Shown piece after piece: positions 1 to 64,000 of a stretch of 64,000 bases of DNA (within the stretch, counting starts at the first letter, position 1; each line of letters opens with the position of its first letter). The notes beneath the pieces were generated by a model. It worked only from the letters and a program-made list of their open reading frames with translations. It did not search any database and had not been told where the DNA came from. This stretch comes from Duodenibacillus massiliensis (GTDB lineage: Bacteria; Pseudomonadota; Gammaproteobacteria; Burkholderiales; Burkholderiaceae_F): the NCBI RefSeq assembly GCF_900128485.1, contig NZ_LT635860.1, positions 296,712 through 360,711 of the forward strand, read 5' to 3'. The translations under genes and the position numbers were made by a program.

Positions 1-1
1 A

Positions 2-154
2 CTCCTGGCGGCGGAAGCTCGATACAACGCATGGGCTGAAAAGTTGCTTGCCCTGCAGAAAGAAAAGGAAGAGGTGCAGGCAGCCAACATCGCCGCGGCT
101 CTCAGAACCAGCCGGAAGACCTATCAGGAGCTGATGACCTTTTTGGGGAAATAA
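2..154 (+). CDS. C-terminal fragment of an unidentified protein (runs off the left edge)
   Basis: An open frame enters at base 2 and ends at TAA 152-154, giving 50 residues ending in TFLGK. It is Lys/Glu/Ala-rich and probably helical or coiled-coil (ALQKEKEEVQAANIAAALR). I do not recognise the family. It lies beyond the 3' end of the integrase and inside what looks like an integrative element, so it may be cargo of that element. Its start is outside the window. Function is unknown. Confidence 0.45.
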   Translation, partial: LLAAEARYNAWAEKLLALQKEKEEVQAANIAAALRTSRKTYQELMTFLGK

Positions 155-436
155 TCACCCGTGCCGGTGTTTGAGTGCAAATTTTTTGGGAAGTTCAGGG
201 GATAGCGCCGCGAGAGCGGCAGGGATCTGCGGCGTCAAGCCAAGAAACTCTGATGGCGTGCCAGCGTTCTGTAGTGGCAGGGAAAGACAATCATCCTGTG
301 TTGATTTTTAGCACTCGGAGTGTGTCACAGAAAAGCGGGGCAGCCGATGCAGATTTAAGCGCACTTTGTGTGGCAGAAATTCGCGCAACAAAGTAGCAAA
401 AAAAGAAGGACGAAATGAGTCAAAAATTAATTTCGG

Positions 437-691
437 GTGTGTCAGATTCTTAACGCACTTCTGTATCAGATCTATACGCTACATGACAACGGTTTTCCGA
501 AGTCCATCACGCTTGTCGGCCAAAAATATTGGTACAAGCCCACAGTGGATATGTACGTCCAGAATTGGATCAACAACGCACTGCGGGCCGCCAAACTCGT
601 TCAGGTACCCTTTACCGAATTTCAGAAGTCCGTGTCGCTGAGACCGATCGAGCCGACAGGCGGACAAGGACTTCGCAGGCTTTCGCCATAA
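437..691 (+). pseudogene. Possible frameshifted remnant opposite the integrase 3' end
   Basis: An open frame (key stretch KYWYKPTVDMYVQNWINNAL) looks protein-like. A short upstream ORF starting at 415 (MSQKLISGVSDS, then stop) could be its displaced N-terminus after a one-base shift. It overlaps the 3' end of the convergent integrase from 612 on, so its last third is probably not real coding. I do not recognise the family. It could equally be noise. The stretch 155-436 holds nothing else I can name. Confidence 0.2.
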
Positions 692-1928
692 TGACGTTGG
701 CGTACTCATCCATGAGGGGCCGGCGTTGTTCGAGCAGGTCGGAGCGCTGATAAGCCTCGCGGACCGCGTTGCCGGTACTGTGCATGAGTGATTTTTCCGT
801 GAGCGTCACGTCTTTTCCGGTTTCTGCACACCAATCCGAAAAACTTGACCGGCACCCGTGCATGGTGACATTGCGCTTGATGTAATGCCGGATAATGACT
901 CTCGGCGTCCCGTAATGAATATGCGGCTGACGCGTCCCTTCAAAAATCCACCCGTTAGTACTCCGGGGTACCTTCCTCAAAACCTTCACAGCCCAGGGAC
1001 TTAACGGCACCCTGTGCGGATAGGGTTTGCCGTCCTTACGCCGTTCAGGCGGAATACTCCAGATTCGGTTTTCAAAGTTGATTTCCTCCCACCGGGCTCC
1101 GCAAAATTCCTGGCAGCGCGTCGCCGTTAGGATTCCGAAGAGCGTGCAGAGTGTGCTGCGGGAGCCGGTACGGTAGAGCTCGATAGCAGCGGCCTGTAAT
1201 TCCGGGATGGTCGGTGCTTCATGATGGGATTTCACCGTGATTTTTTCAGGATTCGGGAGGTCAAACTCCAGGTATCCGGACCACTTGGCCGGATTCTCGG
1301 TCTTTCGCCACCCGCGACGGGCTGCGTAGTCAAAGACGATTTCCATGCGGCCTCTGACACGCTTGGCAGTCTCTGTCTTTTCTTTCCAGATGGGTTTTAA
1401 GACGGAGAGCACATCGTCGCGCGTAATCTCGGCCACATCCTTTTTACCGAGTTTCGGAAAGACATAAGTCTTCAGCGTACTCGTCCATTGCATTTCATGC
1501 TTCGCGTTACGCCACTGACGCACTTCAGCACAGACGCGAATGGCTTCGTCGGCCACATCCTCAAATCGGTGCACCAGCTGTTCCGGGGCCTTTTCTTTTT
1601 CCGCCGCCGTACTTTTTGATCTGCGGACAGGCTCTTCAGCCGGCAGAGGCGCTTCGGCCGGCAGATCGGCTGACGCCGGAGCCGGAGAGGCGGCTGGTCT
1701 GGGGTCGTAACCGCTCGCGACCAATCCCCGGTATTGGTCGGCTTTAACCTGGGCAGCTTTCAGTGACAGGGTTTTTGCCGCACCCAGGCCAAACTCATAA
1801 CGACGGCCGCCGTGGCACAGCCGAAGAATCCAGCTGCGGGATTTCCCGTTGTTCTTTACGACAAGCTGCAGTCCGCGGCCGCAACCGTGTCTTCCGTCCG
1901 GTAATAAAAAAACATCCTGCTGTCTCAT
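612..1928 (-). CDS. P4-type tyrosine recombinase/integrase
   Basis: A site-specific recombinase of 438 residues that would integrate and excise a genomic island. The N-terminal part (about 10-80) resembles the DUF4102 arm-binding domain (DGRHGCGRGLQLVVKN). A Pro/Ala-rich linker follows at about 80-125, then the SAM-like core-binding domain. The catalytic domain shows Arg in TATRCQEF, His-x-x-Arg in MHGCRSSF, a further His in SLMHSTGN and the nucleophile Tyr in EAYQRSD. The start is supported by GGAAG about 5 bases upstream. The gene begins 245 bp from the 3' end of tRNA-Ser and reads away from it, the usual layout of tRNA-targeted islands. The Ala/Pro-rich linker is longer than usual. Confidence 0.9.
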   Translation of the reverse strand: MRQQDVFLLPDGRHGCGRGLQLVVKNNGKSRSWILRLCHGGRRYEFGLGAAKTLSLKAAQVKADQYRGLVASGYDPRPAASPAPASADLPAEAPLPAEEPVRRSKSTAAEKEKAPEQLVHRFEDVADEAIRVCAEVRQWRNAKHEMQWTSTLKTYVFPKLGKKDVAEITRDDVLSVLKPIWKEKTETAKRVRGRMEIVFDYAARRGWRKTENPAKWSGYLEFDLPNPEKITVKSHHEAPTIPELQAAAIELYRTGSRSTLCTLFGILTATRCQEFCGARWEEINFENRIWSIPPERRKDGKPYPHRVPLSPWAVKVLRKVPRSTNGWIFEGTRQPHIHYGTPRVIIRHYIKRNVTMHGCRSSFSDWCAETGKDVTLTEKSLMHSTGNAVREAYQRSDLLEQRRPLMDEYANVIMAKACEVLVRLSARSVSATRTSEIR

Positions 1929-2132
1929 ACGCTCTTCCTTTATGAGGGAAAGAAGATCCGGGGATTTTCAGAGTGGCCGCCTGTGACGGCGTTCTTTCCC
2001 CCATTTCTTCCCCCCTTGTTTTGAAACACCGTGAAATAGAGGTTAAAAGGAAGGCTGTTTAAAAAAGGCGTTTAACTTCGGCGAAATGCCGAAATTGGTT
2101 TATGAAACAGTGGATTACGAGCCAAAGATAAC

Positions 2133-2166
2133 AAAAAACCTCACAAGATCAATATCTTGCGAGGTT
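2133..2166 (-). terminator. Rho-independent terminator after tRNA-Ser
   Basis: Read on the minus strand, a 13-bp near-perfect stem (AACCTCGCAAGAT / ATCTTGTGAGGTT) with an ATTG loop is followed by TTTTTTG. It lies 7 bases past the tRNA 3' end, so it most likely ends the tRNA transcript. Confidence 0.8.
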
Positions 2167-2172
2167 AATCAA

Positions 2173-2262
2173 TGGCGGAAGGGGAGGGATTCGAACCCTC
2201 GGTGCCCTATTGGACACGCCGCCTTTCCAGGGCGGTACATTCAACCACTCTGCCACCCTTCC
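2173..2262 (-). tRNA. tRNA-Ser (anticodon GGA), CCA encoded
   Basis: On the minus strand the acceptor arms GGAAGGG and CCCTTCC pair, followed by discriminator G and an encoded CCA. The anticodon stem CCGCC/GGCGG holds the loop CTGGAAA, so the anticodon is GGA. A long variable arm (GTCCAATAGGGC region) and the T-loop GGTTCGAATCC are typical of serine tRNAs. The length is 90 nt. It is the probable attachment site for the neighbouring integrase, but the second att copy would lie outside the window. Confidence 0.95.
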
Positions 2263-2347
2263 GCGAAGCACTTCACCGCTTTCTCTGAGTTCTGGGACCG
2301 TGGTTTACAGCCCGAAACAACCCTCATGGGGCCGGCGAAGAATGCGC

Positions 2348-2353
2348 ATTATA
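2348..2353 (-). promoter_or_regulatory. Candidate -10 box for tRNA-Ser
   Basis: A perfect TATAAT on the minus strand lies 86 bases upstream of the mature tRNA 5' end, leaving room for a processed leader. No convincing -35 is present at the usual distance, so this is only a candidate. Confidence 0.35.
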
Positions 2354-2436
2354 TACAGAACTTTCCCGGTTGTGTTGCTTCAAACGCACTGTTTCTGCGA
2401 GTTCACGGCTAGTGTTCTGTAGTAAAAGGAAAAAAA

Positions 2437-3087
2437 TCAGCCGGCCACCAGCGAGTACAGCAGCCACAGGGCGCAGAGCCAGAAAGCGATGCCTGAAATT
2501 CTGTTGATCCAGATGCAGTTTTTCTGAGTCATAAAGCGCTCTGCGGCTTTGTGCCCCATCCAGCCGTAACAGGAATGAATGATCCAGACAAGCAGTGTGT
2601 AGGAAAGCGACAGAAACACGAACTGCGGCCAGTAGGGCTTGTTGTCGTCAATGCACTGCGGAAAAAGCGACAGATAAAAAATGATGAGCTGCGGGTTGGA
2701 GAGCTGCAGGACAATACCTTCTCCGAAAAGCCGCAGCGGACCGGCCTCGGGCGCGCCCTGTTCTTTTCGGCCGGTGTAATTGACAACCCTGAGGAAATTC
2801 GGATTTGCATTAAAGCGCTTCCAGCCCAGGTAGAGCATAAAGACCATCCCCGCGAGCTTAATGACATTGTAGGCCGTAGGCGAAGCCGCAAGGATGACGC
2901 CCAAGCCCGTCGCTGACAGGGCGGCAATCATCAATGTGCCGAGCGCTACGCCGATAATGCCCGGCGTGGCACGGGGCACTCCGAGGCGAATGCTGTTTGT
3001 AAGCGACATTAAAACGCCGGGCCCCGGAGTGAGCACCGTCGGAACGGCAATTCCCAGAAAGAGAAGATAAAGCGTCGGGTTGACCAT
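2437..3087 (-). CDS. LysE/RhtB-family amino-acid exporter
   Basis: An inner-membrane efflux protein of 216 residues with about six hydrophobic segments. The N-terminal signature PTVLTPGPGVLMSLTNSI is the conserved LysE/RhtB TM1 pattern, and the length is standard for the family. Members export amino acids such as lysine, threonine, homoserine or leucine; the substrate cannot be read from sequence. It lies 17 bp downstream of the EamA transporter gene on the same strand and probably shares its transcript. Confidence 0.85.
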   Translation of the reverse strand: MVNPTLYLLFLGIAVPTVLTPGPGVLMSLTNSIRLGVPRATPGIIGVALGTLMIAALSATGLGVILAASPTAYNVIKLAGMVFMLYLGWKRFNANPNFLRVVNYTGRKEQGAPEAGPLRLFGEGIVLQLSNPQLIIFYLSLFPQCIDDNKPYWPQFVFLSLSYTLLVWIIHSCYGWMGHKAAERFMTQKNCIWINRISGIAFWLCALWLLYSLVAG

Positions 3088-3104
3088 ACAACAACGTCCT
3101 GCGG

Positions 3105-3980
3105 TCAGTTAAGTCGGGGGTTTCTCACACGAATGATGCCGGCCGTAAGCCCTGCGGCAAACACAACGGCAATGCCGATAAAGGTCACGGTATCGGGTTT
3201 TTCGCCGAAAACGAGCGCTCCTAAAATCAGCGCAAAGACAATGCCTGAAAACTGAAAAACGGTGTTTACAAGGGGCTGCCCCTTTTGCCAGGCACGTGTG
3301 AGCGTGAGCTGAGCGGCAGTCCCGGCAACGCCGACCATAAGCAGCGGCACGATACTTTCCGCCGAATGACTGTGAAAGCCTTCGGGGGTAAAGAGCGTGA
3401 TGACGGCACCGAAAACAGTGCCCGTGAGCGTGAAGTAAAAGACTATGCGCTCGTTGGGTTCCTTATGCAGCGACAAATCGCGGATACCCCAGTCGCCGCC
3501 CGCACCCGTCATGCCGGCGCAAAGCCCGAGAATTACGGCCATAAATTCAACCGAGGAAAAGTCCGGACGCAGGATGAGGACAGCCCCGACGAAACCAACG
3601 GCCACGGCGGCAAGAAGCGGCCAGTCCATGGCCTTACCTGCGCGGCGCGCTGCGATCACGATGAAAAGCGAGAAGAAAAGCGGACTTGTATACGCAAGCG
3701 TCTGCGCGGTTCCGAGCGGCAGAACCCCCAGTACGTAGACACCCAGGGAAATACTGAGCGTTCCCACCAGGCACCGGGCAATGTGGTGACTCACAAAGTG
3801 CGGTCTGAAGCTGATGTGTCTTGCGGCCATCTGCGCACCGACAAAAAGAACGCCGAGCACCGAGCGGTAAAAAATGATCTCCATTACGCCGTAATAGGCC
3901 GTGGAGAGCTTCGCAAAAAGCGCCATCAGCGCAAACAGAAAGGCTGAAACCAGCATCCAGCATGACTCTCTGACTGACAT
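3105..3980 (-). CDS. EamA/DMT-superfamily transporter
   Basis: A membrane protein of about 291 residues with ten predicted segments in two EamA repeats, typical of drug/metabolite transporters. I chose ATG 3980 (MSVRESCWM), with AAGGAG about 10 bases upstream. The longer frame to 4067 adds an Arg-rich tail unlike the family. Motifs such as LPLGTAQTLAYTSPLF and the second-repeat ALILGALVFGEKP are characteristic of exporters in this group. The substrate is unknown. It precedes the LysE gene on the same strand. Confidence 0.85.
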   Translation of the reverse strand: MSVRESCWMLVSAFLFALMALFAKLSTAYYGVMEIIFYRSVLGVLFVGAQMAARHISFRPHFVSHHIARCLVGTLSISLGVYVLGVLPLGTAQTLAYTSPLFFSLFIVIAARRAGKAMDWPLLAAVAVGFVGAVLILRPDFSSVEFMAVILGLCAGMTGAGGDWGIRDLSLHKEPNERIVFYFTLTGTVFGAVITLFTPEGFHSHSAESIVPLLMVGVAGTAAQLTLTRAWQKGQPLVNTVFQFSGIVFALILGALVFGEKPDTVTFIGIAVVFAAGLTAGIIRVRNPRLN

Positions 3981-4186
3981 ACGGACACCACTCCTTCTGT
4001 TTGCCTTTAACGTCCCGATGTTCTGATTTTGTCGCCTTAACCGGCGGTTGGAAAGCCGCTGCAACAATCTCAGGCTGTCTCCGCCGGTTTTGCCGGAAAG
4101 ATCTGACGTGCCGTTTTTTCTCTTCCTGCTTTGTCTTGTTAGTATTCTAAGTGCTTTTGTGTAGCTTCAGTTCCCTGGGAGAGAAC

Positions 4187-5452
4187 ATGCCGACAAATGA
4201 CGAATTTAAGGTATACCATGAGGCACTTGCTGCAGAACTTCAGCCCGCGATGGGCTGCACGGAGCCGATTGCGCTAGCTTATGCCGCAGCCGAAGTCGGC
4301 AAGCGCCTCGGCGGCTACCCGGAAGCTATCGATGTGGAGGTCTCCCGCAACATCGTTAAAAACGTCAAAAGCGTCATTGTGCCCAATACCGGAGGGCTCT
4401 CGGGCATTGAAGCGGCGGTCGCAGCGGGGTTCGTTTGCCGCCGTCCTGAAGCAAGACTTCAGGTGTTGGCGGACGTGAGCAACACGGAACGCGCTGAAAT
4501 CCGCGAACGTGCCAAATTACCTATGACAGTACGGCAGTCCCATGAGCCGGACGTCTTTTTCATCAAGGTGACGGGGAGCCTCGGCGGGAAAACCGCGGCA
4601 GTGACAATACGCACATACCACACCAACATCACCCGGATCGAAGAAAACGGCGTGACGATACTTTCAAAAGACGATGTCTGCGCTGACGCTCAAGCTGACG
4701 GCGAAGCTTGGTCAATTCCGGAACTTATCAAAGCGGCACGCGTCATGCCGCTTATGGAAGCCGAGACGCTCCTCATTCGGCAGATCGACTGCAACAGCGC
4801 CATTGCCGCAGAAGGCCTTAAAGACAATTGGGGCGCCACGATCGGAAAGATTCTTCTAGCGAGAAACCCCGAAGATCCGGCCACGCAGGCCCGCGCCTGG
4901 GCAGCCGCTGGGTCTGACGCCCGCATGAACGGCTGCGAACTGCCGGTCATCATTGTCTCCGGCAGCGGCAACCAGGGCATTACCGCAAGCGTCCCGGTTC
5001 TGATTTTTGCCCGGGCACTTAAAATAGACCGGGAAACGACACTGAGGGCCGTGCTTTTAAGCGATCTTGTGACAATTGCTCTTAAACAGGGGATTGGAAA
5101 ACTTTCGGCCTACTGCGGGGCGGTGAGCGCGGGCTGCGGCAGCGGCGCGGGGATTGGTTTTCTTGAAGGACTCACAGACAATGCAATTTTGGGCGTCATC
5201 CGCAACGCCCTTGCGATTACCTCCGGTATTCTCTGCGACGGCGCAAAGTCCTCATGCGCCGCCAAAATCTCAATGGCGGTGGAGGGAGCGCTTTTGGCGC
5301 TTGACATGGTGAAAAACCATCAGACCTTTAAAGCCGGCGACGGCATCGTGCAGAGCACAACGGACTCAACGGCCCGTGCCGTGGGCCGCATCGCCAGCCG
5401 CGGCATGGTCTCCACCGACCGCGAAATTATCGACGTGATGCTACAGTGTTGA
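4187..5452 (+). CDS. cyuA: L-cysteine desulfidase (CyuA/YhaM, UPF0597 family)
   Basis: A predicted [4Fe-4S] enzyme of 421 residues that splits L-cysteine to pyruvate, ammonia and hydrogen sulfide. The family signature PAMGCTEPIALA near residue 24 supplies a cluster-ligand Cys, and later Cys-rich motifs (YCGAVSAGCGSGAGIGFLEG, SGILCDGAKSSCA) are conserved in the family. ATG 4187 is preceded by GGGAGAG; the longer frame from 4151 adds no family sequence. It stands alone, divergent from the EamA gene, and ends in a strong bidirectional terminator. The oxygen-labile cluster fits an anaerobic lifestyle. Symbol by family similarity. Confidence 0.85.
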   Translation: MPTNDEFKVYHEALAAELQPAMGCTEPIALAYAAAEVGKRLGGYPEAIDVEVSRNIVKNVKSVIVPNTGGLSGIEAAVAAGFVCRRPEARLQVLADVSNTERAEIRERAKLPMTVRQSHEPDVFFIKVTGSLGGKTAAVTIRTYHTNITRIEENGVTILSKDDVCADAQADGEAWSIPELIKAARVMPLMEAETLLIRQIDCNSAIAAEGLKDNWGATIGKILLARNPEDPATQARAWAAAGSDARMNGCELPVIIVSGSGNQGITASVPVLIFARALKIDRETTLRAVLLSDLVTIALKQGIGKLSAYCGAVSAGCGSGAGIGFLEGLTDNAILGVIRNALAITSGILCDGAKSSCAAKISMAVEGALLALDMVKNHQTFKAGDGIVQSTTDSTARAVGRIASRGMVSTDREIIDVMLQC

Positions 5453-5492
5453 AATAAAAACAGCCGGATTTGCGGCCCCGGCTGTTTTTATT
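5453..5492. terminator. Bidirectional rho-independent terminator
   Basis: AATAAAAACAGCCGG at 5453-5467 pairs perfectly with CCGGCTGTTTTTATT at 5478-5492. The stem carries A-tracts and T-tracts on both sides and lies between two convergent genes, so it can end both. Confidence 0.9.
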
Positions 5493-5505
5493 GGACGACA
5501 GCAAA

Positions 5506-6912
5506 TCAAAGCGCTTTGACGCGTTCGACCTGCTTGCCGGGATCAACGACAATCGCCTTCATGCCGCGGGCTTGGATCGCCTTTTGACCGCGCTCGGTGC
5601 AGATCACCGTTGCGCCCTTGGCAACGACCTTGCCGTCCCAGAGGACCTTGCGGCCCGCAACAAAGGAGGCCTTGGGCTCCTGGGTCGCGTAGTCATAAAC
5701 CGTCATATCGGCGTCTGCGCCGACCGAGAGGTGTCCCTTATTTTTAAGCCGCAGCATCCGGGCCGGATTAAGCGACGTTTTCTGGGCAAATTCCGTGAGT
5801 GTGAGCACATCAAGCTTCACAAGGGACAGCCCCTGCGAGAGGATGACGTTGCGCGGAATGCAGCCGCCGTCCGTGGAAATCGCGTCCACAACAAAGCTGC
5901 CGTCATCGCGCTTGACTTCGGCAAGCATGATTCTCGGAATCGGGGGATTGACGTTGAAACTGCCGCCCACGTCGGTCCCGGCGGCTTCCCAGCGCTTTAA
6001 GGCTTCCTCACCGGTCATCAGATCGGAATAGCCGCCCGCGTCATAGACCACAAAGGCTTTGCCGGCCAAAAGGGCTTTTCTAACGCCGTCAGCGTCCTCG
6101 GTAAAGCCGAAGCGCCGCAGACATTTTCCCGTCACTTTGGACTGGATTTTTCCGTCCGGGAAGCAGGTAAGACGCGTCCCGTTTTTGGGCGAAATGTAGC
6201 TTTCACAGAAGATGTTCGGGTTTTTCTTCAGCAGATCAATCGCCTGCAGCGTCTCTTCAAGTTCCGGGCGGATTGCACCCCGGCAGTAGGCGTTGATGTG
6301 CGCAAGGTGCAGGGGGTAGCCGTCTGCCATTTCCACGGCTTCCTTCATGCCTTCGATGTTGGAGCCGTGTTCGCTCGTGCCCGCATGCCAGGCCACATAG
6401 GTGCGGCGCTCCAGCGCGGTCTTAATGAGAAGCGAGGAAACCTCCGGTTTAAGCGGATAGTGTCCGCCCAAAAGCTTGACGCCGAGAGCGCCGTCGTCAA
6501 GGCTCTTGTCAATGAGTTCCACCATCTCGGTCTTTGTCGGATGGTCATTTTTAAAAGTAAAGGGCGGAGACGCAAACTGCAGAATCGCCATGTTGATCCC
6601 GGCGCCGTACTCGGGAACGTTGTTGAGGATGTCGTCCAGGGGACCTGCCATATCAAGGCACGTCGTCACCCCCTTCATCGCGAGCATCCGCGGACCGTAG
6701 GGAGAACCCCACATGGAGCCCAAATGAACGTGACTATCGATGATGCCCGGCTGCAGCACGAGTCCCGTGAGGTCAACGGTTTCTTTTGCTTCCCCGGTGA
6801 GTTCTCTGCCAACGGCAGCGATTTTGCCGTCAGTGACCGCCACGTCGGCGATGCCGTTCACGTGATTCAACGGATCCACGACATGTGCGTTACGCAGCAA
6901 CAGATCGTACAT
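5506..6912 (-). CDS. Metal-dependent amidohydrolase (dihydroorotase/deacetylase-like)
   Basis: A 468-residue amidohydrolase-superfamily enzyme. The N-terminal sandwich domain (LLRNAHVVDPLNHVNG) leads to the metal motif DSHVHLGS; further likely ligands are the Lys in GVKLLGGHY, the His in AWHAGTSEHGS and HLAHINAY, and the Asp in ISTDGGCI. The C-terminal strand (GADADMTVYDYATQEP) re-forms the composite domain. The fold is shared by dihydroorotases, hydantoinases and deacetylases, and the substrate is not clear. It lies 66 bp downstream of the MFS gene on the same strand, so transporter and hydrolase may handle one compound. Confidence 0.8.
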   Translation of the reverse strand: MYDLLLRNAHVVDPLNHVNGIADVAVTDGKIAAVGRELTGEAKETVDLTGLVLQPGIIDSHVHLGSMWGSPYGPRMLAMKGVTTCLDMAGPLDDILNNVPEYGAGINMAILQFASPPFTFKNDHPTKTEMVELIDKSLDDGALGVKLLGGHYPLKPEVSSLLIKTALERRTYVAWHAGTSEHGSNIEGMKEAVEMADGYPLHLAHINAYCRGAIRPELEETLQAIDLLKKNPNIFCESYISPKNGTRLTCFPDGKIQSKVTGKCLRRFGFTEDADGVRKALLAGKAFVVYDAGGYSDLMTGEEALKRWEAAGTDVGGSFNVNPPIPRIMLAEVKRDDGSFVVDAISTDGGCIPRNVILSQGLSLVKLDVLTLTEFAQKTSLNPARMLRLKNKGHLSVGADADMTVYDYATQEPKASFVAGRKVLWDGKVVAKGATVICTERGQKAIQARGMKAIVVDPGKQVERVKAL

Positions 6913-6978
6913 GGTTTTCTCCTCAAACTTCGAACTGACTCAGACGATACTCCTCTCGAAGGAGACAGTGTCGCTTTG

Positions 6979-8241
6979 TTACGCCATCGGCTCCCGGAGG
7001 CCCGTTTCTCTGAGAGCCGATTTTCTTTTGCGCATCGAAATCATCCAGAGCGCGAGCACCAAAACAGCCGAAAAGGACATCACGGCGCTGTACTTCCAGG
7101 CGCTTCCCATCACCAGAGGCACCCACAGGGCGGTACTCACTGAAAAGCCCGCCGTCACAAAAAACTGCTGAATGGACGCCGCCATCCCGCGGTTGTCCGG
7201 AAAGTAGTCGAGGTTCATGGCCATCATCACCGGCCGGCAAAGCGCCATGCCAAACTGATAGAGCATGGGGCCGATCAAAATCAACGGAAACCCCCAGCCC
7301 AAACTGTAGTCGGCAAGGGTTGATGCCGCACCTGCCGCAATCATGAAGCCGATCGTTGCGTAAAGCATCCGCACGGGACCGAAGGCCTGCGCCCAGCGCG
7401 CGGCATACCAAGACCCCACCAGTGACGTTCCGATCAATGGGAAGGTGAGATACGCAAAGTCGTCCACCCCGAGATGCATGATGCGGATCACAAAGTCAGC
7501 GGCGCCGGCCGAGTAGAGGATCCCGCCCATAAAGCAGCAACCGTGTGCGGCAACACCTGCCATAAACGCGGTGTTTGTGAAACCTCTGCGGTAGTCCGTC
7601 AGAAGCTGCATAAGGCCGAATGCCCTGCGCTTAGCCGCCGGGAGCGTCTCCGGGATAAAAAGAGCAGTAAAAAGCGCGATGAGCCCGGCGTAGACAATGA
7701 GAAACACAAAGACCGCGTGCCAGGAAAACCGCACAATGAGTGCGCCGCCCACAACGGGAGCGAGTGCCGGCGACACGGCAAAAAACATGGCAACCAAAGC
7801 ATTCATGCGGGCCGCACCGAGCCCGGCCCAGCGGTCACGGACAACGGCCTGCGTCACCACCTGACCGGCAGCGGCGGTCAAACCCTGCACAAAGCGCCAA
7901 AAGTAAAAGACTTCGATGGTGGTCGCAAGAGCTGCTCCGAGGCTTGCCGCCATAAAAAGCAGCATCCCGGCGATGATCACGGGCTTGCGGCCGAGGCTGT
8001 CGGAAACCGCCCCCACAAAAAGGCTGGCCACGGCATAGGTTGCAAGGTAGACGGTGAGCGAGAGCTGCACGGCGATGAAGGAAACTCCCATGTCGGCGGC
8101 CATTGCGTGAAACCCGGGGACGTTGGCGTTTACGGCAAAAGGCCCGAGACTTGAAATAAAGCCTAGAAGCGCGGCGTCGGCGATCGTCGGCGCTTTCTCC
8201 CGCGAAGAGGAGGGGTTCGTGTTTTTCTCTCTCAAAGCCAT
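6979..8241 (-). CDS. MFS transporter, Bcr/CflA-like multidrug efflux type
   Basis: A 12-segment major facilitator of about 420 residues. The loop 2-3 motif GAVSDSLGRKPVIIAG is the MFS signature, and the N-terminal pattern resembles the Bcr/CflA subfamily (a DHA1-type drug exporter). The chosen start is ATG 8241 (MALREKN); an alternative GTG at 8268 adds nine residues and neither has a strong Shine-Dalgarno sequence. It is followed by the amidohydrolase gene on the same strand. The substrate is unknown. Confidence 0.8.
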   Translation of the reverse strand: MALREKNTNPSSSREKAPTIADAALLGFISSLGPFAVNANVPGFHAMAADMGVSFIAVQLSLTVYLATYAVASLFVGAVSDSLGRKPVIIAGMLLFMAASLGAALATTIEVFYFWRFVQGLTAAAGQVVTQAVVRDRWAGLGAARMNALVAMFFAVSPALAPVVGGALIVRFSWHAVFVFLIVYAGLIALFTALFIPETLPAAKRRAFGLMQLLTDYRRGFTNTAFMAGVAAHGCCFMGGILYSAGAADFVIRIMHLGVDDFAYLTFPLIGTSLVGSWYAARWAQAFGPVRMLYATIGFMIAAGAASTLADYSLGWGFPLILIGPMLYQFGMALCRPVMMAMNLDYFPDNRGMAASIQQFFVTAGFSVSTALWVPLVMGSAWKYSAVMSFSAVLVLALWMISMRKRKSALRETGLREPMA

Positions 8242-8345
8242 AGCGGAACTAAAGCGGTTTTGCAGCACCTTAGGGGTTTATCCTCATAGGTATGCTACAA
8301 TAAGGGGATGCTGAAATGAATTGAATATATTGGGAAAGTTTGCCA

Positions 8346-9659
8346 ATGCAGGGATTTTTTTTACAAGTTGTTTACCTCATCGTCCTGTTGCTCATCAGCG
8401 CCTTTTTCTCCTTTGCCGAAATCGCTCTCGCAGCCTCAAGCCGTACAAGGCTTCAGATCGCTTCCGAGAAAGGAGACAAGCGTGCAGACCTTGTGATGCG
8501 TCTGCAGGACAAACCCGGTCCTTTCTTTGCGGTGATTCAGATCGGGCTTAACGCTGTTGCCATTTTAGGCGGCGTTGTGGGTGACACGGTTTTTTCGCCT
8601 TTCTTTGAGATGCTGCTTGTGAGGATTATGCCCGCGCATGCGGCGTCGACAACGGCCTTTGTGCTCTCGTTTCTCATCGTGACAATGGCCTTTGTGGTGC
8701 TTGCTGACCTTTTGCCCAAACGCCTCACCTTTAATAATCCCGAGCGAAGTGCCATGGCCGCGGCCCCCGTGATGGCACTTTTAATCAAGCTTCTTGCGCC
8801 CATGGTTGTGATCCTTGACTGGATCAGCGCGCAGCTTGTGAAGATGATGGGCGGAAGCCCTGAGCGAAACAACAAGATCACGCCGGACGATATTTTGGCC
8901 TCAGTCTCCGCGGGCGCTGCGGCGGGCGTGGTGGCCCCCGCGGAACTCTCCGTCATTGAAAACGTCTTTGACCTCGAGCACCGCACGATTACGACCGCGA
9001 TGACGCCCCGAGAGAGCGTGGATCACTTCTTCACGGACGACACCGAGGAAACGATCCGCCGGCGTCTCTCCAAAAACCCGCACAGCCGGTACCTGGTCTG
9101 TGACGGGGACATCGACCATGTCGCAGGGTGCATTACCAGTAAAGAGATTTTGAGAAGGCTTCTTGACAACAAGCCCATTTCCTTGAAGGAAGAGGGGATT
9201 ATTCAGCCGGTGCAGTTTGTGCCCGATACGCTGAGCCTTGCGGAAATCCTCGAAGTCTTTCAGCGCTCGAGAACGGACTTTGCGGTGATTCTGAACGAAT
9301 ACGCGATTGTCGTGGGCGTTGTGACGCTTAACGACGTGATGAGCACGGTGATGGGTGATATGGTTTTAACGCCTGAGGAGTCGCAGATCGTCAAGCGTGA
9401 CGATGAAAGCTGGCTCGTGGACGGCTCCACCCCCACGATTGATCTTGCGTGGGCGCTTGACATCGACATTCCCACGGCGGACAAACCCTACGAAACCGCA
9501 GCGGGCTTCATCATGTATCAGCTCAGAAAAATCCCGAAGCGCACGGACTTTATTAATTTCCGCGGCTACCGCTTTGAGGTTCTGGACGTCGACAGCAACC
9601 GCATCGACCAGATTCTCGTGACACGCATTAAAAAGGCGCCCGTTAAGAGCGCCGTCTAA
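8346..9659 (+). CDS. CNNM/CorC-type transporter with CBS domains (UPF0053)
   Basis: A 437-residue inner-membrane protein. Residues about 5-170 form the DUF21 (CNNM) transmembrane domain with the conserved SAFFSFAEIALAASS start and LPKRLTF motif. Two CBS motifs follow (AMTPRESVDHFF region, then IVVGVVTLNDVMSTVMGD), and a C-terminal CorC_HlyC domain ends with FRGYRFEVLDVD. The family is linked to magnesium and cobalt efflux or homeostasis. ATG 8346 has GGGAAAG 7 bases upstream; the in-frame TTG at 8340 is too close to it. It is followed 28 bp later by mscL. Confidence 0.88.
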   Translation: MQGFFLQVVYLIVLLLISAFFSFAEIALAASSRTRLQIASEKGDKRADLVMRLQDKPGPFFAVIQIGLNAVAILGGVVGDTVFSPFFEMLLVRIMPAHAASTTAFVLSFLIVTMAFVVLADLLPKRLTFNNPERSAMAAAPVMALLIKLLAPMVVILDWISAQLVKMMGGSPERNNKITPDDILASVSAGAAAGVVAPAELSVIENVFDLEHRTITTAMTPRESVDHFFTDDTEETIRRRLSKNPHSRYLVCDGDIDHVAGCITSKEILRRLLDNKPISLKEEGIIQPVQFVPDTLSLAEILEVFQRSRTDFAVILNEYAIVVGVVTLNDVMSTVMGDMVLTPEESQIVKRDDESWLVDGSTPTIDLAWALDIDIPTADKPYETAAGFIMYQLRKIPKRTDFINFRGYRFEVLDVDSNRIDQILVTRIKKAPVKSAV

Positions 9660-9687
9660 GCCGACTTTATTTTTGGGAGAACTCCAG

Positions 9688-10185
9688 GTGAAAAACTTTC
9701 TGAAGGAATTTCAGGCCTTTATTTCCAAGGGTAACGTCATGGATCTTGCGGTCGCCGTCATTATCGGCGCTGCGTTTTCCGCGATCGTAAACAGCCTGGT
9801 CAAGGACGTTGTGAACCCCATTTTGGGTTTTGTGGCGGGTAAACCCGACTTCACCAATCTCTTTATCGTCTTAAAGGATGCCCCGAACTACACGGGCCCT
9901 CAGACCTATGAAGCGCTCACCAAGGCCGGTGCAACGGTTCTGGGCTACGGCGCGTTTCTCACAGCCGTCGTGCAGTTTCTGCTCCTTGCGTTTGTGATCT
10001 TCTGGCTTGTGCGCGTTGTGACCACCGTCCGTAAGCACATCGAAGCACAGGCCGCCCGTCTCTTGGAAGACAAGAAAGCCCAGGAAGCCGCCAAGCCCGC
10101 GGCTCCCGCACCCACGCCCGAAGACGTGGCGCTGCTGCGGGAAATCCGCGACCTTTTAAAAGCGCAGCAGAATCAAAACAAATAA
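9688..10185 (+). CDS. mscL: Large-conductance mechanosensitive channel MscL
   Basis: A homopentameric inner-membrane channel that opens under membrane tension in osmotic downshock; 165 residues. The N-terminus KNFLKEFQAFISKGNVMDLA leads into TM1 (AVAVIIGAAFSAIVNSLV), then a periplasmic loop, then TM2 (FLLLAFVIFWLVRVV). A charged C-terminal helix with an Ala/Pro linker ends the protein. The start is GTG 9688, preceded by GGGAGA with 7-base spacing; an upstream in-frame TTG lacks such a site. It converges on rlhA with the stop codons adjacent. Confidence 0.95.
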   Translation: MKNFLKEFQAFISKGNVMDLAVAVIIGAAFSAIVNSLVKDVVNPILGFVAGKPDFTNLFIVLKDAPNYTGPQTYEALTKAGATVLGYGAFLTAVVQFLLLAFVIFWLVRVVTTVRKHIEAQAARLLEDKKAQEAAKPAAPAPTPEDVALLREIRDLLKAQQNQNK

Positions 10186-12153
10186 CTACACGACCGGAAA
10201 ACTTCCGGCCGGCGCAAACCCGATCGTCATTTCGCAGGGTTTGCAGTGAAAGCGGGCTATAAGCCTGTGACCCTTACTATCGGTGAGATAGAGGGGTTCG
10301 GGTTTCAGATGCCCGCCGTTTCTTTCCTTAAAGCGGGCCTTGGCTTCTTCGTCACCCTTTAAAAGCCGCGGGCATAAGCCGAGCGCCATACGGATGCAGT
10401 GACGGGTGTGCATCAGGTTTTCGGCGTCCTTTAAAACCGCAGGATCCGTTTCGGCCGCAGGGGCAATCGCAATGACGCCCTGCTTTCGCCAGAAGGTTTC
10501 GGCAAAGCTGTTGGCGGCATTGGCGGTAAAGTCAAGCGCCGCGTCCTTAAATGACGCATTGTCAAGGGGCTCATGCCTCAATTGTGGTTTGGGGTGCGAG
10601 GCCGCAACAGCATCCTGCAGTTTGGTGAGTGCCTCACGCCTGAGGTTATTCAAAGCTGAGACCGGCACAAAAGGCAGATGGCTGCCCGCGGGCGCCTCAA
10701 TCTGAACATCCGCTGCATCAAAAAGCGTTCCGCCGGTCTTTTTAAGGGCATTGATGATCCCTGTGCGGGCCCGTTCCTGATCGCGCGCCGCCTGACAGTC
10801 AAAGGGCATCCGGGCTTCACCAGTCGCACCGCAGGCCTGTGCCGTTACCCGCAGTTCTTTGTCAGCAAAGGCAAAAGTAAGCGTGGCGTCAATCGCGCGG
10901 CGGGACGTGTCGCCCGCGAGGGTTTTCGCAAACACATGGTCTTTATTGCGGTTAAGCGTGACGCCGGGCTTTAAGGCCGGGTGTGCAGTGAGCCTATCAC
11001 GGATAAACAGCCGCACAGTCCCGTTTTGAAGATCTTCAGCGCGGTTGACCGCAAGGCCCCGGAGTTCCTCATGGTCGTCAAGGTAAACGAGGCCGTCGCC
11101 GTTAGCGATCTCAGCTTCGGTTTTGATGTCAACCGTATCGGGGTTGTGATTGAGTCTTACCACGCGGCCGATGCGCTCTCCGGTGCTTTTCGGAGTATCG
11201 AGTTCCGCGATCACGCGCCTGCGGCCGTTGACAAAATAATCAGTCTCTCCGCGGTGAAAGGTGCGTGCCGGATCGGGCGTAAAGGTAAAGGTGCAGTGCC
11301 CGAGCGAAGCGGCCCGCCAGGCGTCATTCGTGTGCGCGGCAATGAGTTTGTCGAGCTTTTCGCGGTAGTAGGCCGTGATGTTTTTAACGTAAGCCGCGTC
11401 TTTGAGCCGCCCCTCGATCTTAAAGCTTGTGACACCCGCCTCAATGAGCTTTTCAAGGTTGGCGCTCTGATCGTTATCCATCAGGCTCAGGACATGTTTG
11501 TTTCTCGCGAGAAGCCGGCCCGTGCCATCGTAGACGGTGTAGGGAAGGCGGCATGGTTGCGCGCATTCGCCGCGGTTGGCGGACCTCCCGCACTCGGCGC
11601 AGGAAAGGTAGCAGCGCCCGGAATAGGAAACGCAGAGCGCGCCGTGCACGAAAAACTCGATGCGGGCGCGGTCAACGGCCTCATGGCACCGGGCGACTTC
11701 AGCCAAGGTGAGCTCGCGCGCCAAGACCATCTGGTTAAACCCGAGGCTGTCGAGAAACCGGGCTTTTTCGGGCGTCCGGATATCGCACTGGGTGGAAGCG
11801 TGCAGTTCTACGGGGGGCAGATCCAGTTCCAGGAGCCCCAGATCCTGAATAATGAGCGCATCCACGCCCGCACGGTAAGCGTCCCAGGCAAGCTGCCGGG
11901 CTTCTTCAATTTCGTTTTGAAAAAGGACGGTATTAAGCGTCAGGTAGATTCTCGCGTGGTAATTTTTAGCCCAGGCCGCAAACGACTCAATGGAAGCGAG
12001 GGAATTTCCCGCCGAAGCGCGGGCCCCGAAGCCGGGACCGCCGATATAAACGGCGTCGGCACCATGATCAATCGCGGCACGGGCCACATCCGTGTCGCGC
12101 GCGGGCGCAAGAAGCTCCAGGGGAAAGCGACGGGCGGCGTCAGCTGGAATCAT
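10186..12153 (-). CDS. rlhA: U32-family 23S rRNA hydroxylase RlhA-like
   Basis: A 655-residue member of the U32 peptidase family. In E. coli the homologue RlhA (YdcP) is needed for hydroxylation of 23S rRNA C2501. The N-terminal barrel (PLELLAPARDTDVARAAIDH), the Cys cluster around residues 175-205 (GALCVSYSGRCYLSCAEC, then ECAQPC) and the later collagenase-like domain match in order and length. The start codon ATG 12153 is the first codon after the right end of a deleted IscB element, so the element now separates this gene from the ankyrin gene upstream and supplies its leader (AGGAGGG lies about 39 bases upstream). Confidence 0.88.
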   Translation of the reverse strand: MIPADAARRFPLELLAPARDTDVARAAIDHGADAVYIGGPGFGARASAGNSLASIESFAAWAKNYHARIYLTLNTVLFQNEIEEARQLAWDAYRAGVDALIIQDLGLLELDLPPVELHASTQCDIRTPEKARFLDSLGFNQMVLARELTLAEVARCHEAVDRARIEFFVHGALCVSYSGRCYLSCAECGRSANRGECAQPCRLPYTVYDGTGRLLARNKHVLSLMDNDQSANLEKLIEAGVTSFKIEGRLKDAAYVKNITAYYREKLDKLIAAHTNDAWRAASLGHCTFTFTPDPARTFHRGETDYFVNGRRRVIAELDTPKSTGERIGRVVRLNHNPDTVDIKTEAEIANGDGLVYLDDHEELRGLAVNRAEDLQNGTVRLFIRDRLTAHPALKPGVTLNRNKDHVFAKTLAGDTSRRAIDATLTFAFADKELRVTAQACGATGEARMPFDCQAARDQERARTGIINALKKTGGTLFDAADVQIEAPAGSHLPFVPVSALNNLRREALTKLQDAVAASHPKPQLRHEPLDNASFKDAALDFTANAANSFAETFWRKQGVIAIAPAAETDPAVLKDAENLMHTRHCIRMALGLCPRLLKGDEEAKARFKERNGGHLKPEPLYLTDSKGHRLIARFHCKPCEMTIGFAPAGSFPVV

Positions 12154-12241
12154 AGAAATTCCGCGAGGAAACCCGCGTCTTCAGACGCGGGAGGAATCGC
12201 GGCCCTCCTTTCTTAGTTCAGTTAAAAACATCTTTCGCTTC

Positions 12242-12466
12242 TCAAGAAGCGAAAGTTTCTTGTAGTAAATACCGGCAGAAATCTTTGTACCGTCCAGTCG
12301 GCTGCTTGGTTTCGCCCGTCGGCACCGTCAGTTGAATCACAAAGGGCGTTCGGCGCACAGCCACGGCCTTGCCGGCCCGAAGGAGCTTACGCGCCTTGGG
12401 CGGGGAGCACGGCATGAGCGGTTGCCCGCGCATATTCAACACAAATACTTTCAAAGTGTTCTCCAT
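12242..12466 (-). pseudogene. Truncated iscB (74 codons) of the deleted element
   Basis: The frame begins like the intact IscB (MENTLKVFVLNMRGQPLMPC) with the PLMP motif and the Arg-rich segment. After GETKQP it switches frame at the deletion junction into GRYKDFCRYLLQETFAS. The RuvC and HNH domains are all lost, so nuclease activity is impossible. Whether the 74-residue PLMP-domain peptide is made is unknown. Two residues differ from the intact copy in the shared part (AVAVRR against AVPVHR). Confidence 0.85.
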
Positions 12467-12750
12467 TGACGGATACCTCACGGGCTCCGTCTGCTCGACC
12501 TTGCGGTCGGTGGTGATCCTTCGCCAATGTTGGAAGGGGTTTGTTGTCTGAAGCACCGCTCCTACCTCTCAGAGCTTTTAACTGCAGACCGCAGAGCGCG
12601 GGACTAGGATCGACATCCCGCGGTGCCTGTTTGCGTCCCGTCTTGCGACGGAACGGATTCCCAACCAACGGAGTCCGTCCGAAAACGGACTGAGGCTAGT
12701 CAACCAAGACTTGTTGCCAAGCCTCTGACTTCAGTCAGGGGTAGTTGACC
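12467..12750 (-). ncRNA. omega RNA (HEARO) of the deleted IscB element
   Basis: The 284 nt upstream of the truncated iscB are collinear with, and nearly identical to, the omega RNA of the full element at 20410-20693. Shared hairpins include TCCGTTTTCGGACGGA and CCGTCTTGCGACGG. In IscB systems the guide is the sequence flanking the 5' end of this RNA; here that flank is the 3' end of the ankyrin gene (AGCAACCAGCCCAG). An IscB supplied by the intact copy could in principle use it. Confidence 0.78.
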
Positions 12751-13505
12751 CTGGGCTGGTTGCTGATGGTCGGCAGTTCCGTCTGAAAGGGTCTCGCGGC
12801 GGGCCTCACGCACTTTTCAACCGCAAGGTACTTCGCGAGGTCCTCATCCCCCATGCGGCGTGCGGCGTCCGCAGGCGACTCCCCGCGGTCAGTGCAGAGG
12901 TCCCGGAACGCCCCGTTTTTGAGAAGCTCCATCACAACTTTGCGCGAAGGCATGCGCGCTGCCATATAAAGCGGCGTCACCCCCGCACGGGTCTGAACGT
13001 TGATGTCCGCCCCCTGAGCAATCAGCATCTGCACGAATTCCAGGCGCCCGGCTGCGGCGGCGTAGTGCAGTGCCGTCCAGCCTGAAGGTTTATTGACCTT
13101 TGCGCCGCGCGCTAAAAGCGTGTTAAAGAGCTCTTTGTCGCCCTTAAAGGCTGCAAGCATCAGCGCGTCTTCTCCGAGACGGCTTTGGGTATTGACGTCA
13201 ATGCCGGGCGCTGCAAGGAGCAGCTTAATCACCGGCTGATTATCCATGCGGATCGCGCGCACGAGGGCCGGATCACCGTCCTCCACAAGCGTATTGGGGC
13301 TTACGCCCTGCGCGAGGAGCTCTTTGACAACATCCGCGCGATTTCGTTCGACGGCTCCTGCAAACTCTGCCCAGGTTTCTTCGGGGCCCGCCTTTTTGAC
13401 AGTGACCGCGGCATTTTCCACAATGCCGAATTCATTCACCTTGGGAGCGGAGGAGCAACCCGCAAGAAACGCGACAGCCGCAATGACCAAAAGTGTCTTT
13501 TTCAT
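12735..13505 (-). CDS. Ankyrin-repeat lipoprotein
   Basis: A 256-residue exported protein with a lipoprotein signal (MKKTLLVIAAVAFLAGCSS; lipobox LAGC). At least four ankyrin repeats follow from about residue 45 (for example GDPALVRAIRMDNQPVIKLLLAA, split here by loop residues, and SGWTALHYAAAAGRLEFVQML). It is probably a periplasmic or membrane-anchored interaction module with no recognisable catalytic site. It lies 15 bp after tatD. The last codons and the TGA stop (12735-12737) lie inside the left end of the deleted IscB element, so the C-terminus (RVNYP) is partly element-encoded. Confidence 0.85.
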   Translation of the reverse strand: MKKTLLVIAAVAFLAGCSSAPKVNEFGIVENAAVTVKKAGPEETWAEFAGAVERNRADVVKELLAQGVSPNTLVEDGDPALVRAIRMDNQPVIKLLLAAPGIDVNTQSRLGEDALMLAAFKGDKELFNTLLARGAKVNKPSGWTALHYAAAAGRLEFVQMLIAQGADINVQTRAGVTPLYMAARMPSRKVVMELLKNGAFRDLCTDRGESPADAARRMGDEDLAKYLAVEKCVRPAARPFQTELPTISNQPRVNYP

Positions 13506-13520
13506 GGCAATTTAAGAATC

Positions 13521-14303
13521 TTAAAGTTTGAAAAACCGGCGGGCGTTGGCGGTTGTGGCGGCCGCAACCTCTTCAAGCGGCAACCCCTTGAGTTCAGCCA
13601 TCTTGCGGGCCACTTCAACGACGTAGGCCGGTTCGTTGCGTTTGCCGCGGTAGGGAACCGGGGCCATGTACGGACAGTCCGTCTCAATCATGAGGTTGGT
13701 AAGGGGCATTTTCCGTACGGTTTCCTGTAGTGCCGCCGCGTTTTTAAAGGTGAGCAGTCCTGTGACGGAAACCATCCCGCCGTTATCGGCCGCCTTTAAG
13801 GCGCATTCGGTTGATCCGGCAAAGCAGTGAAGGACAAATCCGACGTCCCCGGCTTTTTCCTCAATCAGAATCTTGAGGGCGTCGTCTTCGGCCTCACGCG
13901 CGTGCACGATCAAAGGTTTCCCGAGGATTTTTGCCGCTTCAATGTGCCGCCGGAAACGGTTTTTCTGCCAGGTAAGATCGCCCTTACACCAGTGGTAATC
14001 AAGCCCTGTTTCACCCACCGCCTTCATTTCGGGCTGAGAGCAGATATGAAGGATGCGCTCAAGGCTCACTTCGGGACGCTCGGGGCTTACCTCAAACTCC
14101 GGGTGCAGCGCCCAGGCGCCGTAAAGGTACCCGGGATAGCGACGCACGAGCGCAACCACCGCGTCAATCTCGCTTTCTTCGCAGGCAATGACCATCCCGC
14201 CCGCCAAATGCGCGGCCTTCATGCGTTCGACCACCTGGTCACGGTCAGCATCAAACTGCGGGGCATTGATGTGCCCGTGCGAATCAAAAAATTCAACTGT
14301 CAT
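13521..14303 (-). CDS. TatD-family metal-dependent hydrolase
   Basis: A 260-residue TIM-barrel hydrolase, probably a DNase or related phosphoesterase. Expected metal ligands appear in order: His-x-His in FDSHGHINA, Glu in AVGETGLDYHW, His in LIVHARE, His in VLHCFAGS, and Asp in LMIETDCPYMAP. Its ATG overlaps the TGA of the acyl-CoA synthetase by four bases (ATGA), pointing to translational coupling in the minus-strand run acs, tatD, ankyrin gene, rlhA. It could be any TatD paralogue; the substrate is not resolved. Confidence 0.9.
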   Translation of the reverse strand: MTVEFFDSHGHINAPQFDADRDQVVERMKAAHLAGGMVIACEESEIDAVVALVRRYPGYLYGAWALHPEFEVSPERPEVSLERILHICSQPEMKAVGETGLDYHWCKGDLTWQKNRFRRHIEAAKILGKPLIVHAREAEDDALKILIEEKAGDVGFVLHCFAGSTECALKAADNGGMVSVTGLLTFKNAAALQETVRKMPLTNLMIETDCPYMAPVPYRGKRNEPAYVVEVARKMAELKGLPLEEVAAATTANARRFFKL

Positions 14304-16129
14304 CTGGCCGCAGCCTGGTGCCCGGAGTAGAGGGCATCGATTTCGGAGGCAAAGCGCTCGGCAATGGGCTTGCGCCTGAGTTTCAGGGTGGGCGTGAGAA
14401 GCCCGTTGTCAATTGTCCAGGCTTCCGGCAGGATCGCCACGTTTCTGGGCTGCCCGTAGCGCGGGAAATCACGCGTCACGGTCTTAATCCGCTTTAAAAC
14501 GGCGGTGCGCACGTCTCTGCGGCCCATGGTCGCCGGATCCATGGGATCGAGCTGCATTTCGGCGCACAGCGCCTGCCAGCGGGCCTTATTTAAAACCGTA
14601 AGCACCGAGACGTAGGGCCGGTTTTCACCGACGGCCATCACCTGTTCAAAGAGGGGATCCTCCTGAATGGCAAATTCCAGGTCCACCGGGCTGATCTTTT
14701 CGCCGGTACTGGTCACGAGAATCTCTTTGATGCGGCCCTTGATGCGGATGCGCCCGCCGTCACTTAAATCGGCCTGATCGCCCGTTTTGAACCACCCGTC
14801 TTCGGTAAAGGCGGCACGGGTGTCGGCCTCCCGGTTAAAGTAACCCTGCATGACCTGGGGGCCCTTCACCTGCAGCTCGTCGTTTTCGCCGGTCCTCACT
14901 TGGGTGTCAGAAAGCGGAAAACCGACGGTGGCGGGGTGATTTGACCCCTTGGCGCACATCGAAATCATGGGGGAGGTTTCAGTGAGCCCGTAAACCTGCA
15001 TCAGGGGCAGCCCCATCCCGCAGAAAAACCGTGCGACGGAACTGTTAAGCGATGCGCCGCCCGAGAGCATCACGCGCATGCGGCCGCCGAAGACGTCTCT
15101 GACGCTCATCGCAATCTTACGTTCCAGATACGGCCACATGAAGCTGTCGATGAAGCGCCGCGCGCTTTTTTCCTGCGGCAGATCGTTTTCGCGGCAGAAT
15201 CGCCGCCAGCCAACTTCCCGGGCCCAGTCAAAGAAGTACCCCTTTTTGGTGGGCATCTTCGCACGCATTGCCATCAGGTGGTTGTAGAAGCGCTCGTAAA
15301 TGCGGGGCACCGAACTCATCACCGTGGGACGGACGTCTGCGAGATCGTCGCGCAATTGCGACACACCCCGGGAAAACGCAAGGCACGCGCCGAAGGCCAC
15401 ACCCGTGTAGGCGCCGGCCGTCCGCTCAAAGGTGTGCGAAAGGGGCAGATAGGAAAGAATCACGTCGTCTTCGGTGATCTGCGTGACGTTCCACATCTGA
15501 CGCACGTTATTCACAATATTGCTGTGCGACATCATCACGCCCTTGGGGCGGCCGGTGGTGCCCGAGGTGTACACAAGGCTTGAGAGGTCGGAGGCCTTGG
15601 GCCCCTCGGGAAGCTCGGCGACGTCGTTACCGGTTGCCAGCCACGCTTCAAGCCCGCCGTAAACAATGTGCCCGCAGCTTGTGCCTTCATCGGTATCGTT
15701 TGTGAAAACAACGCGGGTGAGGTTGGGGAGGTCTTCGTCGTTTTCAACGAGCGAATGCCAGCGGGCGAGCGACACCGTCACGAGAAAGCGCGAACCACTG
15801 TCAGCAAGAATGTAACGCGAGGAACCCGCGGTGTCGCTTGCGTGAAGCGGCACGGTCACCAGGCCGTTGGCGAGCGCCGCCTGATCAAAGGTAACCGCAT
15901 CGAGGGAATTAGGCAGCAGCATTGCCACACGGTCGCCCTTCGTAAGGCCCATCTTTGCAAAGGCCTTGCGCCAGCGCAGCACGCGCTTGGAAAACTCACG
16001 CCAGGTAATCGAGATCCATTCGTTGGTGGCAAAGTCATACCACCGGTAGGCCTCACGGTCGGGCCAGATCCGTACGGTGCGGTCCAGAAAATCCGGAATG
16101 ACGCGGGCTTCTTCAGGGAAACGCGGCAA
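14300..16129 (-). CDS. Long-chain acyl-CoA synthetase (AMP-forming)
   Basis: An ANL-superfamily ligase of about 609 residues that activates fatty acids with ATP and CoA. The P-loop-like motif SLVYTSGTTGRPKGVMMSH, the A5 motif QVYGLTETSP, the motif GWFKTGDQADL and the hinge RIKGRIKEILVTSTGEKISP are all present, as in FAA1/FadD-type enzymes. I prefer TTG 16129 (protein reads LPRFPEEAR), preceded by AAGGAG at 7 bases. The longer ATG start at 16195 lacks a ribosome site and adds an atypical 22-residue tail. It is coupled to tatD by a 4-base overlap. Confidence 0.87.
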   Translation of the reverse strand: MPRFPEEARVIPDFLDRTVRIWPDREAYRWYDFATNEWISITWREFSKRVLRWRKAFAKMGLTKGDRVAMLLPNSLDAVTFDQAALANGLVTVPLHASDTAGSSRYILADSGSRFLVTVSLARWHSLVENDEDLPNLTRVVFTNDTDEGTSCGHIVYGGLEAWLATGNDVAELPEGPKASDLSSLVYTSGTTGRPKGVMMSHSNIVNNVRQMWNVTQITEDDVILSYLPLSHTFERTAGAYTGVAFGACLAFSRGVSQLRDDLADVRPTVMSSVPRIYERFYNHLMAMRAKMPTKKGYFFDWAREVGWRRFCRENDLPQEKSARRFIDSFMWPYLERKIAMSVRDVFGGRMRVMLSGGASLNSSVARFFCGMGLPLMQVYGLTETSPMISMCAKGSNHPATVGFPLSDTQVRTGENDELQVKGPQVMQGYFNREADTRAAFTEDGWFKTGDQADLSDGGRIRIKGRIKEILVTSTGEKISPVDLEFAIQEDPLFEQVMAVGENRPYVSVLTVLNKARWQALCAEMQLDPMDPATMGRRDVRTAVLKRIKTVTRDFPRYGQPRNVAILPEAWTIDNGLLTPTLKLRRKPIAERFASEIDALYSGHQAAAR

Positions 16130-16292
16130 AGCAGTGCTCCTTATAGTCAACCGATCAATTTTACTCGGCGCAGAGAGTGGTTTAGCCGGCCGCATACACC
16201 CTGTTGCGAAAAATTGCGGGAGCCCAAAGGAAAACGGGACCTGCCGTTTATCTTGGCAGATCCCATAAGAAAACTGCAGTTCCCGGCAGTTG

Positions 16293-17081
16293 TCAGTGAT
16301 CGGACTTTACCGTTAAAACCGGAATACCGGCTTTATCAAGCGCAATCCAGCCGAAGCGGTGCGCCTTTTCGCCGTCAAGGGACCAATCCGGAATCACCCA
16401 GCGGGGAACCGGTTCCTCAAGGTGCACGGAGGGTCTGTGGGTGTGCCCGTGAATAACGCAGCAGCAGGCGGTGCTTCGCGCGGAGACTGCGACGGCATCG
16501 GTCACAACGTCCATGACAGCCAACGATTTGGCCTTTTTCTCAGTCTTTGAGCGCTTGCGTGCCTTTAAGGCCCAGAGCACGCGCTTAAGAACCGGCATAT
16601 TGAGGGCCTCGGCCTGCCAGGCGGGGTCCCGCACCATTTTGCGGAACGCCTGATAGTCGGTGTCCAGAAGGCACCACTCGTCACCGTGAGAAAGGAGAAT
16701 TCTCGGGCCCCCGGTCTGCTGCACCACGGTCTGCGGTTTTAAAAGCTCCCCGCCGCAAAGCCTTGCGTAATCTTCCCCCAAAAGCACATCGCGGTTACCC
16801 TGCATGAAGTAAAGCCTGCCGCCCGAGGCGGCGTACTTCTGAAAGGCGCGGGTGACGGGATACGCAATCCACGCGGCATCGTCTCCGAGCCAGAATTCAA
16901 AAAGGTCGCCTAAAACGAAAAGCTCCCGGTAGTGCGGTGCGGTTTCCCGCATAAACTGCAGGAAAGCCCGCACCGATTTGGGCTTTGCGGGCGAAAGATG
17001 CAGATCGGCGATAAAAACGGGCTTTGTGAGTTCGGGCACCGTCCGGGTGCCCGCCAAAGCCGGCAGAGTCGCAGCAGTCAT
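16293..17081 (-). CDS. lpxH: UDP-2,3-diacylglucosamine diphosphatase
   Basis: A calcineurin-like pyrophosphatase of lipid A synthesis that converts UDP-2,3-diacylglucosamine to lipid X at the inner membrane face; 262 residues. Metal motifs are in order: DLHL near residue 25, GDLFEFWLGDD, GNRD, LSHGDEW and GHTH. The insertion containing ARKRSKTEKKAK is the basic, membrane-contacting region usual in LpxH. It lies 62 bp downstream of ppiB on the same strand, a gene order seen in other betaproteobacteria as I recall it. Confidence 0.92.
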   Translation of the reverse strand: MTAATLPALAGTRTVPELTKPVFIADLHLSPAKPKSVRAFLQFMRETAPHYRELFVLGDLFEFWLGDDAAWIAYPVTRAFQKYAASGGRLYFMQGNRDVLLGEDYARLCGGELLKPQTVVQQTGGPRILLSHGDEWCLLDTDYQAFRKMVRDPAWQAEALNMPVLKRVLWALKARKRSKTEKKAKSLAVMDVVTDAVAVSARSTACCCVIHGHTHRPSVHLEEPVPRWVIPDWSLDGEKAHRFGWIALDKAGIPVLTVKSDH

Positions 17082-17143
17082 CCAAAAGTTACTACCTTGA
17101 AGTTTTTACGCGGCAGGCGCCGCGCAAAAACAACCAATCAAAG

Positions 17144-17635
17144 TCAGATGATTTCGGCCTTTTCAATGACGACGTCTTCCTTGGGAACGTCCTGGAAACC
17201 GCGGCTTGAGCCGGTCTTCACCTTGGCGATGCGGTCAATGACGTCAAAACCCTCCACCACATGACCGAAAACGGCGTAGCCCCAGCCCTGACCGGACGGA
17301 ACCGTGTGGTTGAGAAAGTCGTTGTCGGAAACGTTGATGAAGAACTGGCTCGTCGCGGAGTGGGGGTCGCTCGTGCGGGCCATCGCGATCGTGTACTTGT
17401 CGTTTTTGAGCCCGTTCATCGCTTCGTTTTCAATCGGCGCGTGCCCTTCTTTGTGCTGCATGCCGGCTTCAAAGCCGCCGCCCTGAATCATGAAGCCGTC
17501 GATCACGCGGTGAAAGAGAGTGCCGTTGTAAAAGCCTTCCTTCACATAGCGCTCAAAGTTTGCGACGGTTTTCGGAGCAGCCTTGGCGTCGAGCTCCAGA
17601 TCAAAGGAACCGAGATTGGTGGTAAAGCGGATCAT
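17144..17635 (-). CDS. ppiB: Cytoplasmic cyclophilin-type peptidyl-prolyl isomerase
   Basis: A 163-residue cyclophilin without a signal peptide. The catalytic Arg and neighbours are in [17 protein letters not shown], and the active-site motif [18 protein letters not shown] is intact. It catalyses cis-trans isomerisation of proline bonds in the cytoplasm. It sits 16 bp after the exported paralogue, so the pair looks like a tandem duplication with one copy directed outside. Confidence 0.93.
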
Positions 17636-17651
17636 GTTGACTTTTCCTCAA

Positions 17652-18242
17652 TTACTTGACGATTTTGACGGAGCGGATTGTAACGGTCTTCACCGGCACA
17701 TCACTCATGCCGGCCTTGCGCCCCGTTTTAGCCTGCGCGATTTTATCGACAACATCCATGCCGCGGGTTACGCGGCCGAAAACGGCGTAACCCCAGCCGT
17801 CCTGCGCTTCACGGGCGTCGAGGAAGGTGTTGTCCTCCACATTGATGAAAAACTGGCTTGTGGCGGAATGGGGCTCCGAGGTGCGGGCCATGGCAATCGT
17901 GCCTCTGCGGTTACTCAAGCCGTTGCGGGCTTCGTTCACGATCGCTATGTCCGTCGCCTTTTGCCGCATATCGGCCGTGAAGCCGCCGCCCTGAATCATG
18001 AAGCCGTCAATCACACGGTGAAAGATCGTGTTGTCGTAAAACCCTTTTTCGGCGTAAGCGAGGAAGTTTTTAACGGTCTCGGGGCTTTTTACCGGGTCAA
18101 GTCTCAGGGCAATCACGCCTTCGGTGGTGCTGATTTCGACGTTGACGGCATCGGCGGCTGCAAAAACGGCGGCGGGCACAAGCGTTGCGGCAAGACCGGC
18201 CGTAGCCAGAGTAAGACGGATACGGGAGGAGAAACGGTTCAT
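17652..18242 (-). CDS. ppiA: Exported cyclophilin-type peptidyl-prolyl isomerase
   Basis: A 196-residue cyclophilin with an N-terminal signal peptide ([20 protein letters not shown]), so it is likely periplasmic. Motifs [17 protein letters not shown] and [17 protein letters not shown] are intact. It shares the FMIQGG and HSATSQFF core with the cytoplasmic copy downstream. It lies 8 bp after the TPR protein gene. Symbol assigned by analogy to the periplasmic enzyme of enterics. Confidence 0.9.
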
Positions 18243-18250
18243 GGTGTTAT

Positions 18251-18823
18251 TTATTCAATGAGTTTGGAAAGTGTTGAAATGCGTTCGGCCAGGGCCGGTT
18301 CAGCCTTTTGTTCCTGGGCTTCCTTGTAATTGGTGAGAGCCCGCACAAGATAGAGGTTTGCGAGGTTAATCCTTGCGTTACGGAAGGCGGGCCTTAACCG
18401 CAGCGCCGTTTTTAAAAGCTCCTCGGCCTTTTCGAGGTTTCCGGCATTGCTTTCAATGGCGGCCAGATTGTTGTAGGGCTCGGGGATTTCCGGGTACATC
18501 GCCGTAAATCGGTTTAATTCCCGGCGGGCGGCCTCTGTGTCCCCGGACTTTTCCAGCACGACGCAGCGCTGAAAACGAAGCTGCACGGACTTGGGATTTT
18601 TGGCAAGGGCCTTCGCGATAATATCCAAAGCCCCTTCGTAGTCGCCTTTGGCGGCACGGGCGTCCACCGCATCACTGTACTGATCAACGGAGAGCGCCTT
18701 AAACGGCACCTCGGCAAGATCCGGGGGATCGAAGCGCCCGGCAGCGGCTGTCTGCGCGGCAAGCAGGGCTGCCGCCGCCCAAAGAGCCATCTTTACGGTG
18801 CGTAAAAAACGGTTTTTCTTCAC
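18251..18823 (-). CDS. Exported TPR-repeat protein
   Basis: About 190 residues with an N-terminal signal ([18 protein letters not shown]) and three to four tetratricopeptide repeats from about residue 50 ([38 protein letters not shown]). A periplasmic protein-interaction role is likely. GTG 18823 has GGAAG five bases upstream and is preferred to GTG 18829. It is the first gene of the minus-strand run with ppiA, ppiB and lpxH, divergent from cysS. No partner can be named from sequence. Confidence 0.8.
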
Positions 18824-19000
18824 GGTCACTTCCGGGAAAATTCAGAATCCGGCTTCGGGTAAAGGGCTGAGGCGCGGTAAAAAGCCGCCCCGCGGGCTTA
18901 TACTCCGAAATTGCCTGCGCGGAATTTTAATAAAGCCTGAGCGCATGACGCTTAAGGCCGCACCGCGCGAAATGCTTCAGAATTTTTCAAAGATCTCGTT

Positions 19001-20407
19001 ATGGCTCTTTCCATTTATTCAACGCTTGCGCGTCAGGTCGTTCCCTTTACACCGCTTGTGGCCGGCAAAGTCGGCATGTACGTCTGCGGCGTCACCGTTT
19101 ACGACTACTGCCATATCGGCCACGCTCGCACGTTTGTGGCCTTTGACGTGATCCGCCGCTGGCTTGATGCCTCGGGCTACGCCGTCACTTTTGTCCGTAA
19201 CGTCACCGATGTCGATGACAAGATCATCCGCCGCGCCGCGGAAAAAGGGATTTCCACCAAGGAACTCACCGACACCTACACGCGCGCGATGCAGGAGGAT
19301 ATGGAAAACCTCGGGTGCCTTGCACCCACTTATGAGCCCCGCGCCACGGAATTTATTCCGCAGATGTTAAGTCTCGTGAAAAAGCTCGAGGAAAAGGGGC
19401 TTGCCTATAAGGCTGCTGACGGCGACGTCGACTTTGCCGTGCGTAAGTTCGCGGGGTACGGCAAGCTCTCGGGCCGCACGCTTGACGAACTGCAGGCAGG
19501 CGCCCGTGTGGACGTCGCGCAGGGTAAGCGCGATCCGCTCGACTTCGTGCTCTGGAAGCACGCCAAGCCCGGTGAACCCCAGTGGGATTCGCCCTGGGGC
19601 CCGGGCCGGCCCGGCTGGCACATTGAGTGCTCGGCGATGAGCTGCCGCTATCTCGGGGAAACCTTTGATATTCACGGGGGCGGTCCGGACCTTATCTTCC
19701 CGCACCACGAAAACGAAATTGCCCAGAGCGAGGGCGCAAACGGCAAGACGTTTGCGCGCTATTGGCTCCACAGCGGGCCCCTGCGCGTGAAAAGCGCCGA
19801 CGGCAAAGAAGAGAAGATGAGTAAGTCGCTCGGCAACTTCTGGACGATCCGCGATGCGCTCAAGGAAACCAATGCCCGGTTTGGCGACGGTAACGGCGCG
19901 GAAGTGCTGCGCTTTTTCCTTTTGAGAAGCCAGTACAGAAGCTCGATTACCTTTAACCCGGACCTGATTCTGGACGCCCACAAGGGCCTGATGCGCCTTT
20001 ATACGGCTTTAGCCGACACGCCGGCCGCCGATGTTGACGTTGACTGGAACACAGAGGCCGCCGTGCGCTTTAAGGCGGCGATGGACGATGACTTCAATAC
20101 GCCGGAAGCCGTGAGCAGCCTTTTTGAGCTCGCAAATGCCGTCAACCGCACGCATGATGCGAAACTGGCGGGGGAACTCAAGGCCCTGGCCAAAATTCTC
20201 AACATCCTGCAGCGCGATCCGCAGACATTCATTAAGGGCGCGGCCTCTGACGTTGATGCCGCGCACGTTGGAGCGCAGATTGCTGCCAGAGCCGCCGCAA
20301 AAAAGGCTAAGAACTGGGCCGAAGCCGACCGCATCCGAAAAGAGCTTCTTGAGGCCGGCATCGTCCTTGAAGACGGCCCGCAGGGCACGACCTGGAAAAA
20401 GGCGTAA
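19001..20407 (+). CDS. cysS: Cysteinyl-tRNA synthetase
   Basis: A class I aminoacyl-tRNA synthetase charging tRNA-Cys; 468 residues, the usual length. Zinc ligands and signatures are in order: [19 protein letters not shown] (HIGH), [23 protein letters not shown] and [11 protein letters not shown] (KMSKS). The C-terminal DALR-type region is present. It begins the operon-like series cysS, alkA-like, accA, tilS, rnhB. The complete IscB element starts 2 bp after its TAA, so the downstream series is now separated from cysS by 1.6 kb. Confidence 0.96.
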
Positions 20408-20409
20408 AC

Positions 20410-20693
20410 GGTCAACTACCCCTGACAGAAGTCAGAGGCTTGGCAACAAGTCTTGGTTGACTAGCCTCAGTCCGTTTTCGGACGGACTCCGTTGGTTGGG
20501 AATCCGTTCCGTCGCAAGACGGGACGCAAACAGGCACCGCGGGATGTCGATCCTAGTCCCGCGCTCTGCGGTCTGAGGTTAAAAGCTCTGAGAGGTAGGA
20601 GCGGTGCTTCAGACAACAAACCCCTTCCAACATTGGCGAAGGATCACCACCGACCGCAAGGTCGAGCAGACGGAGCCCGTGAGGTATCCGTCA
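20410..20693 (+). ncRNA. omega RNA (HEARO-type) of the complete IscB element
   Basis: The 284 nt ahead of iscB are GC-rich and highly structured, with stems such as AGTCCGTTTTCGGACGGACT and CCGTCGCAAGACGG. Position and structure match the HEARO/omega RNA of IscB systems, which directs the nuclease. The guide is expected from the left flank, here the cysS 3' end (GGAAAAAGGCGTAAAC for a 16-nt guide). Near identity to the deleted copy over its whole length supports selection or recent origin. Confidence 0.82.
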
Positions 20694-21971
20694 ATGGAGA
20701 ACACTTTGAAAGTTTTTGTGTTGAATATGCGCGGGCAACCGCTCATGCCGTGCTCCCCGCCCAAGGCGCGTAAGCTGCTTCGGGCCGGAAAGGCCGTGCC
20801 TGTGCACCGAACGCCCTTTGTGATTCAACTGACGGTGCCGACGGGCGAAACCAAGCAGCCGATCACCTTGGGTGTGGATGCGGGCTACAAGCACGTCGGC
20901 CTGAGCGCAACGACCGCCAAGGAAGAGTTGTTGGCTTCCGAGGTCGAACTGCGGCAGGACGTGACGGGCTTGCTCTCGGATCGCTTGGCACTTCGCCGCG
21001 CCCGACGCAACCGCAAGACGCGCCACCGCGCACCACGCTTTGCCAACCGCGTTCGATCGAAGCACAAGGGCTGGCTTGCGCCGTCCGTGGAGAACCGCAT
21101 TCAGGCGCACATATCGCGCATTGAAGCGGTTTGCCGAGTGCTTCCGATCACCAAAATCGTGATTGAAACCGCATCCTTCGACATTCAGAAGATCAAGAAT
21201 CCCGAAGTCGAAGGCACGGACTATCTGCAGGGCGAGCAGCTTGGCTTTTGGAACGTGCGCGAATATGTGCTGTTCCGCGACGGTCACGTTTGCCAAGCCT
21301 GCAAAGGCAGATCGAAAGATCTGATTCTCAACGTGCATCACATTGAGAGTCGGAAAACGGGAGGCGACGCGCCGGGCAACCTCATCACGCTGTGCGAGAC
21401 GTGCCACAAGGCGTATCACGCAGGCAAGTTGAAGCAGTTCAGTCCCCGGCGCGGCGCTTCTTTCAGGGCAGAGACTTTCATGGGCATCATGCGTTGGACG
21501 GTGTTCAACCGCCTGCGCGAGCGCCATCCCGAATTGCCTGTCACAAATACCTACGGGTATCTGACCAAACACAAGCGCATCGTCGCGGGCTTGCCGAAGA
21601 CGCATTGCGCGGACGCTTTCTGCATTGCTGGCGTCCTCGACGCAAAACGTCGGGGCGAATACCTGTTTCAGAAACAGACGCGCCGCCACAATCGCCAGAT
21701 CCACAAGCTGACGATTCTCAAAGGCGGTGTGCGCAAGCGCCATCAGGCTCCGTACCTAGTGCACGGCTTCAGGCTCTTTGACAAGGTGCTGTGCAAAGGG
21801 GAAGTCGGCTTTATTTTTGGCAGACGCTCCTCGGGTGCATTCGATGTGCGCCGTCTGAACGGTACAAAGATTTCTGCCGGTATTTCCTACAAGAAACTTT
21901 CGCTTCTTGAGAAGCGAAAGATGTTTTTAACTGAACTGAGAAAGGAGGGCCGCGATTCCTCCCGCGTCTGA
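20694..21971 (+). CDS. iscB: IscB RNA-guided nuclease (RuvC and HNH)
   Basis: A 425-residue relative of Cas9. Order of domains: PLMP motif at 16-19 with the Arg-rich N-terminus, RuvC-I LGVDAGYKHVGLS (Asp62), an Arg-rich bridge helix at 101-119, RuvC-II IVIETASFD (Glu158), HNH at about 195-245 (His215/216, Asn229, with Cys200/203 and Cys234/237 as zinc ligands), and RuvC-III THCADAFCIAG (His304, Asp307). All catalytic residues are present, so the protein should be active. I chose ATG 20694 over GTG 20604, which lies inside the omega RNA. Its stop codon lies in the loop of the right-end hairpin. Confidence 0.93.
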   Translation: MENTLKVFVLNMRGQPLMPCSPPKARKLLRAGKAVPVHRTPFVIQLTVPTGETKQPITLGVDAGYKHVGLSATTAKEELLASEVELRQDVTGLLSDRLALRRARRNRKTRHRAPRFANRVRSKHKGWLAPSVENRIQAHISRIEAVCRVLPITKIVIETASFDIQKIKNPEVEGTDYLQGEQLGFWNVREYVLFRDGHVCQACKGRSKDLILNVHHIESRKTGGDAPGNLITLCETCHKAYHAGKLKQFSPRRGASFRAETFMGIMRWTVFNRLRERHPELPVTNTYGYLTKHKRIVAGLPKTHCADAFCIAGVLDAKRRGEYLFQKQTRRHNRQIHKLTILKGGVRKRHQAPYLVHGFRLFDKVLCKGEVGFIFGRRSSGAFDVRRLNGTKISAGISYKKLSLLEKRKMFLTELRKEGRDSSRV

Positions 21972-21991
21972 AGACGCGGGTTTCCTCGCGG
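21897..21991 (+). repeat. Right-end double hairpin of the IscB element
   Basis: Two structures: a perfect palindrome CTTTCGCTTCT-TG-AGAAGCGAAAG (21897-21920), and a nested hairpin with outer stem CCGCG/CGCGG (21950-21954, 21987-21991), inner stem CCCGCGTC/GACGCGGG, loop TGAA, and opposed single-stranded ATTCCT and TTTCCT. Such subterminal hairpins are what IS200/IS605 transposases bind. The last codons of iscB and its TGA are inside the second hairpin. Confidence 0.8.
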
Positions 21992-21998
21992 AATTTCT

Positions 21999-22610
21999 AT
22001 GATCGTTGCCTGGTGGGCTGATGCGTTAAGAGTCGTCGCGCGCGACCCCGTGCTGCAGAGCGTGATTGAATCCTGCCGCGAAGAGGCGTTGCAGGAAACC
22101 GATGACCTGATGCGCTCGATGGTGCGTGCCGTCTGCGGTCAGCAGGTGCATAACAGCGCCGCTAAAGCCGCGCAGAGCCGGGTGCTTGCGTTTGCGGGCA
22201 ATACGGCAGGCGCAGAACTTGCGCGCGCTCTTGTTGCCGCGGACGAAACGGCGCTCGCGGCGTTGGGGCTCACCAAAACCAAAGTGAAGGCTTTAAGGGC
22301 TCTGGCAGGGGGCTTCATGACCGGGCAACTGACGCCCGAAGCGCTTAACCCCTTAACCGACGCCGAGATTCTTGCAAGGCTCGATGACCTTCCGGGCGTG
22401 GGCCCGTGGACCGCGCACATGGTGATGATTTTCGGGCTTAACCGCCCGGACGTTTTCCCCGTGGACGATTTCGGCGTTAAAAAAGCGGCCGAAGCCCTTT
22501 ACGGGTCGGTTGAAAAGGCCCGGGAGCTCTCAGAAGCTTGGAAACCCTACAGGACGGCCGCCACGTGGCTTTTGTGGCGGAGCCGCACTCAAACGCCCGT
22601 ACAGTACTGA
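21999..22610 (+). CDS. DNA-3-methyladenine glycosylase II-like (HhH-GPD)
   Basis: A 203-residue base-excision repair glycosylase of the AlkA group that removes alkylated bases. The helix-hairpin-helix [17 protein letters not shown] is followed by the catalytic Asp in [12 protein letters not shown]. It lacks the extra N-terminal domain of E. coli AlkA, as is common outside enterics. Its ATG is directly at the right edge of the IscB element. In Burkholderiales a gene of this type usually lies between cysS and accA, matching this layout. Confidence 0.88.
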
Positions 22611-22663
22611 TTACATTGACCCGGAAAGCCCCGCTTTCCGCGAAAAACGAACGGATAAACCTT

Positions 22664-23893
22664 ATGTCGAAGAAAGTTTTCCTTGAATTTGAAAAAGCGT
22701 TGGGTGAAATCGACGCACAGATCGAAAAACTCGAAAACGACGCTCTGGAAAACGGCACGGAGCACCAAAGCGAAATTGCGCGGCTTGAGCGCGAAATGAC
22801 GCAAAAGACCGCGGAAATCTACCGGGAGCTCACGCCCTGGCAGACGGCTTTGGTCGCCCGCCATCCCAACCGCCCGTACACGCTTGACTACGTGGATGCC
22901 GTTTTTGAAGACTTTCATGAACTCCACGGTGACCGTACCTTTGCCGATGATCAGTCGATCGTCGGGGGCCTGGCCCGTTTGGGCGAACACCCCGTGATGG
23001 TGATCGGGCACCAGAAGGGGCGCGACACCCGTGAGCGCACGAAGCGCAACTTCGGCATGAGCCGCCCGGAAGGCTACCGCAAGGCTCTGAGGCTCATGAA
23101 ACTAGCTGAAAAGTTCGGACTTCCCGTCTTTACGTTTGTGGACACTCCCGGGGCCTATCCGGGAATCGGCGCCGAAGAACGCAACCAATCCGAAGCCATC
23201 GGCCGCAACATTCTTGAGATGAGTAAGCTCACCGTTCCCGTGATTGCCACGATTATCGGGGAAGGGGGCTCGGGCGGAGCGCTTGCCATTGCCGTTGCCG
23301 ACGTCGTTTTGATGCTGCAGTATGCGACTTATTCCGTGATCAGCCCCGAAGGCTGCGCCTCCATTCTCTGGAAGTCCGTGGACAAGGCGCCGCAGGCCGC
23401 GGAAGCCCTGTCGCTTACCTCAGACAAACTCTTAACGCTCGGGCTTGTGGATAAAGTGATCCCTGAACCCCTGGGCGGCGCGCACCGTGATCCGAAGCTC
23501 ATGGCAGCGGCACTTAAAAAGACCCTGATTGATGAACTGCGCAAAGTCATGAGCCTTTCATCGGATGAACTGCGTGAGCGGCGTCTTGCGCGCATCATGA
23601 GTTACGGGCGCTTTGAAACGGTTCAAACCCCTGAAGCCGAAGCAAGGAAAACGGCGGAAACCCTGAAAGCCGCAGCGCTCACAGCCGTGGACGCCGTGGA
23701 AGCCAAGGCCGAAGATAAAACCGAAGCCGAGCCGGCCGCCAAAAAGCCCGCAGCCCGCAAGCCCCGCGCCAAAAAGGCGGATGAGGGCGACGCCGGGGCC
23801 GCAGCCGAGCCCGTTAAAAAGGCAGCGGCAAAGAAGTCGCCCGCCAAACCCCGTACCGCTAACAAAGCCGTAAAGACCGATGCCCAAGGCTGA
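22664..23893 (+). CDS. accA: Acetyl-CoA carboxylase carboxyltransferase subunit alpha with basic C-terminal tail
   Basis: AccA transfers the carboxyl group from biotin to acetyl-CoA, with AccD, in fatty acid synthesis. Residues 1 to about 320 are canonical ([54 protein letters not shown]). ATG 22664 (MSKKVF) fits the family start. The protein then continues about 85 residues further in an Ala/Lys/Pro-rich, histone-H1-like tail ([27 protein letters not shown]), making 409 residues. The gene overlaps tilS by 14 bp, so the tail ends inside the next gene. Confidence 0.93.
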
Positions 23894-25382
23894 GAATAAG
23901 AAGGCGGCAGCAAAGCGCGGACCGACCCCGGCACAACACTTAACGGAGCTCGTGAAGGCCGCGGTTGACGCCGTGGCCGAGCGCCGTGCGGCAAGCCCCG
24001 CGGAAGTGTTTTGTCTGAGACCCGTGAATCCGGTACGGATTGTGGCGGCGTTTTCGGGCGGCCGTGACTCAACGGCCCTCGTGGATATTTTGGCGAAGCT
24101 CTACCATAAACCGCATCAGACGCAGATCGCTGAAATCACGGTGGTGCACGTGCACCACGGGCTCTCCGTGAACGCCGACGCCTGGGCCGAGCACGCCAAA
24201 GCCATGTGCGAAAAGTGGCGTCTGCCTCTGAGGATCGAAAAGGTTTATGTGAACCGCCAGTCGCCCGCCGGCATCGAAGCCGCCGCGCGTGAGGCCCGTT
24301 ATCAGACCTTGAAGCGCATTGCGCACGAAACGAATTCCGATGTGATCATGACGGGGCATCACCTCGACGACCGCATCGAAACCTTCTTCATTCAGTGGAT
24401 GAGAGGCGCCGGTCCCGAAGGGCTTTCCGCCATGAGTCCCGTGCGCACGATGGAAAGCGCGGCTTTAACCGAGCGCCTCGTGCTGTCGCGGCCCTGGCTT
24501 GATGTGGCGCGCTCAGAAATCGAGAGCTACGTCAAAAAGGCGCGGCTCTCGTTTGTCGAGGACGACAGTAACGCCGACAACCGTTTTTTACGTAACCTCA
24601 TCCGCAACAAAGTCTTTCCGGAACTGGATGCCGTAAGACCCGGCTGGCGCGCGGCTGCCGCGCGAAGCGTCACGCTTGTGGCGCAGGCCGCGGACGTCAT
24701 GAAAAGCGTCGGAAGCGATGATGTGGCGCTGTGCCGTGCCGCTGACGGCCATTCGCTCGTCATTGCCAAGCTTCTGATGCTGCCGGTCGCGCGCCAGGCT
24801 CTGTGTCTGAGAAGCTGGCTTGCCGCTGAAGGCGTGCGCCCCCCGTCCAAAGTCCGGCTTTTTGAGGCACTGCGGCAGGTGAGGGAAACGCACAACGACA
24901 GCCGCCTTACGATCCGCTGTGACGGCCGCGAAATCCGCCGCTGGGGCGCGGACCTCGTTTTGCGTGACTGCGATCCTGTAAACCGCGATGTCTCCCGCGA
25001 CATGGATCTTGTCTGGAAGGGCGAATCCGAGATAAGCCTGGGACTCTGGGGCGGGGTACTGCGGTTTATACCGTGCGAAGAAGGCGAAGCCGGCTTTGAT
25101 GCTCAAAAATTAAAAGAGGGGCCTTTGTTTGTGCGGTCCAGACGTGGCGGCGAAAAACTCAAGATCTGGGCTTTGCGGCCGAGCCGCAATCTCAAGCACC
25201 TTTATCAGGCTTTAAAAATCCCGAGTTTTGAAAGGGGGTCCTTACCCCTTCTTTGGCTCGGAGGCCGCCTCATTTTTGCCGCGGGGCTCGGAGGGGACGT
25301 ACGGTACATCGCCGACCCCGAACTCATCCGGGAGCGCATCAAGCTTGAATGGGTGCCGGATAAACCGCTTCTGGGAGTCTGA
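23880..25382 (+). CDS. tilS: tRNA(Ile)-lysidine synthase
   Basis: A PP-loop ATPase that converts C34 of the CAU tRNA-Ile to lysidine; 500 residues. The P-loop is [17 protein letters not shown] (about residue 55), followed by [17 protein letters not shown] and [21 protein letters not shown], all diagnostic. The C-terminal TilS substrate-binding domains are recognisable ([11 protein letters not shown]). The ATG lies inside the accA tail, giving a 14-bp overlap. The first 30 residues are Lys/Ala-rich and may be an extension. Confidence 0.92.
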
Positions 25383-25384
25383 GG

Positions 25385-26077
25385 ATGGCAAAAAAGGCTG
25401 TGGCGTCCCGCATGGACGACCTCTTTAACGACATGATGCTCGTTGACTCGGGCGACCTCATCGCGGGGGTGGATGAGGCGGGCAGAGGCCCCTTAGCCGG
25501 GGCTGTCTACGCCGCAGCCGTGATTTTGAATCCCGATGAACCGATCGAAGGCCTCAGAGACAGCAAAAAGCTCACAGCCAAGCGCCGCGATGAACTCGCT
25601 GAAGAAATCAAAGCCAAGGCCCTCTGCTGGTGTGTGGCGGATGCCTCGGTCGAAGAAATCGAGGAAATGAATATCCTTAAAGCCACCATGCTCGCGATGC
25701 GCCGTGCGGTGCTGGGCTTAAGAATTGAACCCAAACTGGTGCTTGTGGACGGCAACCGCCTCCCGGAAGTTCCGTACCCGGCAAACGCCATCGTAAAGGG
25801 CGACGACAAGGTGGCTGCGATTTCCGCCGCAAGCATTCTTGCCAAGACAACGCGTGACCACCGCATGGATGAGCTCGATCTCCGCTATCCCGGTTACGGC
25901 TTTGCCAAACATAAGGGCTACGGCGTTAAAGAACACATCGACGCGATTAAGCGCCTAGGCGTGTGCCCTGAGCACCGCAAAACCTTTGAGCCGATTGCGT
26001 CGATCCTGGGCGTTGCTTCAGCCAAGGAAAAGCGCAAGGCCAAAAAAGGAGAAAGGCCCGCCTTTGAATTAAGCTGA
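25385..26077 (+). CDS. rnhB: Ribonuclease HII
   Basis: Removes ribonucleotides from RNA-DNA hybrids; 230 residues. Catalytic residues are in [20 protein letters not shown] (Asp-Glu), VLVDGNRLP (Asp) and [10 protein letters not shown] (Asp). A basic tail ([12 protein letters not shown]) follows the core. It starts 2 bp after tilS and is the last gene of the series, followed by a terminator. The annotated ATG gives an extra 20 residues before the core; ATG at 25412 is a shorter alternative. Confidence 0.94.
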
Positions 26078-26093
26078 AACCCAGTATTTATGC

Positions 26094-26127
26094 GGCCCGG
26101 AAATCCTGAGAGATCCGGGCTTTTTGT
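26094..26127 (+). terminator. Rho-independent terminator after rnhB
   Basis: GCCCGGA (26095-26101) pairs with TCCGGGC (26114-26120), followed by TTTTTGTT. It ends the cysS-rnhB series. The rest of 26128-26337 is AT-rich and shows no gene. Confidence 0.85.
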
Positions 26128-26337
26128 TGCTTAAAAACAACAAATGAAAACCAGTTCTTTATTTTTGGAAATGAGCCGTCAACCACATTCCGTCAGAGAA
26201 GGGCATTGACTAATTCTTTAATCAAATCAATAGAGTAATATCAATTCCCAAAAGATTATATCGGCTGGAAAAGAGTTTTACCGTCTGATTTAACAGTAAA
26301 AACACGGTTAATACCTCAAATAAGACAAACAGATTAT

Positions 26338-26367
26338 TTGCGCTTGCCGGAAAAAATCCAATATAGT
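26338..26367 (+). promoter_or_regulatory. Candidate sigma70-type promoter of the porin gene
   Basis: TTGCGC (26338-26343) and TATAGT (26362-26367) are 18 bp apart, about 75 bp ahead of the porin ATG, which has a strong AAAGGAG site. The upstream 150 bp are unusually AT-rich, as expected for a highly expressed gene. Confidence 0.5.
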
Positions 26368-26443
26368 GGCACTAACGGTGAGCCGACTCAGGCATCGAAA
26401 GGCTTGGGCGGCTGAATCCGCTAATTAAAGGAGAGAATTCCAA

Positions 26444-27607
26444 ATGCAGAAGAAGTTGATTGCTGTTGCTGTGCTCGGCGCCTGTGTTGCAGGTTCCGCT
26501 TTTGCAGCGAACGTGGATGTGTACGGCCGTATTGATACGGGCCTTTCTTATGTTCATTACGATGAAACCGGGTTGTCTGATGCCGTGGATACCCTTTCGC
26601 TCGATTCCGGTCTTTCCAGCGGTAGCCGCTGGGGCCTGAAAGGTTCTGAGGACCTTGGTAACGGCTACCAGGTAGGGTTCGTACTGGAAAGCGGCTTCAG
26701 CTCCGACACCGGTAAAATGAGCAAGGATGGCCTCTTTAACCGTGAAGCGACGCTTCGTGTGTCCGGCCCCTTCGGCAGCATCTACGCCGGTCGTATGGGT
26801 CGTATCGGTTCTGATGCCGGCTCTGTCGGTTTCTACGCGGGTAGCGTGAGCCCCTTTGGTTCGGGCTGGGGCGAGATGCCCGGTCACTTTGCCGTTACGG
26901 CCAACTACGATACCCGCTACAGCAACGCCTTAGCCTATGTTTCCCCGAAGGTTGGTCCGGTCACGGTTTACGCTCAGTACACCATGGGTAATGCTACTGA
27001 AAACGAATCTGGCGATGATCGTCTCTTCTCTCTCGGCGCTCAGGCTGACTTCGGTGCCCTCCAGGTGCTCGGTTTGGTTGAATACCTGAACAAGAAGAGT
27101 GTTGCCGGCACGACCGTGTACGATGACAGCCAGTACGATGATTCCTACACCATCAATCTCGGCGGTTCTTATGATTTCGGCGTTGCCAAAGTGTTCCTCG
27201 CTGGTCAGTATTTCAAGGCGGCTCCTGACTTTGCCGGCATGAAGGATAACTACTCTGCTGGGTTTGACGAAGAGTTTGTCGATGCAATTGCATGGCACTT
27301 TTCCTTTGATGGTTTCGGTGTGAACGTTGGTGCCACGGCCCCGATCGGTGCCGGTGAGTTCCTCGTCAGTGCCGGTTACGGTAAGGGCGATTTGAACTTC
27401 GACACGAAAGATGCCAAGATTTCTGCTGACGCCTACATCATCCAGGTCGGCTACACCTATCCGTTCTCCAAGCGTACGAACCTTTACGCTGGTGCCGGTT
27501 ACATGCAGACCAGCATGGAAGACGGCTTCACCAACACTGACGGCACGTACAGTGATAAGGACTTCAAGACCACCCAGGTTATGTTCGGTCTTCTCCACAA
27601 GTTCTAA
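26444..27607 (+). CDS. General porin (betaproteobacterial Porin_4 type)
   Basis: A 387-residue outer-membrane trimeric beta-barrel for small solutes. The signal peptide MQKKLIAVAVLGACVAGSAFA leads to ANVDVYGRIDTGLSYVHYDE, the standard porin opening strand; SSGSRWGLKGSEDLGNGYQ matches the conserved second hairpin. It ends in Phe (LLHKF), the outer-membrane insertion signal. Codon choice (GGT, CGT, TAC, TTC rich) differs from its neighbours in the way of highly expressed genes. It has its own promoter and terminator. Confidence 0.93.
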   Translation: MQKKLIAVAVLGACVAGSAFAANVDVYGRIDTGLSYVHYDETGLSDAVDTLSLDSGLSSGSRWGLKGSEDLGNGYQVGFVLESGFSSDTGKMSKDGLFNREATLRVSGPFGSIYAGRMGRIGSDAGSVGFYAGSVSPFGSGWGEMPGHFAVTANYDTRYSNALAYVSPKVGPVTVYAQYTMGNATENESGDDRLFSLGAQADFGALQVLGLVEYLNKKSVAGTTVYDDSQYDDSYTINLGGSYDFGVAKVFLAGQYFKAAPDFAGMKDNYSAGFDEEFVDAIAWHFSFDGFGVNVGATAPIGAGEFLVSAGYGKGDLNFDTKDAKISADAYIIQVGYTYPFSKRTNLYAGAGYMQTSMEDGFTNTDGTYSDKDFKTTQVMFGLLHKF

Positions 27608-27641
27608 TCCTTTGATTAGACTTGCGTAGTCTTTAGCCCTA

Positions 27642-27675
27642 AACCCCTTCTTGGTTTCGGCCGAGGAGGGGTTTT
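27642..27675 (+). terminator. Rho-independent terminator after the porin gene
   Basis: AACCCCTTCTTGG pairs with CCGAGGAGGGGTT (with G-U pairs), followed by TTTCTG. It separates the porin from ispDF. Confidence 0.8.
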
Positions 27676-27705
27676 CTGTATCCCATAAACGTGAGGCTTT
27701 CATCC

Positions 27706-28902
27706 ATGGAATTTACATCCGTCATTGCCGTCATTCCTGCCGCGGGCGTGGGCAGCCGGATGAAAGCTGATCATCCCAAGCAGTACCTGTCGATCGCCGG
27801 TGACTCAACGCCAACGGTGCTTCAGGCGTGCATTGCTTCGCTTTCTGCTGTCAGTCAGATTAACCGCATCGTGGTGGGCGTGAGTCCCGCCGACGGCTAT
27901 GCCGCGGATCTTGACCTAGGCAAAGCCGAAGTCTTCCGCACGGGCGGCGCCACGCGCAGTGAAACGGTTTTAAATACGCTCAAAGCAATCGGAACGGAGA
28001 CACTCAAAGATGCGCTCGTCCTGGTGCACGATGCCGCAAGGCCCCTCGTGGATCCCGACGACGTCACAGAGCTCATTGATAAAGCCAAAACCGATATCCT
28101 TAAACACGGACCTTTAGCCGGCGCTGTGCTGGCGGTCCCTGTGTCCGATACCGTTAAGCGCACCGATGCTGCCGACATCATCACTGAGGACATTTCCCGC
28201 GAGCATCTCTGGCGCATTGCGACGCCTCAGGCCTTTGCCGGGCTTGCGCTTTTAAATGCACTTGAGAAACACCCCGACGTCACGGATGAGTCAAGCGCCG
28301 TTCGGGCCGCGGGCGGCCGCGTAAGCGTTGTTGCAGCGCAGCCCTCGGTCTTTAAAATAACAAGACCCGCTGATTTAACTTTGGCCCGCATGATGTTTGA
28401 AAACTCTCAGAAGCCGATGCTCCCCGAAATCCGTACCGGCATCGGTTATGACTCCCACCGTCTGGTCGAAGGGCGTCCTTTGATTCTTGGCGGCGTCACG
28501 ATTCCCCACACGAAGGGTCTTGACGGTCACAGTGACGCGGATGTGCTGCTGCATGCCGTCACGGACGCCGTATTGGGCGCCGCCAACCTGGGCAACATCG
28601 GGATTTTGTTCCCTGACACCGATCCCGCCTACAAGGGTGCTGACAGCGGCGTTTTACTCAAAGACGCTTTCGCGCGTGTGCGCGCCGCAGGCTGGGAACT
28701 CGTGAACCTCGACGCGGTTCTCATTGCCCAAAAGCCCAAGATCAACCCACATCTCACAGCCATCCGCGAAAGCATTGCCCGCATTATGTCTGTGGATGTC
28801 AGCCGCATTTCCGTCAAACCCAAGACCAACGAAAAACTCGGGTTTGAAGGCCGGGAAGAGGGGATGAGTGCTTTCGTCACCGTCCTTTTGGCCCGCATCT
28901 AG
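27706..28902 (+). CDS. ispDF: Bifunctional IspD/IspF of the MEP isoprenoid pathway
   Basis: A fused enzyme of 398 residues. The N-terminal half (1-230) is the cytidylyltransferase IspD ([39 protein letters not shown]). The C-terminal half (from [19 protein letters not shown]) is the cyclodiphosphate synthase IspF with its zinc motif DSHR and [15 protein letters not shown] 27706 has GAGG nine bases upstream; GTG 27691 does not. The two activities act before and after IspE. In betaproteobacteria the two genes are more often separate and adjacent. Confidence 0.93.
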
Positions 28903-28924
28903 ATTATTAACCAAAGGTTTTGTT

Positions 28925-29392
28925 ATGCCTGAAGTCAACCGCAAAAAAGTCCGTGCCATGGCCACAGAACTCGCCCAGGCCCCCGAAGGCGAGATTCTTG
29001 AGCGCTTTAAGTCATCAATGACCACCAGTGAATTTGAGGCCCTGCAGCGCGTCTGCCGCGACAGAGGCATTGCCGTTCCCGCCGAGCACGGCGAAATCAC
29101 GCCCGAACCCGACCTTCCGCAGCGCATCATCAGCGCCGAGGAGCTCGCAGGCGTTGACGTAGCACAGGTAAAAAAAGCCACGTCCTTCGGCTGGAGTGAG
29201 GGCATTTCGCTTCTTGCCGGTGTCGGCATGGCAATCGGCCTCTGGAAGGGCGACATCTGGATTGCGCTTTTCTACGGCGTCGTGACGGCGGTTGTTCTCT
29301 ACCTGGTGCTCCGTTATGCCCGTAAGACCTGGCTTGAGCTCGGCGAAGCCGCGATCACAGGCAAAGTCCCCGAAGGGAAGAAAAAGAAGTAA
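28925..29392 (+). CDS. Unknown membrane protein with two C-terminal helices
   Basis: A 155-residue protein not recognised. Residues 1-85 are soluble and charged (MPEVNRKKVRAMATELAQAP). Two hydrophobic segments follow (ISLLAGVGMAIGLW; WIALFYGVVTAVVLYLVL), then a basic tail ending KKKK. ATG 28925 has AAAGG upstream; earlier in-frame codons lie in ispDF. It starts 22 bp after ispDF and is probably co-transcribed, ending at a strong terminator. No function proposed. Confidence 0.75.
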   Translation: MPEVNRKKVRAMATELAQAPEGEILERFKSSMTTSEFEALQRVCRDRGIAVPAEHGEITPEPDLPQRIISAEELAGVDVAQVKKATSFGWSEGISLLAGVGMAIGLWKGDIWIALFYGVVTAVVLYLVLRYARKTWLELGEAAITGKVPEGKKKK

Positions 29393-29418
29393 CAGCCGTT
29401 TGTCTGCCGGAGACCAAC

Positions 29419-29454
29419 AGCGGCTTACCCCCTTGGGTTTATGCCGCTTTTTTG
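29419..29454 (+). terminator. Rho-independent terminator
   Basis: AGCGGC (29419-29424) pairs with GCCGCT (29443-29448), followed by a run of six T. It ends the ispDF transcript; 29455-29660 is an AT-rich leader or promoter region for the next gene. Confidence 0.7.
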
Positions 29455-29660
29455 TCGCGTCCCGCGTTTTCTTCAAGTTTGCTTTTTGCTGTGTTGAGAC
29501 AAAATTCCTTCTAACTTGACACAACACGTCAAAACTAAGTAAAACACCCTAACAACATTCGCTTTTAACCCCCTACATTCAGTCTTGAGGACAGAGGATT
29601 TTTCCCGTTGTATCAGTATCCTCTGCCGCTTCCAAACAACTTGCGGAAGGAGAGAGACGA

Positions 29661-31448
29661 ATGATGATTCGTAAGGGTCAGCTCACAGCGCTTGCGGCAG
29701 CCATGTTGCTGTGCGCCTGTGCTTCCACCAATCAGAGCGGCATGAAGGACGGCACCTACACCGAAGTCGTCCCGGGCCACAACGCCCCGATGACCGTCAA
29801 GGTCACGATTAAAGACAACCGCATCACCGCGATTGACACCAGTAAAAACCTCGAAACGATCGGCGTGGGCAAAGTCGCCTTAAAGCTCATGACAGACAAG
29901 ATTCTGAAGAATCAGTCCCTGGGTGTTGATGCAATTACCGGCGCTTCGCTTTCCTCGATGTCGCTTAAAGCCGCCGTAGGCGCCTGCATTGAAAAAGCGG
30001 GCGGCGACCTCAAGGCCTGGCAGAAAAACGTCGAAAAACACGCAACGGCCCCTGTGACGCTTCAGGGTGACGTGGTGGTGATCGGCGGTGGCGGCGCAGG
30101 GCTGGCTGCAGCGATTTCCGCGAACCAAAACGGCGCCAAGGTCGTGATTTTGGAAAAGATGGGCTTTTTGGGCGGCTCCACCAACGTTTCTGAAGGCGCC
30201 TTAAATGCGCCGGATCCCCAGCGCCAGGGGCCTCAGGGGATTGTTGACTCCGTGCAGAAGTTCTATGACCAGACGATGAAGGGCGGCCACAACGTGGGCG
30301 ATCCCAAGCTTGTGCACTATCTGACGGATAATGCCCTTGGGTCGGTTCACTGGATGGAAAAGCTCGGCGTTCAGTTCAAAAAAGAAGTCGGCACTGCCAC
30401 GGGTGCTCTCTGGCAGAGAAGCCACTATCCGACAACACCGTCCGGAAACTCCTACATCCGTGTGTTTGAGAAGTACCTTGCCGAACACAAGGACTCGATT
30501 ACGGTTCTGACCGACACGGCTGCCAAAAAGCTCGTATACAAAGACGGCCGCGTCACGGCGGTGATTGCCGACAATAAGGGGCGGCCTGTGACCGTGAACG
30601 CTAAAAACGCCGTGATTCTTGCGACCGGCGGGTTCGGCGCCAACATTAAGCTCAGGCAGGAAGTCAACACGGGCGTCTGGAAAGAAGTGAAGCTTGACAG
30701 CTCCATCGGCTGCACAAACCTCGCCAAGGCCGCGCAGGGGGACGGCATTGTCATGGGGAAGGCTGTCGGCGCTGACGTCATCGGCATGTCCGACATTCAG
30801 ATTCACCCCTGCGGCACGCCGGGTACCGGTTTGATGGAAAACATCCGTACCTCGGGCAGAAACCGCCTGTTCGTCAACCTTGACGGCAACCGCTTCGTGA
30901 ACGAAGGTGCAGCGCGCGATACGCTTGCCAAGGCCATTTTCGCGCAGAAGGACTCCACCTACTGGGTCCTTGTGAACCATCTGCGTTATCCGAGCCGCAC
31001 GTTTGTCGACGCCAACGGCGCCACGATTGAAAACATGGTCGCGCAGGGCGCCGTGGTGGAGGCAAATACCCTTGACGAACTTGCCGCCAAGACCGGCATG
31101 AACGCCAAGAACCTCAAGGCCGCTGTCGCCGGCTACAACGCCGTGGTCACCAAGGGCGCCAAGGATAAGTACGGTTTTGTCGCCAACAACAAGGCCGACC
31201 GTGCGATGACCGAAGGCCCATGGTACGCCTGTAAGAAGGTTCCGACCGTGCACCACACGATGGGGGGACTCCACATCAACACGGAGGCCCAGGTGATTGA
31301 CACCGAGGGCAAGGTGATCAAGGGGCTTTACGCCGCGGGTGAAGTCACCGGCGGCATCCACGGCTCCAACCGCTTGGGCGGCAACGCCATCGCCGACGTC
31401 ATGACCTTCGGCCGTACGGCGGGCGCCAACGCGGCCAAAGGGCTCTGA
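29661..31448 (+). CDS. Lipoprotein flavin reductase with FMN-binding and fumarate-reductase-like FAD domains (urocanate reductase type)
   Basis: A 595-residue exported reductase. The signal ends in a lipobox (AMLLCAC), then an FMN_bind domain at about 25-110 with the flavinylation motif DAITGASLSS, where ApbE attaches FMN to Thr. The FAD domain begins at DVVVIGGGGAGLAAAIS (about 137) and ends with GLYAAGEVTGGIHGSNRLGG, as in flavocytochrome c fumarate and urocanate reductases. No heme-binding CXXCH is present, so electrons enter through FMN. The substrate is undetermined. SD GGAAGGAG precedes ATG ATG; the second ATG is an alternative start. Confidence 0.9.
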   Translation: MMIRKGQLTALAAAMLLCACASTNQSGMKDGTYTEVVPGHNAPMTVKVTIKDNRITAIDTSKNLETIGVGKVALKLMTDKILKNQSLGVDAITGASLSSMSLKAAVGACIEKAGGDLKAWQKNVEKHATAPVTLQGDVVVIGGGGAGLAAAISANQNGAKVVILEKMGFLGGSTNVSEGALNAPDPQRQGPQGIVDSVQKFYDQTMKGGHNVGDPKLVHYLTDNALGSVHWMEKLGVQFKKEVGTATGALWQRSHYPTTPSGNSYIRVFEKYLAEHKDSITVLTDTAAKKLVYKDGRVTAVIADNKGRPVTVNAKNAVILATGGFGANIKLRQEVNTGVWKEVKLDSSIGCTNLAKAAQGDGIVMGKAVGADVIGMSDIQIHPCGTPGTGLMENIRTSGRNRLFVNLDGNRFVNEGAARDTLAKAIFAQKDSTYWVLVNHLRYPSRTFVDANGATIENMVAQGAVVEANTLDELAAKTGMNAKNLKAAVAGYNAVVTKGAKDKYGFVANNKADRAMTEGPWYACKKVPTVHHTMGGLHINTEAQVIDTEGKVIKGLYAAGEVTGGIHGSNRLGGNAIADVMTFGRTAGANAAKGL

Positions 31449-31484
31449 TCCGTATAAAGTCTTGACTGACGCGTAAGCGGATCG

Positions 31485-31520
31485 GGCGGCAGGGTTTTAC
31501 TGGACCTTGCCGCCTTTTTA
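31485..31520 (+). terminator. Rho-independent terminator after the flavin reductase
   Basis: GGCGGCAGGG (31485-31494) pairs with CCTTGCCGCC (31505-31514), followed by TTTTTA. A strong intrinsic terminator for the plus-strand gene. Confidence 0.85.
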
Positions 31521-31550
31521 TCGGCCGCCGGCCCGGGCACAGAAAATGAA

Positions 31551-31582
31551 CGGCCCGCACTTTCTCAAAAGAAGGCGGGCCG
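31551..31582. terminator. Possible terminator hairpin of nrdB
   Basis: CGGCCCGC (31551-31558) pairs with GCGGGCCG (31575-31582). On the minus strand it lies 38 bp after the nrdB stop but is followed only by a weak T-rich tract (TTCATTTTC), so the assignment is tentative. Confidence 0.5.
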
Positions 31583-31619
31583 CTTGACGCGGGAAGAACC
31601 GGCACAGCCGGCTCTTAAC

Positions 31620-32579
31620 TTACTTGGCAGAGCCCCAGACGTCACCCCAGGTACCGGTTAAAGCACCCTGCGCGTAGTCCACGACACGGTTTTCAAAGAA
31701 GTTCGTGTGCGTGACCCCGAGCATTGCGTCAACCCAGGGCAGGGGATTCTTTTCACTCTTAAAGATGGGCTTCATCCCGAGGCCCATGAGACGGCGGTCT
31801 GCGATGTAGCGGATATAGTCCTCGACGTCCTTCTTGGTCAAGCGCTTCATTTCGCTTACGCCGAACGCCAGAGCAATGAACTGGTCTTCGAGGTCCACCA
31901 TCGTTTCCGCAATGGAATAGATCCGCTTTTTGAGCCGATCATTCCAGAGCTTCGGATTTTCCTTGATGTACTCACGGAAAAGTTTCGTCATCGAGTCGGT
32001 GTGCAGCGTCTCATCGGCAATCGACCAGCTGATGATCTGGCCCATGCCCTTCATCGCGCCGTTGCGGGTGAAGTTTAAGAGCATCACAAAGCTCGAAAAG
32101 AGCTGCATGCCTTCGGTGAAGGCCGAGAAAGCGGCAATCTGCGCCGCAAGCTCGTTTTCGTCGTTTAAGCACTCTTCAAAGAAGTGGTGCTTGGCAGCCA
32201 TCGCTTCGTACTGCAGGAATTCGTTGTAAACGGTCTCGGGCATCCCGAGCGTTTCAATGAGGTGCGAGTAGGCGGCGATATGCACGGCTTCGCGGCCCGC
32301 AAAGCTTGAGAGCATCATGCGGATTTCGGGCTGCGGAAACTGCGGCAGATACGTTTTCACGTAGGCCCCTGAAACATCAATGTCGCCCTGCGTGAAAAAG
32401 CGCAGAATCTTGGTGAGAAAGTCGCGCTCACTGTCGGTGAGCTTGAGGGTATAGTCCTTGACGTCCTCAATCATCGGCACTTCCGTCCAGAGCCAGTGCA
32501 TCTGTTCGCTCTGCACAAAAGCGTCGTAGGCCCAGGGGTAGGAGAAGGGCTTGTAGTAATTGCGGGATGTGGTGAGCAT
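31620..32579 (-). CDS. nrdB: Class I ribonucleotide reductase small subunit
   Basis: The radical-bearing beta subunit for dNTP synthesis, 319 residues. Expected di-iron ligands and the tyrosyl radical are visible: Asp in QGDIDVSGAY, Glu-x-x-His and Tyr in GREAVHIAAYSHL, Glu in AFTEGMQLFSSF, and Glu-x-x-His in SIADETLHT. It lies 22 bp downstream of nrdA. An oxygen-dependent enzyme in an apparently anaerobic bacterium suggests some oxygen exposure or a second, class III enzyme elsewhere. Confidence 0.95.
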   Translation of the reverse strand: MLTTSRNYYKPFSYPWAYDAFVQSEQMHWLWTEVPMIEDVKDYTLKLTDSERDFLTKILRFFTQGDIDVSGAYVKTYLPQFPQPEIRMMLSSFAGREAVHIAAYSHLIETLGMPETVYNEFLQYEAMAAKHHFFEECLNDENELAAQIAAFSAFTEGMQLFSSFVMLLNFTRNGAMKGMGQIISWSIADETLHTDSMTKLFREYIKENPKLWNDRLKKRIYSIAETMVDLEDQFIALAFGVSEMKRLTKKDVEDYIRYIADRRLMGLGMKPIFKSEKNPLPWVDAMLGVTHTNFFENRVVDYAQGALTGTWGDVWGSAK

Positions 32580-32601
32580 TTTCGTTCAATCCTTTCTTCG
32601 G

Positions 32602-34377
32602 TTACCCTTCACAGGCAAGGCAGGTCGTGTCATCGGCGACGCTCTTCATGTCGATTTCGTCTTCGATGCGCTTACGCACGGCCACCTGTCCCACGCGGTC
32701 GGCTTTTCTCAGCTTATCGCTGCGGCAGTAGTAGAGGGACTTGAGGCCCTTTTTCCATGCCATGAAGTGGCAGGCGTGCAGGTACGGAATCGCGACGTCA
32801 GCGGGGAAGAAGAGGTTCACACTCTGGCCCTGATCGATGAACTTCTGGCGGTCGGCGGCCAATTCAATAATCCAGCGCTGATCGATTTCCTGGGCGGTCT
32901 TATAAACGGCCTTGATGTTGTCCGGAATATCGGTGCGGTGCTGAATACTGCCGTCGTGCGCCGTGAGATCCGCCCAGACTTCATCGGTGTCCAGGCCCCG
33001 GCGGGCGAGTTCAGCCTTGAGGAACCGGTTCTTCACAATGTAGGCGCCCGAAATCGTGTCCTGACGGTAGACGTTGGCGCGGTACGGTTCAATCGAGGGG
33101 CTCGTGCCGCCCATGATGAGGGAACTCGAGGCGTTCGGGGCCACGGCCATCGTGAGAGAAAAGCGGCGTGCAACACCGGAGTCGGCGGCATCGGGATTGG
33201 GCCCGCGCTTTTCGCAGAGCTTTTTGTCCGCAGCCATCACGTTTTCCTGGATGCGGGCAAACATTTCACGGTTCACGACTTTCGCAATCACGCTTTCAAA
33301 GGCAATGTTGTTTTTCTGCAGGTAGGCATGAAACCCCATGGCTCCCAGGCCCACGCTTCGTTCACGCAGGGCCGAATAACGGGCGCGCTCAATGGTGGAG
33401 GGCGCATGGTCGATGAAGTACTGCAGGACGTTATCGAGAAGCTCCATCACATCGTCGAAAAAGCCCGGGACGTTCTTCCACTCGTCGTAGTACTCGAGGT
33501 TGACGGACGACAAGCAGCACACGGCCGTGCGCTTGGGGTTCGTCGGCAGGAAAATTTCCGTGCAGAGGTTGGAGCCGTGAATCCTGAGGCCCTTATCCTT
33601 AAGCCATGAGGGCAGCGCCTTGTTCGCCGTATCGATAAAGACGAGGTAGGGCTCACCGGTGTGCATGCGCATTTCAAGAATACGCTGCCACAATTCACGC
33701 GCGCTCACGGTCTGAATGACCTTGCCGCTTGCGGGGTCTTTCAGTTCCCAGGAGTCGTCCGCATCCGGATCACGCATGCTCGCTTCAATCTTTTCCATGA
33801 AGGCGTCGGTGATGTTCACGCCATGGTGAAGGTTGAGCGCCTTGAGGTTGGGGTCACCCGTGGGCTTACGCATCTCAATAAACTGAATCACATCGGGGTG
33901 ATCAATGTTGAGAAATGCGGCGTAGGAGCCGCGGCGGGTGGAACCCTGGCGGTACGCAAGGCACGCGGCATCGTAGACGCGCAGATGCGGCATCACGCCC
34001 ACGCTCTTATCGTCGGCGCTGCGGATGTCGACGTGAATGCCGACGCCGCCCCCGAGCATCGAAAGCCAGTTGACCTCGGAGAGCGTGTCCACAAGCCCCT
34101 CAGCACTGTCGGCCATGTAGCTTAAGTAGCAGGAAACGGGCAGGCCCTTCTTGCTACGGCCGAACGACAGAATAGGCGTCGAGAAACTCAGCCACTGGCG
34201 GCTTGCGTAGTCGTAGATGCGCTGGGCGTGCTCGGGATTGCTGGCAAAGGTTTCCGCAACGAAGGCCAGGCGCTCCTGAGGACTTTTTTCCTCCGGACGC
34301 ATGTAGCTTTCACGCAGGCGGATCAGACCGAGCTCATCAAAGCGCTCATCACGGCTTAAATCGATGGTGACCGACAT
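32602..34377 (-). CDS. nrdA: Class I ribonucleotide reductase large subunit lacking the ATP cone
   Basis: The catalytic alpha subunit, 591 residues. Active-site features: the first redox Cys in LPVSCYLSYM, NLCTEIF (Asn-x-Cys-x-Glu), the partner Cys in TAVCCLSSVN, and a C-terminal Cys-x-x-Cys pair (TTCLACEG) for thioredoxin or glutaredoxin. It is about 150 residues shorter than E. coli NrdA because the N-terminal ATP-cone is absent, so dATP inhibition of overall activity is not expected through this subunit. Two candidate NrdR boxes lie just upstream. Confidence 0.94.
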   Translation of the reverse strand: MSVTIDLSRDERFDELGLIRLRESYMRPEEKSPQERLAFVAETFASNPEHAQRIYDYASRQWLSFSTPILSFGRSKKGLPVSCYLSYMADSAEGLVDTLSEVNWLSMLGGGVGIHVDIRSADDKSVGVMPHLRVYDAACLAYRQGSTRRGSYAAFLNIDHPDVIQFIEMRKPTGDPNLKALNLHHGVNITDAFMEKIEASMRDPDADDSWELKDPASGKVIQTVSARELWQRILEMRMHTGEPYLVFIDTANKALPSWLKDKGLRIHGSNLCTEIFLPTNPKRTAVCCLSSVNLEYYDEWKNVPGFFDDVMELLDNVLQYFIDHAPSTIERARYSALRERSVGLGAMGFHAYLQKNNIAFESVIAKVVNREMFARIQENVMAADKKLCEKRGPNPDAADSGVARRFSLTMAVAPNASSSLIMGGTSPSIEPYRANVYRQDTISGAYIVKNRFLKAELARRGLDTDEVWADLTAHDGSIQHRTDIPDNIKAVYKTAQEIDQRWIIELAADRQKFIDQGQSVNLFFPADVAIPYLHACHFMAWKKGLKSLYYCRSDKLRKADRVGQVAVRKRIEDEIDMKSVADDTTCLACEG

Positions 34378-34410
34378 GGATTTCCCTTAGCGATAACGAA
34401 TAACTGGAAA

Positions 34411-34454
34411 ACAACAGCTTGTGGTTATTCTTCATATTGACTACAGCATGCTGT
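34411..34454 (-). promoter_or_regulatory. Candidate paired NrdR-like boxes upstream of nrdA
   Basis: Two palindromic 12-mers, ACAACAGCTTGT (34411-34422) and ACAGCATGCTGT (34443-34454), have centres 32 bp apart, starting about 33 bp before the nrdA ATG. NrdR binds paired boxes (core ACWATATATWGT) spaced about three helical turns. The arms and spacing fit, but the A/T-rich core of the consensus does not, so another repressor is possible. Confidence 0.4.
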
Positions 34455-34893
34455 TGTTTGACTGAATTTGAGGGGGCCATCTTAAACGTTCGGAGGCTTC
34501 TCTTCAATCGTGCGGCACCTATCACGCCGCAATAAATTTTCTTATGAATCAGTCCCATTCGGGATATCCCTGACGGGAGAAAAGGCTATGACTGACATTT
34601 CTGTCAGAGGGTGTTTTACGTCCTGAAGGATTGTTTTCGCAGGGTTTCGCCGGTTGCGGCCTGCGAAGTTCGGGACGCACAGGTCTGATTCGAAATTTTT
34701 GCCTGAACATGCTGAAAGACTAGTTGTTTTTGCCTAGGTGGAGTAATCTAGCAGTCGGCGTGAACGCACATCCCCACCGCGTTCATTCCGCGAGACTTTG
34801 GCGGTCACCGGCTCACTTCCCCGAGACGGTAGTGCAGGCGTACTCCCTGCTGCCGACCGCTTTCCGACACTTGCCACACGAGGAAATGTCAAA
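34455..34893. other. Gene-free interval between nrdA and the C69 dipeptidase
   Basis: About 440 bp without a convincing gene. It should hold the divergent promoters of nrdA and the dipeptidase. The stretch near 34733 (CTAGGTGGAGTAATCTAG) is the only imperfect symmetry I noticed. No RNA gene is recognised. Confidence 0.4.
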
Positions 34894-36399
34894 ATGAAAC
34901 CCATGAAGTTCGCAGCCGTTGCCCTGGCAGCCGCTCTTGCCTGGGGCAGCGCCCTGGCGTGCACCACTGTCGTTGTCGGCTCTCAGGCGAGCGCCGACGG
35001 GTCGCTTCTTATTGCCCGCAGTGCCGACAGCTCGGCACTGAAAGCCCAGCACCTTCTGATTCACCCGGCCACTACAAACGCCAAAGGCATGTACCGCTCC
35101 GCGGACCACAACGGCGCGAACAAGTTCGAGTATCCGGTCGCGGAAAACGGCCTGCGCTACACGACGGTTCCCAACTGGAAGACGCAGATTCACGGCGCCA
35201 CAGGCTTTAATGAAGCAGGCGTCGGCTTTTCCGGTACCGAATCCATTTTTGCCCGTGATGATGCCCTGAAGCTCGATCCCTATAACGAAGAAACCGGCAT
35301 CACCGAAGACGACATCCCGGAAGTGATCCTGCCGCGCGCAAAGACCGCTCGTGAAGGCGTTGAGATTCTCGGGAAAATCGTTGAAACGATCGGGGCCGGC
35401 GAAGGCTTCGGCGTTGTTTTAATCGACAACAACGAATCCTGGTACTTTGAAACCGGCACGGGACATCAGTGGCTCGCGCAGCGCACCCCGAAGGACAAGT
35501 ACTTTGCCTCCGGCAACCAGGGGCGCCTGCAGCAGTACGACCCGAAGAGCCCGGACTTTATGGCCTCGAAGACCTTGGTGCAGTGGGCCACTAAAAACGG
35601 CTTTTACGATCCGAAGAAAGACGGCGAATTTAATTTCTCCAAGGCCTATACGCGCGACGACTACCGCGACCGCGACTACAACGACCCGCGCGTCTGGGAA
35701 GTGCAGCGCATTCTGACGCCGAGCCTCAAGCAAAACGTCGAAGCCGGCCGCACGTTCCCGGTGTGGGTTAAGCCCGATCAGAAGATCACGGTCTCGGACC
35801 TCACCGCGATCATGCGCAACCACTACGCTTCAGGGCCCCTTGCAAGCCACGACCCGTACACCAATGGGCTCAAGGGCGACAAGGAACCCTACCGTCCGAT
35901 CAGCGTTTTTCGTACGTATGAATCGCACGTCATGCAGGTAAGACCGTGGCTGCCGAAGGCAATCGGTCAGGTCACCTACCTCGCGATGGGCATGGCGGAC
36001 CTTTCCGTTTATGTGCCGGTGTATTCGGGCATGTCCGCTTACCCGAAGCACTGGGGTATGGGCACGGACAAGGCCGACAGCAAGAGCCTTTACTGGAAGT
36101 TCCGTAAGCTCCAGACGCTGGTGATGACGGACTATCCGAAGCTCGCACCGATCGTCAAGAAGGCTTATGGCGCCTTTGAAGCCGACCTTGCCAAGCGCCA
36201 GGCCGCGTTCGAAAAGGACTACGTGAAGACCGTGAAAACAAATCCCAAGGCCGCTCAGAAGGCACTGGACGCCTTCAGCATTAAGGCCATGACGGACGCT
36301 GAAAACCTCACCGAAGATCTGATGAACCAGCTCTTTACGGTGCGCACGGAAGACATCCAGAAAGTCAATTTCTTCGCGAACCGCTCAAAGAAGGACTGA
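34894..36399 (+). CDS. Exported C69-family dipeptidase
   Basis: An N-terminal-nucleophile peptidase of 501 residues, related to Lactobacillus PepD. The signal peptide (MKFAAVALAAALAWGSALA) ends directly before Cys (CTTVVVG), which after cleavage becomes the catalytic N-terminal Cys, the family hallmark. Conserved segments include DGSLLIARSADS and WYFETGTGHQWLAQR. Start ATG 34894 has GAGGAAA upstream. The product is predicted to be periplasmic and to hydrolyse dipeptides; secreted forms are common in gut bacteria. It ends at a strong terminator. Confidence 0.9.
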   Translation: MKPMKFAAVALAAALAWGSALACTTVVVGSQASADGSLLIARSADSSALKAQHLLIHPATTNAKGMYRSADHNGANKFEYPVAENGLRYTTVPNWKTQIHGATGFNEAGVGFSGTESIFARDDALKLDPYNEETGITEDDIPEVILPRAKTAREGVEILGKIVETIGAGEGFGVVLIDNNESWYFETGTGHQWLAQRTPKDKYFASGNQGRLQQYDPKSPDFMASKTLVQWATKNGFYDPKKDGEFNFSKAYTRDDYRDRDYNDPRVWEVQRILTPSLKQNVEAGRTFPVWVKPDQKITVSDLTAIMRNHYASGPLASHDPYTNGLKGDKEPYRPISVFRTYESHVMQVRPWLPKAIGQVTYLAMGMADLSVYVPVYSGMSAYPKHWGMGTDKADSKSLYWKFRKLQTLVMTDYPKLAPIVKKAYGAFEADLAKRQAAFEKDYVKTVKTNPKAAQKALDAFSIKAMTDAENLTEDLMNQLFTVRTEDIQKVNFFANRSKKD

Positions 36400-36450
36400 T
36401 GTTCTGAGTCTCTGTAAATAAGGCCCGCTTTTTAAGGCGGGCCGCCAAGC

Positions 36451-36490
36451 AAAAACGCCTGAGCGGACAAACCGATCAGGCGTTTTTTAT
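36451..36490. terminator. Bidirectional terminator between the dipeptidase gene and fadL
   Basis: AACGCCTGA (36454-36462) pairs with TCAGGCGTT (36476-36484), with A-rich and T-rich flanks. A second hairpin, GGCCCGC/GCGGGCC, lies at 36422-36442. Together they separate convergent genes. Confidence 0.85.
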
Positions 36491-36539
36491 AGGGCCCGTC
36501 CCGGCGGGAACGAGGCCCGTGTGCGTCACATCAGACAGA

Positions 36540-37799
36540 TCAGAACTTGTAGACCATCTGCACGCCGAGGAGATAGGCGTCGAGCGTATCAAAACGGCCG
36601 GCCTTCACGCCGCCCTCACACTTATAATTTGTGTAAAGGTCACGTTCGCCGATACCGTGCAGCCACGCGGCAGAAACGTCCAACTGGAAGTCTTTGGCAA
36701 CCTTAAAGGACGAACCCAGGGCGAGCCACAGACGGTCAGCATCCGGAATGATGGCCGTGCGGTACTGTGCCTCATCCACGGCCGAGGTTTCGTAACCGAT
36801 ACCGGCACGCATCGTCCACCAGTCGTAGAAGCGCATGTCGGCGCCCAAGGAGACGAGGTAGGTGTCCTTCCAGGCGTTATGCACATTATTTGTCTTTGTC
36901 ACCTGGCCGACAGAGTAGCTAATGTCAAGATCCTTGAAGGACGACCAATCCGTCCAGCGGAAAGTGGCATAGAGGCTCAGAAGGTCGTTCACATCCCACG
37001 CGGCGGTGGCCATCAGCCAAGCCGGGGTGGAAAGAGAGGCCGCGGCATCATATTTTGTTGTGGGGCCGGTAATTGCCATATCTCCCAGGCGAAAGTTGTT
37101 GACCGTGAAATCGCCCTTGGCATGATGATTCACCTTAGAGCGGTAAGACAAGCCAAAACGCAGATTATCCACCGGCGTCCACATCATGCCGACGTTAAAG
37201 CCCCAGGCCCAGCTGTCGGCATTAATTTCACCGTCTACGGTCAGCCTATTGTTGGGTGGATCGGCCTGATCCTTCATCTTCAGATCAGCAGACGCGTACT
37301 GAACGGACATACCGGCGCCGAGGCTCACCTTCTCAGAAAGCTTCCAGGCAACGTTGGGGTTGAAGTCAAAGGTGAGAACCTGAGCGGAAATACCGCGTTT
37401 GGCAAGAAACCAGTTGTCGTCGTATTCCGTGCCCATGCCGAAGGGAACGGTCATGGCAAGGCCCACCCAGACGTTGTCTGTCGCCTGATGGCTGATGTAG
37501 CCGAAGGGAATGGGCTGGGTGTTGGCGCGCCCGTTTTCGGTCGTGCCGTTGTTACCCTTGTAGTCCAGGTCAAGGCCGATCGCGACAAAGCCTGCCTGAA
37601 TCTGCGTGCCCGGATGCAGGGTCATCGTGGCGGGGTTGTAGAAAACGCCGGAAATATCGGTGCCGTCAACGCCGGCGCCCGCGTAGGCGCGGCCAAGGGA
37701 CGATGCCGACTGCTCAGTCAGCATAAAGCCGGCAGCGTAGGTGGAAGAGGCCATTGCAATCAGTCCGGCAACGGCGACGGATTTCATCATTGTTTTCAT
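36540..37799 (-). CDS. FadL/OmpP1/TodX-family outer-membrane transporter
   Basis: A 419-residue outer-membrane barrel for long-chain fatty acids or other hydrophobic compounds. After a signal peptide (AVAGLIAMASSTYAAG) comes the FadL hatch signature AGFMLTEQSASSLGRAYAGAG, then VFYNPATMTLHPGTQI. It ends in Phe (MVYKF). An uptake route for fatty acids would fit the acyl-CoA synthetase at 14.3-16.1 kb, though the two are not linked. It is monocistronic, with its terminator shared with the dipeptidase gene. Confidence 0.92.
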   Translation of the reverse strand: MKTMMKSVAVAGLIAMASSTYAAGFMLTEQSASSLGRAYAGAGVDGTDISGVFYNPATMTLHPGTQIQAGFVAIGLDLDYKGNNGTTENGRANTQPIPFGYISHQATDNVWVGLAMTVPFGMGTEYDDNWFLAKRGISAQVLTFDFNPNVAWKLSEKVSLGAGMSVQYASADLKMKDQADPPNNRLTVDGEINADSWAWGFNVGMMWTPVDNLRFGLSYRSKVNHHAKGDFTVNNFRLGDMAITGPTTKYDAAASLSTPAWLMATAAWDVNDLLSLYATFRWTDWSSFKDLDISYSVGQVTKTNNVHNAWKDTYLVSLGADMRFYDWWTMRAGIGYETSAVDEAQYRTAIIPDADRLWLALGSSFKVAKDFQLDVSAAWLHGIGERDLYTNYKCEGGVKAGRFDTLDAYLLGVQMVYKF

Positions 37800-38043
37800 T
37801 TTGTACTGGGATCAACCAACAGTCAGAAAAAATTCGAATCGGATTCTAGAGACCGAAAGAGCAGCTGAAAGCCCAAAAAATCAGGGGTTAACGCATAAAG
37901 TACCGTGTGCGGATTAGTCCGTTTTTTTAAAAATTAAGGTAAACGGATGAATGCCTTAAGATGAAATCAGTACCGCATGACACCTGAAGAGAATCAGGCA
38001 GATTTTCGAAAGAAGCAGAGGGCGCCGCGGCCTTTTGAAATCC

Positions 38044-38049
38044 TACAAT
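38044..38049 (+). promoter_or_regulatory. Candidate -10 box (CTACAATGCCCG type) of the alcohol dehydrogenase
   Basis: TACAAT within CTACAATGCCCG lies 43 bp before the dehydrogenase ATG. The same 12 bases occur at 59385-59396 before the thiC riboswitch. No clear -35 is visible. Confidence 0.45.
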
Positions 38050-38195
38050 GCCCGCACATCCCGTTTCGGGAACTTGGTTTCAGGAGTAAGACATGCAGGA
38101 CTTTGACCTTTATCTGCCTACCCACATTGTTTTCGGCAAGGGGCGCGTTGCCGAGCTCGGAAAACTTACCACAGGGCGCGGTGAGCGCGTGCTCA

Positions 38196-38248
38196 TCACA
38201 GAATTTCCCGCAGGAAGCCCGGGGCTTGAGCCCCGGGAGGAATGCGGG
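38196..38248 (+). repeat. 53-nt palindromic repeat, copy 1
   Basis: Identical over 53 nt to 61822-61874. Structure: CCCGC, AGGAAG, inner stem CCCGGGGCT-TG-AGCCCCGGG, AGGAAT, GCGGG. The right outer arm is interrupted after GCGGG compared with copy 2, where it continues as AAATTCTGT. Read on the minus strand the layout (outer stem, ATTCCT, inner stem, CTTCCT, outer stem) matches the right-end hairpin of the IscB element. It marks the point where the dehydrogenase gene breaks. Confidence 0.75.
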
Positions 38249-39925
38249 CTTTCGAAATTATTTTAATCTTGGCCCAAACGCAGCCAAACCATGCACATAG
38301 TTTTCGCTTAAGGTATATTCAGCCGCTATGAAATCGCGCACCCCGTCCTTTGTCATCGAGCTGGGCCTGAAAACCGGAGAGGATCAGGAAAGTGCACTGG
38401 AGACCTACTTCTCCGATGCACGCCAGCTCTTCAATGCTGTTCTCGGAACGGCAAAGAAACGTGTGCGCGCCATGAAAAGCACTGAAGCATGGAAGCTGAC
38501 GGCCGCGATGCCCAAGGGCAAAGACCGCAACAAGCGGTTTAAGGAAATTCAGAAGTCCGCCCACCTTTCCGAGTATGCCCTGCATGATGTCGTGAAAGAG
38601 CACCGTGCCAAGGGCGGCTTTACAAAGCGCATCGGCATCAACGAAGCGCAGAAAATTGCCACACGTGTCTGGCAGGGCATTGAGCGCTGGCTGCTTCATC
38701 AGGGAGGTCAGCCGCGGTTTAAGAGTGCTAAACGGGGCTTGCACAGCGTTGAGGGAAAATCAAACAAAACAGGGTTGCGTTGGAAGGCCAAGACGTGGAC
38801 GCTCGAGGTTTTGGATCTGGTGATAAAGGCTGAAGCGCCGGATGCCTGGCAGAAAGAAGCTCTTCTTTCAGCAACAGATCCGTCCGGCTTTAAGCGTGTC
38901 AAATACTGCCGTCTTGTCCGGCGGATGATCCGCGGCCGTATGCGCTACTTTGTTCAGCTCATTGTCGAAGGCGTACCGCCCGTCAAGCACGTTTATGCTC
39001 CCAAGGATCTCAAGGTGGCTGTTGACCCGGGCCCGAGGACCATGACTTTTTACAGCCCCGAGTGGCAGCAGAAGATTTTGGTGAGCGCGGGCACTGTCTC
39101 TCAGGAAAAGGAGATTGCGCGTCTTTTACGTGCCATGGACCGCTCCCGCAGAGACACGAATCGGGAGTGCTACAACGCGGACGGCACCGTTAAAGCCGCC
39201 GGAAAAAAGATTGTCTGGAAGGAATCCAAGACCTATAAGGCAACAAAGGCAAAACTTGCGGATCTGTACCGCCGCCAGGCGGAAACCCGCCGTTGCCTGC
39301 ACGGCGAAGTGATTAACCAGGTGTTCGGCAGGGCCGGCACCGTCATTGTGGAGAAGAACTCATACAAAGCATTTCAGAGAGCCGGATACGGCAAGAGTTT
39401 GGGCAAAAGCGGTATTGCAGGATTGATAACCCGGATGACAAGTAAGGCTGAAAGCGCCGGCTGTTGTGTGGTGGAAGTCAGTCCCCGGAAACTGTGCCCG
39501 AGTCAGCACGATCCCGAAACGGGAACGTACCGTAAGAAGGCTCTTTGGGAGAGAAGTCATCAGTTGGGAGATACGGACTGGTACATGGACCGCGATGTCG
39601 CGGCCGCCATGAACCTGTATTTTGCGGATCCCGCCACTGACAGCTACGATCTGAAGGCTGAGCAATCAGCGCTTGCGAGGCTCAAACAAGTCTCAGGGAA
39701 CGCCGGATCAGTAGTGCAGTACAAACCAGCGAATCGGCAAGACGAAGCAGTCCTTCGCCGGAACCGACGGATCGAGCTGATGAAGCCCGTACCCGTAGAG
39801 CGGTTGCGTTTTAAATGTTCCTGTGGTGCAGGGGACGCCCGGGCAGACAAGGCCTCAAAAACCTTGGCTGTTACGGGAAAGCCTGCACCGTGTCAGGAAA
39901 CCCCGCGCTTTCAAGCGCGGGTTGT
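38249..39925 (+). mobile_element. TnpB-only IS200/IS605-group element (IS1341-like)
   Basis: The insert in the dehydrogenase gene carries one tnpB and no tnpA. Its right end has the perfect hairpin CCCGCGCTT-TC-AAGCGCGGG (39902-39921) a few bases before dehydrogenase sequence resumes. In TnpB systems the guide RNA (reRNA) comes from this 3' end with the guide in the flank, here GTTGTTTAGGTTCGGC or close to it. The left boundary is uncertain: it may lie at the 53-nt repeat or just after it. Confidence 0.7.
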
Positions 39926-39929
39926 TTAG
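38328..39929 (+). CDS. tnpB: TnpB-type RNA-guided nuclease, zinc-ribbon-less variant
   Basis: A 533-residue IS605 OrfB protein. RuvC-like motifs are KVAVDPGPRTMTFYS (Asp233), GTVIVEKNSYKAF (Glu342) and WYMDRDVAAAMNL (Asp421/423), so the catalytic triad appears complete. The zinc ribbon normally between motifs II and III is reduced: KLCPSQHDPETGTYRKK has one Cys and no second Cys pair, as in some TnpB subgroups. It is longer than the common 350-430 residues, with a C-terminal tail of about 100 residues after motif III whose end is encoded by the right-end hairpin. Confidence 0.87.
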   Translation: MKSRTPSFVIELGLKTGEDQESALETYFSDARQLFNAVLGTAKKRVRAMKSTEAWKLTAAMPKGKDRNKRFKEIQKSAHLSEYALHDVVKEHRAKGGFTKRIGINEAQKIATRVWQGIERWLLHQGGQPRFKSAKRGLHSVEGKSNKTGLRWKAKTWTLEVLDLVIKAEAPDAWQKEALLSATDPSGFKRVKYCRLVRRMIRGRMRYFVQLIVEGVPPVKHVYAPKDLKVAVDPGPRTMTFYSPEWQQKILVSAGTVSQEKEIARLLRAMDRSRRDTNRECYNADGTVKAAGKKIVWKESKTYKATKAKLADLYRRQAETRRCLHGEVINQVFGRAGTVIVEKNSYKAFQRAGYGKSLGKSGIAGLITRMTSKAESAGCCVVEVSPRKLCPSQHDPETGTYRKKALWERSHQLGDTDWYMDRDVAAAMNLYFADPATDSYDLKAEQSALARLKQVSGNAGSVVQYKPANRQDEAVLRRNRRIELMKPVPVERLRFKCSCGAGDARADKASKTLAVTGKPAPCQETPRFQARVV

Positions 39930-40920
39930 GTTCGGCGGCATTGAACCCAATCCCAAGATCGGAACGATAAAAAAGGCAATTGAGCTCTGCCGCAAGGAAA
40001 ATATCGACTTCATCGTGGCCGTGGGCGGCGGAAGCGTCATTGACGCCACCAAGTGCATCGCGGCCGGCACTTTCTACGAGGGTGACGCCTGGAATCTGAT
40101 GTACGACTCCGCGAAAATCGGTCGGACGCTTCCGTTTTTCGCAGTTCTCACGCTTGCCGCCACCGGTAGCGAATACGATAACTCGGGCGTTATTTCCAAT
40201 CCCGACACGGACGAAAAGCTCTTTCTCGCGGCTCCGAACCTTTTCCCGGTGGCTTCCATCATGGATCCGACGTACACCTTTACGGTCCCTGCGCGGCACA
40301 CCGCAGCCGGCGCCGCCGACATCATGTCGCACACCTTTGAGCAGTACTTTGTCGCCGAAGGCAACGAACTCACCGACGGCATGTGCGAAGCAATGTTAAG
40401 AACCGTCATCAAGTACGCGCCCGCGGCACTGAAAAACCCCGAGGACTACGAAGCCCGGGCACAGCTGATGATGGCGAGTTCCTTTGGCTGCTGCGGGATT
40501 CTTTCAATCGGGCGCTCGGCCTCGGCCTGGCCCTGCCACGGGATTGAACACGAGATTTCGGCCTATACCGACATCACCCACGGCGCGGGGCTTGCGGTCA
40601 TCACTCCCCGCTGGATGCGGCACACCTTAAACGAAAAGACGGCGCCGCGCTTTGCGCAGTACGGCGTCAGAGTGTGGGGACTTGACGCAAAGGCCGATAT
40701 CATGGAAACGGCCCGCAAGGCCATTGACCGCACGGCCGAATTCTTTACGTCGCTCGGACTTCCTTCAAGGCTCTCCGAAATGGGCGTTACTGACGAGCAC
40801 TTTGAAGCGATGGCAGAGCACGTGCTTAAACACTGGTTCCCGCTCGAGACGGCCTTTACGCCGCTTGATAAAGCCGCTGTCATCGCCATTTTGAAGGCCT
40901 CCCTCTGACCGGCCATATAG

Positions 40921-40962
40921 AAACGCCTGAGAATCCCGCTTCGGAACGCTCAGGCGTTTTTC
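40921..40962. terminator. Bidirectional terminator after the alcohol dehydrogenase
   Basis: AAACGCCTGAG (40921-40931) pairs with CTCAGGCGTTT (40949-40959), flanked by T-tracts on the plus strand. The stem sequence resembles the terminator at 36451-36490. Confidence 0.88.
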
Positions 40963-40977
40963 TATTTCGCTCGGTTG

Positions 40978-41718
40978 TTACCGCATCCAGGGGCAAAGGA
41001 GCTTTTGCGCAATTCCGATTGCGCCGTAGAAAAGGAGCCCCAGCACGCACATACCGAGAATTCCGGTAAACATCCGCCCCATGTCGGCTAAGCCCCAGGC
41101 GTCCATGATGAGCCAGCCCAGGCCCGAGTCGGTCGCAAAGCTCTCCGCCAGAAAAAGCACCGCAAGCGCTGTTCCGAGACTCACTTTAAGCGAGGTGATG
41201 AGGGCGGGGAGCGCCGCCGGGAGGTAGGCGTGCCGGAAACGCTCGCCTGCCGTCGCGCCCATGCTTCTTAACGACATTTCGTACGAGGGGTCAAGCGCCA
41301 GAGCGCTTTCTCTCACAATCACGAGAATCTGATAGCCCGTGGCCAGAGCAATCAAAAGAACGCGCGAGGCGTCTCCTAACCCCAGCACCGTAAAAAAGAC
41401 GGGCAACAGAACGATTTTGGGCAGAGGCAGCGTAATAAAGGTTAAGGGGGCTCCCAGCCAGTCAGCCTTTTTGCTGTGCCCGAACCAAAGCCCCAGACTA
41501 AAGCCCGTGACGACGGCAACCGCGAGGGCGCCGATCAACCGCACAAGGCTCACGCCGATGTGCCCCAGAAAACCGGGATCGCCCAGAGACACCGCAAAAA
41601 GCACGAGCGAGGCCAGGGGATCGGGAAGAATTTCCGGGCCCAGCGCCCGGCTTCCGGCTTCCCAAAGAGCAAGCAAAACGACGCTGCCCGTCACATAACG
41701 CAGAATGAGTGACTTCAT
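40978..41718 (-). CDS. ABC transporter permease (NitT/TauT type)
   Basis: A 246-residue permease of the SsuC/TauC/NrtB group with about six segments. The EAA loop region (SLRSMGATAGERFRHAYLPAALP) that contacts the ATPase is present. It overlaps the ATPase gene by four bases and forms an ATPase-permease-binding-protein set with it. Substrates in this class include sulfonates, nitrate, bicarbonate and thiamine pyrimidines; none can be chosen here. Confidence 0.88.
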   Translation of the reverse strand: MKSLILRYVTGSVVLLALWEAGSRALGPEILPDPLASLVLFAVSLGDPGFLGHIGVSLVRLIGALAVAVVTGFSLGLWFGHSKKADWLGAPLTFITLPLPKIVLLPVFFTVLGLGDASRVLLIALATGYQILVIVRESALALDPSYEMSLRSMGATAGERFRHAYLPAALPALITSLKVSLGTALAVLFLAESFATDSGLGWLIMDAWGLADMGRMFTGILGMCVLGLLFYGAIGIAQKLLCPWMR

Positions 41719-42518
41719 CTTGAATTGCCTCCTGCGTTTCTTAACGTAGCGTGGACATGCCGCACCGCATCAAAAAAGGTGTCGCTTTCGCGGTCGGCGC
41801 ACTGTGTTTGCCGATTAAAGGCGGGATTTTCACAGAGTTCGAGCACCCGCGGAGGGTTGGCCGCAAGAAGCAGAACGTGGGAAGCCAGAAACACGGCTTC
41901 GGCGATATCGTGTGTCACAAAGATCATCGTGACGGGCCGCGTAACGCGCATGCCGGCCAAAAAGTCCTGCAGCCGTTCGCGCCTTAAAGCGTCAAGCGCC
42001 GAGAAGGGCTCATCCATGAAAAGCACATCAGGTTCGGCAATGAGGGCGCGCCCGAGCGCCAGACGCTGCCGCTGGCCGCCCGAGAGTTCTGAGGGCCAGC
42101 GCTTTTCAAGGCCCGTGAGACCCAATTCCTCAATCATCGCCGAGGCCCGCAAAGCGCCTTCTGTTGCTGAGACCGGGGAGTTTTTAAGCTCAAAGGGAAG
42201 ACGCAGGTTTCCTTCCACCGTCTTCCACGGGAAGAGTCCGAGGTTTTGCCAGACAAAGCTTGAGCGCACCTGGGAAACCGGGGCCCCGGCCGCATCCGTC
42301 CAGGTGAGCGTCCCTGCCGCGGGCTTTAAAAGCCCGGCGACTGTTGTGAGCAGCGTCGTTTTTCCGCAACCCGACTCTCCGACAATAGCTAAAGACGCTC
42401 CCGCCGGAAGCGTAAAGGCGACGTTATCCAATACCGTGCGGCTGCCGTAGGCAACCGTGAGGTTTTTCACCGCCAGGCCCGCGGCCGTTCTCTGTTTTTC
42501 CTGTGTCATAGCCCGCAC
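41715..42518 (-). CDS. ABC transporter ATP-binding protein (NitT/TauT type)
   Basis: A 267-residue ATPase. Walker A is VGESGCGKTTLL, the signature is LSGGQRQRLALGRAL, Walker B is VLFMDEPFSALD, and the H-loop is FVTHDIAEAV. It couples ATP hydrolysis to import through the adjacent permease. It lies 1 bp after the binding-protein gene and overlaps the permease by four bases, so all three are translated from one message. Confidence 0.92.
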   Translation of the reverse strand: MRAMTQEKQRTAAGLAVKNLTVAYGSRTVLDNVAFTLPAGASLAIVGESGCGKTTLLTTVAGLLKPAAGTLTWTDAAGAPVSQVRSSFVWQNLGLFPWKTVEGNLRLPFELKNSPVSATEGALRASAMIEELGLTGLEKRWPSELSGGQRQRLALGRALIAEPDVLFMDEPFSALDALRRERLQDFLAGMRVTRPVTMIFVTHDIAEAVFLASHVLLLAANPPRVLELCENPAFNRQTQCADRESDTFFDAVRHVHATLRNAGGNSR

Positions 42519-42519
42519 T

Positions 42520-43500
42520 TTACCTGCAAACGACGGCCTTTACATCGGGCGCCGATTTAATGAGCCCCTTTTTAAGAAGCCAGTCGGCCGCTTCTTTTAC
42601 GTCAGCGTCTGAGGGCAGCGGCGGCAGACCGTCCGCCGTCTCAAAGCCCCCGAACTTCGGAAACCGGTAGGTTTTTTCGAACCCCTTCGGAATGAGCCCC
42701 TTTTTCACGAGAAGCGAGCGGTACTTTTCAGGATCAGCGTCAAGCCTCTTGGCGGCTTCAGACAACGCCCGGCGGAAAGCACCGACAAAATGAGGCGTCT
42801 GATAGGGTGCGCGCACCGAAATCATCGAAAGGGGTTTCACAAGTTTTCGGTCATCCCAGACCACGCGGCCGCCTTTTTGTTCGATGAGCGTTAAAAGCGG
42901 CTCGTAAAAAAGTGCCGTCTCAAGGCGTCCGACGTTAAGCATCTGAAGCCGGATCGGAATCTGCGCGACTTCGACGTCCTTAAAGACCTCCGGGCCCACC
43001 TTGGCGTCAGCGATCATGACGTCGAGCATCCGGTCGGTGATCGTGCCGGAGCTTTTCGCGGTCGTCACGCCTTTTTGTGCCTTCAGAACCTCAAGACTTG
43101 TGATGCGGTCCGCGGCCTTCGGAGACACCGCAAGGCCGAAGGCCCGGTTGTTTGCGCAGGTGTGCCAGGTGGTGGCGATTACCTTGGCGTCGATGCCGTT
43201 CACACGCTGGGTGATCGTGGTCATCAGGTTCGTGTAGTGCCCCGCAATTTTTCCGGCGCGCATGGCGGCGGTGAGTTCGAGAGCACTCTTAAAGGGCACG
43301 ATCTCAACGTTGAGTCCTTCTTTGGCATAGAGGCCGTCAGCTTCGGCCGCATACAACAGCGCCGCGTCAATCGCGGGCAGCGCCGCAATCCGGGCGGGTG
43401 CCTCGGCCGCGGCAGCCTCTGTCGTCCCGAACGTCAATGCTGCGGCCGCTGCAAAGGCCGTGGTAAGCAGTTTACGGCGGGCAATAGTGAGTATCGTCAT
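42520..43500 (-). CDS. ABC transporter substrate-binding protein (NMT1/SsuA-like)
   Basis: A 326-residue periplasmic binding protein. Signal peptide: RRKLLTTAFAAAAALTFGTTEAAAAE, with a twin-Arg-like start. The NMT1/THI5-like fold is indicated by AADGLYAKEGLNVEIVPFKS and MRAGKIAGHYTNLMTT. Many members bind sulfonates, nitrate or thiamine precursors; here the ligand is unknown. It is the first gene of the operon and is preceded by a hairpin that involves its ribosome-binding site. Confidence 0.88.
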   Translation of the reverse strand: MTILTIARRKLLTTAFAAAAALTFGTTEAAAAEAPARIAALPAIDAALLYAAEADGLYAKEGLNVEIVPFKSALELTAAMRAGKIAGHYTNLMTTITQRVNGIDAKVIATTWHTCANNRAFGLAVSPKAADRITSLEVLKAQKGVTTAKSSGTITDRMLDVMIADAKVGPEVFKDVEVAQIPIRLQMLNVGRLETALFYEPLLTLIEQKGGRVVWDDRKLVKPLSMISVRAPYQTPHFVGAFRRALSEAAKRLDADPEKYRSLLVKKGLIPKGFEKTYRFPKFGGFETADGLPPLPSDADVKEAADWLLKKGLIKSAPDVKAVVCR

Positions 43501-43510
43501 GAAGTAAAAC

Positions 43511-43552
43511 TCCCTGTCATGTATTTTTACGGTGCTGACATACTGACAGGGA
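43511..43552 (-). promoter_or_regulatory. Hairpin sequestering the ribosome-binding site of the ABC operon
   Basis: On the minus strand TCCCTGTCA (43552-43544) pairs perfectly over 9 bp with TGACAGGGA (43519-43511). The right arm contains most of the AGGGAG Shine-Dalgarno sequence, which sits 9 bases before ATG 43500. Further upstream ATTACC...GGTAAT encloses GGAAGCGGTTCC. This could be translational control or an unidentified riboswitch-like leader; no known class was recognised. Confidence 0.5.
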
Positions 43553-43628
43553 AGGGGGGCATGGCGCCCACGGCCGGATCAAGGTATTACCGGCTCGGGA
43601 ACCGCTTCCAAGGTAATGCGTCAAGTCT

Positions 43629-45050
43629 TCAGCGTTTGCCCGCTTCTTTTTCGAGCTTTTCGGCTTCAGGAAAGCGCATTTCAGCGTAGGGCACAAAGCG
43701 GCCGCCGAGCACCAACCGGTAGCCGATCCAGACACCCGCAAAGATAAAGATTCCGATGTAGGTCGCAAGAATCCCCTGCCAGTCAACGGGGTCCTTTAAA
43801 AACGCCTCATAGTTTTGCCCGAGCGTGACGGTCAGGCAGATTACAAACGCCAGGGCCGTCCCCAGGGGAAAGAATTTTGCGCGGTAGGGAAGAATCGACG
43901 TGTCAAACCCGTGGTAGGCGAGCCCCCGGCGAAAACGCCAGTGACAGACGGCAATCCCGAGCCAACACAAGAATCCGCCCATGCCGGAGGTGTTGATAAG
44001 CCACAGATAGACCGTGTCTTTGCCGTAGATGCTTGTTAAAAAGCAGAGCGCCGCAATCGCCGTGACGGCAATCAGGGCGCGCCGCGGAACGCCCGAAGCC
44101 GAAAGACGCGCGAAAAAGCGGGGAGCCTTGCCCTCCGTTGCGAGAACATAGAGCATGCGCGTTGCGGCATACAACCCGGAATTGCCCGCGGACAAAACGG
44201 TTGTGAGCACGACGGCGTTCATGATGGCGGCAGCGGACAAGAGACCCGCGCGCTCAAACACAAGCGTAAAGGGACTCACGCTGATGTCGGTAAGCTCGTT
44301 TTTAAGCAGCCGCGGGTCCGTATACGGGATGATGAGGCTGATCACCAGAATGGAGAGGATATAAAAAAGGAGAATGCGCCAGAAGATTTGGTGCGCGGCC
44401 TTGGGAATGTTCTTGCCCGGTTTTTCGCTTTCACCGGCGGCAATTCCCATGAGTTCGGTCCCCTGAAACGAGAACCCCACCACCATCGCGGTCATAAAAA
44501 GTGTGTGCCAGCCGCCCGCAAAGGGGGCGTCGCCGACGGTCCAGTTCGCCCATCCCGCGGGAGCGTCGCCCGCGAAGATCCCCCAGATCATGAGTAACCC
44601 CACGACGCTAAAGATGATGATGGTCGCAACCTTAACAAAGGCAAACCAGAATTCAGATTCGCCGAAACTCTTTGCGGACCCCCAGTTGATGAAAAAAAGA
44701 AGGGCAAGAAAAAGCGCGCTCCAGTACCAGCCCGGGATGTCCGGAAACCAGTAGTTGATCACAATCTGCGCGGCAACGAGGTCAACGGCAATCGTCACGG
44801 CCCAGTTGTAGACGTAATTGACGGCCAGGGCGTACCCAAAGCCCGGATCCACAAACCGTTCGCCGTAGGCGGCAAAGGCGCCGCTCACAGGAGAAAAGGC
44901 GGCAAGTTCGCCCAACGCCGTCATCAGAAAGTACACCATCACGCCGATCACGAGGTAGGCCGCAAGCGCCCCGCCCGGTCCCGCCTGACTGATCGCGGCG
45001 CCGGAGGCCACAAAAAGCCCGGTACCGATCGAGCCCCCGAGCGCGAGCAT
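43629..45050 (-). CDS. Amino-acid permease (AAT/APC family), 5' end possibly interrupted
   Basis: A 12-segment amino-acid/proton symporter of the LysP/AroP group, 473 residues from ATG 45050 (MLALGGSIGTGLFVASGAAI). Family conservation extends upstream: the same frame encodes LKRILKPRHLT before this Met. An in-frame ATG lies at 45179, but codon 13 of that frame is TGA (45141-45143), and no ATG, GTG or TTG lies between. Thus the native N-terminal tail looks cut off by a stop, and translation may restart at 45050. The conserved TM1 is kept, so a working protein is possible. Confidence 0.8.
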   Translation of the reverse strand: MLALGGSIGTGLFVASGAAISQAGPGGALAAYLVIGVMVYFLMTALGELAAFSPVSGAFAAYGERFVDPGFGYALAVNYVYNWAVTIAVDLVAAQIVINYWFPDIPGWYWSALFLALLFFINWGSAKSFGESEFWFAFVKVATIIIFSVVGLLMIWGIFAGDAPAGWANWTVGDAPFAGGWHTLFMTAMVVGFSFQGTELMGIAAGESEKPGKNIPKAAHQIFWRILLFYILSILVISLIIPYTDPRLLKNELTDISVSPFTLVFERAGLLSAAAIMNAVVLTTVLSAGNSGLYAATRMLYVLATEGKAPRFFARLSASGVPRRALIAVTAIAALCFLTSIYGKDTVYLWLINTSGMGGFLCWLGIAVCHWRFRRGLAYHGFDTSILPYRAKFFPLGTALAFVICLTVTLGQNYEAFLKDPVDWQGILATYIGIFIFAGVWIGYRLVLGGRFVPYAEMRFPEAEKLEKEAGKR

Positions 45051-45349
45051 CGTCAGATGCCGGGGCTTCAGGATGCGTTTGAGCTGATGGTTGGTTGCGT
45101 CAGTGTTGGTCGTACAGCGGATTTTGTGCTTAGCGTTGTCTCAACGGCGACACTTGGGGGGATCCTTGGGGCGAACCATAGCCCGAAAGATCGAAAAATT
45201 TCCATAAATGTCGGATAATGAGGTGTAGGCGTTTATGCGTAAGGACTTCGTCTCAAGGCACAAGCGCTGGTTTTTCGTACGTCAGAAATACGAAAATACA
45301 ATAAAAACAAAGACCGGCTTGAAACCAAACAACCGGCCTGACATGGTGG

Positions 45350-45377
45350 CTGCGCGGGGGAGCAATTCCCCGCGCAG
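45350..45377. other. Strong GC hairpin downstream of the phosphopantetheinyl transferase
   Basis: CTGCGCGGGG (45350-45359) pairs perfectly with CCCCGCGCAG (45368-45377). It lies 35 bp after the stop of the minus-strand gene but has a T-rich tail only on the plus strand, where I see no gene to terminate. Confidence 0.35.
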
Positions 45378-45412
45378 TTTCTTCTTATATGGGGGAAAGA
45401 CAAGCCCCGACA

Positions 45413-46093
45413 TCAGAGAAAGGCAGTTTCGGCCGTCAATGACGCAGCCACTTCCTCTGCCGTCGTGGTGAGAAGCCGGAGATCGGTTTTCTCGGCGGTC
45501 ACAACGGTGAGAAGCGTCTTTTCCGTGAGTTCCTCAGAAAACACCGCTGCCTTTTGTCCTTCATGCGTTTTGACGGCGAGTTCTTCTTCGTCAGTGACAA
45601 AAACCCCGGGAAGCTTCACCGCGCACTCGTTCATGCCCCAGGCTTCATAAAAAGCGCGTACCGGGTTATCCCGTACCTTTTCAAAACGCCGCTCGCCGTA
45701 AAGCCGTTTGTAAAGCGTTGCCACGGGTCTGTCTGCATCTATCACTTCAAGGTCAATCGCCGCGGGGGTGTCGGCCACCGCCACGCCGACCAAAGTCTTT
45801 GTGTGCGAGATCGTGGCATAAAGGGGCATTCTGACGCCGCTATCCCGGGCAACGATCAGGGGGGAAAAGGGCGGACGCTCTTTAAGAACCGCCTCGCGGC
45901 CGAAAAAGCGCATCAGAAGGACTCTCATCATCAGCCGCACCCAAAGGTAGTCAGCACGGCGCTTGACGCTTGCAAAGGACGCGGCGCGCACCAGAGCCGG
46001 CTCCGTGAGCCACCCGCGCGTGAGGTTTTCAGGCGGCAGCTCCGCAATCCGGGGCATCGTGAGAACGTAACAGGCAGGGGCGGATGTGGTCAT
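45413..46093 (-). CDS. 4'-phosphopantetheinyl transferase superfamily protein
   Basis: A 226-residue Sfp/AcpT-like enzyme expected to attach phosphopantetheine from CoA to carrier proteins. The two family motifs are present in diverged form: ATISHTKTLVGVAVADTPAAIDLEV (split here as ISHTKT, then AIDLEV, with magnesium-binding Asp and Glu) and FYEAWGMNECAVKL, where the usual W-x-x-K-E-A reads W-G-M-N-E-C-A. The Lys to Asn change is notable. No carrier protein or synthase gene is nearby. Activity is plausible but not certain. Confidence 0.75.
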   Translation of the reverse strand: MTTSAPACYVLTMPRIAELPPENLTRGWLTEPALVRAASFASVKRRADYLWVRLMMRVLLMRFFGREAVLKERPPFSPLIVARDSGVRMPLYATISHTKTLVGVAVADTPAAIDLEVIDADRPVATLYKRLYGERRFEKVRDNPVRAFYEAWGMNECAVKLPGVFVTDEEELAVKTHEGQKAAVFSEELTEKTLLTVVTAEKTDLRLLTTTAEEVAASLTAETAFL

Positions 46094-46510
46094 GGTTCAA
46101 AATAAAAGCGGGCATCAGATAAGCGGGATTGTAGACGCAGGCCTCACGCACGTGCGCAACACGGGCCGGCCGGAAAGTCCGGCTTTCGTGCGGAAAAATA
46201 GCCAATGCGCAACGACCTTTCCGGGATTGCCGGATCAGCCAAAAACTAAAGCCTGCCTTCGGTTTTTCTATGATAAGAACTTTCAGACTGCTCTGACTCC
46301 GTCTCAAAGCCCCGCCTCGTCTACAATGCCGCTGAAACATCCGTCAGACCTAGGCCGGGCGGCGTAGATAATTACGCGCATCCAATAACTTTTCTCTGAC
46401 ATATAGTTTTAAAGCTATAAAAGACCGTTGTAATACGTCCTGCGGACAATCCTTATCAGAGGAGGGGCATCACAAGCGCCCTGAAAGCGCTTACTGAGGC
46501 CCGAAACCAC
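46094..46510. other. Gene-free interval upstream of the hydrogenase operon
   Basis: About 417 bp between divergent genes. It contains a GC hairpin near 46161-46185 (GCCGGAAAGTCCGGC) and a CTACAATGCC motif at 46321-46330 resembling the -10 regions before the alcohol dehydrogenase and thiC. TTGTAATACGTCCTGCGGACAA near 46430 has TTGT...ACAA ends, but I cannot assign a regulator. No RNA gene recognised. Confidence 0.35.
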
Positions 46511-48529
46511 ATGACCCCCAGAAAATTACTTTACGGCGTCTGGAACGGCGTCCGGTATGACAATACCCACGGCGGCGACGCGGCTCCGGCCGACCTGCCG
46601 CTCTCAGCGCTCACGAACTTTAATCCGGGCAATCCCATTGACGCCTTAGTCGGAAGCGCGGGCTTTCTTGTTTTTGACGATAAGGTGCCGTTGGCCGGAA
46701 TACTTCTGAAGTACTACCGTACGGCGCGTCAGAATTCCTGCGGGCGCTGCACGCCCTGCCGCACGGGGTCGATTCTCATTGAACTTGCGCTCGAGGATAC
46801 CGTCAACGGCCGCGGCGACCGCGTGGACTGGGCCCATATTTTGGATTCAGCCGAGCAGATGTATCAGACAAGCCTCTGCGGGATCGGCCTCACAACACCC
46901 GTGGCGATCATCGGGGCCTTAAGGCACTTTAAGGGGCGGCTCCTTGACAACCCCTGCGAACTGATGGGCGACATGTACACGACGGTCACCGCCAAATGTA
47001 TTGAAGCCTGCCCCGCGCACGTCAACATTCCGCGCTACATCGACTATGTCCGTGACGGCAACACCGACCTTGCAGCGGGCGTCCTTTTGCATCACTATCC
47101 GCTTGTTGCGACCTGCGGGCGCGTGTGCGTGCGTCCCTGTGAGGGGGCCTGCCGGCGCAACTACGTCGATACCGCGGTTGCCATCCGCGACATCAAGCGC
47201 TTTGTGTCGGATAACGCCGGCGCGTCGGTCGCTGAAATGTTTGAGGGCGCCAAGCCGCAGCTTGACGCCACCAAAGCCAAAGTGGCGGTCGTGGGTGCCG
47301 GGCCCGCGGGGCTTAACTGCGCCTACCATCTTCTGATGAAGGGCTACCCCGTTGACGTCTTTGACAAAGACGAGCAGGCGGGCGGCATGGCGCTTCGCGG
47401 GATTCCGCCCTACCGCCTCCCCAAGGGGGTGCTGCAGAGCGAAACGGACGCCGTGAAAAAGCTCGGCGGCGTTTTCCATTACGGCGAACGGCTCGGCCGG
47501 GACATCACCGTTAACGGCCTTTTTGACGCGGGCTACGCCGCGGTCTTTCTCGGAATCGGCTGCGCGCAGGGCGCCTACCTCGGGCTTGCGGACGAAGACA
47601 GGACGCTTGAAGGCTACCGCAACGGCATTGATTTTCTGCTGCAGTGCGAAAAGGGTGTTGCCAAAAACGCGCCCCCGGTCTTTGAGGGGGACGTCGTGAT
47701 CGTGGGCTGCGGGAACGTCGCGATGGACTGCTGCCGCACGGCCCGGCGAACCGCAACCGGCAAGGTCCACGTCGTTTACCGCCGCACGATCAAAGAGGCA
47801 AGCGCCGACATGGAAGAAATTGAGGCCGCTCAAGCCGAAGGGGTCGAATTTCACTTCCTCACCAACCCCGTCGCGATCGTGAGCGAAGACGGCAAAGTCA
47901 CCGGCGTTAAGGTGACCCGCATGGAACTCACTGAAAAAGACGCCCGCGGCAGACGGGGCGTGAGACCCGTCGATGGCAGTGAATTTGTGATTCCCTGCTC
48001 AACACTTATTGCCGCGATCGGCCAAAAGATGGAAAAAGATGTTTTGACCGACGCCGACGGCGTGCTCCTGGACCGCCGCGGCAACATCGCGGTCACCGAA
48101 GCCCTCGCAACCTCCCGCCCCGGCGTTTTTGCGGGCGGAGACTGTGCAACGGGGCCCACAACGCTTATTGACGGCCTGGCTCACGGGCAGCGCGCCGCCG
48201 ACAGTATCGATGAATACCTCTCCCGCGGCTCCGTGGGCTTTGTGCCGCGCGCCCGTATGGGCCGCATCATCCGCGACTGCCGCCTGCTTGAAGACGGCGC
48301 ACCGCGCCTGCCGCAGCCCAAACTCACCCGTAACCCGTGTCCGCACATTCCGATTGCCGAACGCGAAAAGAATTTCCGCGAGGTCGATCTCACGATGAGC
48401 CCGGCCGAGGCGCGCAACGAGTCGCTGCGCTGCATGCGCTGCTACCGGCTTTTTGCCGTTGTCACACCGCGCCCGATTCCGGGTAACGACATGGTCCGGG
48501 GCGCCGACATCACACGCACGGGGGTTTAA
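46511..48529 (+). CDS. NuoF-C-terminal/GltD-like fusion, electron-transfer partner of the [FeFe] hydrogenase
   Basis: A 672-residue fusion. Residues about 40-140 match the C-terminal part of NuoF/HydB (SCGRCTPCRTGS, Cys77/80/83, with Cys123) that binds one [4Fe-4S]; the NADH/FMN domain is absent. From about 160 it is a GltD-type flavoprotein: a Cys-rich cluster region (CIEACPAHVNIPRYIDYV, TCGRVCVRPCEGAC), an FAD motif (VAVVGAGPAGLNCAYHL), a pyridine-nucleotide motif (VVIVGCGNVAMDCC) and a closing FAD motif (GVFAGGDCATGPTTLIDGL). It lies 3 bp before hydA and probably moves electrons between NAD(P)H and the hydrogenase. Confidence 0.88.
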   Translation: MTPRKLLYGVWNGVRYDNTHGGDAAPADLPLSALTNFNPGNPIDALVGSAGFLVFDDKVPLAGILLKYYRTARQNSCGRCTPCRTGSILIELALEDTVNGRGDRVDWAHILDSAEQMYQTSLCGIGLTTPVAIIGALRHFKGRLLDNPCELMGDMYTTVTAKCIEACPAHVNIPRYIDYVRDGNTDLAAGVLLHHYPLVATCGRVCVRPCEGACRRNYVDTAVAIRDIKRFVSDNAGASVAEMFEGAKPQLDATKAKVAVVGAGPAGLNCAYHLLMKGYPVDVFDKDEQAGGMALRGIPPYRLPKGVLQSETDAVKKLGGVFHYGERLGRDITVNGLFDAGYAAVFLGIGCAQGAYLGLADEDRTLEGYRNGIDFLLQCEKGVAKNAPPVFEGDVVIVGCGNVAMDCCRTARRTATGKVHVVYRRTIKEASADMEEIEAAQAEGVEFHFLTNPVAIVSEDGKVTGVKVTRMELTEKDARGRRGVRPVDGSEFVIPCSTLIAAIGQKMEKDVLTDADGVLLDRRGNIAVTEALATSRPGVFAGGDCATGPTTLIDGLAHGQRAADSIDEYLSRGSVGFVPRARMGRIIRDCRLLEDGAPRLPQPKLTRNPCPHIPIAEREKNFREVDLTMSPAEARNESLRCMRCYRLFAVVTPRPIPGNDMVRGADITRTGV

Positions 48530-48532
48530 AAA

Positions 48533-50329
48533 ATGAAAGCATTCATCAACGGGCGTGAATTTACCTTCACCGAAGGCGAAACGATTCTGAAGGCCGCCAA
48601 GCGCTTGGGGATTTTCATTCCGACGCTCTGCGCCTATCTGCCCCTGGAACATACCCCGGGCACCTGCCGTCTCTGCCTTGTGGAAACCGAGGTCGACGGC
48701 AAAAAGCAGATCGTCACAAGCTGCACAACGCCCTTAAAGGACGGCATGCGCATCGAAACCCGCACGCCGAAAGTCCGTGAAATGCAGCGCATGCAGATGG
48801 CCTGGGTCTTTGCCGACCACAACCAGGACTGCGCAAGCTGCGCGCGTCACGGTAACTGTGAGCTCCAGGACCTCGCGCTTTACGTGGGTCTGCAGCATAA
48901 CGGCTGCAACGGGCGCTTTACCGCCAAGCGCCCCGCCGACTGGAGCGCCAACGGTCTCATCCGCGACGCGGACAAATGCATCCGCTGCGCGCGCTGCGTG
49001 GAAGTCTGCCGTACGATTCAGGGCGACAAGGTCTCGGCCTTAACGATTAACGACATCGGCACGATGTGCGGCGTAGGGATCACCGGCGCCGAGCGCTGGG
49101 CCGACAGCCCCACGTGCGTGCAGTGCGGACAGTGTGCGCTCGTGTGCCCGACGGGCGCCCTGGGCGAAAAAGACGAAACCGAGCAGGCGATTGACTGGCT
49201 TGCCGATCCCGAAATCAAGACGATCGTGGCGTTTGCCCCGGCGGTGCGCGTCACGCTCGGGGAAAACTTCGGTGTCGAGTCCGGCGTCAATCTTGAGGGC
49301 AAAATCATCACGGCCTTAAAGATGATGGGCGCGGACTACGTCTGCGACATCAACTGGGGGGCCGACGTCACCATCATGGAAGAGGGGAGCGAACTGCTGG
49401 AGCGCCTCACGAAGAAAGGTACTTTGCCCATGATGACAAGCTGCTGCCCGGGCTGGGTGAACTTCGTGGAAAAGATTCATCCGGAGATGATCCCCAATCT
49501 CTCGACAACACGCTCGCCTCAGGGCATTTTCGGGTCGTTGGCGAAAACCTGGTTTGCCAAGGAGCACGGCATTGCCCCCAAGAAGCTGCGTTTCATCTCC
49601 ATCATGCCCTGTACGGCCAAAAAGGATGAAATCAAGCGTCCGCAGCTCATGAAGGGCTATGAGCAGGACACGGACCTCGTTTTGACGGTGCGTGAATTCA
49701 CGCGTCTTCTGCAGCGCCAGGGCATCAACCCCGCCAAACTCGAGGAAAGCACCTTTGATTCGCCCTTTATGAGTGAAAACACCGGCGCGGGCGTCATTTT
49801 CGGCGCGACCGGCGGCGTGATGGAAGCGGCATTGAGAACCGTTTACTTTAAGGCGACCGGCCGGGAATTGGGCCCCGTTGACTACGAACCCGCGCGCGGC
49901 ATGGCTTGGATTAAGAGTGCGGAAGTCGACCTCGAGAAACTCGGCAAAGTCAAAATTGCCGTGGTCCACGGGCTAGCGAACGCCGAAAAAGTGTGCGCCG
50001 ACATCGCCGCGGGCAAATGCGCCTTTGACTTCATTGAAGTCATGGCGTGCCCCGGCGGTTGCATCGGCGGGGGCGGCAACATGCGCGTCAAGAATAACTA
50101 CATGAATCTCGCGGAAAAACGCATCGCCGGGATTTATGCGGTGGATAAGACGCGCCAGATCCGCCAGAGCCACAACAACCCCGATGTGATTCGGCTTTAC
50201 AAGGAGTTTTTGGTCAAGCCCCTGTCGCACACCGCCGAAGACCTCCTGCACACGCACTACACGGACCGTAAGAAGGGGCCGCAGGAGCTCTCCATCCGCA
50301 ACATCTGGCAACGCGTCAAGCTCGGGTAA
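48533..50329 (+). CDS. hydA: [FeFe] hydrogenase catalytic subunit
   Basis: A 598-residue iron hydrogenase. N-terminal [2Fe-2S] domain (Cys33, 45, 48, 64), a His-ligated [4Fe-4S] (HNQDCASCARHGNC at 96-109), and two [4Fe-4S] clusters (CIRCARCVEVC, CVQCGQCALVC). H-cluster motifs are intact: TSCCPGW (302-308), MPCTAKKDE (358-366) and MACPGGCIGGGG (504-515). With the adjacent GltD-like partner it resembles the glutamate-synthase-linked group A2 of the HydDB scheme. It may oxidise or make H2 with NAD(P)H as partner. HydE, HydF and HydG are needed and are not in this window. Confidence 0.94.
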   Translation: MKAFINGREFTFTEGETILKAAKRLGIFIPTLCAYLPLEHTPGTCRLCLVETEVDGKKQIVTSCTTPLKDGMRIETRTPKVREMQRMQMAWVFADHNQDCASCARHGNCELQDLALYVGLQHNGCNGRFTAKRPADWSANGLIRDADKCIRCARCVEVCRTIQGDKVSALTINDIGTMCGVGITGAERWADSPTCVQCGQCALVCPTGALGEKDETEQAIDWLADPEIKTIVAFAPAVRVTLGENFGVESGVNLEGKIITALKMMGADYVCDINWGADVTIMEEGSELLERLTKKGTLPMMTSCCPGWVNFVEKIHPEMIPNLSTTRSPQGIFGSLAKTWFAKEHGIAPKKLRFISIMPCTAKKDEIKRPQLMKGYEQDTDLVLTVREFTRLLQRQGINPAKLEESTFDSPFMSENTGAGVIFGATGGVMEAALRTVYFKATGRELGPVDYEPARGMAWIKSAEVDLEKLGKVKIAVVHGLANAEKVCADIAAGKCAFDFIEVMACPGGCIGGGGNMRVKNNYMNLAEKRIAGIYAVDKTRQIRQSHNNPDVIRLYKEFLVKPLSHTAEDLLHTHYTDRKKGPQELSIRNIWQRVKLG

Positions 50330-50352
50330 TCCCGCGGCCCGCTGTCAGCCCG

Positions 50353-50388
50353 GCCTGTCCGTTTCGTTTCGAAGCGGGCAGGCTTTTT
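50353..50388 (+). terminator. Rho-independent terminator after hydA
   Basis: GCCTGTCC (50353-50360) pairs with GGGCAGGC (50376-50383) with one G-U pair, followed by TTTTTAG. It ends the two-gene hydrogenase operon. Confidence 0.8.
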
Positions 50389-50479
50389 AGTGAACGTAAA
50401 TTCATAATTTGTGCAACGCATTTTCATCCGGCCTGAAAATATAATATTTGAATTGTGTCAACCCACTCCGGAAGTGTTT

Positions 50480-52348
50480 ATGCGCGTGGCGCCTTTTGCC
50501 GTTGCGGCTCTCATCTGCTTATTCCTGGCCGGCCCCGCGGCCGCTCAGTACGACCCGCTGCCTGCCGGAATGCGTGCGGATGCCCCTGCCGGTGACGCTT
50601 CCGTTACCGCCCGCCCGGTTCTGAAAGTTGCACTTTTATCCTATTCGCCGCCCTGGTACGACGCGTCCTTTACCGACGAAACCATCCGGTTTATCGCGTG
50701 GAAAATGCCGCAGTACCGCTTTGAGGCAACCTGGCTTGAGGCGGAAAACTTCAATAAAACCCTCGCCAAGGGCGAAGCCGACATCGTGGCCGCACCCACG
50801 GCGCTTTTACAGCTTCAGACCGCGGGCCGCTACCGCGACCTCGTGACGCTCGTCTCTAACGACGCCGACACCAATAACGCTCATGCCGCGGCCGTCATCA
50901 CCAAGACCGGCCGAAGTGACATCACCGCCCTTAAAGACCTCACCGACAAGCGGGTGGCCTCCGTCACAAGCGAGCTTTCGCCCGGGATTCTTGAGGTCGC
51001 CCAGGAACTTGTGAGCCGCGGCATCAACGCGGAAACCTTTTATAAGCGCCTTATCCGTGTTGAGCCTCTGCGCATGCGCAAAGTCGTGGAGATGGTACAG
51101 AAAGGCGAGGTTGATGCCGGAATCGTCCGGGCCTGTTTTTTGGAAGACCTTACGCGCGCGGGAAGCGGCGACATCACCGCAGGGCTTAAGGTGATTGAGG
51201 AGCGCACCGGTGACGGTCTCACCTGCCGTCACACAACGCGCACCTACCCGGGCTGGGTGCTTGCGGTCGAAAGGCGAATGAACGAAACCGCCGCCCGCGA
51301 CATCACGGCGGTGCTTCTGACCAAACCCGCCAACGCCTGGGGCCAGTACTGGAGCATTGTCACGGACTACGGCGCGGTTGACGCGCTTCTCAAGGACTTA
51401 AAGCTCGGGCCCTACAAAAACCTGGGTGAAGTCAGTTTCACCGAGCTCACCAAAAAATACTGGCCTTTGGCGGTTCTGATTCTCATTGCGCTCACGGGCC
51501 TTCTGGCGCACGGCATTATTCTCGAAAAACTCGTGCGGCACCGTACCCGGGAACTCGAAAACGCCAACGCCGAGCAAAAAAGGGCCGAGCGCGAGGCCTT
51601 TGAAACCCATGAGCAGCTCGATGCCCTTCAGAGAGCCGGAGCCGTCGGGCAGATCTCCAGCCTTGTCGCGCACGAGATCAAGCAGCCTTTGGCGGGCATT
51701 CAGAACCTCTCGCGCGGCGTTTTGAGGCGGCTCGAAGACAGCGACAACCCTGACGAGGAGCTCTGCAAAGCCGTGGATGCGATCGGCGCCGAGGCCGCGC
51801 GTGCGGGCGAAATCATTGACCGCGTCCGCTCCTACAGTAAGGGTAAAAACGAGCGGCGCAACATTTCAGTGAAAAGCGAAATTCTCAGAATCACTCAGCG
51901 CTTCTGCCTTTCCGGCAAAGCCGCGGGCGTTCAGATTCTTTTGGGGCACCTCGAAGACGCCGCGGTCTACATCGACCCCATTGACTTTGAGCTCATCATT
52001 GTGAATCTCCTTACGAACGCCTCTCAGGCCGTGCAGGGCGAAGCCAAAGCCAAGGTTGAGGTCTCAAGCACCGTCACAGGCGGCCGCATTGAAGTTCGGA
52101 TCCGTGATAACGGCCCGGGCGTCGACGCTGAAACACTCACCAAACTCGGCCGCAGCGTGATGGCCTCAAGTAAAGCCGGCAGTCTCGGCATGGGGTTAAC
52201 CCTCGTGCACCGGCTCTGTGAAAACTGCGTGGGGCAGTTAAGTTTCACGCTTAATACCCCGGAAAAGGGCCTCACGGCACACGTGCTGCTGCCCGCGGCC
52301 CCCGCTTGCGACACACCGCGGCACAAACCCGACGGAGTCGACCCATGA
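50480..52348 (+). CDS. TtrS-like sensor histidine kinase
   Basis: A 622-residue membrane kinase. A signal peptide (VAALICLFLAGPAAAQ) precedes a periplasmic PhnD/TtrS-type binding domain (about 45-300; VALLSYSPPWYDASF, NAHAAAVITK). One TM follows (AVLILIALTGLLAHGIIL), then a helical linker, the phosphoacceptor His in LVAHEIKQPLAGIQ, and ATPase boxes NLLTNASQAV, RDNGPGVDAETL and GSLGMGLTL. ATG 50480 has GGAAG at 7 bases. A TATAAT lies at 50440-50445. TtrS senses tetrathionate; here the ligand is unknown. Its TGA overlaps the regulator ATG. Confidence 0.9.
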   Translation: MRVAPFAVAALICLFLAGPAAAQYDPLPAGMRADAPAGDASVTARPVLKVALLSYSPPWYDASFTDETIRFIAWKMPQYRFEATWLEAENFNKTLAKGEADIVAAPTALLQLQTAGRYRDLVTLVSNDADTNNAHAAAVITKTGRSDITALKDLTDKRVASVTSELSPGILEVAQELVSRGINAETFYKRLIRVEPLRMRKVVEMVQKGEVDAGIVRACFLEDLTRAGSGDITAGLKVIEERTGDGLTCRHTTRTYPGWVLAVERRMNETAARDITAVLLTKPANAWGQYWSIVTDYGAVDALLKDLKLGPYKNLGEVSFTELTKKYWPLAVLILIALTGLLAHGIILEKLVRHRTRELENANAEQKRAEREAFETHEQLDALQRAGAVGQISSLVAHEIKQPLAGIQNLSRGVLRRLEDSDNPDEELCKAVDAIGAEAARAGEIIDRVRSYSKGKNERRNISVKSEILRITQRFCLSGKAAGVQILLGHLEDAAVYIDPIDFELIIVNLLTNASQAVQGEAKAKVEVSSTVTGGRIEVRIRDNGPGVDAETLTKLGRSVMASSKAGSLGMGLTLVHRLCENCVGQLSFTLNTPEKGLTAHVLLPAAPACDTPRHKPDGVDP

Positions 52349-52980
52349 TGCCGGGCGAAAATGAAAATATCCTCATCCGCGTGGTGGACGACGATGCCCA
52401 TATGCGGGGCTCTCTGGAATACATGCTCACCGCAGAAGGCTTTGCGGTTAAAACGTACCCGAGCGCGCAGGCCTTTTTAACCGACGATGCGCCCTCGCGC
52501 CCCGGGTGCCTCATCCTGGACGTCAAAATGGACGGGATGACCGGGCTTGAACTTCAGGAAGAGATGATCCGGCGCGGCATCCGCCTTCCCGTTGTCTTTT
52601 TGTCCGCCCACGGCGACATTGATATGGCGGTGGACACGATGCAGAGAGGTGCCGTCGCCTTTGTGCAGAAAACCGCAGATCCGTCGCGCCTGATGGAAGC
52701 CGTGTATAAGGCCGTTGCGCAGACCCAAGCGAACAAACCCGATCCGGGCGAGGCCGTTGCCCGCTGGAACACGTTGACGCCCAAGGAAAAAGACGTCGCC
52801 AAGCTTCTCGCCAAAGGGCTTTTAAACCGTGAGGTGGGAATCCGCCTTGGGGGCATCTCAGTGAAAACCGTGCAGGTGCACCGCTCTGAAATCAACCGCA
52901 AATTAGGCGTTAAGGGCGTGGTGGAACTCACAGAGGCCGTTAACCGCATCCGTTCGCTTTTGGGAGACACTGCCGCATGA
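52345..52980 (+). CDS. TtrR/FixJ-family response regulator
   Basis: A 211-residue regulator. The receiver domain has the acidic pocket VVDDDAH, the phospho-acceptor in LILDVKMDGMTG, Ser in VVFLSAHGD and Lys in FVQKTAD. The C-terminal LuxR-type helix-turn-helix is LTPKEKDVAKLLAKGLLNRE with VKTVQVHRSEINRKLG. Four-base ATGA overlaps join it to the kinase upstream and to the flavoprotein gene downstream, an unusually tight three-gene coupling. It presumably activates its own reductase or the divergent Tat paralogue. Confidence 0.92.
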   Translation: MMPGENENILIRVVDDDAHMRGSLEYMLTAEGFAVKTYPSAQAFLTDDAPSRPGCLILDVKMDGMTGLELQEEMIRRGIRLPVVFLSAHGDIDMAVDTMQRGAVAFVQKTADPSRLMEAVYKAVAQTQANKPDPGEAVARWNTLTPKEKDVAKLLAKGLLNREVGIRLGGISVKTVQVHRSEINRKLGVKGVVELTEAVNRIRSLLGDTAA

Positions 52981-54440
52981 GTGAAACGCTTTCGCGCCGC
53001 GCGGTCCTCACCGGGGCCGTCCGCGGAACTCTCCCCGAAGAAGAAACCTTTGACGTCGTTGTGGTGGGGTCCGGTGCCGCAGGGCTTGCGGCCGCCCTGG
53101 AAGCCCGTAAGGCAGGGGCCGAAGTCATCGTGCTGGAAAAAATGGGCAGTATCGGCGGCAACTCCGTCATCAGTCAGGGCCTTGCGGCCGTCCCCGGCAC
53201 CCCACAGCAAAGCGAAGCCGGCATCGGAGACAACCCCGAACTCATGTTCAACGACCTTATGAAGGTCACAAAAATCAGTCACCCGCACAGAATTGCGCTG
53301 CTCACGGAAAACGCCCTTGCCACCTGGCAGTGGACAATCGATGAGCTCGGCGTTCACTGGAGCCGGGGCGTGGAATACGACTACGGCCACTCGGTCAGGC
53401 GCTGCGTGGCGCTTGCCAATCAGGGTGAGGGCCTTATGAACCCCCTCGCAGAGCGCGTTTCGGCCTTGGGCGTCTCAGTCCGTCTTAATACCCGCGTCAC
53501 CGGCTTTCTCACCGATGACACAGGACGCGTCACGGGCGTTACGGCACTTGTGACCGACGCCGCGGGCCTTCACCCCGTTACCATTAAGGCACGGAAAGCG
53601 GTCGTGGCGGCTGCCGGAGGCTTTGGCGCGGACATCGCGATGCGGCAGATGCAGAGCTGGCGGCTCGGCCCCGGCATCAGCACGACAACCCAGCCCGGAA
53701 GCACGAGCGAAGTGATCAGGGCTCTCTCAGATATCGGCGCCTGGGTGATCCACATGCAGTACATCCACTGCGTGCCGGAAGCCTGCGCTGACGAAAAAGG
53801 GTGGGGGAGCGCCTGGAAGTTCAATCAGTACTGTGCGGCATCGCAGGGCCTCTGGGTCGTGCAGGAAACCGGACGGCGCTTTGTGAATGAAACCGCGGAC
53901 AACACTACGCGCACCAACGCCGTCCTCGGTGTGATCAGTGCCGGGGAGCATTGCCTTGCGGTTGCCGACGCCCGCGCCGCGGCGCATCCGAGGTCGGCCC
54001 TGTTTAAAAAGAGTGACGTGGAGGCGCTTGTGCAGCACGGCTTTGTACTGAAATACGCGACGCTCTCCGAACTCGCCTCAGACCTTGGCGTTCCTCTGAT
54101 ACCGCTTCAGGACGAAATCAGCCGCATCAATGAAACGCTTGCCGCCAACGATCCCGACGACTACCTCGGCCGGGTTTTAAGCCCCACCAATGAACTGATC
54201 GGCGAGGGGCCCTGGTACGCCTGCCGGTTTGCCGCCAAAGTCCAGCTTTGCGGCGGGGGTGTTGCAATTGATTCTCAAGCCCGGGTCTTAAGCGTCACCG
54301 ATGACGCGCCGGTGCCCGGGCTTTTTGCCGCGGGCGAAATCACAGGAGGCTTAAACGGGGAGGCGCGCCTTTCCTCCTGCGGCCTTATTGACGCCTTAAC
54401 CGTCGGGCGCATTGCCGGGCGCAACGCCGCGGCGGCCTGA
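52977..54440 (+). CDS. Fumarate-reductase-like FAD flavoprotein without a clear export signal
   Basis: A 487-residue flavocytochrome-c-type FAD subunit. The FAD motif is VVVVGSGAAGLAAALEARKAG with its acidic end IVLEKMGSIGGNS, and the closing motif is GLFAAGEITGGLNGEARLSS. The N-terminus has twin arginines (LSRRAVLTGAVRG) but no following hydrophobic stretch, so the Tat signal looks truncated; the protein may be cytoplasmic. It lacks an FMN_bind domain and hemes. It overlaps the response regulator by four bases. It is about 30 residues shorter than the paralogue at 54.6-56.1 kb. Substrate unknown. Confidence 0.87.
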   Translation: MSETLSRRAVLTGAVRGTLPEEETFDVVVVGSGAAGLAAALEARKAGAEVIVLEKMGSIGGNSVISQGLAAVPGTPQQSEAGIGDNPELMFNDLMKVTKISHPHRIALLTENALATWQWTIDELGVHWSRGVEYDYGHSVRRCVALANQGEGLMNPLAERVSALGVSVRLNTRVTGFLTDDTGRVTGVTALVTDAAGLHPVTIKARKAVVAAAGGFGADIAMRQMQSWRLGPGISTTTQPGSTSEVIRALSDIGAWVIHMQYIHCVPEACADEKGWGSAWKFNQYCAASQGLWVVQETGRRFVNETADNTTRTNAVLGVISAGEHCLAVADARAAAHPRSALFKKSDVEALVQHGFVLKYATLSELASDLGVPLIPLQDEISRINETLAANDPDDYLGRVLSPTNELIGEGPWYACRFAAKVQLCGGGVAIDSQARVLSVTDDAPVPGLFAAGEITGGLNGEARLSSCGLIDALTVGRIAGRNAAAA

Positions 54441-54502
54441 TATTTTTGCGGGTATGAAAAAAGCGGCCTGAATCCGCAAAGACACAAACCGCTTCCTTCC
54501 AA

Positions 54503-54533
54503 TGCCGGCAGGATGAGGATTTCCCTGCCGGCA
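54503..54533. terminator. Hairpin between convergent flavoprotein genes
   Basis: TGCCGGCAGG and CCCTGCCGGCA form a strong stem, but T-tracts are weak on both sides. It may help end one or both convergent transcripts. Confidence 0.4.
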
Positions 54534-54554
54534 GTCTTACCGACTGAGTCTGAA

Positions 54555-56078
54555 TCAGAGGGCCTTGGCAGCGCTCTGACCAGCGATACGGCCGTTGACG
54601 AGGCAGTCAAGAATAGCGCAGGAGCCCAGACGCACGGCGCCGTGCACGCCGGAGGTGGATTCGCCGGCAGCGTAGAGGCCCTTCACGGGCTTGTTGTCGA
54701 CAACGTCCAAAACGCGGCACTGCATATCGGTCACAAGCCCGCCCATGCAGTGGTGAACCTTCGGGCTCATTTCGCAGGCGTACCACGCGTCGCCTTCGAG
54801 CGGCACCTGTTCGTTGTTGATGTAACGGCCAAAGAGGGGATCGTTCTTCGCCTTCACAGCCTTGTTGAATTCATCAACGGTCTTGGCGAGCTGATCGGCC
54901 GGAATCTTCCAGTCGGCGGCAATGTCCTTCAGGGACTTGTATTGCTTCAACATTCCGCCTTCCAGGAGCTTTTCAAGCATGCCGGGACGGGCTTCCTTAA
55001 AGGCCTTGAGGTTGGCAGCCGTGCAGATGGCGACCGCCTTAAAGCCGTTGGTGTGCTCAACCATAATGGCGTCGGCACGGACCTTGCGGTTGGCAAGTTC
55101 ATTCACGAAGCGCTTGCCGGAGGTAGAAACCCACAGGCCGTATTCAGCGGCACCGGACTGAGAGAAGGTCCAGCCGATACCCATGCCCTTTTCCTTGGGG
55201 TTGTTCCACGGCGTGCACTGAATCCAGTCGTTCTGGACCTGAGCGCAGCCAATGCGGCTCGTTTCACGCCAGAGTTCAGCGGTAGCGCCGGGCTGGTTCG
55301 TGGAGTCGAGGTTTGCGGCAAGTTTCGGATCCTGCATCGTGCGGTAGGCAACGTCACGGGAGAAGCCGCCGTAGCAGAGCACAACACCCTTCTTTGCGCG
55401 GATAAACTGCACGCGGCCGGAACCGGCCTTCGGGAAGCGGTAGCCCTTGCGGATCTGCAAGCCAAGAACAGCACCCTTTTCATCACGGATGATGTGTTCA
55501 ACGTAGGTGCGGGTTTCGACCTTGACGCCAAGCTTTGCAACCTTTTCGAGTTCCTTGGAAACGATGCCGGAGCCCGAACCGTTCTTCGTAAAGACATAAC
55601 GCGGGACGCTGTGGCCGCCTTCCTGACCGATTGCATCGGGGTTGTATTCAACGCCCAGTTCCTTCACGGTCCATTCGTAGTTGGACAGGGCAGAGTCGGC
55701 AACCAACTTCACCTTTTCGGGGTTATTCATGTAAAGGCCGGCAACGAGCATGTCCTTGGCAAGGAGTTCCGGAGAATCCTTAATCCCGTGCTTGAGCTGC
55801 TGGGGGCAGCCGGTAGCGGTCAGAATACCGCCGTTAATAATGGAGTTGCCGCCGGCGGTGGGCATCTTTTCCAGAACCACGCAGGAAGCACCGGCTTTCT
55901 TGGCTTCAATCGCGGCAGCCAAACCTGCAAAGCCCGACCCCACGACGACAACGTCATAGGTGGCATCCCACTTTGAGGGAACCTTGGCCTGGGTGCTCGC
56001 CTCAGCCGCACCGATAAAGCCGGCGGCGCCGAGCGCCAAAGAACCCTGAATCAAAGAACGACGGCTCATATCTGTCAT
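54555..56078 (-). CDS. Tat-exported fumarate-reductase-like FAD flavoprotein
   Basis: A 507-residue periplasmic flavoprotein. The Tat signal is complete: DMSRRSLIQGSLALGAAGFI, then cleavage near AEAS. The FAD motif is VVVVGSGFAGLAAAIEAKKAG, and the closing motif is GLYAAGESTSGVHGAVRLGS. Start ATG 56078 (MTDMSRR) has GGAG about 10 bases upstream. It resembles the plus-strand paralogue at 52977-54440 throughout. Lacking its own FMN or heme, it would need a partner such as a separate cytochrome or FMN-binding protein. A 14-bp palindrome lies in its likely promoter. Confidence 0.9.
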   Translation of the reverse strand: MTDMSRRSLIQGSLALGAAGFIGAAEASTQAKVPSKWDATYDVVVVGSGFAGLAAAIEAKKAGASCVVLEKMPTAGGNSIINGGILTATGCPQQLKHGIKDSPELLAKDMLVAGLYMNNPEKVKLVADSALSNYEWTVKELGVEYNPDAIGQEGGHSVPRYVFTKNGSGSGIVSKELEKVAKLGVKVETRTYVEHIIRDEKGAVLGLQIRKGYRFPKAGSGRVQFIRAKKGVVLCYGGFSRDVAYRTMQDPKLAANLDSTNQPGATAELWRETSRIGCAQVQNDWIQCTPWNNPKEKGMGIGWTFSQSGAAEYGLWVSTSGKRFVNELANRKVRADAIMVEHTNGFKAVAICTAANLKAFKEARPGMLEKLLEGGMLKQYKSLKDIAADWKIPADQLAKTVDEFNKAVKAKNDPLFGRYINNEQVPLEGDAWYACEMSPKVHHCMGGLVTDMQCRVLDVVDNKPVKGLYAAGESTSGVHGAVRLGSCAILDCLVNGRIAGQSAAKAL

Positions 56079-56195
56079 TTTCTTACTTCTCCGTAATACC
56101 AAGTCCCTGTTGCCGGGGGCTTTGTTTGGAATTGTCAGGCGCGAGGCCTTGCGGCATTCGCCCGTCTTTTGACAATCCGCATTATCTGTTCGTCA

Positions 56196-56209
56196 ACCTC
56201 CTAGGAGGT
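56196..56209 (-). promoter_or_regulatory. 14-bp palindrome in the promoter of the Tat flavoprotein gene
   Basis: ACCTCCTAGGAGGT is a perfect palindrome about 118 bp before ATG 56078. On the minus strand GATAAT follows about 12 bases after its end, so the palindrome would cover the -35 region. It may be an operator for the neighbouring response regulator or another factor. Confidence 0.4.
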
Positions 56210-56353
56210 CTGCCTTAAAGCACTGTGTTGTCACAGGAGGGACTATTTCTACGGGTTATCCCTTGGTTTAGATGCTTTCTCCGTTGAAAGACGGTGGGTT
56301 TAGGGCGGGAAATGCGCACTGTCAGAAGAAAAACAACACTTCCTCGGGAAAGT

Positions 56354-56598
56354 ATGTCCGTTGAACTTATTGTCTGGCTCGTGTTGGGCGCTGCCGCCGG
56401 GGGCTTTATTAACAGTCTGGCCGGTTTCGGCAGGCGCTCATGTCTTTGGGCGTGTGGCTGCAAGTGATGCCGCCCTGGCAGGCTGTGGCGGTCGTGGCCG
56501 CAATGTCGGCTGCAAGCGGCGTTCAGAGCCTCTGGCTTATCCGCAGGGGGCTTGAGCCCGGCATGAAGAACCTCAAAAACTTCTTTACCGCCGCCTGA
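56354..56598 (+). pseudogene. TauE/SafE-type permease remnant (frameshifted and truncated)
   Basis: The frame opens MSVELIVWLVLGAAAGGFIN then SLAGFG, the TauE/SafE start, and a one-base loss just after GGC (about 56432) shifts it. The next frame continues the family sequence ALMSLGVWLQVMPPWQAVAV through QSLWLIRRGLEPG and stops at 56596-56598 after about 80 residues of a family near 250. Both the frameshift and the missing C-terminal two-thirds show it is dead. Members export sulfite or other small sulfur anions. Confidence 0.8.
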
Positions 56599-56665
56599 GG
56601 CTCTAAAATCGGGCTGATAAGAGCAGGGGATCTGATTTCCCCGATAAAACAGCGAGCGGACGGCG

Positions 56666-57442
56666 ATGCAGGTTGCAATGGACTATGAAAGACGTTTCGG
56701 CGGCGTGGCGCGCCTTTACGGACACGAAGGGGCGGAGGCGATCGCCAAAGCACACTTTGTGGTTGTAGGCGTGGGCGGCGTCGGCAGCTGGGCTGCGGAA
56801 GCCCTGATCCGGACGGCCGCAGCCGACATCACGCTCATTGACCTCGATAACGTCGCCGAGAGTAACGTGAACCGCCAAATTCAGGCAATGGACGGCAATT
56901 TCGGCAAAGCCAAGATTGATGTTTTAAGAGACCGCGCGGCGCTCATTAACCCAAACTGCCGCCTGACACTCATTGAAGACTTTGTCAATGAGGAAAATGT
57001 CTCGGAACTTGTGGGATCCGGGGCTGTCGTTCTTGACTGCATTGACCAGGTACGGGCAAAAGCCGCTTTGATCGCGCACTGTAAGCGTGCCGGCAACTTC
57101 GTTGTGGCAAGCGGCGCAGCGGGCGGCCGCGTCAATCCCTCTCTCATTAAGATCGGAGACCTCGGGCAAATCAAGGGCGATCCCTTGCTCTCGGGCGTCC
57201 GTTACCGCCTGAGAAAAGAGTACGGTTTTCCGAAGGCGGACAGTAAGGGGAGTCCGAAACCCTTTAAGGTAACGGCCGTCTATTCGGATGAAGAAGTCAA
57301 ACGCCCCTTGGGGAAAGAGGCCTGCGACATGGCCTCTCAGGGACTTGCGTGTTCCGGCTACGGTTCAGGCGTTGTGGTGACGGCAACGATCGGGATGCAG
57401 ATGGCAGCGGTGGCGATCAACCGCGTCGTCAGAGGCGCCTAA
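56666..57442 (+). CDS. tcdA: tRNA threonylcarbamoyladenosine dehydratase
   Basis: An E1-like ATP-dependent enzyme (CsdL/YgdL) that cyclises t6A37 to ct6A in tRNAs; 258 residues. The nucleotide motif VVVGVGGVGSWAAEAL, adenylation residues SNVNRQIQA, and DCIDQVRAK are conserved, and SGAAGGRVNPSLI matches the family. ATG 56678 (MDYERRF) is an alternative start. Its TAA overlaps the end of the decayed ATPase gene on the opposite strand. Confidence 0.92.
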   Translation: MQVAMDYERRFGGVARLYGHEGAEAIAKAHFVVVGVGGVGSWAAEALIRTAAADITLIDLDNVAESNVNRQIQAMDGNFGKAKIDVLRDRAALINPNCRLTLIEDFVNEENVSELVGSGAVVLDCIDQVRAKAALIAHCKRAGNFVVASGAAGGRVNPSLIKIGDLGQIKGDPLLSGVRYRLRKEYGFPKADSKGSPKPFKVTAVYSDEEVKRPLGKEACDMASQGLACSGYGSGVVVTATIGMQMAAVAINRVVRGA

Positions 57443-57673
57443 AGTTTGTTGACATTGTCAAGCAGAAAGTCTTTAGCGTGCGTTGAGGTCGTTATCGAGT
57501 TCGAGCGTGATGATCTGATCGGCCTGCACACCGGTCTGCAGCAGATAGTCCCGGAAAAGGACACCGAGCAGGTAGGATTTGCCGCAGCGCCGGATACCGG
57601 TGATGATTTTGATCTGACCGTTACCGCGGTTGGAAATCAAGCGGTTGAGGCTTCGTGTTCGTTCAATGCGCAT
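57439..57673 (-). pseudogene. Remnant of a DUF4143-type AAA ATPase
   Basis: From ATG 57673 the minus strand encodes MRIERTRSLNRLISNR and a Walker A GIRRCGKSYLL, typical of about 400-residue AAA proteins with a DUF4143 C-terminus. After LDNDLNAR it meets TAA. One base out of frame, AKDFLLDNVNKL runs to a TAG at 57439-57441 and resembles the usual C-terminal DFLL ending. I infer an internal deletion of most of the gene. Such ATPases are often accessory, mobile genes. Confidence 0.7.
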
Positions 57674-57903
57674 TTGGCTATCCAACAAAAGGGACCGGTT
57701 CGTGAGGAGGTTTTTAACAGAGCAGCGAAGGTCTATTTAAAATTTTTGCACCTGTGCGCAGTTTTTCTAGATAACAAGAAATGCGTCTCGTCATAATTAA
57801 ACAGATGCTTTCTGCTGTTGAATTTATAACTTTCTAGTAAATACAAGTACAATCCACTGAAGGGTAAAGGAAATTTGTCCCGCGCGATTTCTGAGGATAT
57901 ACC

Positions 57904-58563
57904 ATGAGAAGCCTGACAACATCAGCCTTAACGGCCGCCGCACTCATTCTCACAGCGCTTCCCCCCGCTGTTGCCGGGAACTGGTACGGCCTTATTTCTG
58001 CTGGCCTGGTGCACTCCGACAATAACTACAAAGAGGCCGTCGGCGCAGTCAATACCGCCAACAACCAAAATCCCGTTAACGACGCAGACAACAGTAATGT
58101 CACTGCCAAACTGGCAGTCGGCTGCCGCGTAAACGACCATTTTGCCGTAGAAGCCGCCGCCTGGTGGTTCGGCAAAAGTAAACACGATCATGCCGGCATC
58201 CAAGCCGGGCAGCCTGTCAGCAGCCACGCCGAATTTAAAGGTTACGGTCTCGCCGTTGATGCCGTTGCCATTCTCCCGGTTACAGACGCTTTATCTGTTT
58301 TCGGTAAAGCAGGCGTTGCACTGATCCGGATTGACGGCAAAAACAACGCCTCGGAACCGCAGTATTCCTTCAGCAAGTCAAAAACCCGTCTTGCGCCGAA
58401 CCTCGGAGCTGGAGCAGAGTGGCTGATGACCGAGCGCCTCAGCCTGCGGCTTGAGTACGAGCACTTCTTTAACGCCGGCAAAGAATCCCGGGACGGCCAG
58501 ACCTTTGTCATGCCCGATGTTGATTACGACACAGTAACCGTCGGGTTCAAGATGAACTTCTGA
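57904..58563 (+). CDS. OmpA-like eight-strand outer-membrane beta-barrel protein
   Basis: A 219-residue secreted barrel. Signal peptide: SLTTSALTAAALILTALPPAVAG. The mature part alternates hydrophobic strands (WYGLISAGLVHSDNNY, VDAVAILPVTDALSVFGKAG, GAGAEWLMTERLSLRLEYEH) and ends in Phe (TVGFKMNF), the insertion signal. There is no C-terminal OmpA peptidoglycan domain. It could be an adhesin-like or small channel protein. SD AGGATA precedes the ATG; upstream 57800-57900 is AT-rich. It appears monocistronic. Confidence 0.8.
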   Translation: MRSLTTSALTAAALILTALPPAVAGNWYGLISAGLVHSDNNYKEAVGAVNTANNQNPVNDADNSNVTAKLAVGCRVNDHFAVEAAAWWFGKSKHDHAGIQAGQPVSSHAEFKGYGLAVDAVAILPVTDALSVFGKAGVALIRIDGKNNASEPQYSFSKSKTRLAPNLGAGAEWLMTERLSLRLEYEHFFNAGKESRDGQTFVMPDVDYDTVTVGFKMNF

Positions 58564-58776
58564 GCCAGGCACTCATCCGGAAGTCATCCAACGGTAGTTT
58601 GAACTCATCTGTTAAGAGAGGAACTTCGGACCGGCTAACGGCGGTCCGAAGATTTTTCATCCGGCAAATCCTGCCGTCATCGAAATTCTGATTTTCAGCC
58701 CAAAATTTAATTCAACATAATGGTAGTTATGTTGCATTTTGACTTTGTAGCGGGTTTTTCAGCTGTTTTTGTCTGA

Positions 58777-59250
58777 TCAGCGCTCAAGCCGCCCCATATT
58801 CATGGGAGAAACGAAAACCGTACCGTCGAGCACGGCCTTGATATCAAAATGCGCAAGCGCCGCCTTCTCGGTTTCCGTGAGGCGCAGATTTTCGAGCTGC
58901 TTGGACGCGCGGATACCGTTCACCTCGGCATCTCCGGCCATCTGATAAAGCGCAGCCAACAGAATGCGGCGGTCGGAAGTCGTACCGGTATAGCTTTGAT
59001 TGACGCACTGCGTCAGCAGCAACGCACCCTCACGGCTGCCTTTGACGGCGGCCTTTGCATACAGTCCGCAGACTTCCTTTGTGAAAGCCCCCTGATCCTT
59101 AATCTGCTGCATGGCGGCGTCGGCAAATTCGTTTTCGCCGGGTTCACCGCGGCTGCCGAACTCCTGCCAGACGGCGGCCACGGCAAAACCAACGGCAATG
59201 ACGGCCGCAAGCTGGTTGATGCGTTTGTTTCCGGGCAAAGTGATCGGCAT
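58777..59250 (-). CDS. Unknown protein with one N-terminal membrane anchor
   Basis: A 157-residue protein not recognised. One hydrophobic segment (INQLAAVIAVGFAVAAVW) follows a short basic N-terminus, so it is probably anchored with a periplasmic helical domain. Two Cys (VCGLYAKA, TQCVNQS) could form a disulfide. The gene is alone on the minus strand, divergent from thiC. No function proposed. Confidence 0.65.
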   Translation of the reverse strand: MPITLPGNKRINQLAAVIAVGFAVAAVWQEFGSRGEPGENEFADAAMQQIKDQGAFTKEVCGLYAKAAVKGSREGALLLTQCVNQSYTGTTSDRRILLAALYQMAGDAEVNGIRASKQLENLRLTETEKAALAHFDIKAVLDGTVFVSPMNMGRLER

Positions 59251-59385
59251 GGAATGAAAGGATCCTTCTCAGAGACTTCAAGCCTTGGCGCGATTTTAGC
59301 GTATGGATCTCGGTCATCTAGGGATTAGTATTTGCTGAACTGTTATTTCTGATAACGCTTCAAATGCATACCTCACCGATCAGGC

Positions 59386-59391
59386 TACAAT
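59386..59391 (+). promoter_or_regulatory. Candidate -10 box of thiC
   Basis: TACAAT within CTACAATGCCCG (59385-59396) lies about 10 bp before the TPP riboswitch, the right distance for its transcript start. The same 12 bases precede the alcohol dehydrogenase gene. Confidence 0.5.
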
Positions 59392-59399
59392 GCCCGTCA

Positions 59400-61413
<2,014 letters not shown>

Positions 61414-61432
61414 GCCTCGGAAAACCTATAAT

Positions 61433-61457
61433 GCCCGGACAAAAACCGGGCTTTTTT
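61433..61457 (+). terminator. Rho-independent terminator after thiC
   Basis: GCCCGG (61433-61438) pairs with CCGGGC (61446-61451), followed by six T. A TATAAT (61427-61432) directly abuts it, so it might also act on a transcript for the next gene. Confidence 0.85.
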
Positions 61458-61482
61458 ATTCCGCCCGAAAAGGATCAAACGC

Positions 61483-61809
61483 ATGTCTGCCGCCTGGATT
61501 TATCTCGCTGTGGCCGTTCTCGTCGAAGTTACCTGGGGACTGAGCCTTAAAGCCGCCGCCGTCATGGAACTTGGTAAATGGTTCTGCGGCGTCACCGTGG
61601 GTCTGAGCCTTTTAAGTATGTGGCTTCTGATCCTTGTGATGCGCGACCTGCCGGCCGGTCTGGCCTACGGGATCTGGACGTGCCTCGGGACCATAGGAAT
61701 CACGCTCGGCGGCTGGCTTCTTTTTAAGGAAACGCTCACGGGCGGGCAGATCTTTTTTCTGGCGCTCTGTATCACGGGGGTTGTGGGCCTCAAGCTCACA
61801 TCGGCATAG
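61483..61809 (+). CDS. SMR-family small multidrug/guanidinium exporter
   Basis: A 108-residue four-helix membrane protein of the EmrE/SugE family. The TM1 Glu is in VAVLVEVTWGLSLK (about residue 14), and GLAYGIWTCLGTIGITLGGWLLFKE matches the TM3-TM4 pattern. Members work as antiparallel dimers, some as pairs of two different subunits. It is followed by a fragment of a second SMR gene, so it was probably one of such a pair. Confidence 0.9.
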   Translation: MSAAWIYLAVAVLVEVTWGLSLKAAAVMELGKWFCGVTVGLSLLSMWLLILVMRDLPAGLAYGIWTCLGTIGITLGGWLLFKETLTGGQIFFLALCITGVVGLKLTSA

Positions 61810-61821
61810 AAATATCCGTTT

Positions 61822-61883
61822 TCACAGAATTTCCCGCAGGAAGCCCGGGGCTTGAGCCCCGGGAGGAATGCGGGAAATTCTGT
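61822..61883 (+). repeat. 53-nt palindromic repeat, copy 2 (complete palindrome)
   Basis: 61822-61874 is identical to 38196-38248. Here both outer arms are complete: ACAGAATTTCCCGC (61824-61837) pairs with GCGGGAAATTCTGT (61870-61883) around the inner CCCGGGGCT/AGCCCCGGG hairpin, with AGGAAG and AGGAAT opposed. It lies where the second SMR gene is broken. Intrinsic terminator function is unlikely because no T-tract follows. Confidence 0.78.
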
Positions 61884-61994
61884 AACGGCCTACCTTTTTT
61901 GTCCGAGGGAATCACGCTCACAGCGTGTCTCGGATGCGCGCTGATTCTCATCGGCATTGTAGCTACCGACAGCGGACTTCAGAAAAAAGATTAA
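61884..61994 (+). pseudogene. C-terminal fragment of a second SMR exporter gene
   Basis: An open frame right after the palindrome reads FLSEGITLTACLGCALIL then IGIVAT, ending at TAA 61992-61994. This matches the last helix of SMR proteins. The first roughly 75 residues are missing; the preceding 74 bp to the intact SMR gene hold only the palindrome and short flanks. Most of the gene was therefore deleted at the repeat. Confidence 0.75.
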
Positions 61995-62673
61995 TAATCA
62001 AAGCACTGTAAGAAACTACTGTAGTACCGGCAGCGATATAGTATTTTCTGTTTCACTTAAACAGACATTACTTATATAAAAATCCTCTGCAAAATCATAT
62101 TGCTTTCAGCTCAAAAGACAAATAAAACCGGTAAGCCCGGTCAATACGAACAAAGCGCCGGTTTAAGGCGTTTTATTTGCGTTCTGAAACCCGTTACCCG
62201 ATCGTCAGCAACGAGAAAAATCACGCAGAAACAATGGTCTGCTGTCACTGCTGAGCACAACAGCGCCATTTCGCACAGTCCTGCAGCGGTAGCAGGTGCC
62301 GTGGCGACAGATACCTCGATACCGTGTCATCTAATTTAGAGACTGACTATCAATTCTAGTTCGTACAGGCATGAGCGGCGTCCGAACCAGAGCAGCTGCC
62401 GCAGGGCGGCGAAGTTTTAGAAAAATCCGGGCTTGTCCGGGGCTAAACAGAGGACAAAAGACCGACAGCGAGACTTCAGAAAACTAATTATTTGTTTTAT
62501 TCAAATTGTTATGCCGGTTAATTTGTCTTATAGAGCCTGTTAGATCGAAATTGCAATCAGCGGACTGGCAACTTAACCGCGGAATTTGAGGGAAGTTGAT
62601 TATTCGTCGGGTTTGCGAGATAATTATCATAATAGTGAATGTTATACCTTTTAAGCATTTTTATTTAAATTAT
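61995..62673. other. AT-rich gene-free interval before the HipBA-like module
   Basis: About 680 bp with clearly lower GC than the rest of the window and no convincing gene. The only short symmetry noticed is GATAATTATC (62619-62628), about 45 bp before hipB, a possible operator. The composition suggests acquired DNA. Confidence 0.45.
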
Positions 62674-62976
62674 ATGAGACCCTCTGTTGCAGTTGAAGAA
62701 TCTTTGTCAGTGCTCGGTAACAATATAAAAGTCGCCCGGCTCAAGCGCCGCCTCCCCCAGACCGAGCTCGCCGAGCGCTGCGGCATCAGTTTGTCGACTT
62801 TGGTGAAAATAGAAAACGGCAATTGCGGCGTTGCCATCGGAGCCGTGGCTTCCGTCCTCCTCGCCTTAGACTTGGGAACCCCATTTTCTGAGATTGCCAA
62901 GAGTGATCCCCTGTCGGTGACGTTGGAACAGGAACTTTTGCCAAAACGGATCCGCCGTTCGACAAAGGGAGTCTGA
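62674..62976 (+). CDS. HipB-like XRE-family antitoxin/repressor
   Basis: A 100-residue helix-turn-helix protein (LGNNIKVARLKRRLPQTELA, ERCGISLSTLVKIENGN). As the upstream partner of a HipA-like gene it would bind DNA and restrain the kinase. ATG 62674 gives the usual HipB length; no clear Shine-Dalgarno sequence precedes it, so a different start is possible. It ends 5 bp before the HipA-like gene. Confidence 0.85.
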   Translation: MRPSVAVEESLSVLGNNIKVARLKRRLPQTELAERCGISLSTLVKIENGNCGVAIGAVASVLLALDLGTPFSEIAKSDPLSVTLEQELLPKRIRRSTKGV

Positions 62977-62981
62977 CCGTC

Positions 62982-64000
62982 ATGACGTCCGAAACCTCCG
63001 CCCGGGAAATTTGGCTTGCCGGAGAGACACCACGCCGTATCGGTTCGCTTCTCTGGAGCGCCGACAGCGAACGGATTACGACGGCGGCCTTCCGTTACGA
63101 TGCGGCTTGGCTGAAATCCGGTTTTTCCCTTGGGTCTGATCTGCCGCTCACTGACAAAACCTTTTCGGTGAATCTCACGCCGGGTCCCGCCGGAGGCGAC
63201 AATCCCCCTTTCCTCTTCATTCGGGATTTGCACCCGGGGAGCTGGATCAGGGACCTGACAGCAGCAGCGCATTTAAACGGCCTCAAACTGCCTCAATCTG
63301 CGTCAGCACTCACTGAAGACCATCTCTGGGCCTTCAGTGGCCACGAAAATGACCGTTTCTCCGGCCTTCGGCTTCCCCTAACCGGTTCAATTCAAAGGAA
63401 TTTCACGGGCGACCCCTTTGAGAAAAAAACGCTGCAGAAAATTCTCACTTTATTGGATGATCTGAAGCACGATGCGCGGCGCTTCAAGACGCCGGATCTA
63501 CAGCTTGCACTTGACTTATGCACTGATATCGGGGGAAATTCACCCAAAGCCTTGATCAAAGCAGCTGGTAAAACCGATGGCGGCTGGGTTATGCGGCCCG
63601 CTGACACGTCAGAAGGCTTTAACACCGCCCGCTGGCACGCGGTGACGATAGAGCTTGCCCGCCAGTGCGGGCTCAAAACCCTTGCCTTTCAATATCTTCC
63701 GGGGCCTTTAAATGGAGCCTACCTCGAGGAGCGCTTTGACCGGTCTCACAACGGCACGCCCCTTATGGCCCTCTCCGCGGCAACGCTGGTGACCCCGCGC
63801 GTCAATATCAGGACCGGAAAACCCGTGCTGCCAACCTATCTTGATATCGCCGATATCCTCAACCGGGACGGCGCTGATACCAAAACGGATCTCCGGGAGC
63901 TCTTTGCTAGGCTCCTTTTTAACACCCTCACGGGTAACGGCCGCGACAAGCTCACCGACTTCTTTTTTATCCGCGCTCCGTATGGCTGGCGGCTTGCTCC
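62982..64000 (+). CDS. HipA-like kinase with altered catalytic residues (runs off the right edge)
   Basis: The first 339 residues of a HipA-type serine/threonine kinase. The glycine loop region IGGNSPKALIKAAG and the motif AYLEERFDR are family features. The segment aligned to the ATP-binding Lys reads WVMRPAD, with Arg in place of Lys. The catalytic loop, usually GNTDDHxKN, reads GNGRDKLTD, so the catalytic Asp, His and Asn are replaced. SD AAAGGGAG lies upstream of ATG 62982. It may be a pseudokinase or a divergent subgroup. The C-terminus is outside the window. Confidence 0.85.
   Translation, partial: MTSETSAREIWLAGETPRRIGSLLWSADSERITTAAFRYDAAWLKSGFSLGSDLPLTDKTFSVNLTPGPAGGDNPPFLFIRDLHPGSWIRDLTAAAHLNGLKLPQSASALTEDHLWAFSGHENDRFSGLRLPLTGSIQRNFTGDPFEKKTLQKILTLLDDLKHDARRFKTPDLQLALDLCTDIGGNSPKALIKAAGKTDGGWVMRPADTSEGFNTARWHAVTIELARQCGLKTLAFQYLPGPLNGAYLEERFDRSHNGTPLMALSAATLVTPRVNIRTGKPVLPTYLDIADILNRDGADTKTDLRELFARLLFNTLTGNGRDKLTDFFFIRAPYGWRLA

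Follow-up and report, generated by a model that had tools for sequence, protein, structure and literature searches.

A Nuclease-Less IscB Element before a U32 Peptidase Family Gene in Duodenibacillus massiliensis: A Probable Internal Deletion with a Candidate Ribosome-Binding Site at Its Right End

The Locus

The window, which is the whole stretch of DNA analyzed here, comprises 64,000 nt of Duodenibacillus massiliensis (GCF_900128485.1, contig NZ_LT635860.1, positions 296,712-360,711, forward strand). An internally deleted copy of an IscB (ISC/HEARO) element lies between an ankyrin-repeat gene and a U32 peptidase family gene on the minus strand, and an intact copy precedes a DNA repair family gene on the plus strand. 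The features are as follows.

10186-12153, minus strand: U32 peptidase family gene, starting with ATGA exactly at the element boundary
12154-12750, minus strand: internally deleted IscB (ISC/HEARO) copy of 597 bp, running from its left end at 12750 to its right end at 12154
12154-12160, minus strand: 7-nt spacer AATTTCT, followed by the start codon
12161-12202, minus strand: right-end hairpin in the interval from motif to start codon; outer stem CCGCGA/TCGCGG, inner stem CCCGCGTC/GACGCGGG
12204-12212, minus strand: GAAAGGAGG, resembling a Shine-Dalgarno sequence, in the right end of the 597-bp copy
12242-12556, minus strand: remnant frame of 104 aa; only IscB profile positions 1-50 are matched, and the tail that follows is frame-shifted
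12297-12302, minus strand: deletion join, 992 bp lost; GCCG at 12299-12302
12510-12749, minus strand: HEARO/omega RNA (RF02033) of the 597-bp copy; 137.1 bits, gathering score 83
12735-13505, minus strand: ankyrin-repeat gene, upstream; last codons and stop inside the left end of the element
20410-21998, plus strand: intact IscB element, 1589 bp
20411-20650, plus strand: HEARO/omega RNA of the intact element; 137.6 bits
20604-21971, plus strand: IscB nuclease ORF with RRXRR and HNH; NF040563 equivalog
21940-21948, plus strand: right-end GAAAGGAGG motif of the intact element
21999-22610, plus strand: HhH-GPD DNA repair family gene, starting with ATGA at the boundary of the intact element

The original prediction of an exact internal deletion of 992 bp at a shared GCCG was borne out by a collinear alignment of the two copies. 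In the left-end segment, 445 of 453 aligned bases are identical, as are 141 of the last 144 bases in the right-end segment, and a single gap of 992 bases separates the two (597 = 1589 - 992). The join falls at 12298/12297, and the GCCG adjoining it also occurs at the far breakpoint. The 3' end, which had been called identical to that of the intact copy, is 98% identical to it. The HEARO model (RF02033) matches at full length in both copies with scores of 137.1 and 137.6 bits, which upholds the claim of an omega RNA in each, although the match in the deleted copy spans 240 nt and not the 284 that had been proposed. The IscB profile matches the 597-bp copy at positions 1-50 of 314 only, and the profile search found in it no IscB nuclease with RuvC and HNH. 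With an omega RNA above the family threshold and both family ends, the copy belongs with the ISC/IscB elements, but since it carries no nuclease it is classed as a derivative and not as a complete IscB element. The description of a deletion derivative, its nuclease lost but both ends and an intact-looking omega RNA in place, is supported. ATGA stands at its right boundary, and it differs from the consensus by eight substitutions, six of them private.

In the intact copy, homology to IscB begins at codon 37 of the ORF, which makes a true start within the ORF, past 20604, probable. Its IscB is homologous to OgeuIscB in two stretches covering the RuvC and HNH parts, and the best named matches to the IscB of this genome point to kinship with Sutterella and Parasutterella. 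Divergence of iscB between copies of the same genome is raised at element positions 601-900 (window 21010-21309), the mean difference being 9-10% over positions 601-800, 5.6% over 801-900 and about 1-3% elsewhere. The divergent version of this stretch is common to copies c9, c13, and c20 and looks like a mosaic or gene conversion. Elsewhere in the window, a TPP riboswitch (RF00059) was recognized at 59396-59490 on the plus strand (59 bits, gathering score 54.3).

Placement at Start Codons

The genome (2.35 Mb in 22 contigs) contains at least 25 recognizable copies of the element; 40 of 77 and 40 of 64 candidates were scored, so some element pieces may be missing from this count. A full-length iscB frame free of stops is present in 8 of the 25 copies, one of which (c3) has a 5-N gap, and nine matches to Y1 transposases were found. 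Both IscB and TnpA could be supplied in trans by the genome.

ATGA abuts the right end in all 24 copies that have one, and from that ATG an ORF of at least 90 aa runs in 19 of the 24, among them serC, lepB, lolC/E, ntrC, nrdG, and the U32 gene. The SerC, LolC/E, NtrC, and NrdG models align from residue 1-4, as does the Rrf2 model at a locus in a related genome (L274, genome G004); alignment of full-length models from so near their beginning indicates that these ATGs are native starts. Seven element-free orthologs of the U32 gene were read in the genus, of which four (L205, L207, L209, and L210) begin with ATGA and have no element in the preceding 150 nt, while three (L206, L208, and L211) have a different start. 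Six of these seven relatives have the same ankyrin-repeat gene upstream as well, so the 597-bp element sits between two long-standing neighbors, at the start codon.

Further afield, the junction was recognized in 70 of 87 distant loci after duplicates were dropped, with ATGA at 60 and ATGG at 10. An ORF of at least 60 aa begins at 38 of the 70, compared with 120 of 397 control sites (P 1e-4); the distant junctions, like the motif places near the iscB end described below, were called by regular expressions, and some are probably chance. Since no long ORF opens at the ATG in 5 of the 24 copies of this genome or at 32 of the 70 distant junctions, placement at start codons is a bias and not a rule. 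At three loci (L134, L172, and L174), the TGA stop of iscB overlaps the ATGA junction, a layout that could allow translational coupling of iscB to the downstream gene.

The genome also holds nine hairpin-only places, where similarity to the IscB right end (86-100% identity) is limited to its last 50 bp. Eight of them adjoin a Y1 TnpA match, and the ninth, C21:138477, has none listed. These places likewise precede ATGA, but an ORF of at least 90 aa follows at three of nine, versus 19 of 24 for the IscB copies (P 0.02).

A Shine-Dalgarno-Like Motif Bridged by a Predicted Hairpin

All 24 IscB right ends carry GAAAGGAGG together with the hairpin, the motif lying just inside the shared hairpin, whereas none of the nine hairpin-only places has it. 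Inside the outer stem CCGCGA/TCGCGG sits an inner hairpin, and 1 + 7 nt remain unpaired between AGGAGG and ATG. A folded distance of about 8 nt is normal Shine-Dalgarno spacing, and hairpins between a Shine-Dalgarno sequence and its start codon are known from phage T4. The predicted fold thus gives the Shine-Dalgarno motif the spacing to a native start that a portable ribosome-binding site would require.

The arrangement extends beyond this genome. A bridged motif followed by an ORF of at least 50 aa was found at 27 of 72 IscB loci and at 8 of 412 control ORF ends (P 4e-18); with ATG, GTG, or TTG allowed, the figures are 28 of 72 IscB loci and 5 of 305 gene starts. These 72 are the testable members of 80 IscB loci from named bacterial and archaeal genomes of several phyla (eight were dropped for want of room or because the match was partial); as some genomes contribute several, not all are independent. 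At the distant junctions, the motif occurs between -75 and -30 in 58 of 70, versus 13.7% of 10402 control ATG[AG] sites. Near the iscB end it was located in 60 of 74 loci, with 28, 21, and 9 instances in frames 0, 1, and 2 and 2 after the stop. Because all three iscB frames are used, the motif is conserved at the nucleotide and not the protein level, and a protein constraint behind GAAAGGAG is not supported. Nor is a requirement for the motif in transposition, because it is absent from the nine hairpin-only places, eight of which lie beside TnpA. It also persists in elements from which iscB has gone.

Support for the fold itself comes from a consensus over 43 distinct right ends, in which each of nine pairs is represented by at least two pair types, a count made without a shuffled control; L274 and L283 fell outside this set through the filter applied. 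Other fold predictions count against a ribosome-binding site: when whole segments are folded as single sequences, pairing of part of the motif with the spacer preceding ATG is frequent, and a longer fold of the 597-bp copy shortens the outer stem and draws the start codon into a small hairpin, an arrangement that would hinder initiation. We read the IscB right end as a portable ribosome-binding site that would make insertion tolerable and pin the right end during decay.

Plain neutral decay, in which the start-codon position reflects the ATGA target and the loss of gene-breaking insertions while GAAAGGAGG has no translational role, appears unlikely. The breakpoints of the deleted copies are varied and unique, the copies are young, with little divergence outside one stretch, and both features would be expected of decay, as would the 32 distant junctions lacking a long ORF and the partly folded start codon of the 597-bp copy. 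Such decay does not, however, account for the absence of the motif from nine hairpin-only places with similar ends, for its occurrence in each of the three iscB frames and in elements that have lost iscB, for a folded spacing that suits a ribosome-binding site, or for copies at the native starts of serC, lepB, lolC/E, and ntrC.

Deleted Copies and Retention of the Omega RNA

Internal deletion derivatives of transposons are ordinary, and the 597-bp copy has company in its own genome. Six copies have internal deletions free of N (c12, c15, c17, c18, c19, and c22), all with different breakpoints. The losses amount to 216 bp in c12, 459 in c17, 809 in c18, 992 in c19, and about 1100 in c22, while c15 has lost 82 bp and gained an insertion of about 1.27 kb. 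Exact overlap at the join is 9 bp in c12, 6 in c17, 4-5 in c19, and 2 in c15, with none clear in c18. In c22, both ends were kept and the omega RNA was lost.

The original prediction took the 597-bp copy for a MITE-like form that the intact IscB could maintain in trans. It does lack a transposase and keep the ends of its parent, and TnpA elements with a similar 50-bp end, which might mobilize it in trans, are present in the genome. The several copies of one deleted form expected of a MITE did not turn up, and amplification is not supported: scoring 40 of 77 candidates in its own genome gave the 597-bp junction once, and scoring at most nine in each of 60 other genomes did not give it at all. 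Any DNA match to the element was confined to 10 of 61 genomes (the 60 relatives and D. massiliensis itself). For the exact 597-bp form, then, the genomic half of what the prediction had named as its refutation, the lack of a second genome with the same deletion, is what was observed.

Selection for keeping the omega RNA was also considered. A deletion of the same length placed at random between the ends would spare the omega RNA of the 597-bp copy with P 0.58, and at least five of six deleted copies would retain theirs with P 0.41, so retention matches chance and selection for it is not supported. A bias toward in-frame deletions was dropped as well, most multiple-of-three breakpoints being single-N assembly joins.

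The fuller version of the MITE idea, in which IscB from intact copies, guided by the omega RNA of the deleted form, cuts empty sites and thereby keeps the insertion in place or lets it spread, is one we regard as distinctly improbable. It draws on a HEARO score equal to that of the intact copy, on the eight full-length stop-free iscB frames, on homology to OgeuIscB over both nuclease parts, and on nuclease-less omega RNA elements in other species. Against it stand the single occurrence of the deleted form, the retention of omega RNA at chance level, and end-keeping derivatives without a full omega RNA (c22 and, in other genomes, L302 and L307). Genome G004, moreover, contains nuclease-less omega RNA elements and no full IscB that could be found, from which it follows that trans cutting is not needed for persistence. 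The claim of trans action accordingly survives in part: the genome could supply the nuclease, but maintenance by trans cutting is not a necessary assumption. Judged from its sequence, the omega RNA of the 597-bp copy could be loaded by IscB from other copies; nothing indicates selection.

Nuclease-Less Elements in Other Genomes

HEARO matches were found in 21 of 67 genomes of the family, in 14 of them above the cut-off. Of the 46 matches outside D. massiliensis, 41 were examined; three lay too near contig ends, 31 had IscB behind them and seven had no full IscB. This search is biased toward elements that retain the omega RNA. The seven loci are listed below.

L263: decayed element
L265: compact element of 374 bp before a methyltransferase gene
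L274: compact element of 335 bp before an Rrf2 regulator gene
L276: element with a reduced right end; SurE gene downstream
L279: compact element of 329 bp before an Rrf2 regulator gene in a second species
L280: element that has lost its right end; the next gene has its own Shine-Dalgarno sequence (by eye)
L283: compact element of 319 bp before an LptA family gene

In the four compact elements, the right-end hairpin stands directly before the ATGA of the gene, and motif and hairpin are both kept (by eye). A search with the right-end pattern added L302 and L307, the latter in a one-contig genome, which keep their ends and have lost the omega RNA in part or mostly. Independent nuclease-less forms thus occur in other species: nuclease loss is recurrent in the family, and retention of the omega RNA is common without being a rule. 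In G004, a draft of about 50 contigs, HEARO matched three times, at 113.8, 76.1, and 57.6 bits, of which one exceeds the cut-off. Searches of this draft found no Y1 transposase and, in place of a full IscB, no more than a remnant of 36 positions and a single weak match of 33 positions.

Two species carry an omega-RNA-only element before the same Rrf2 gene (L274:965-1299 and L279:1001-1329), and the elements, from G004 and G006, have the same deletion layout. Their omega core is identical at 105 of 123 positions; for comparison, fourfold sites in the Rrf2 gene agree at 41 of 65 (P 6e-4) and the upstream flank at 231 of 297 positions (P 0.05). A domesticated leader, that is, an omega RNA left before a gene that it now regulates, would explain the shared layout and the conservation relative to fourfold sites, but we think it very unlikely as an account of the window copy: it concerns two species only, HEARO scores of 76 and 58 fall below the gathering score of 83, the upstream flank is itself 78% identical, and the evidence is confined to the Rrf2 elements, none of it coming from the window.

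Assembly Joins within Repeat Copies

Ten of the 25 copies (c10, c11, c13, c14, c16, c20, c21, c23, c24, and c25) have single-N breakpoints. Single Ns mark joins within repeat copies, for example at L069:3032, L070:4024, and L072:3642, and give rise to false deletions and duplications. Rearrangements at N joins are not evidence of biology, and repeat-copy structures in this assembly need care. That the 597-bp copy is itself a mis-join within a repeat of about 25 near-identical copies is highly improbable: the N breakpoints do show that repeat joins failed in assembly, but the window contains no N, and none lies at the 597-bp junction, making an assembly join unlikely there, an overlap of 4-5 bp is too short to drive such a join, the copy has its eight substitutions relative to the consensus (six private), and a similar derivative occurs in a one-contig genome (L307).

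Relation to Known Systems

IscB, HEARO, the TnpA ends, and adjacent motifs of the ATGA type are known already. The first HEARO report, by Weinberg in 2009, is said to describe insertion at ATGA/GTGA; ISC elements were reportedly treated by Kapitonov in 2016, and stand-alone omega RNAs by Altae-Tran in 2021. With ISC/IscB elements that carry HEARO (OgeuIscB and its relatives), the 597-bp copy shares the HEARO RNA, the IscB family, the transposon ends and ATGA beside the right end; it differs in having no nuclease, and the reading of the right end as a ribosome-binding site did not appear in the parts of the literature searched. The single-strand transposons of the IS200/IS605 group have TnpA-less derivatives (PATE-like). 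A hairpin end is common to the 597-bp copy and the Y1 TnpA elements of the genome, but, in contrast to PATE-like elements, this copy carries an omega RNA and is not multicopy in its deleted form.

The OMEGA nickase DtIsrB prefers the TAM NTGA and cuts TTGA and ATGA targets, an adjacent motif of the same kind as the ATGA seen here, and a Shine-Dalgarno sequence lies in the last hairpin of its omega RNA (PMC9581776). That sequence serves the frame of IsrB itself, whereas the one in the window copy is at the right end and faces a host gene. IStrons, from related transposon families, likewise make their own insertion harmless, doing so by splicing out of RNA (PMC4227781), while an IscB element would instead supply a ribosome-binding site.

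In the open-licence literature searched, we found neither IscB right ends described as ribosome-binding sites nor IscB insertions at start codons, and likewise no nuclease-less omega RNA elements at start codons.

Interpretation

On the sequence evidence assembled here, the 597-bp copy is probably a one-off product of internal deletion in an IscB element mobilized by a Y1 transposase, with its right end serving as the ribosome-binding site of the downstream gene. Through TnpA, the parent element would have entered 5' of ATGA and separated the U32 gene's own leader from its start codon. The Shine-Dalgarno motif of the right end, brought by the hairpin to about 8 nt from the new ATG, would then supply the ribosome-binding site of the gene, and we propose that the insertion was tolerated for this reason. 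A deletion at short homology may subsequently have taken away most of iscB, leaving the omega RNA in place by chance or recency, whereas the right end would have been kept because the gene now needs it.

A broader proposal, which we put forward tentatively and not without doubt, concerns the family as a whole. IscB transposons may use the start codon ATGA as both target and adjacent motif, inserting between a Shine-Dalgarno sequence and its ATG and providing a replacement Shine-Dalgarno sequence bridged by a hairpin, such that insertions are silent even at indispensable genes. Decay of iscB would then lock the host gene to the element end, and stranded omega RNAs would persist as host-gene leaders, with conservation in some species. 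If true, this would explain how about 25 copies can reside in a 2.35-Mb genome at native starts such as those of serC, lepB, and lolC/E. It would also explain why right ends outlive the nucleases, and would give an origin for nuclease-free omega RNAs, in elements related to the transposons from which Cas9 arose.
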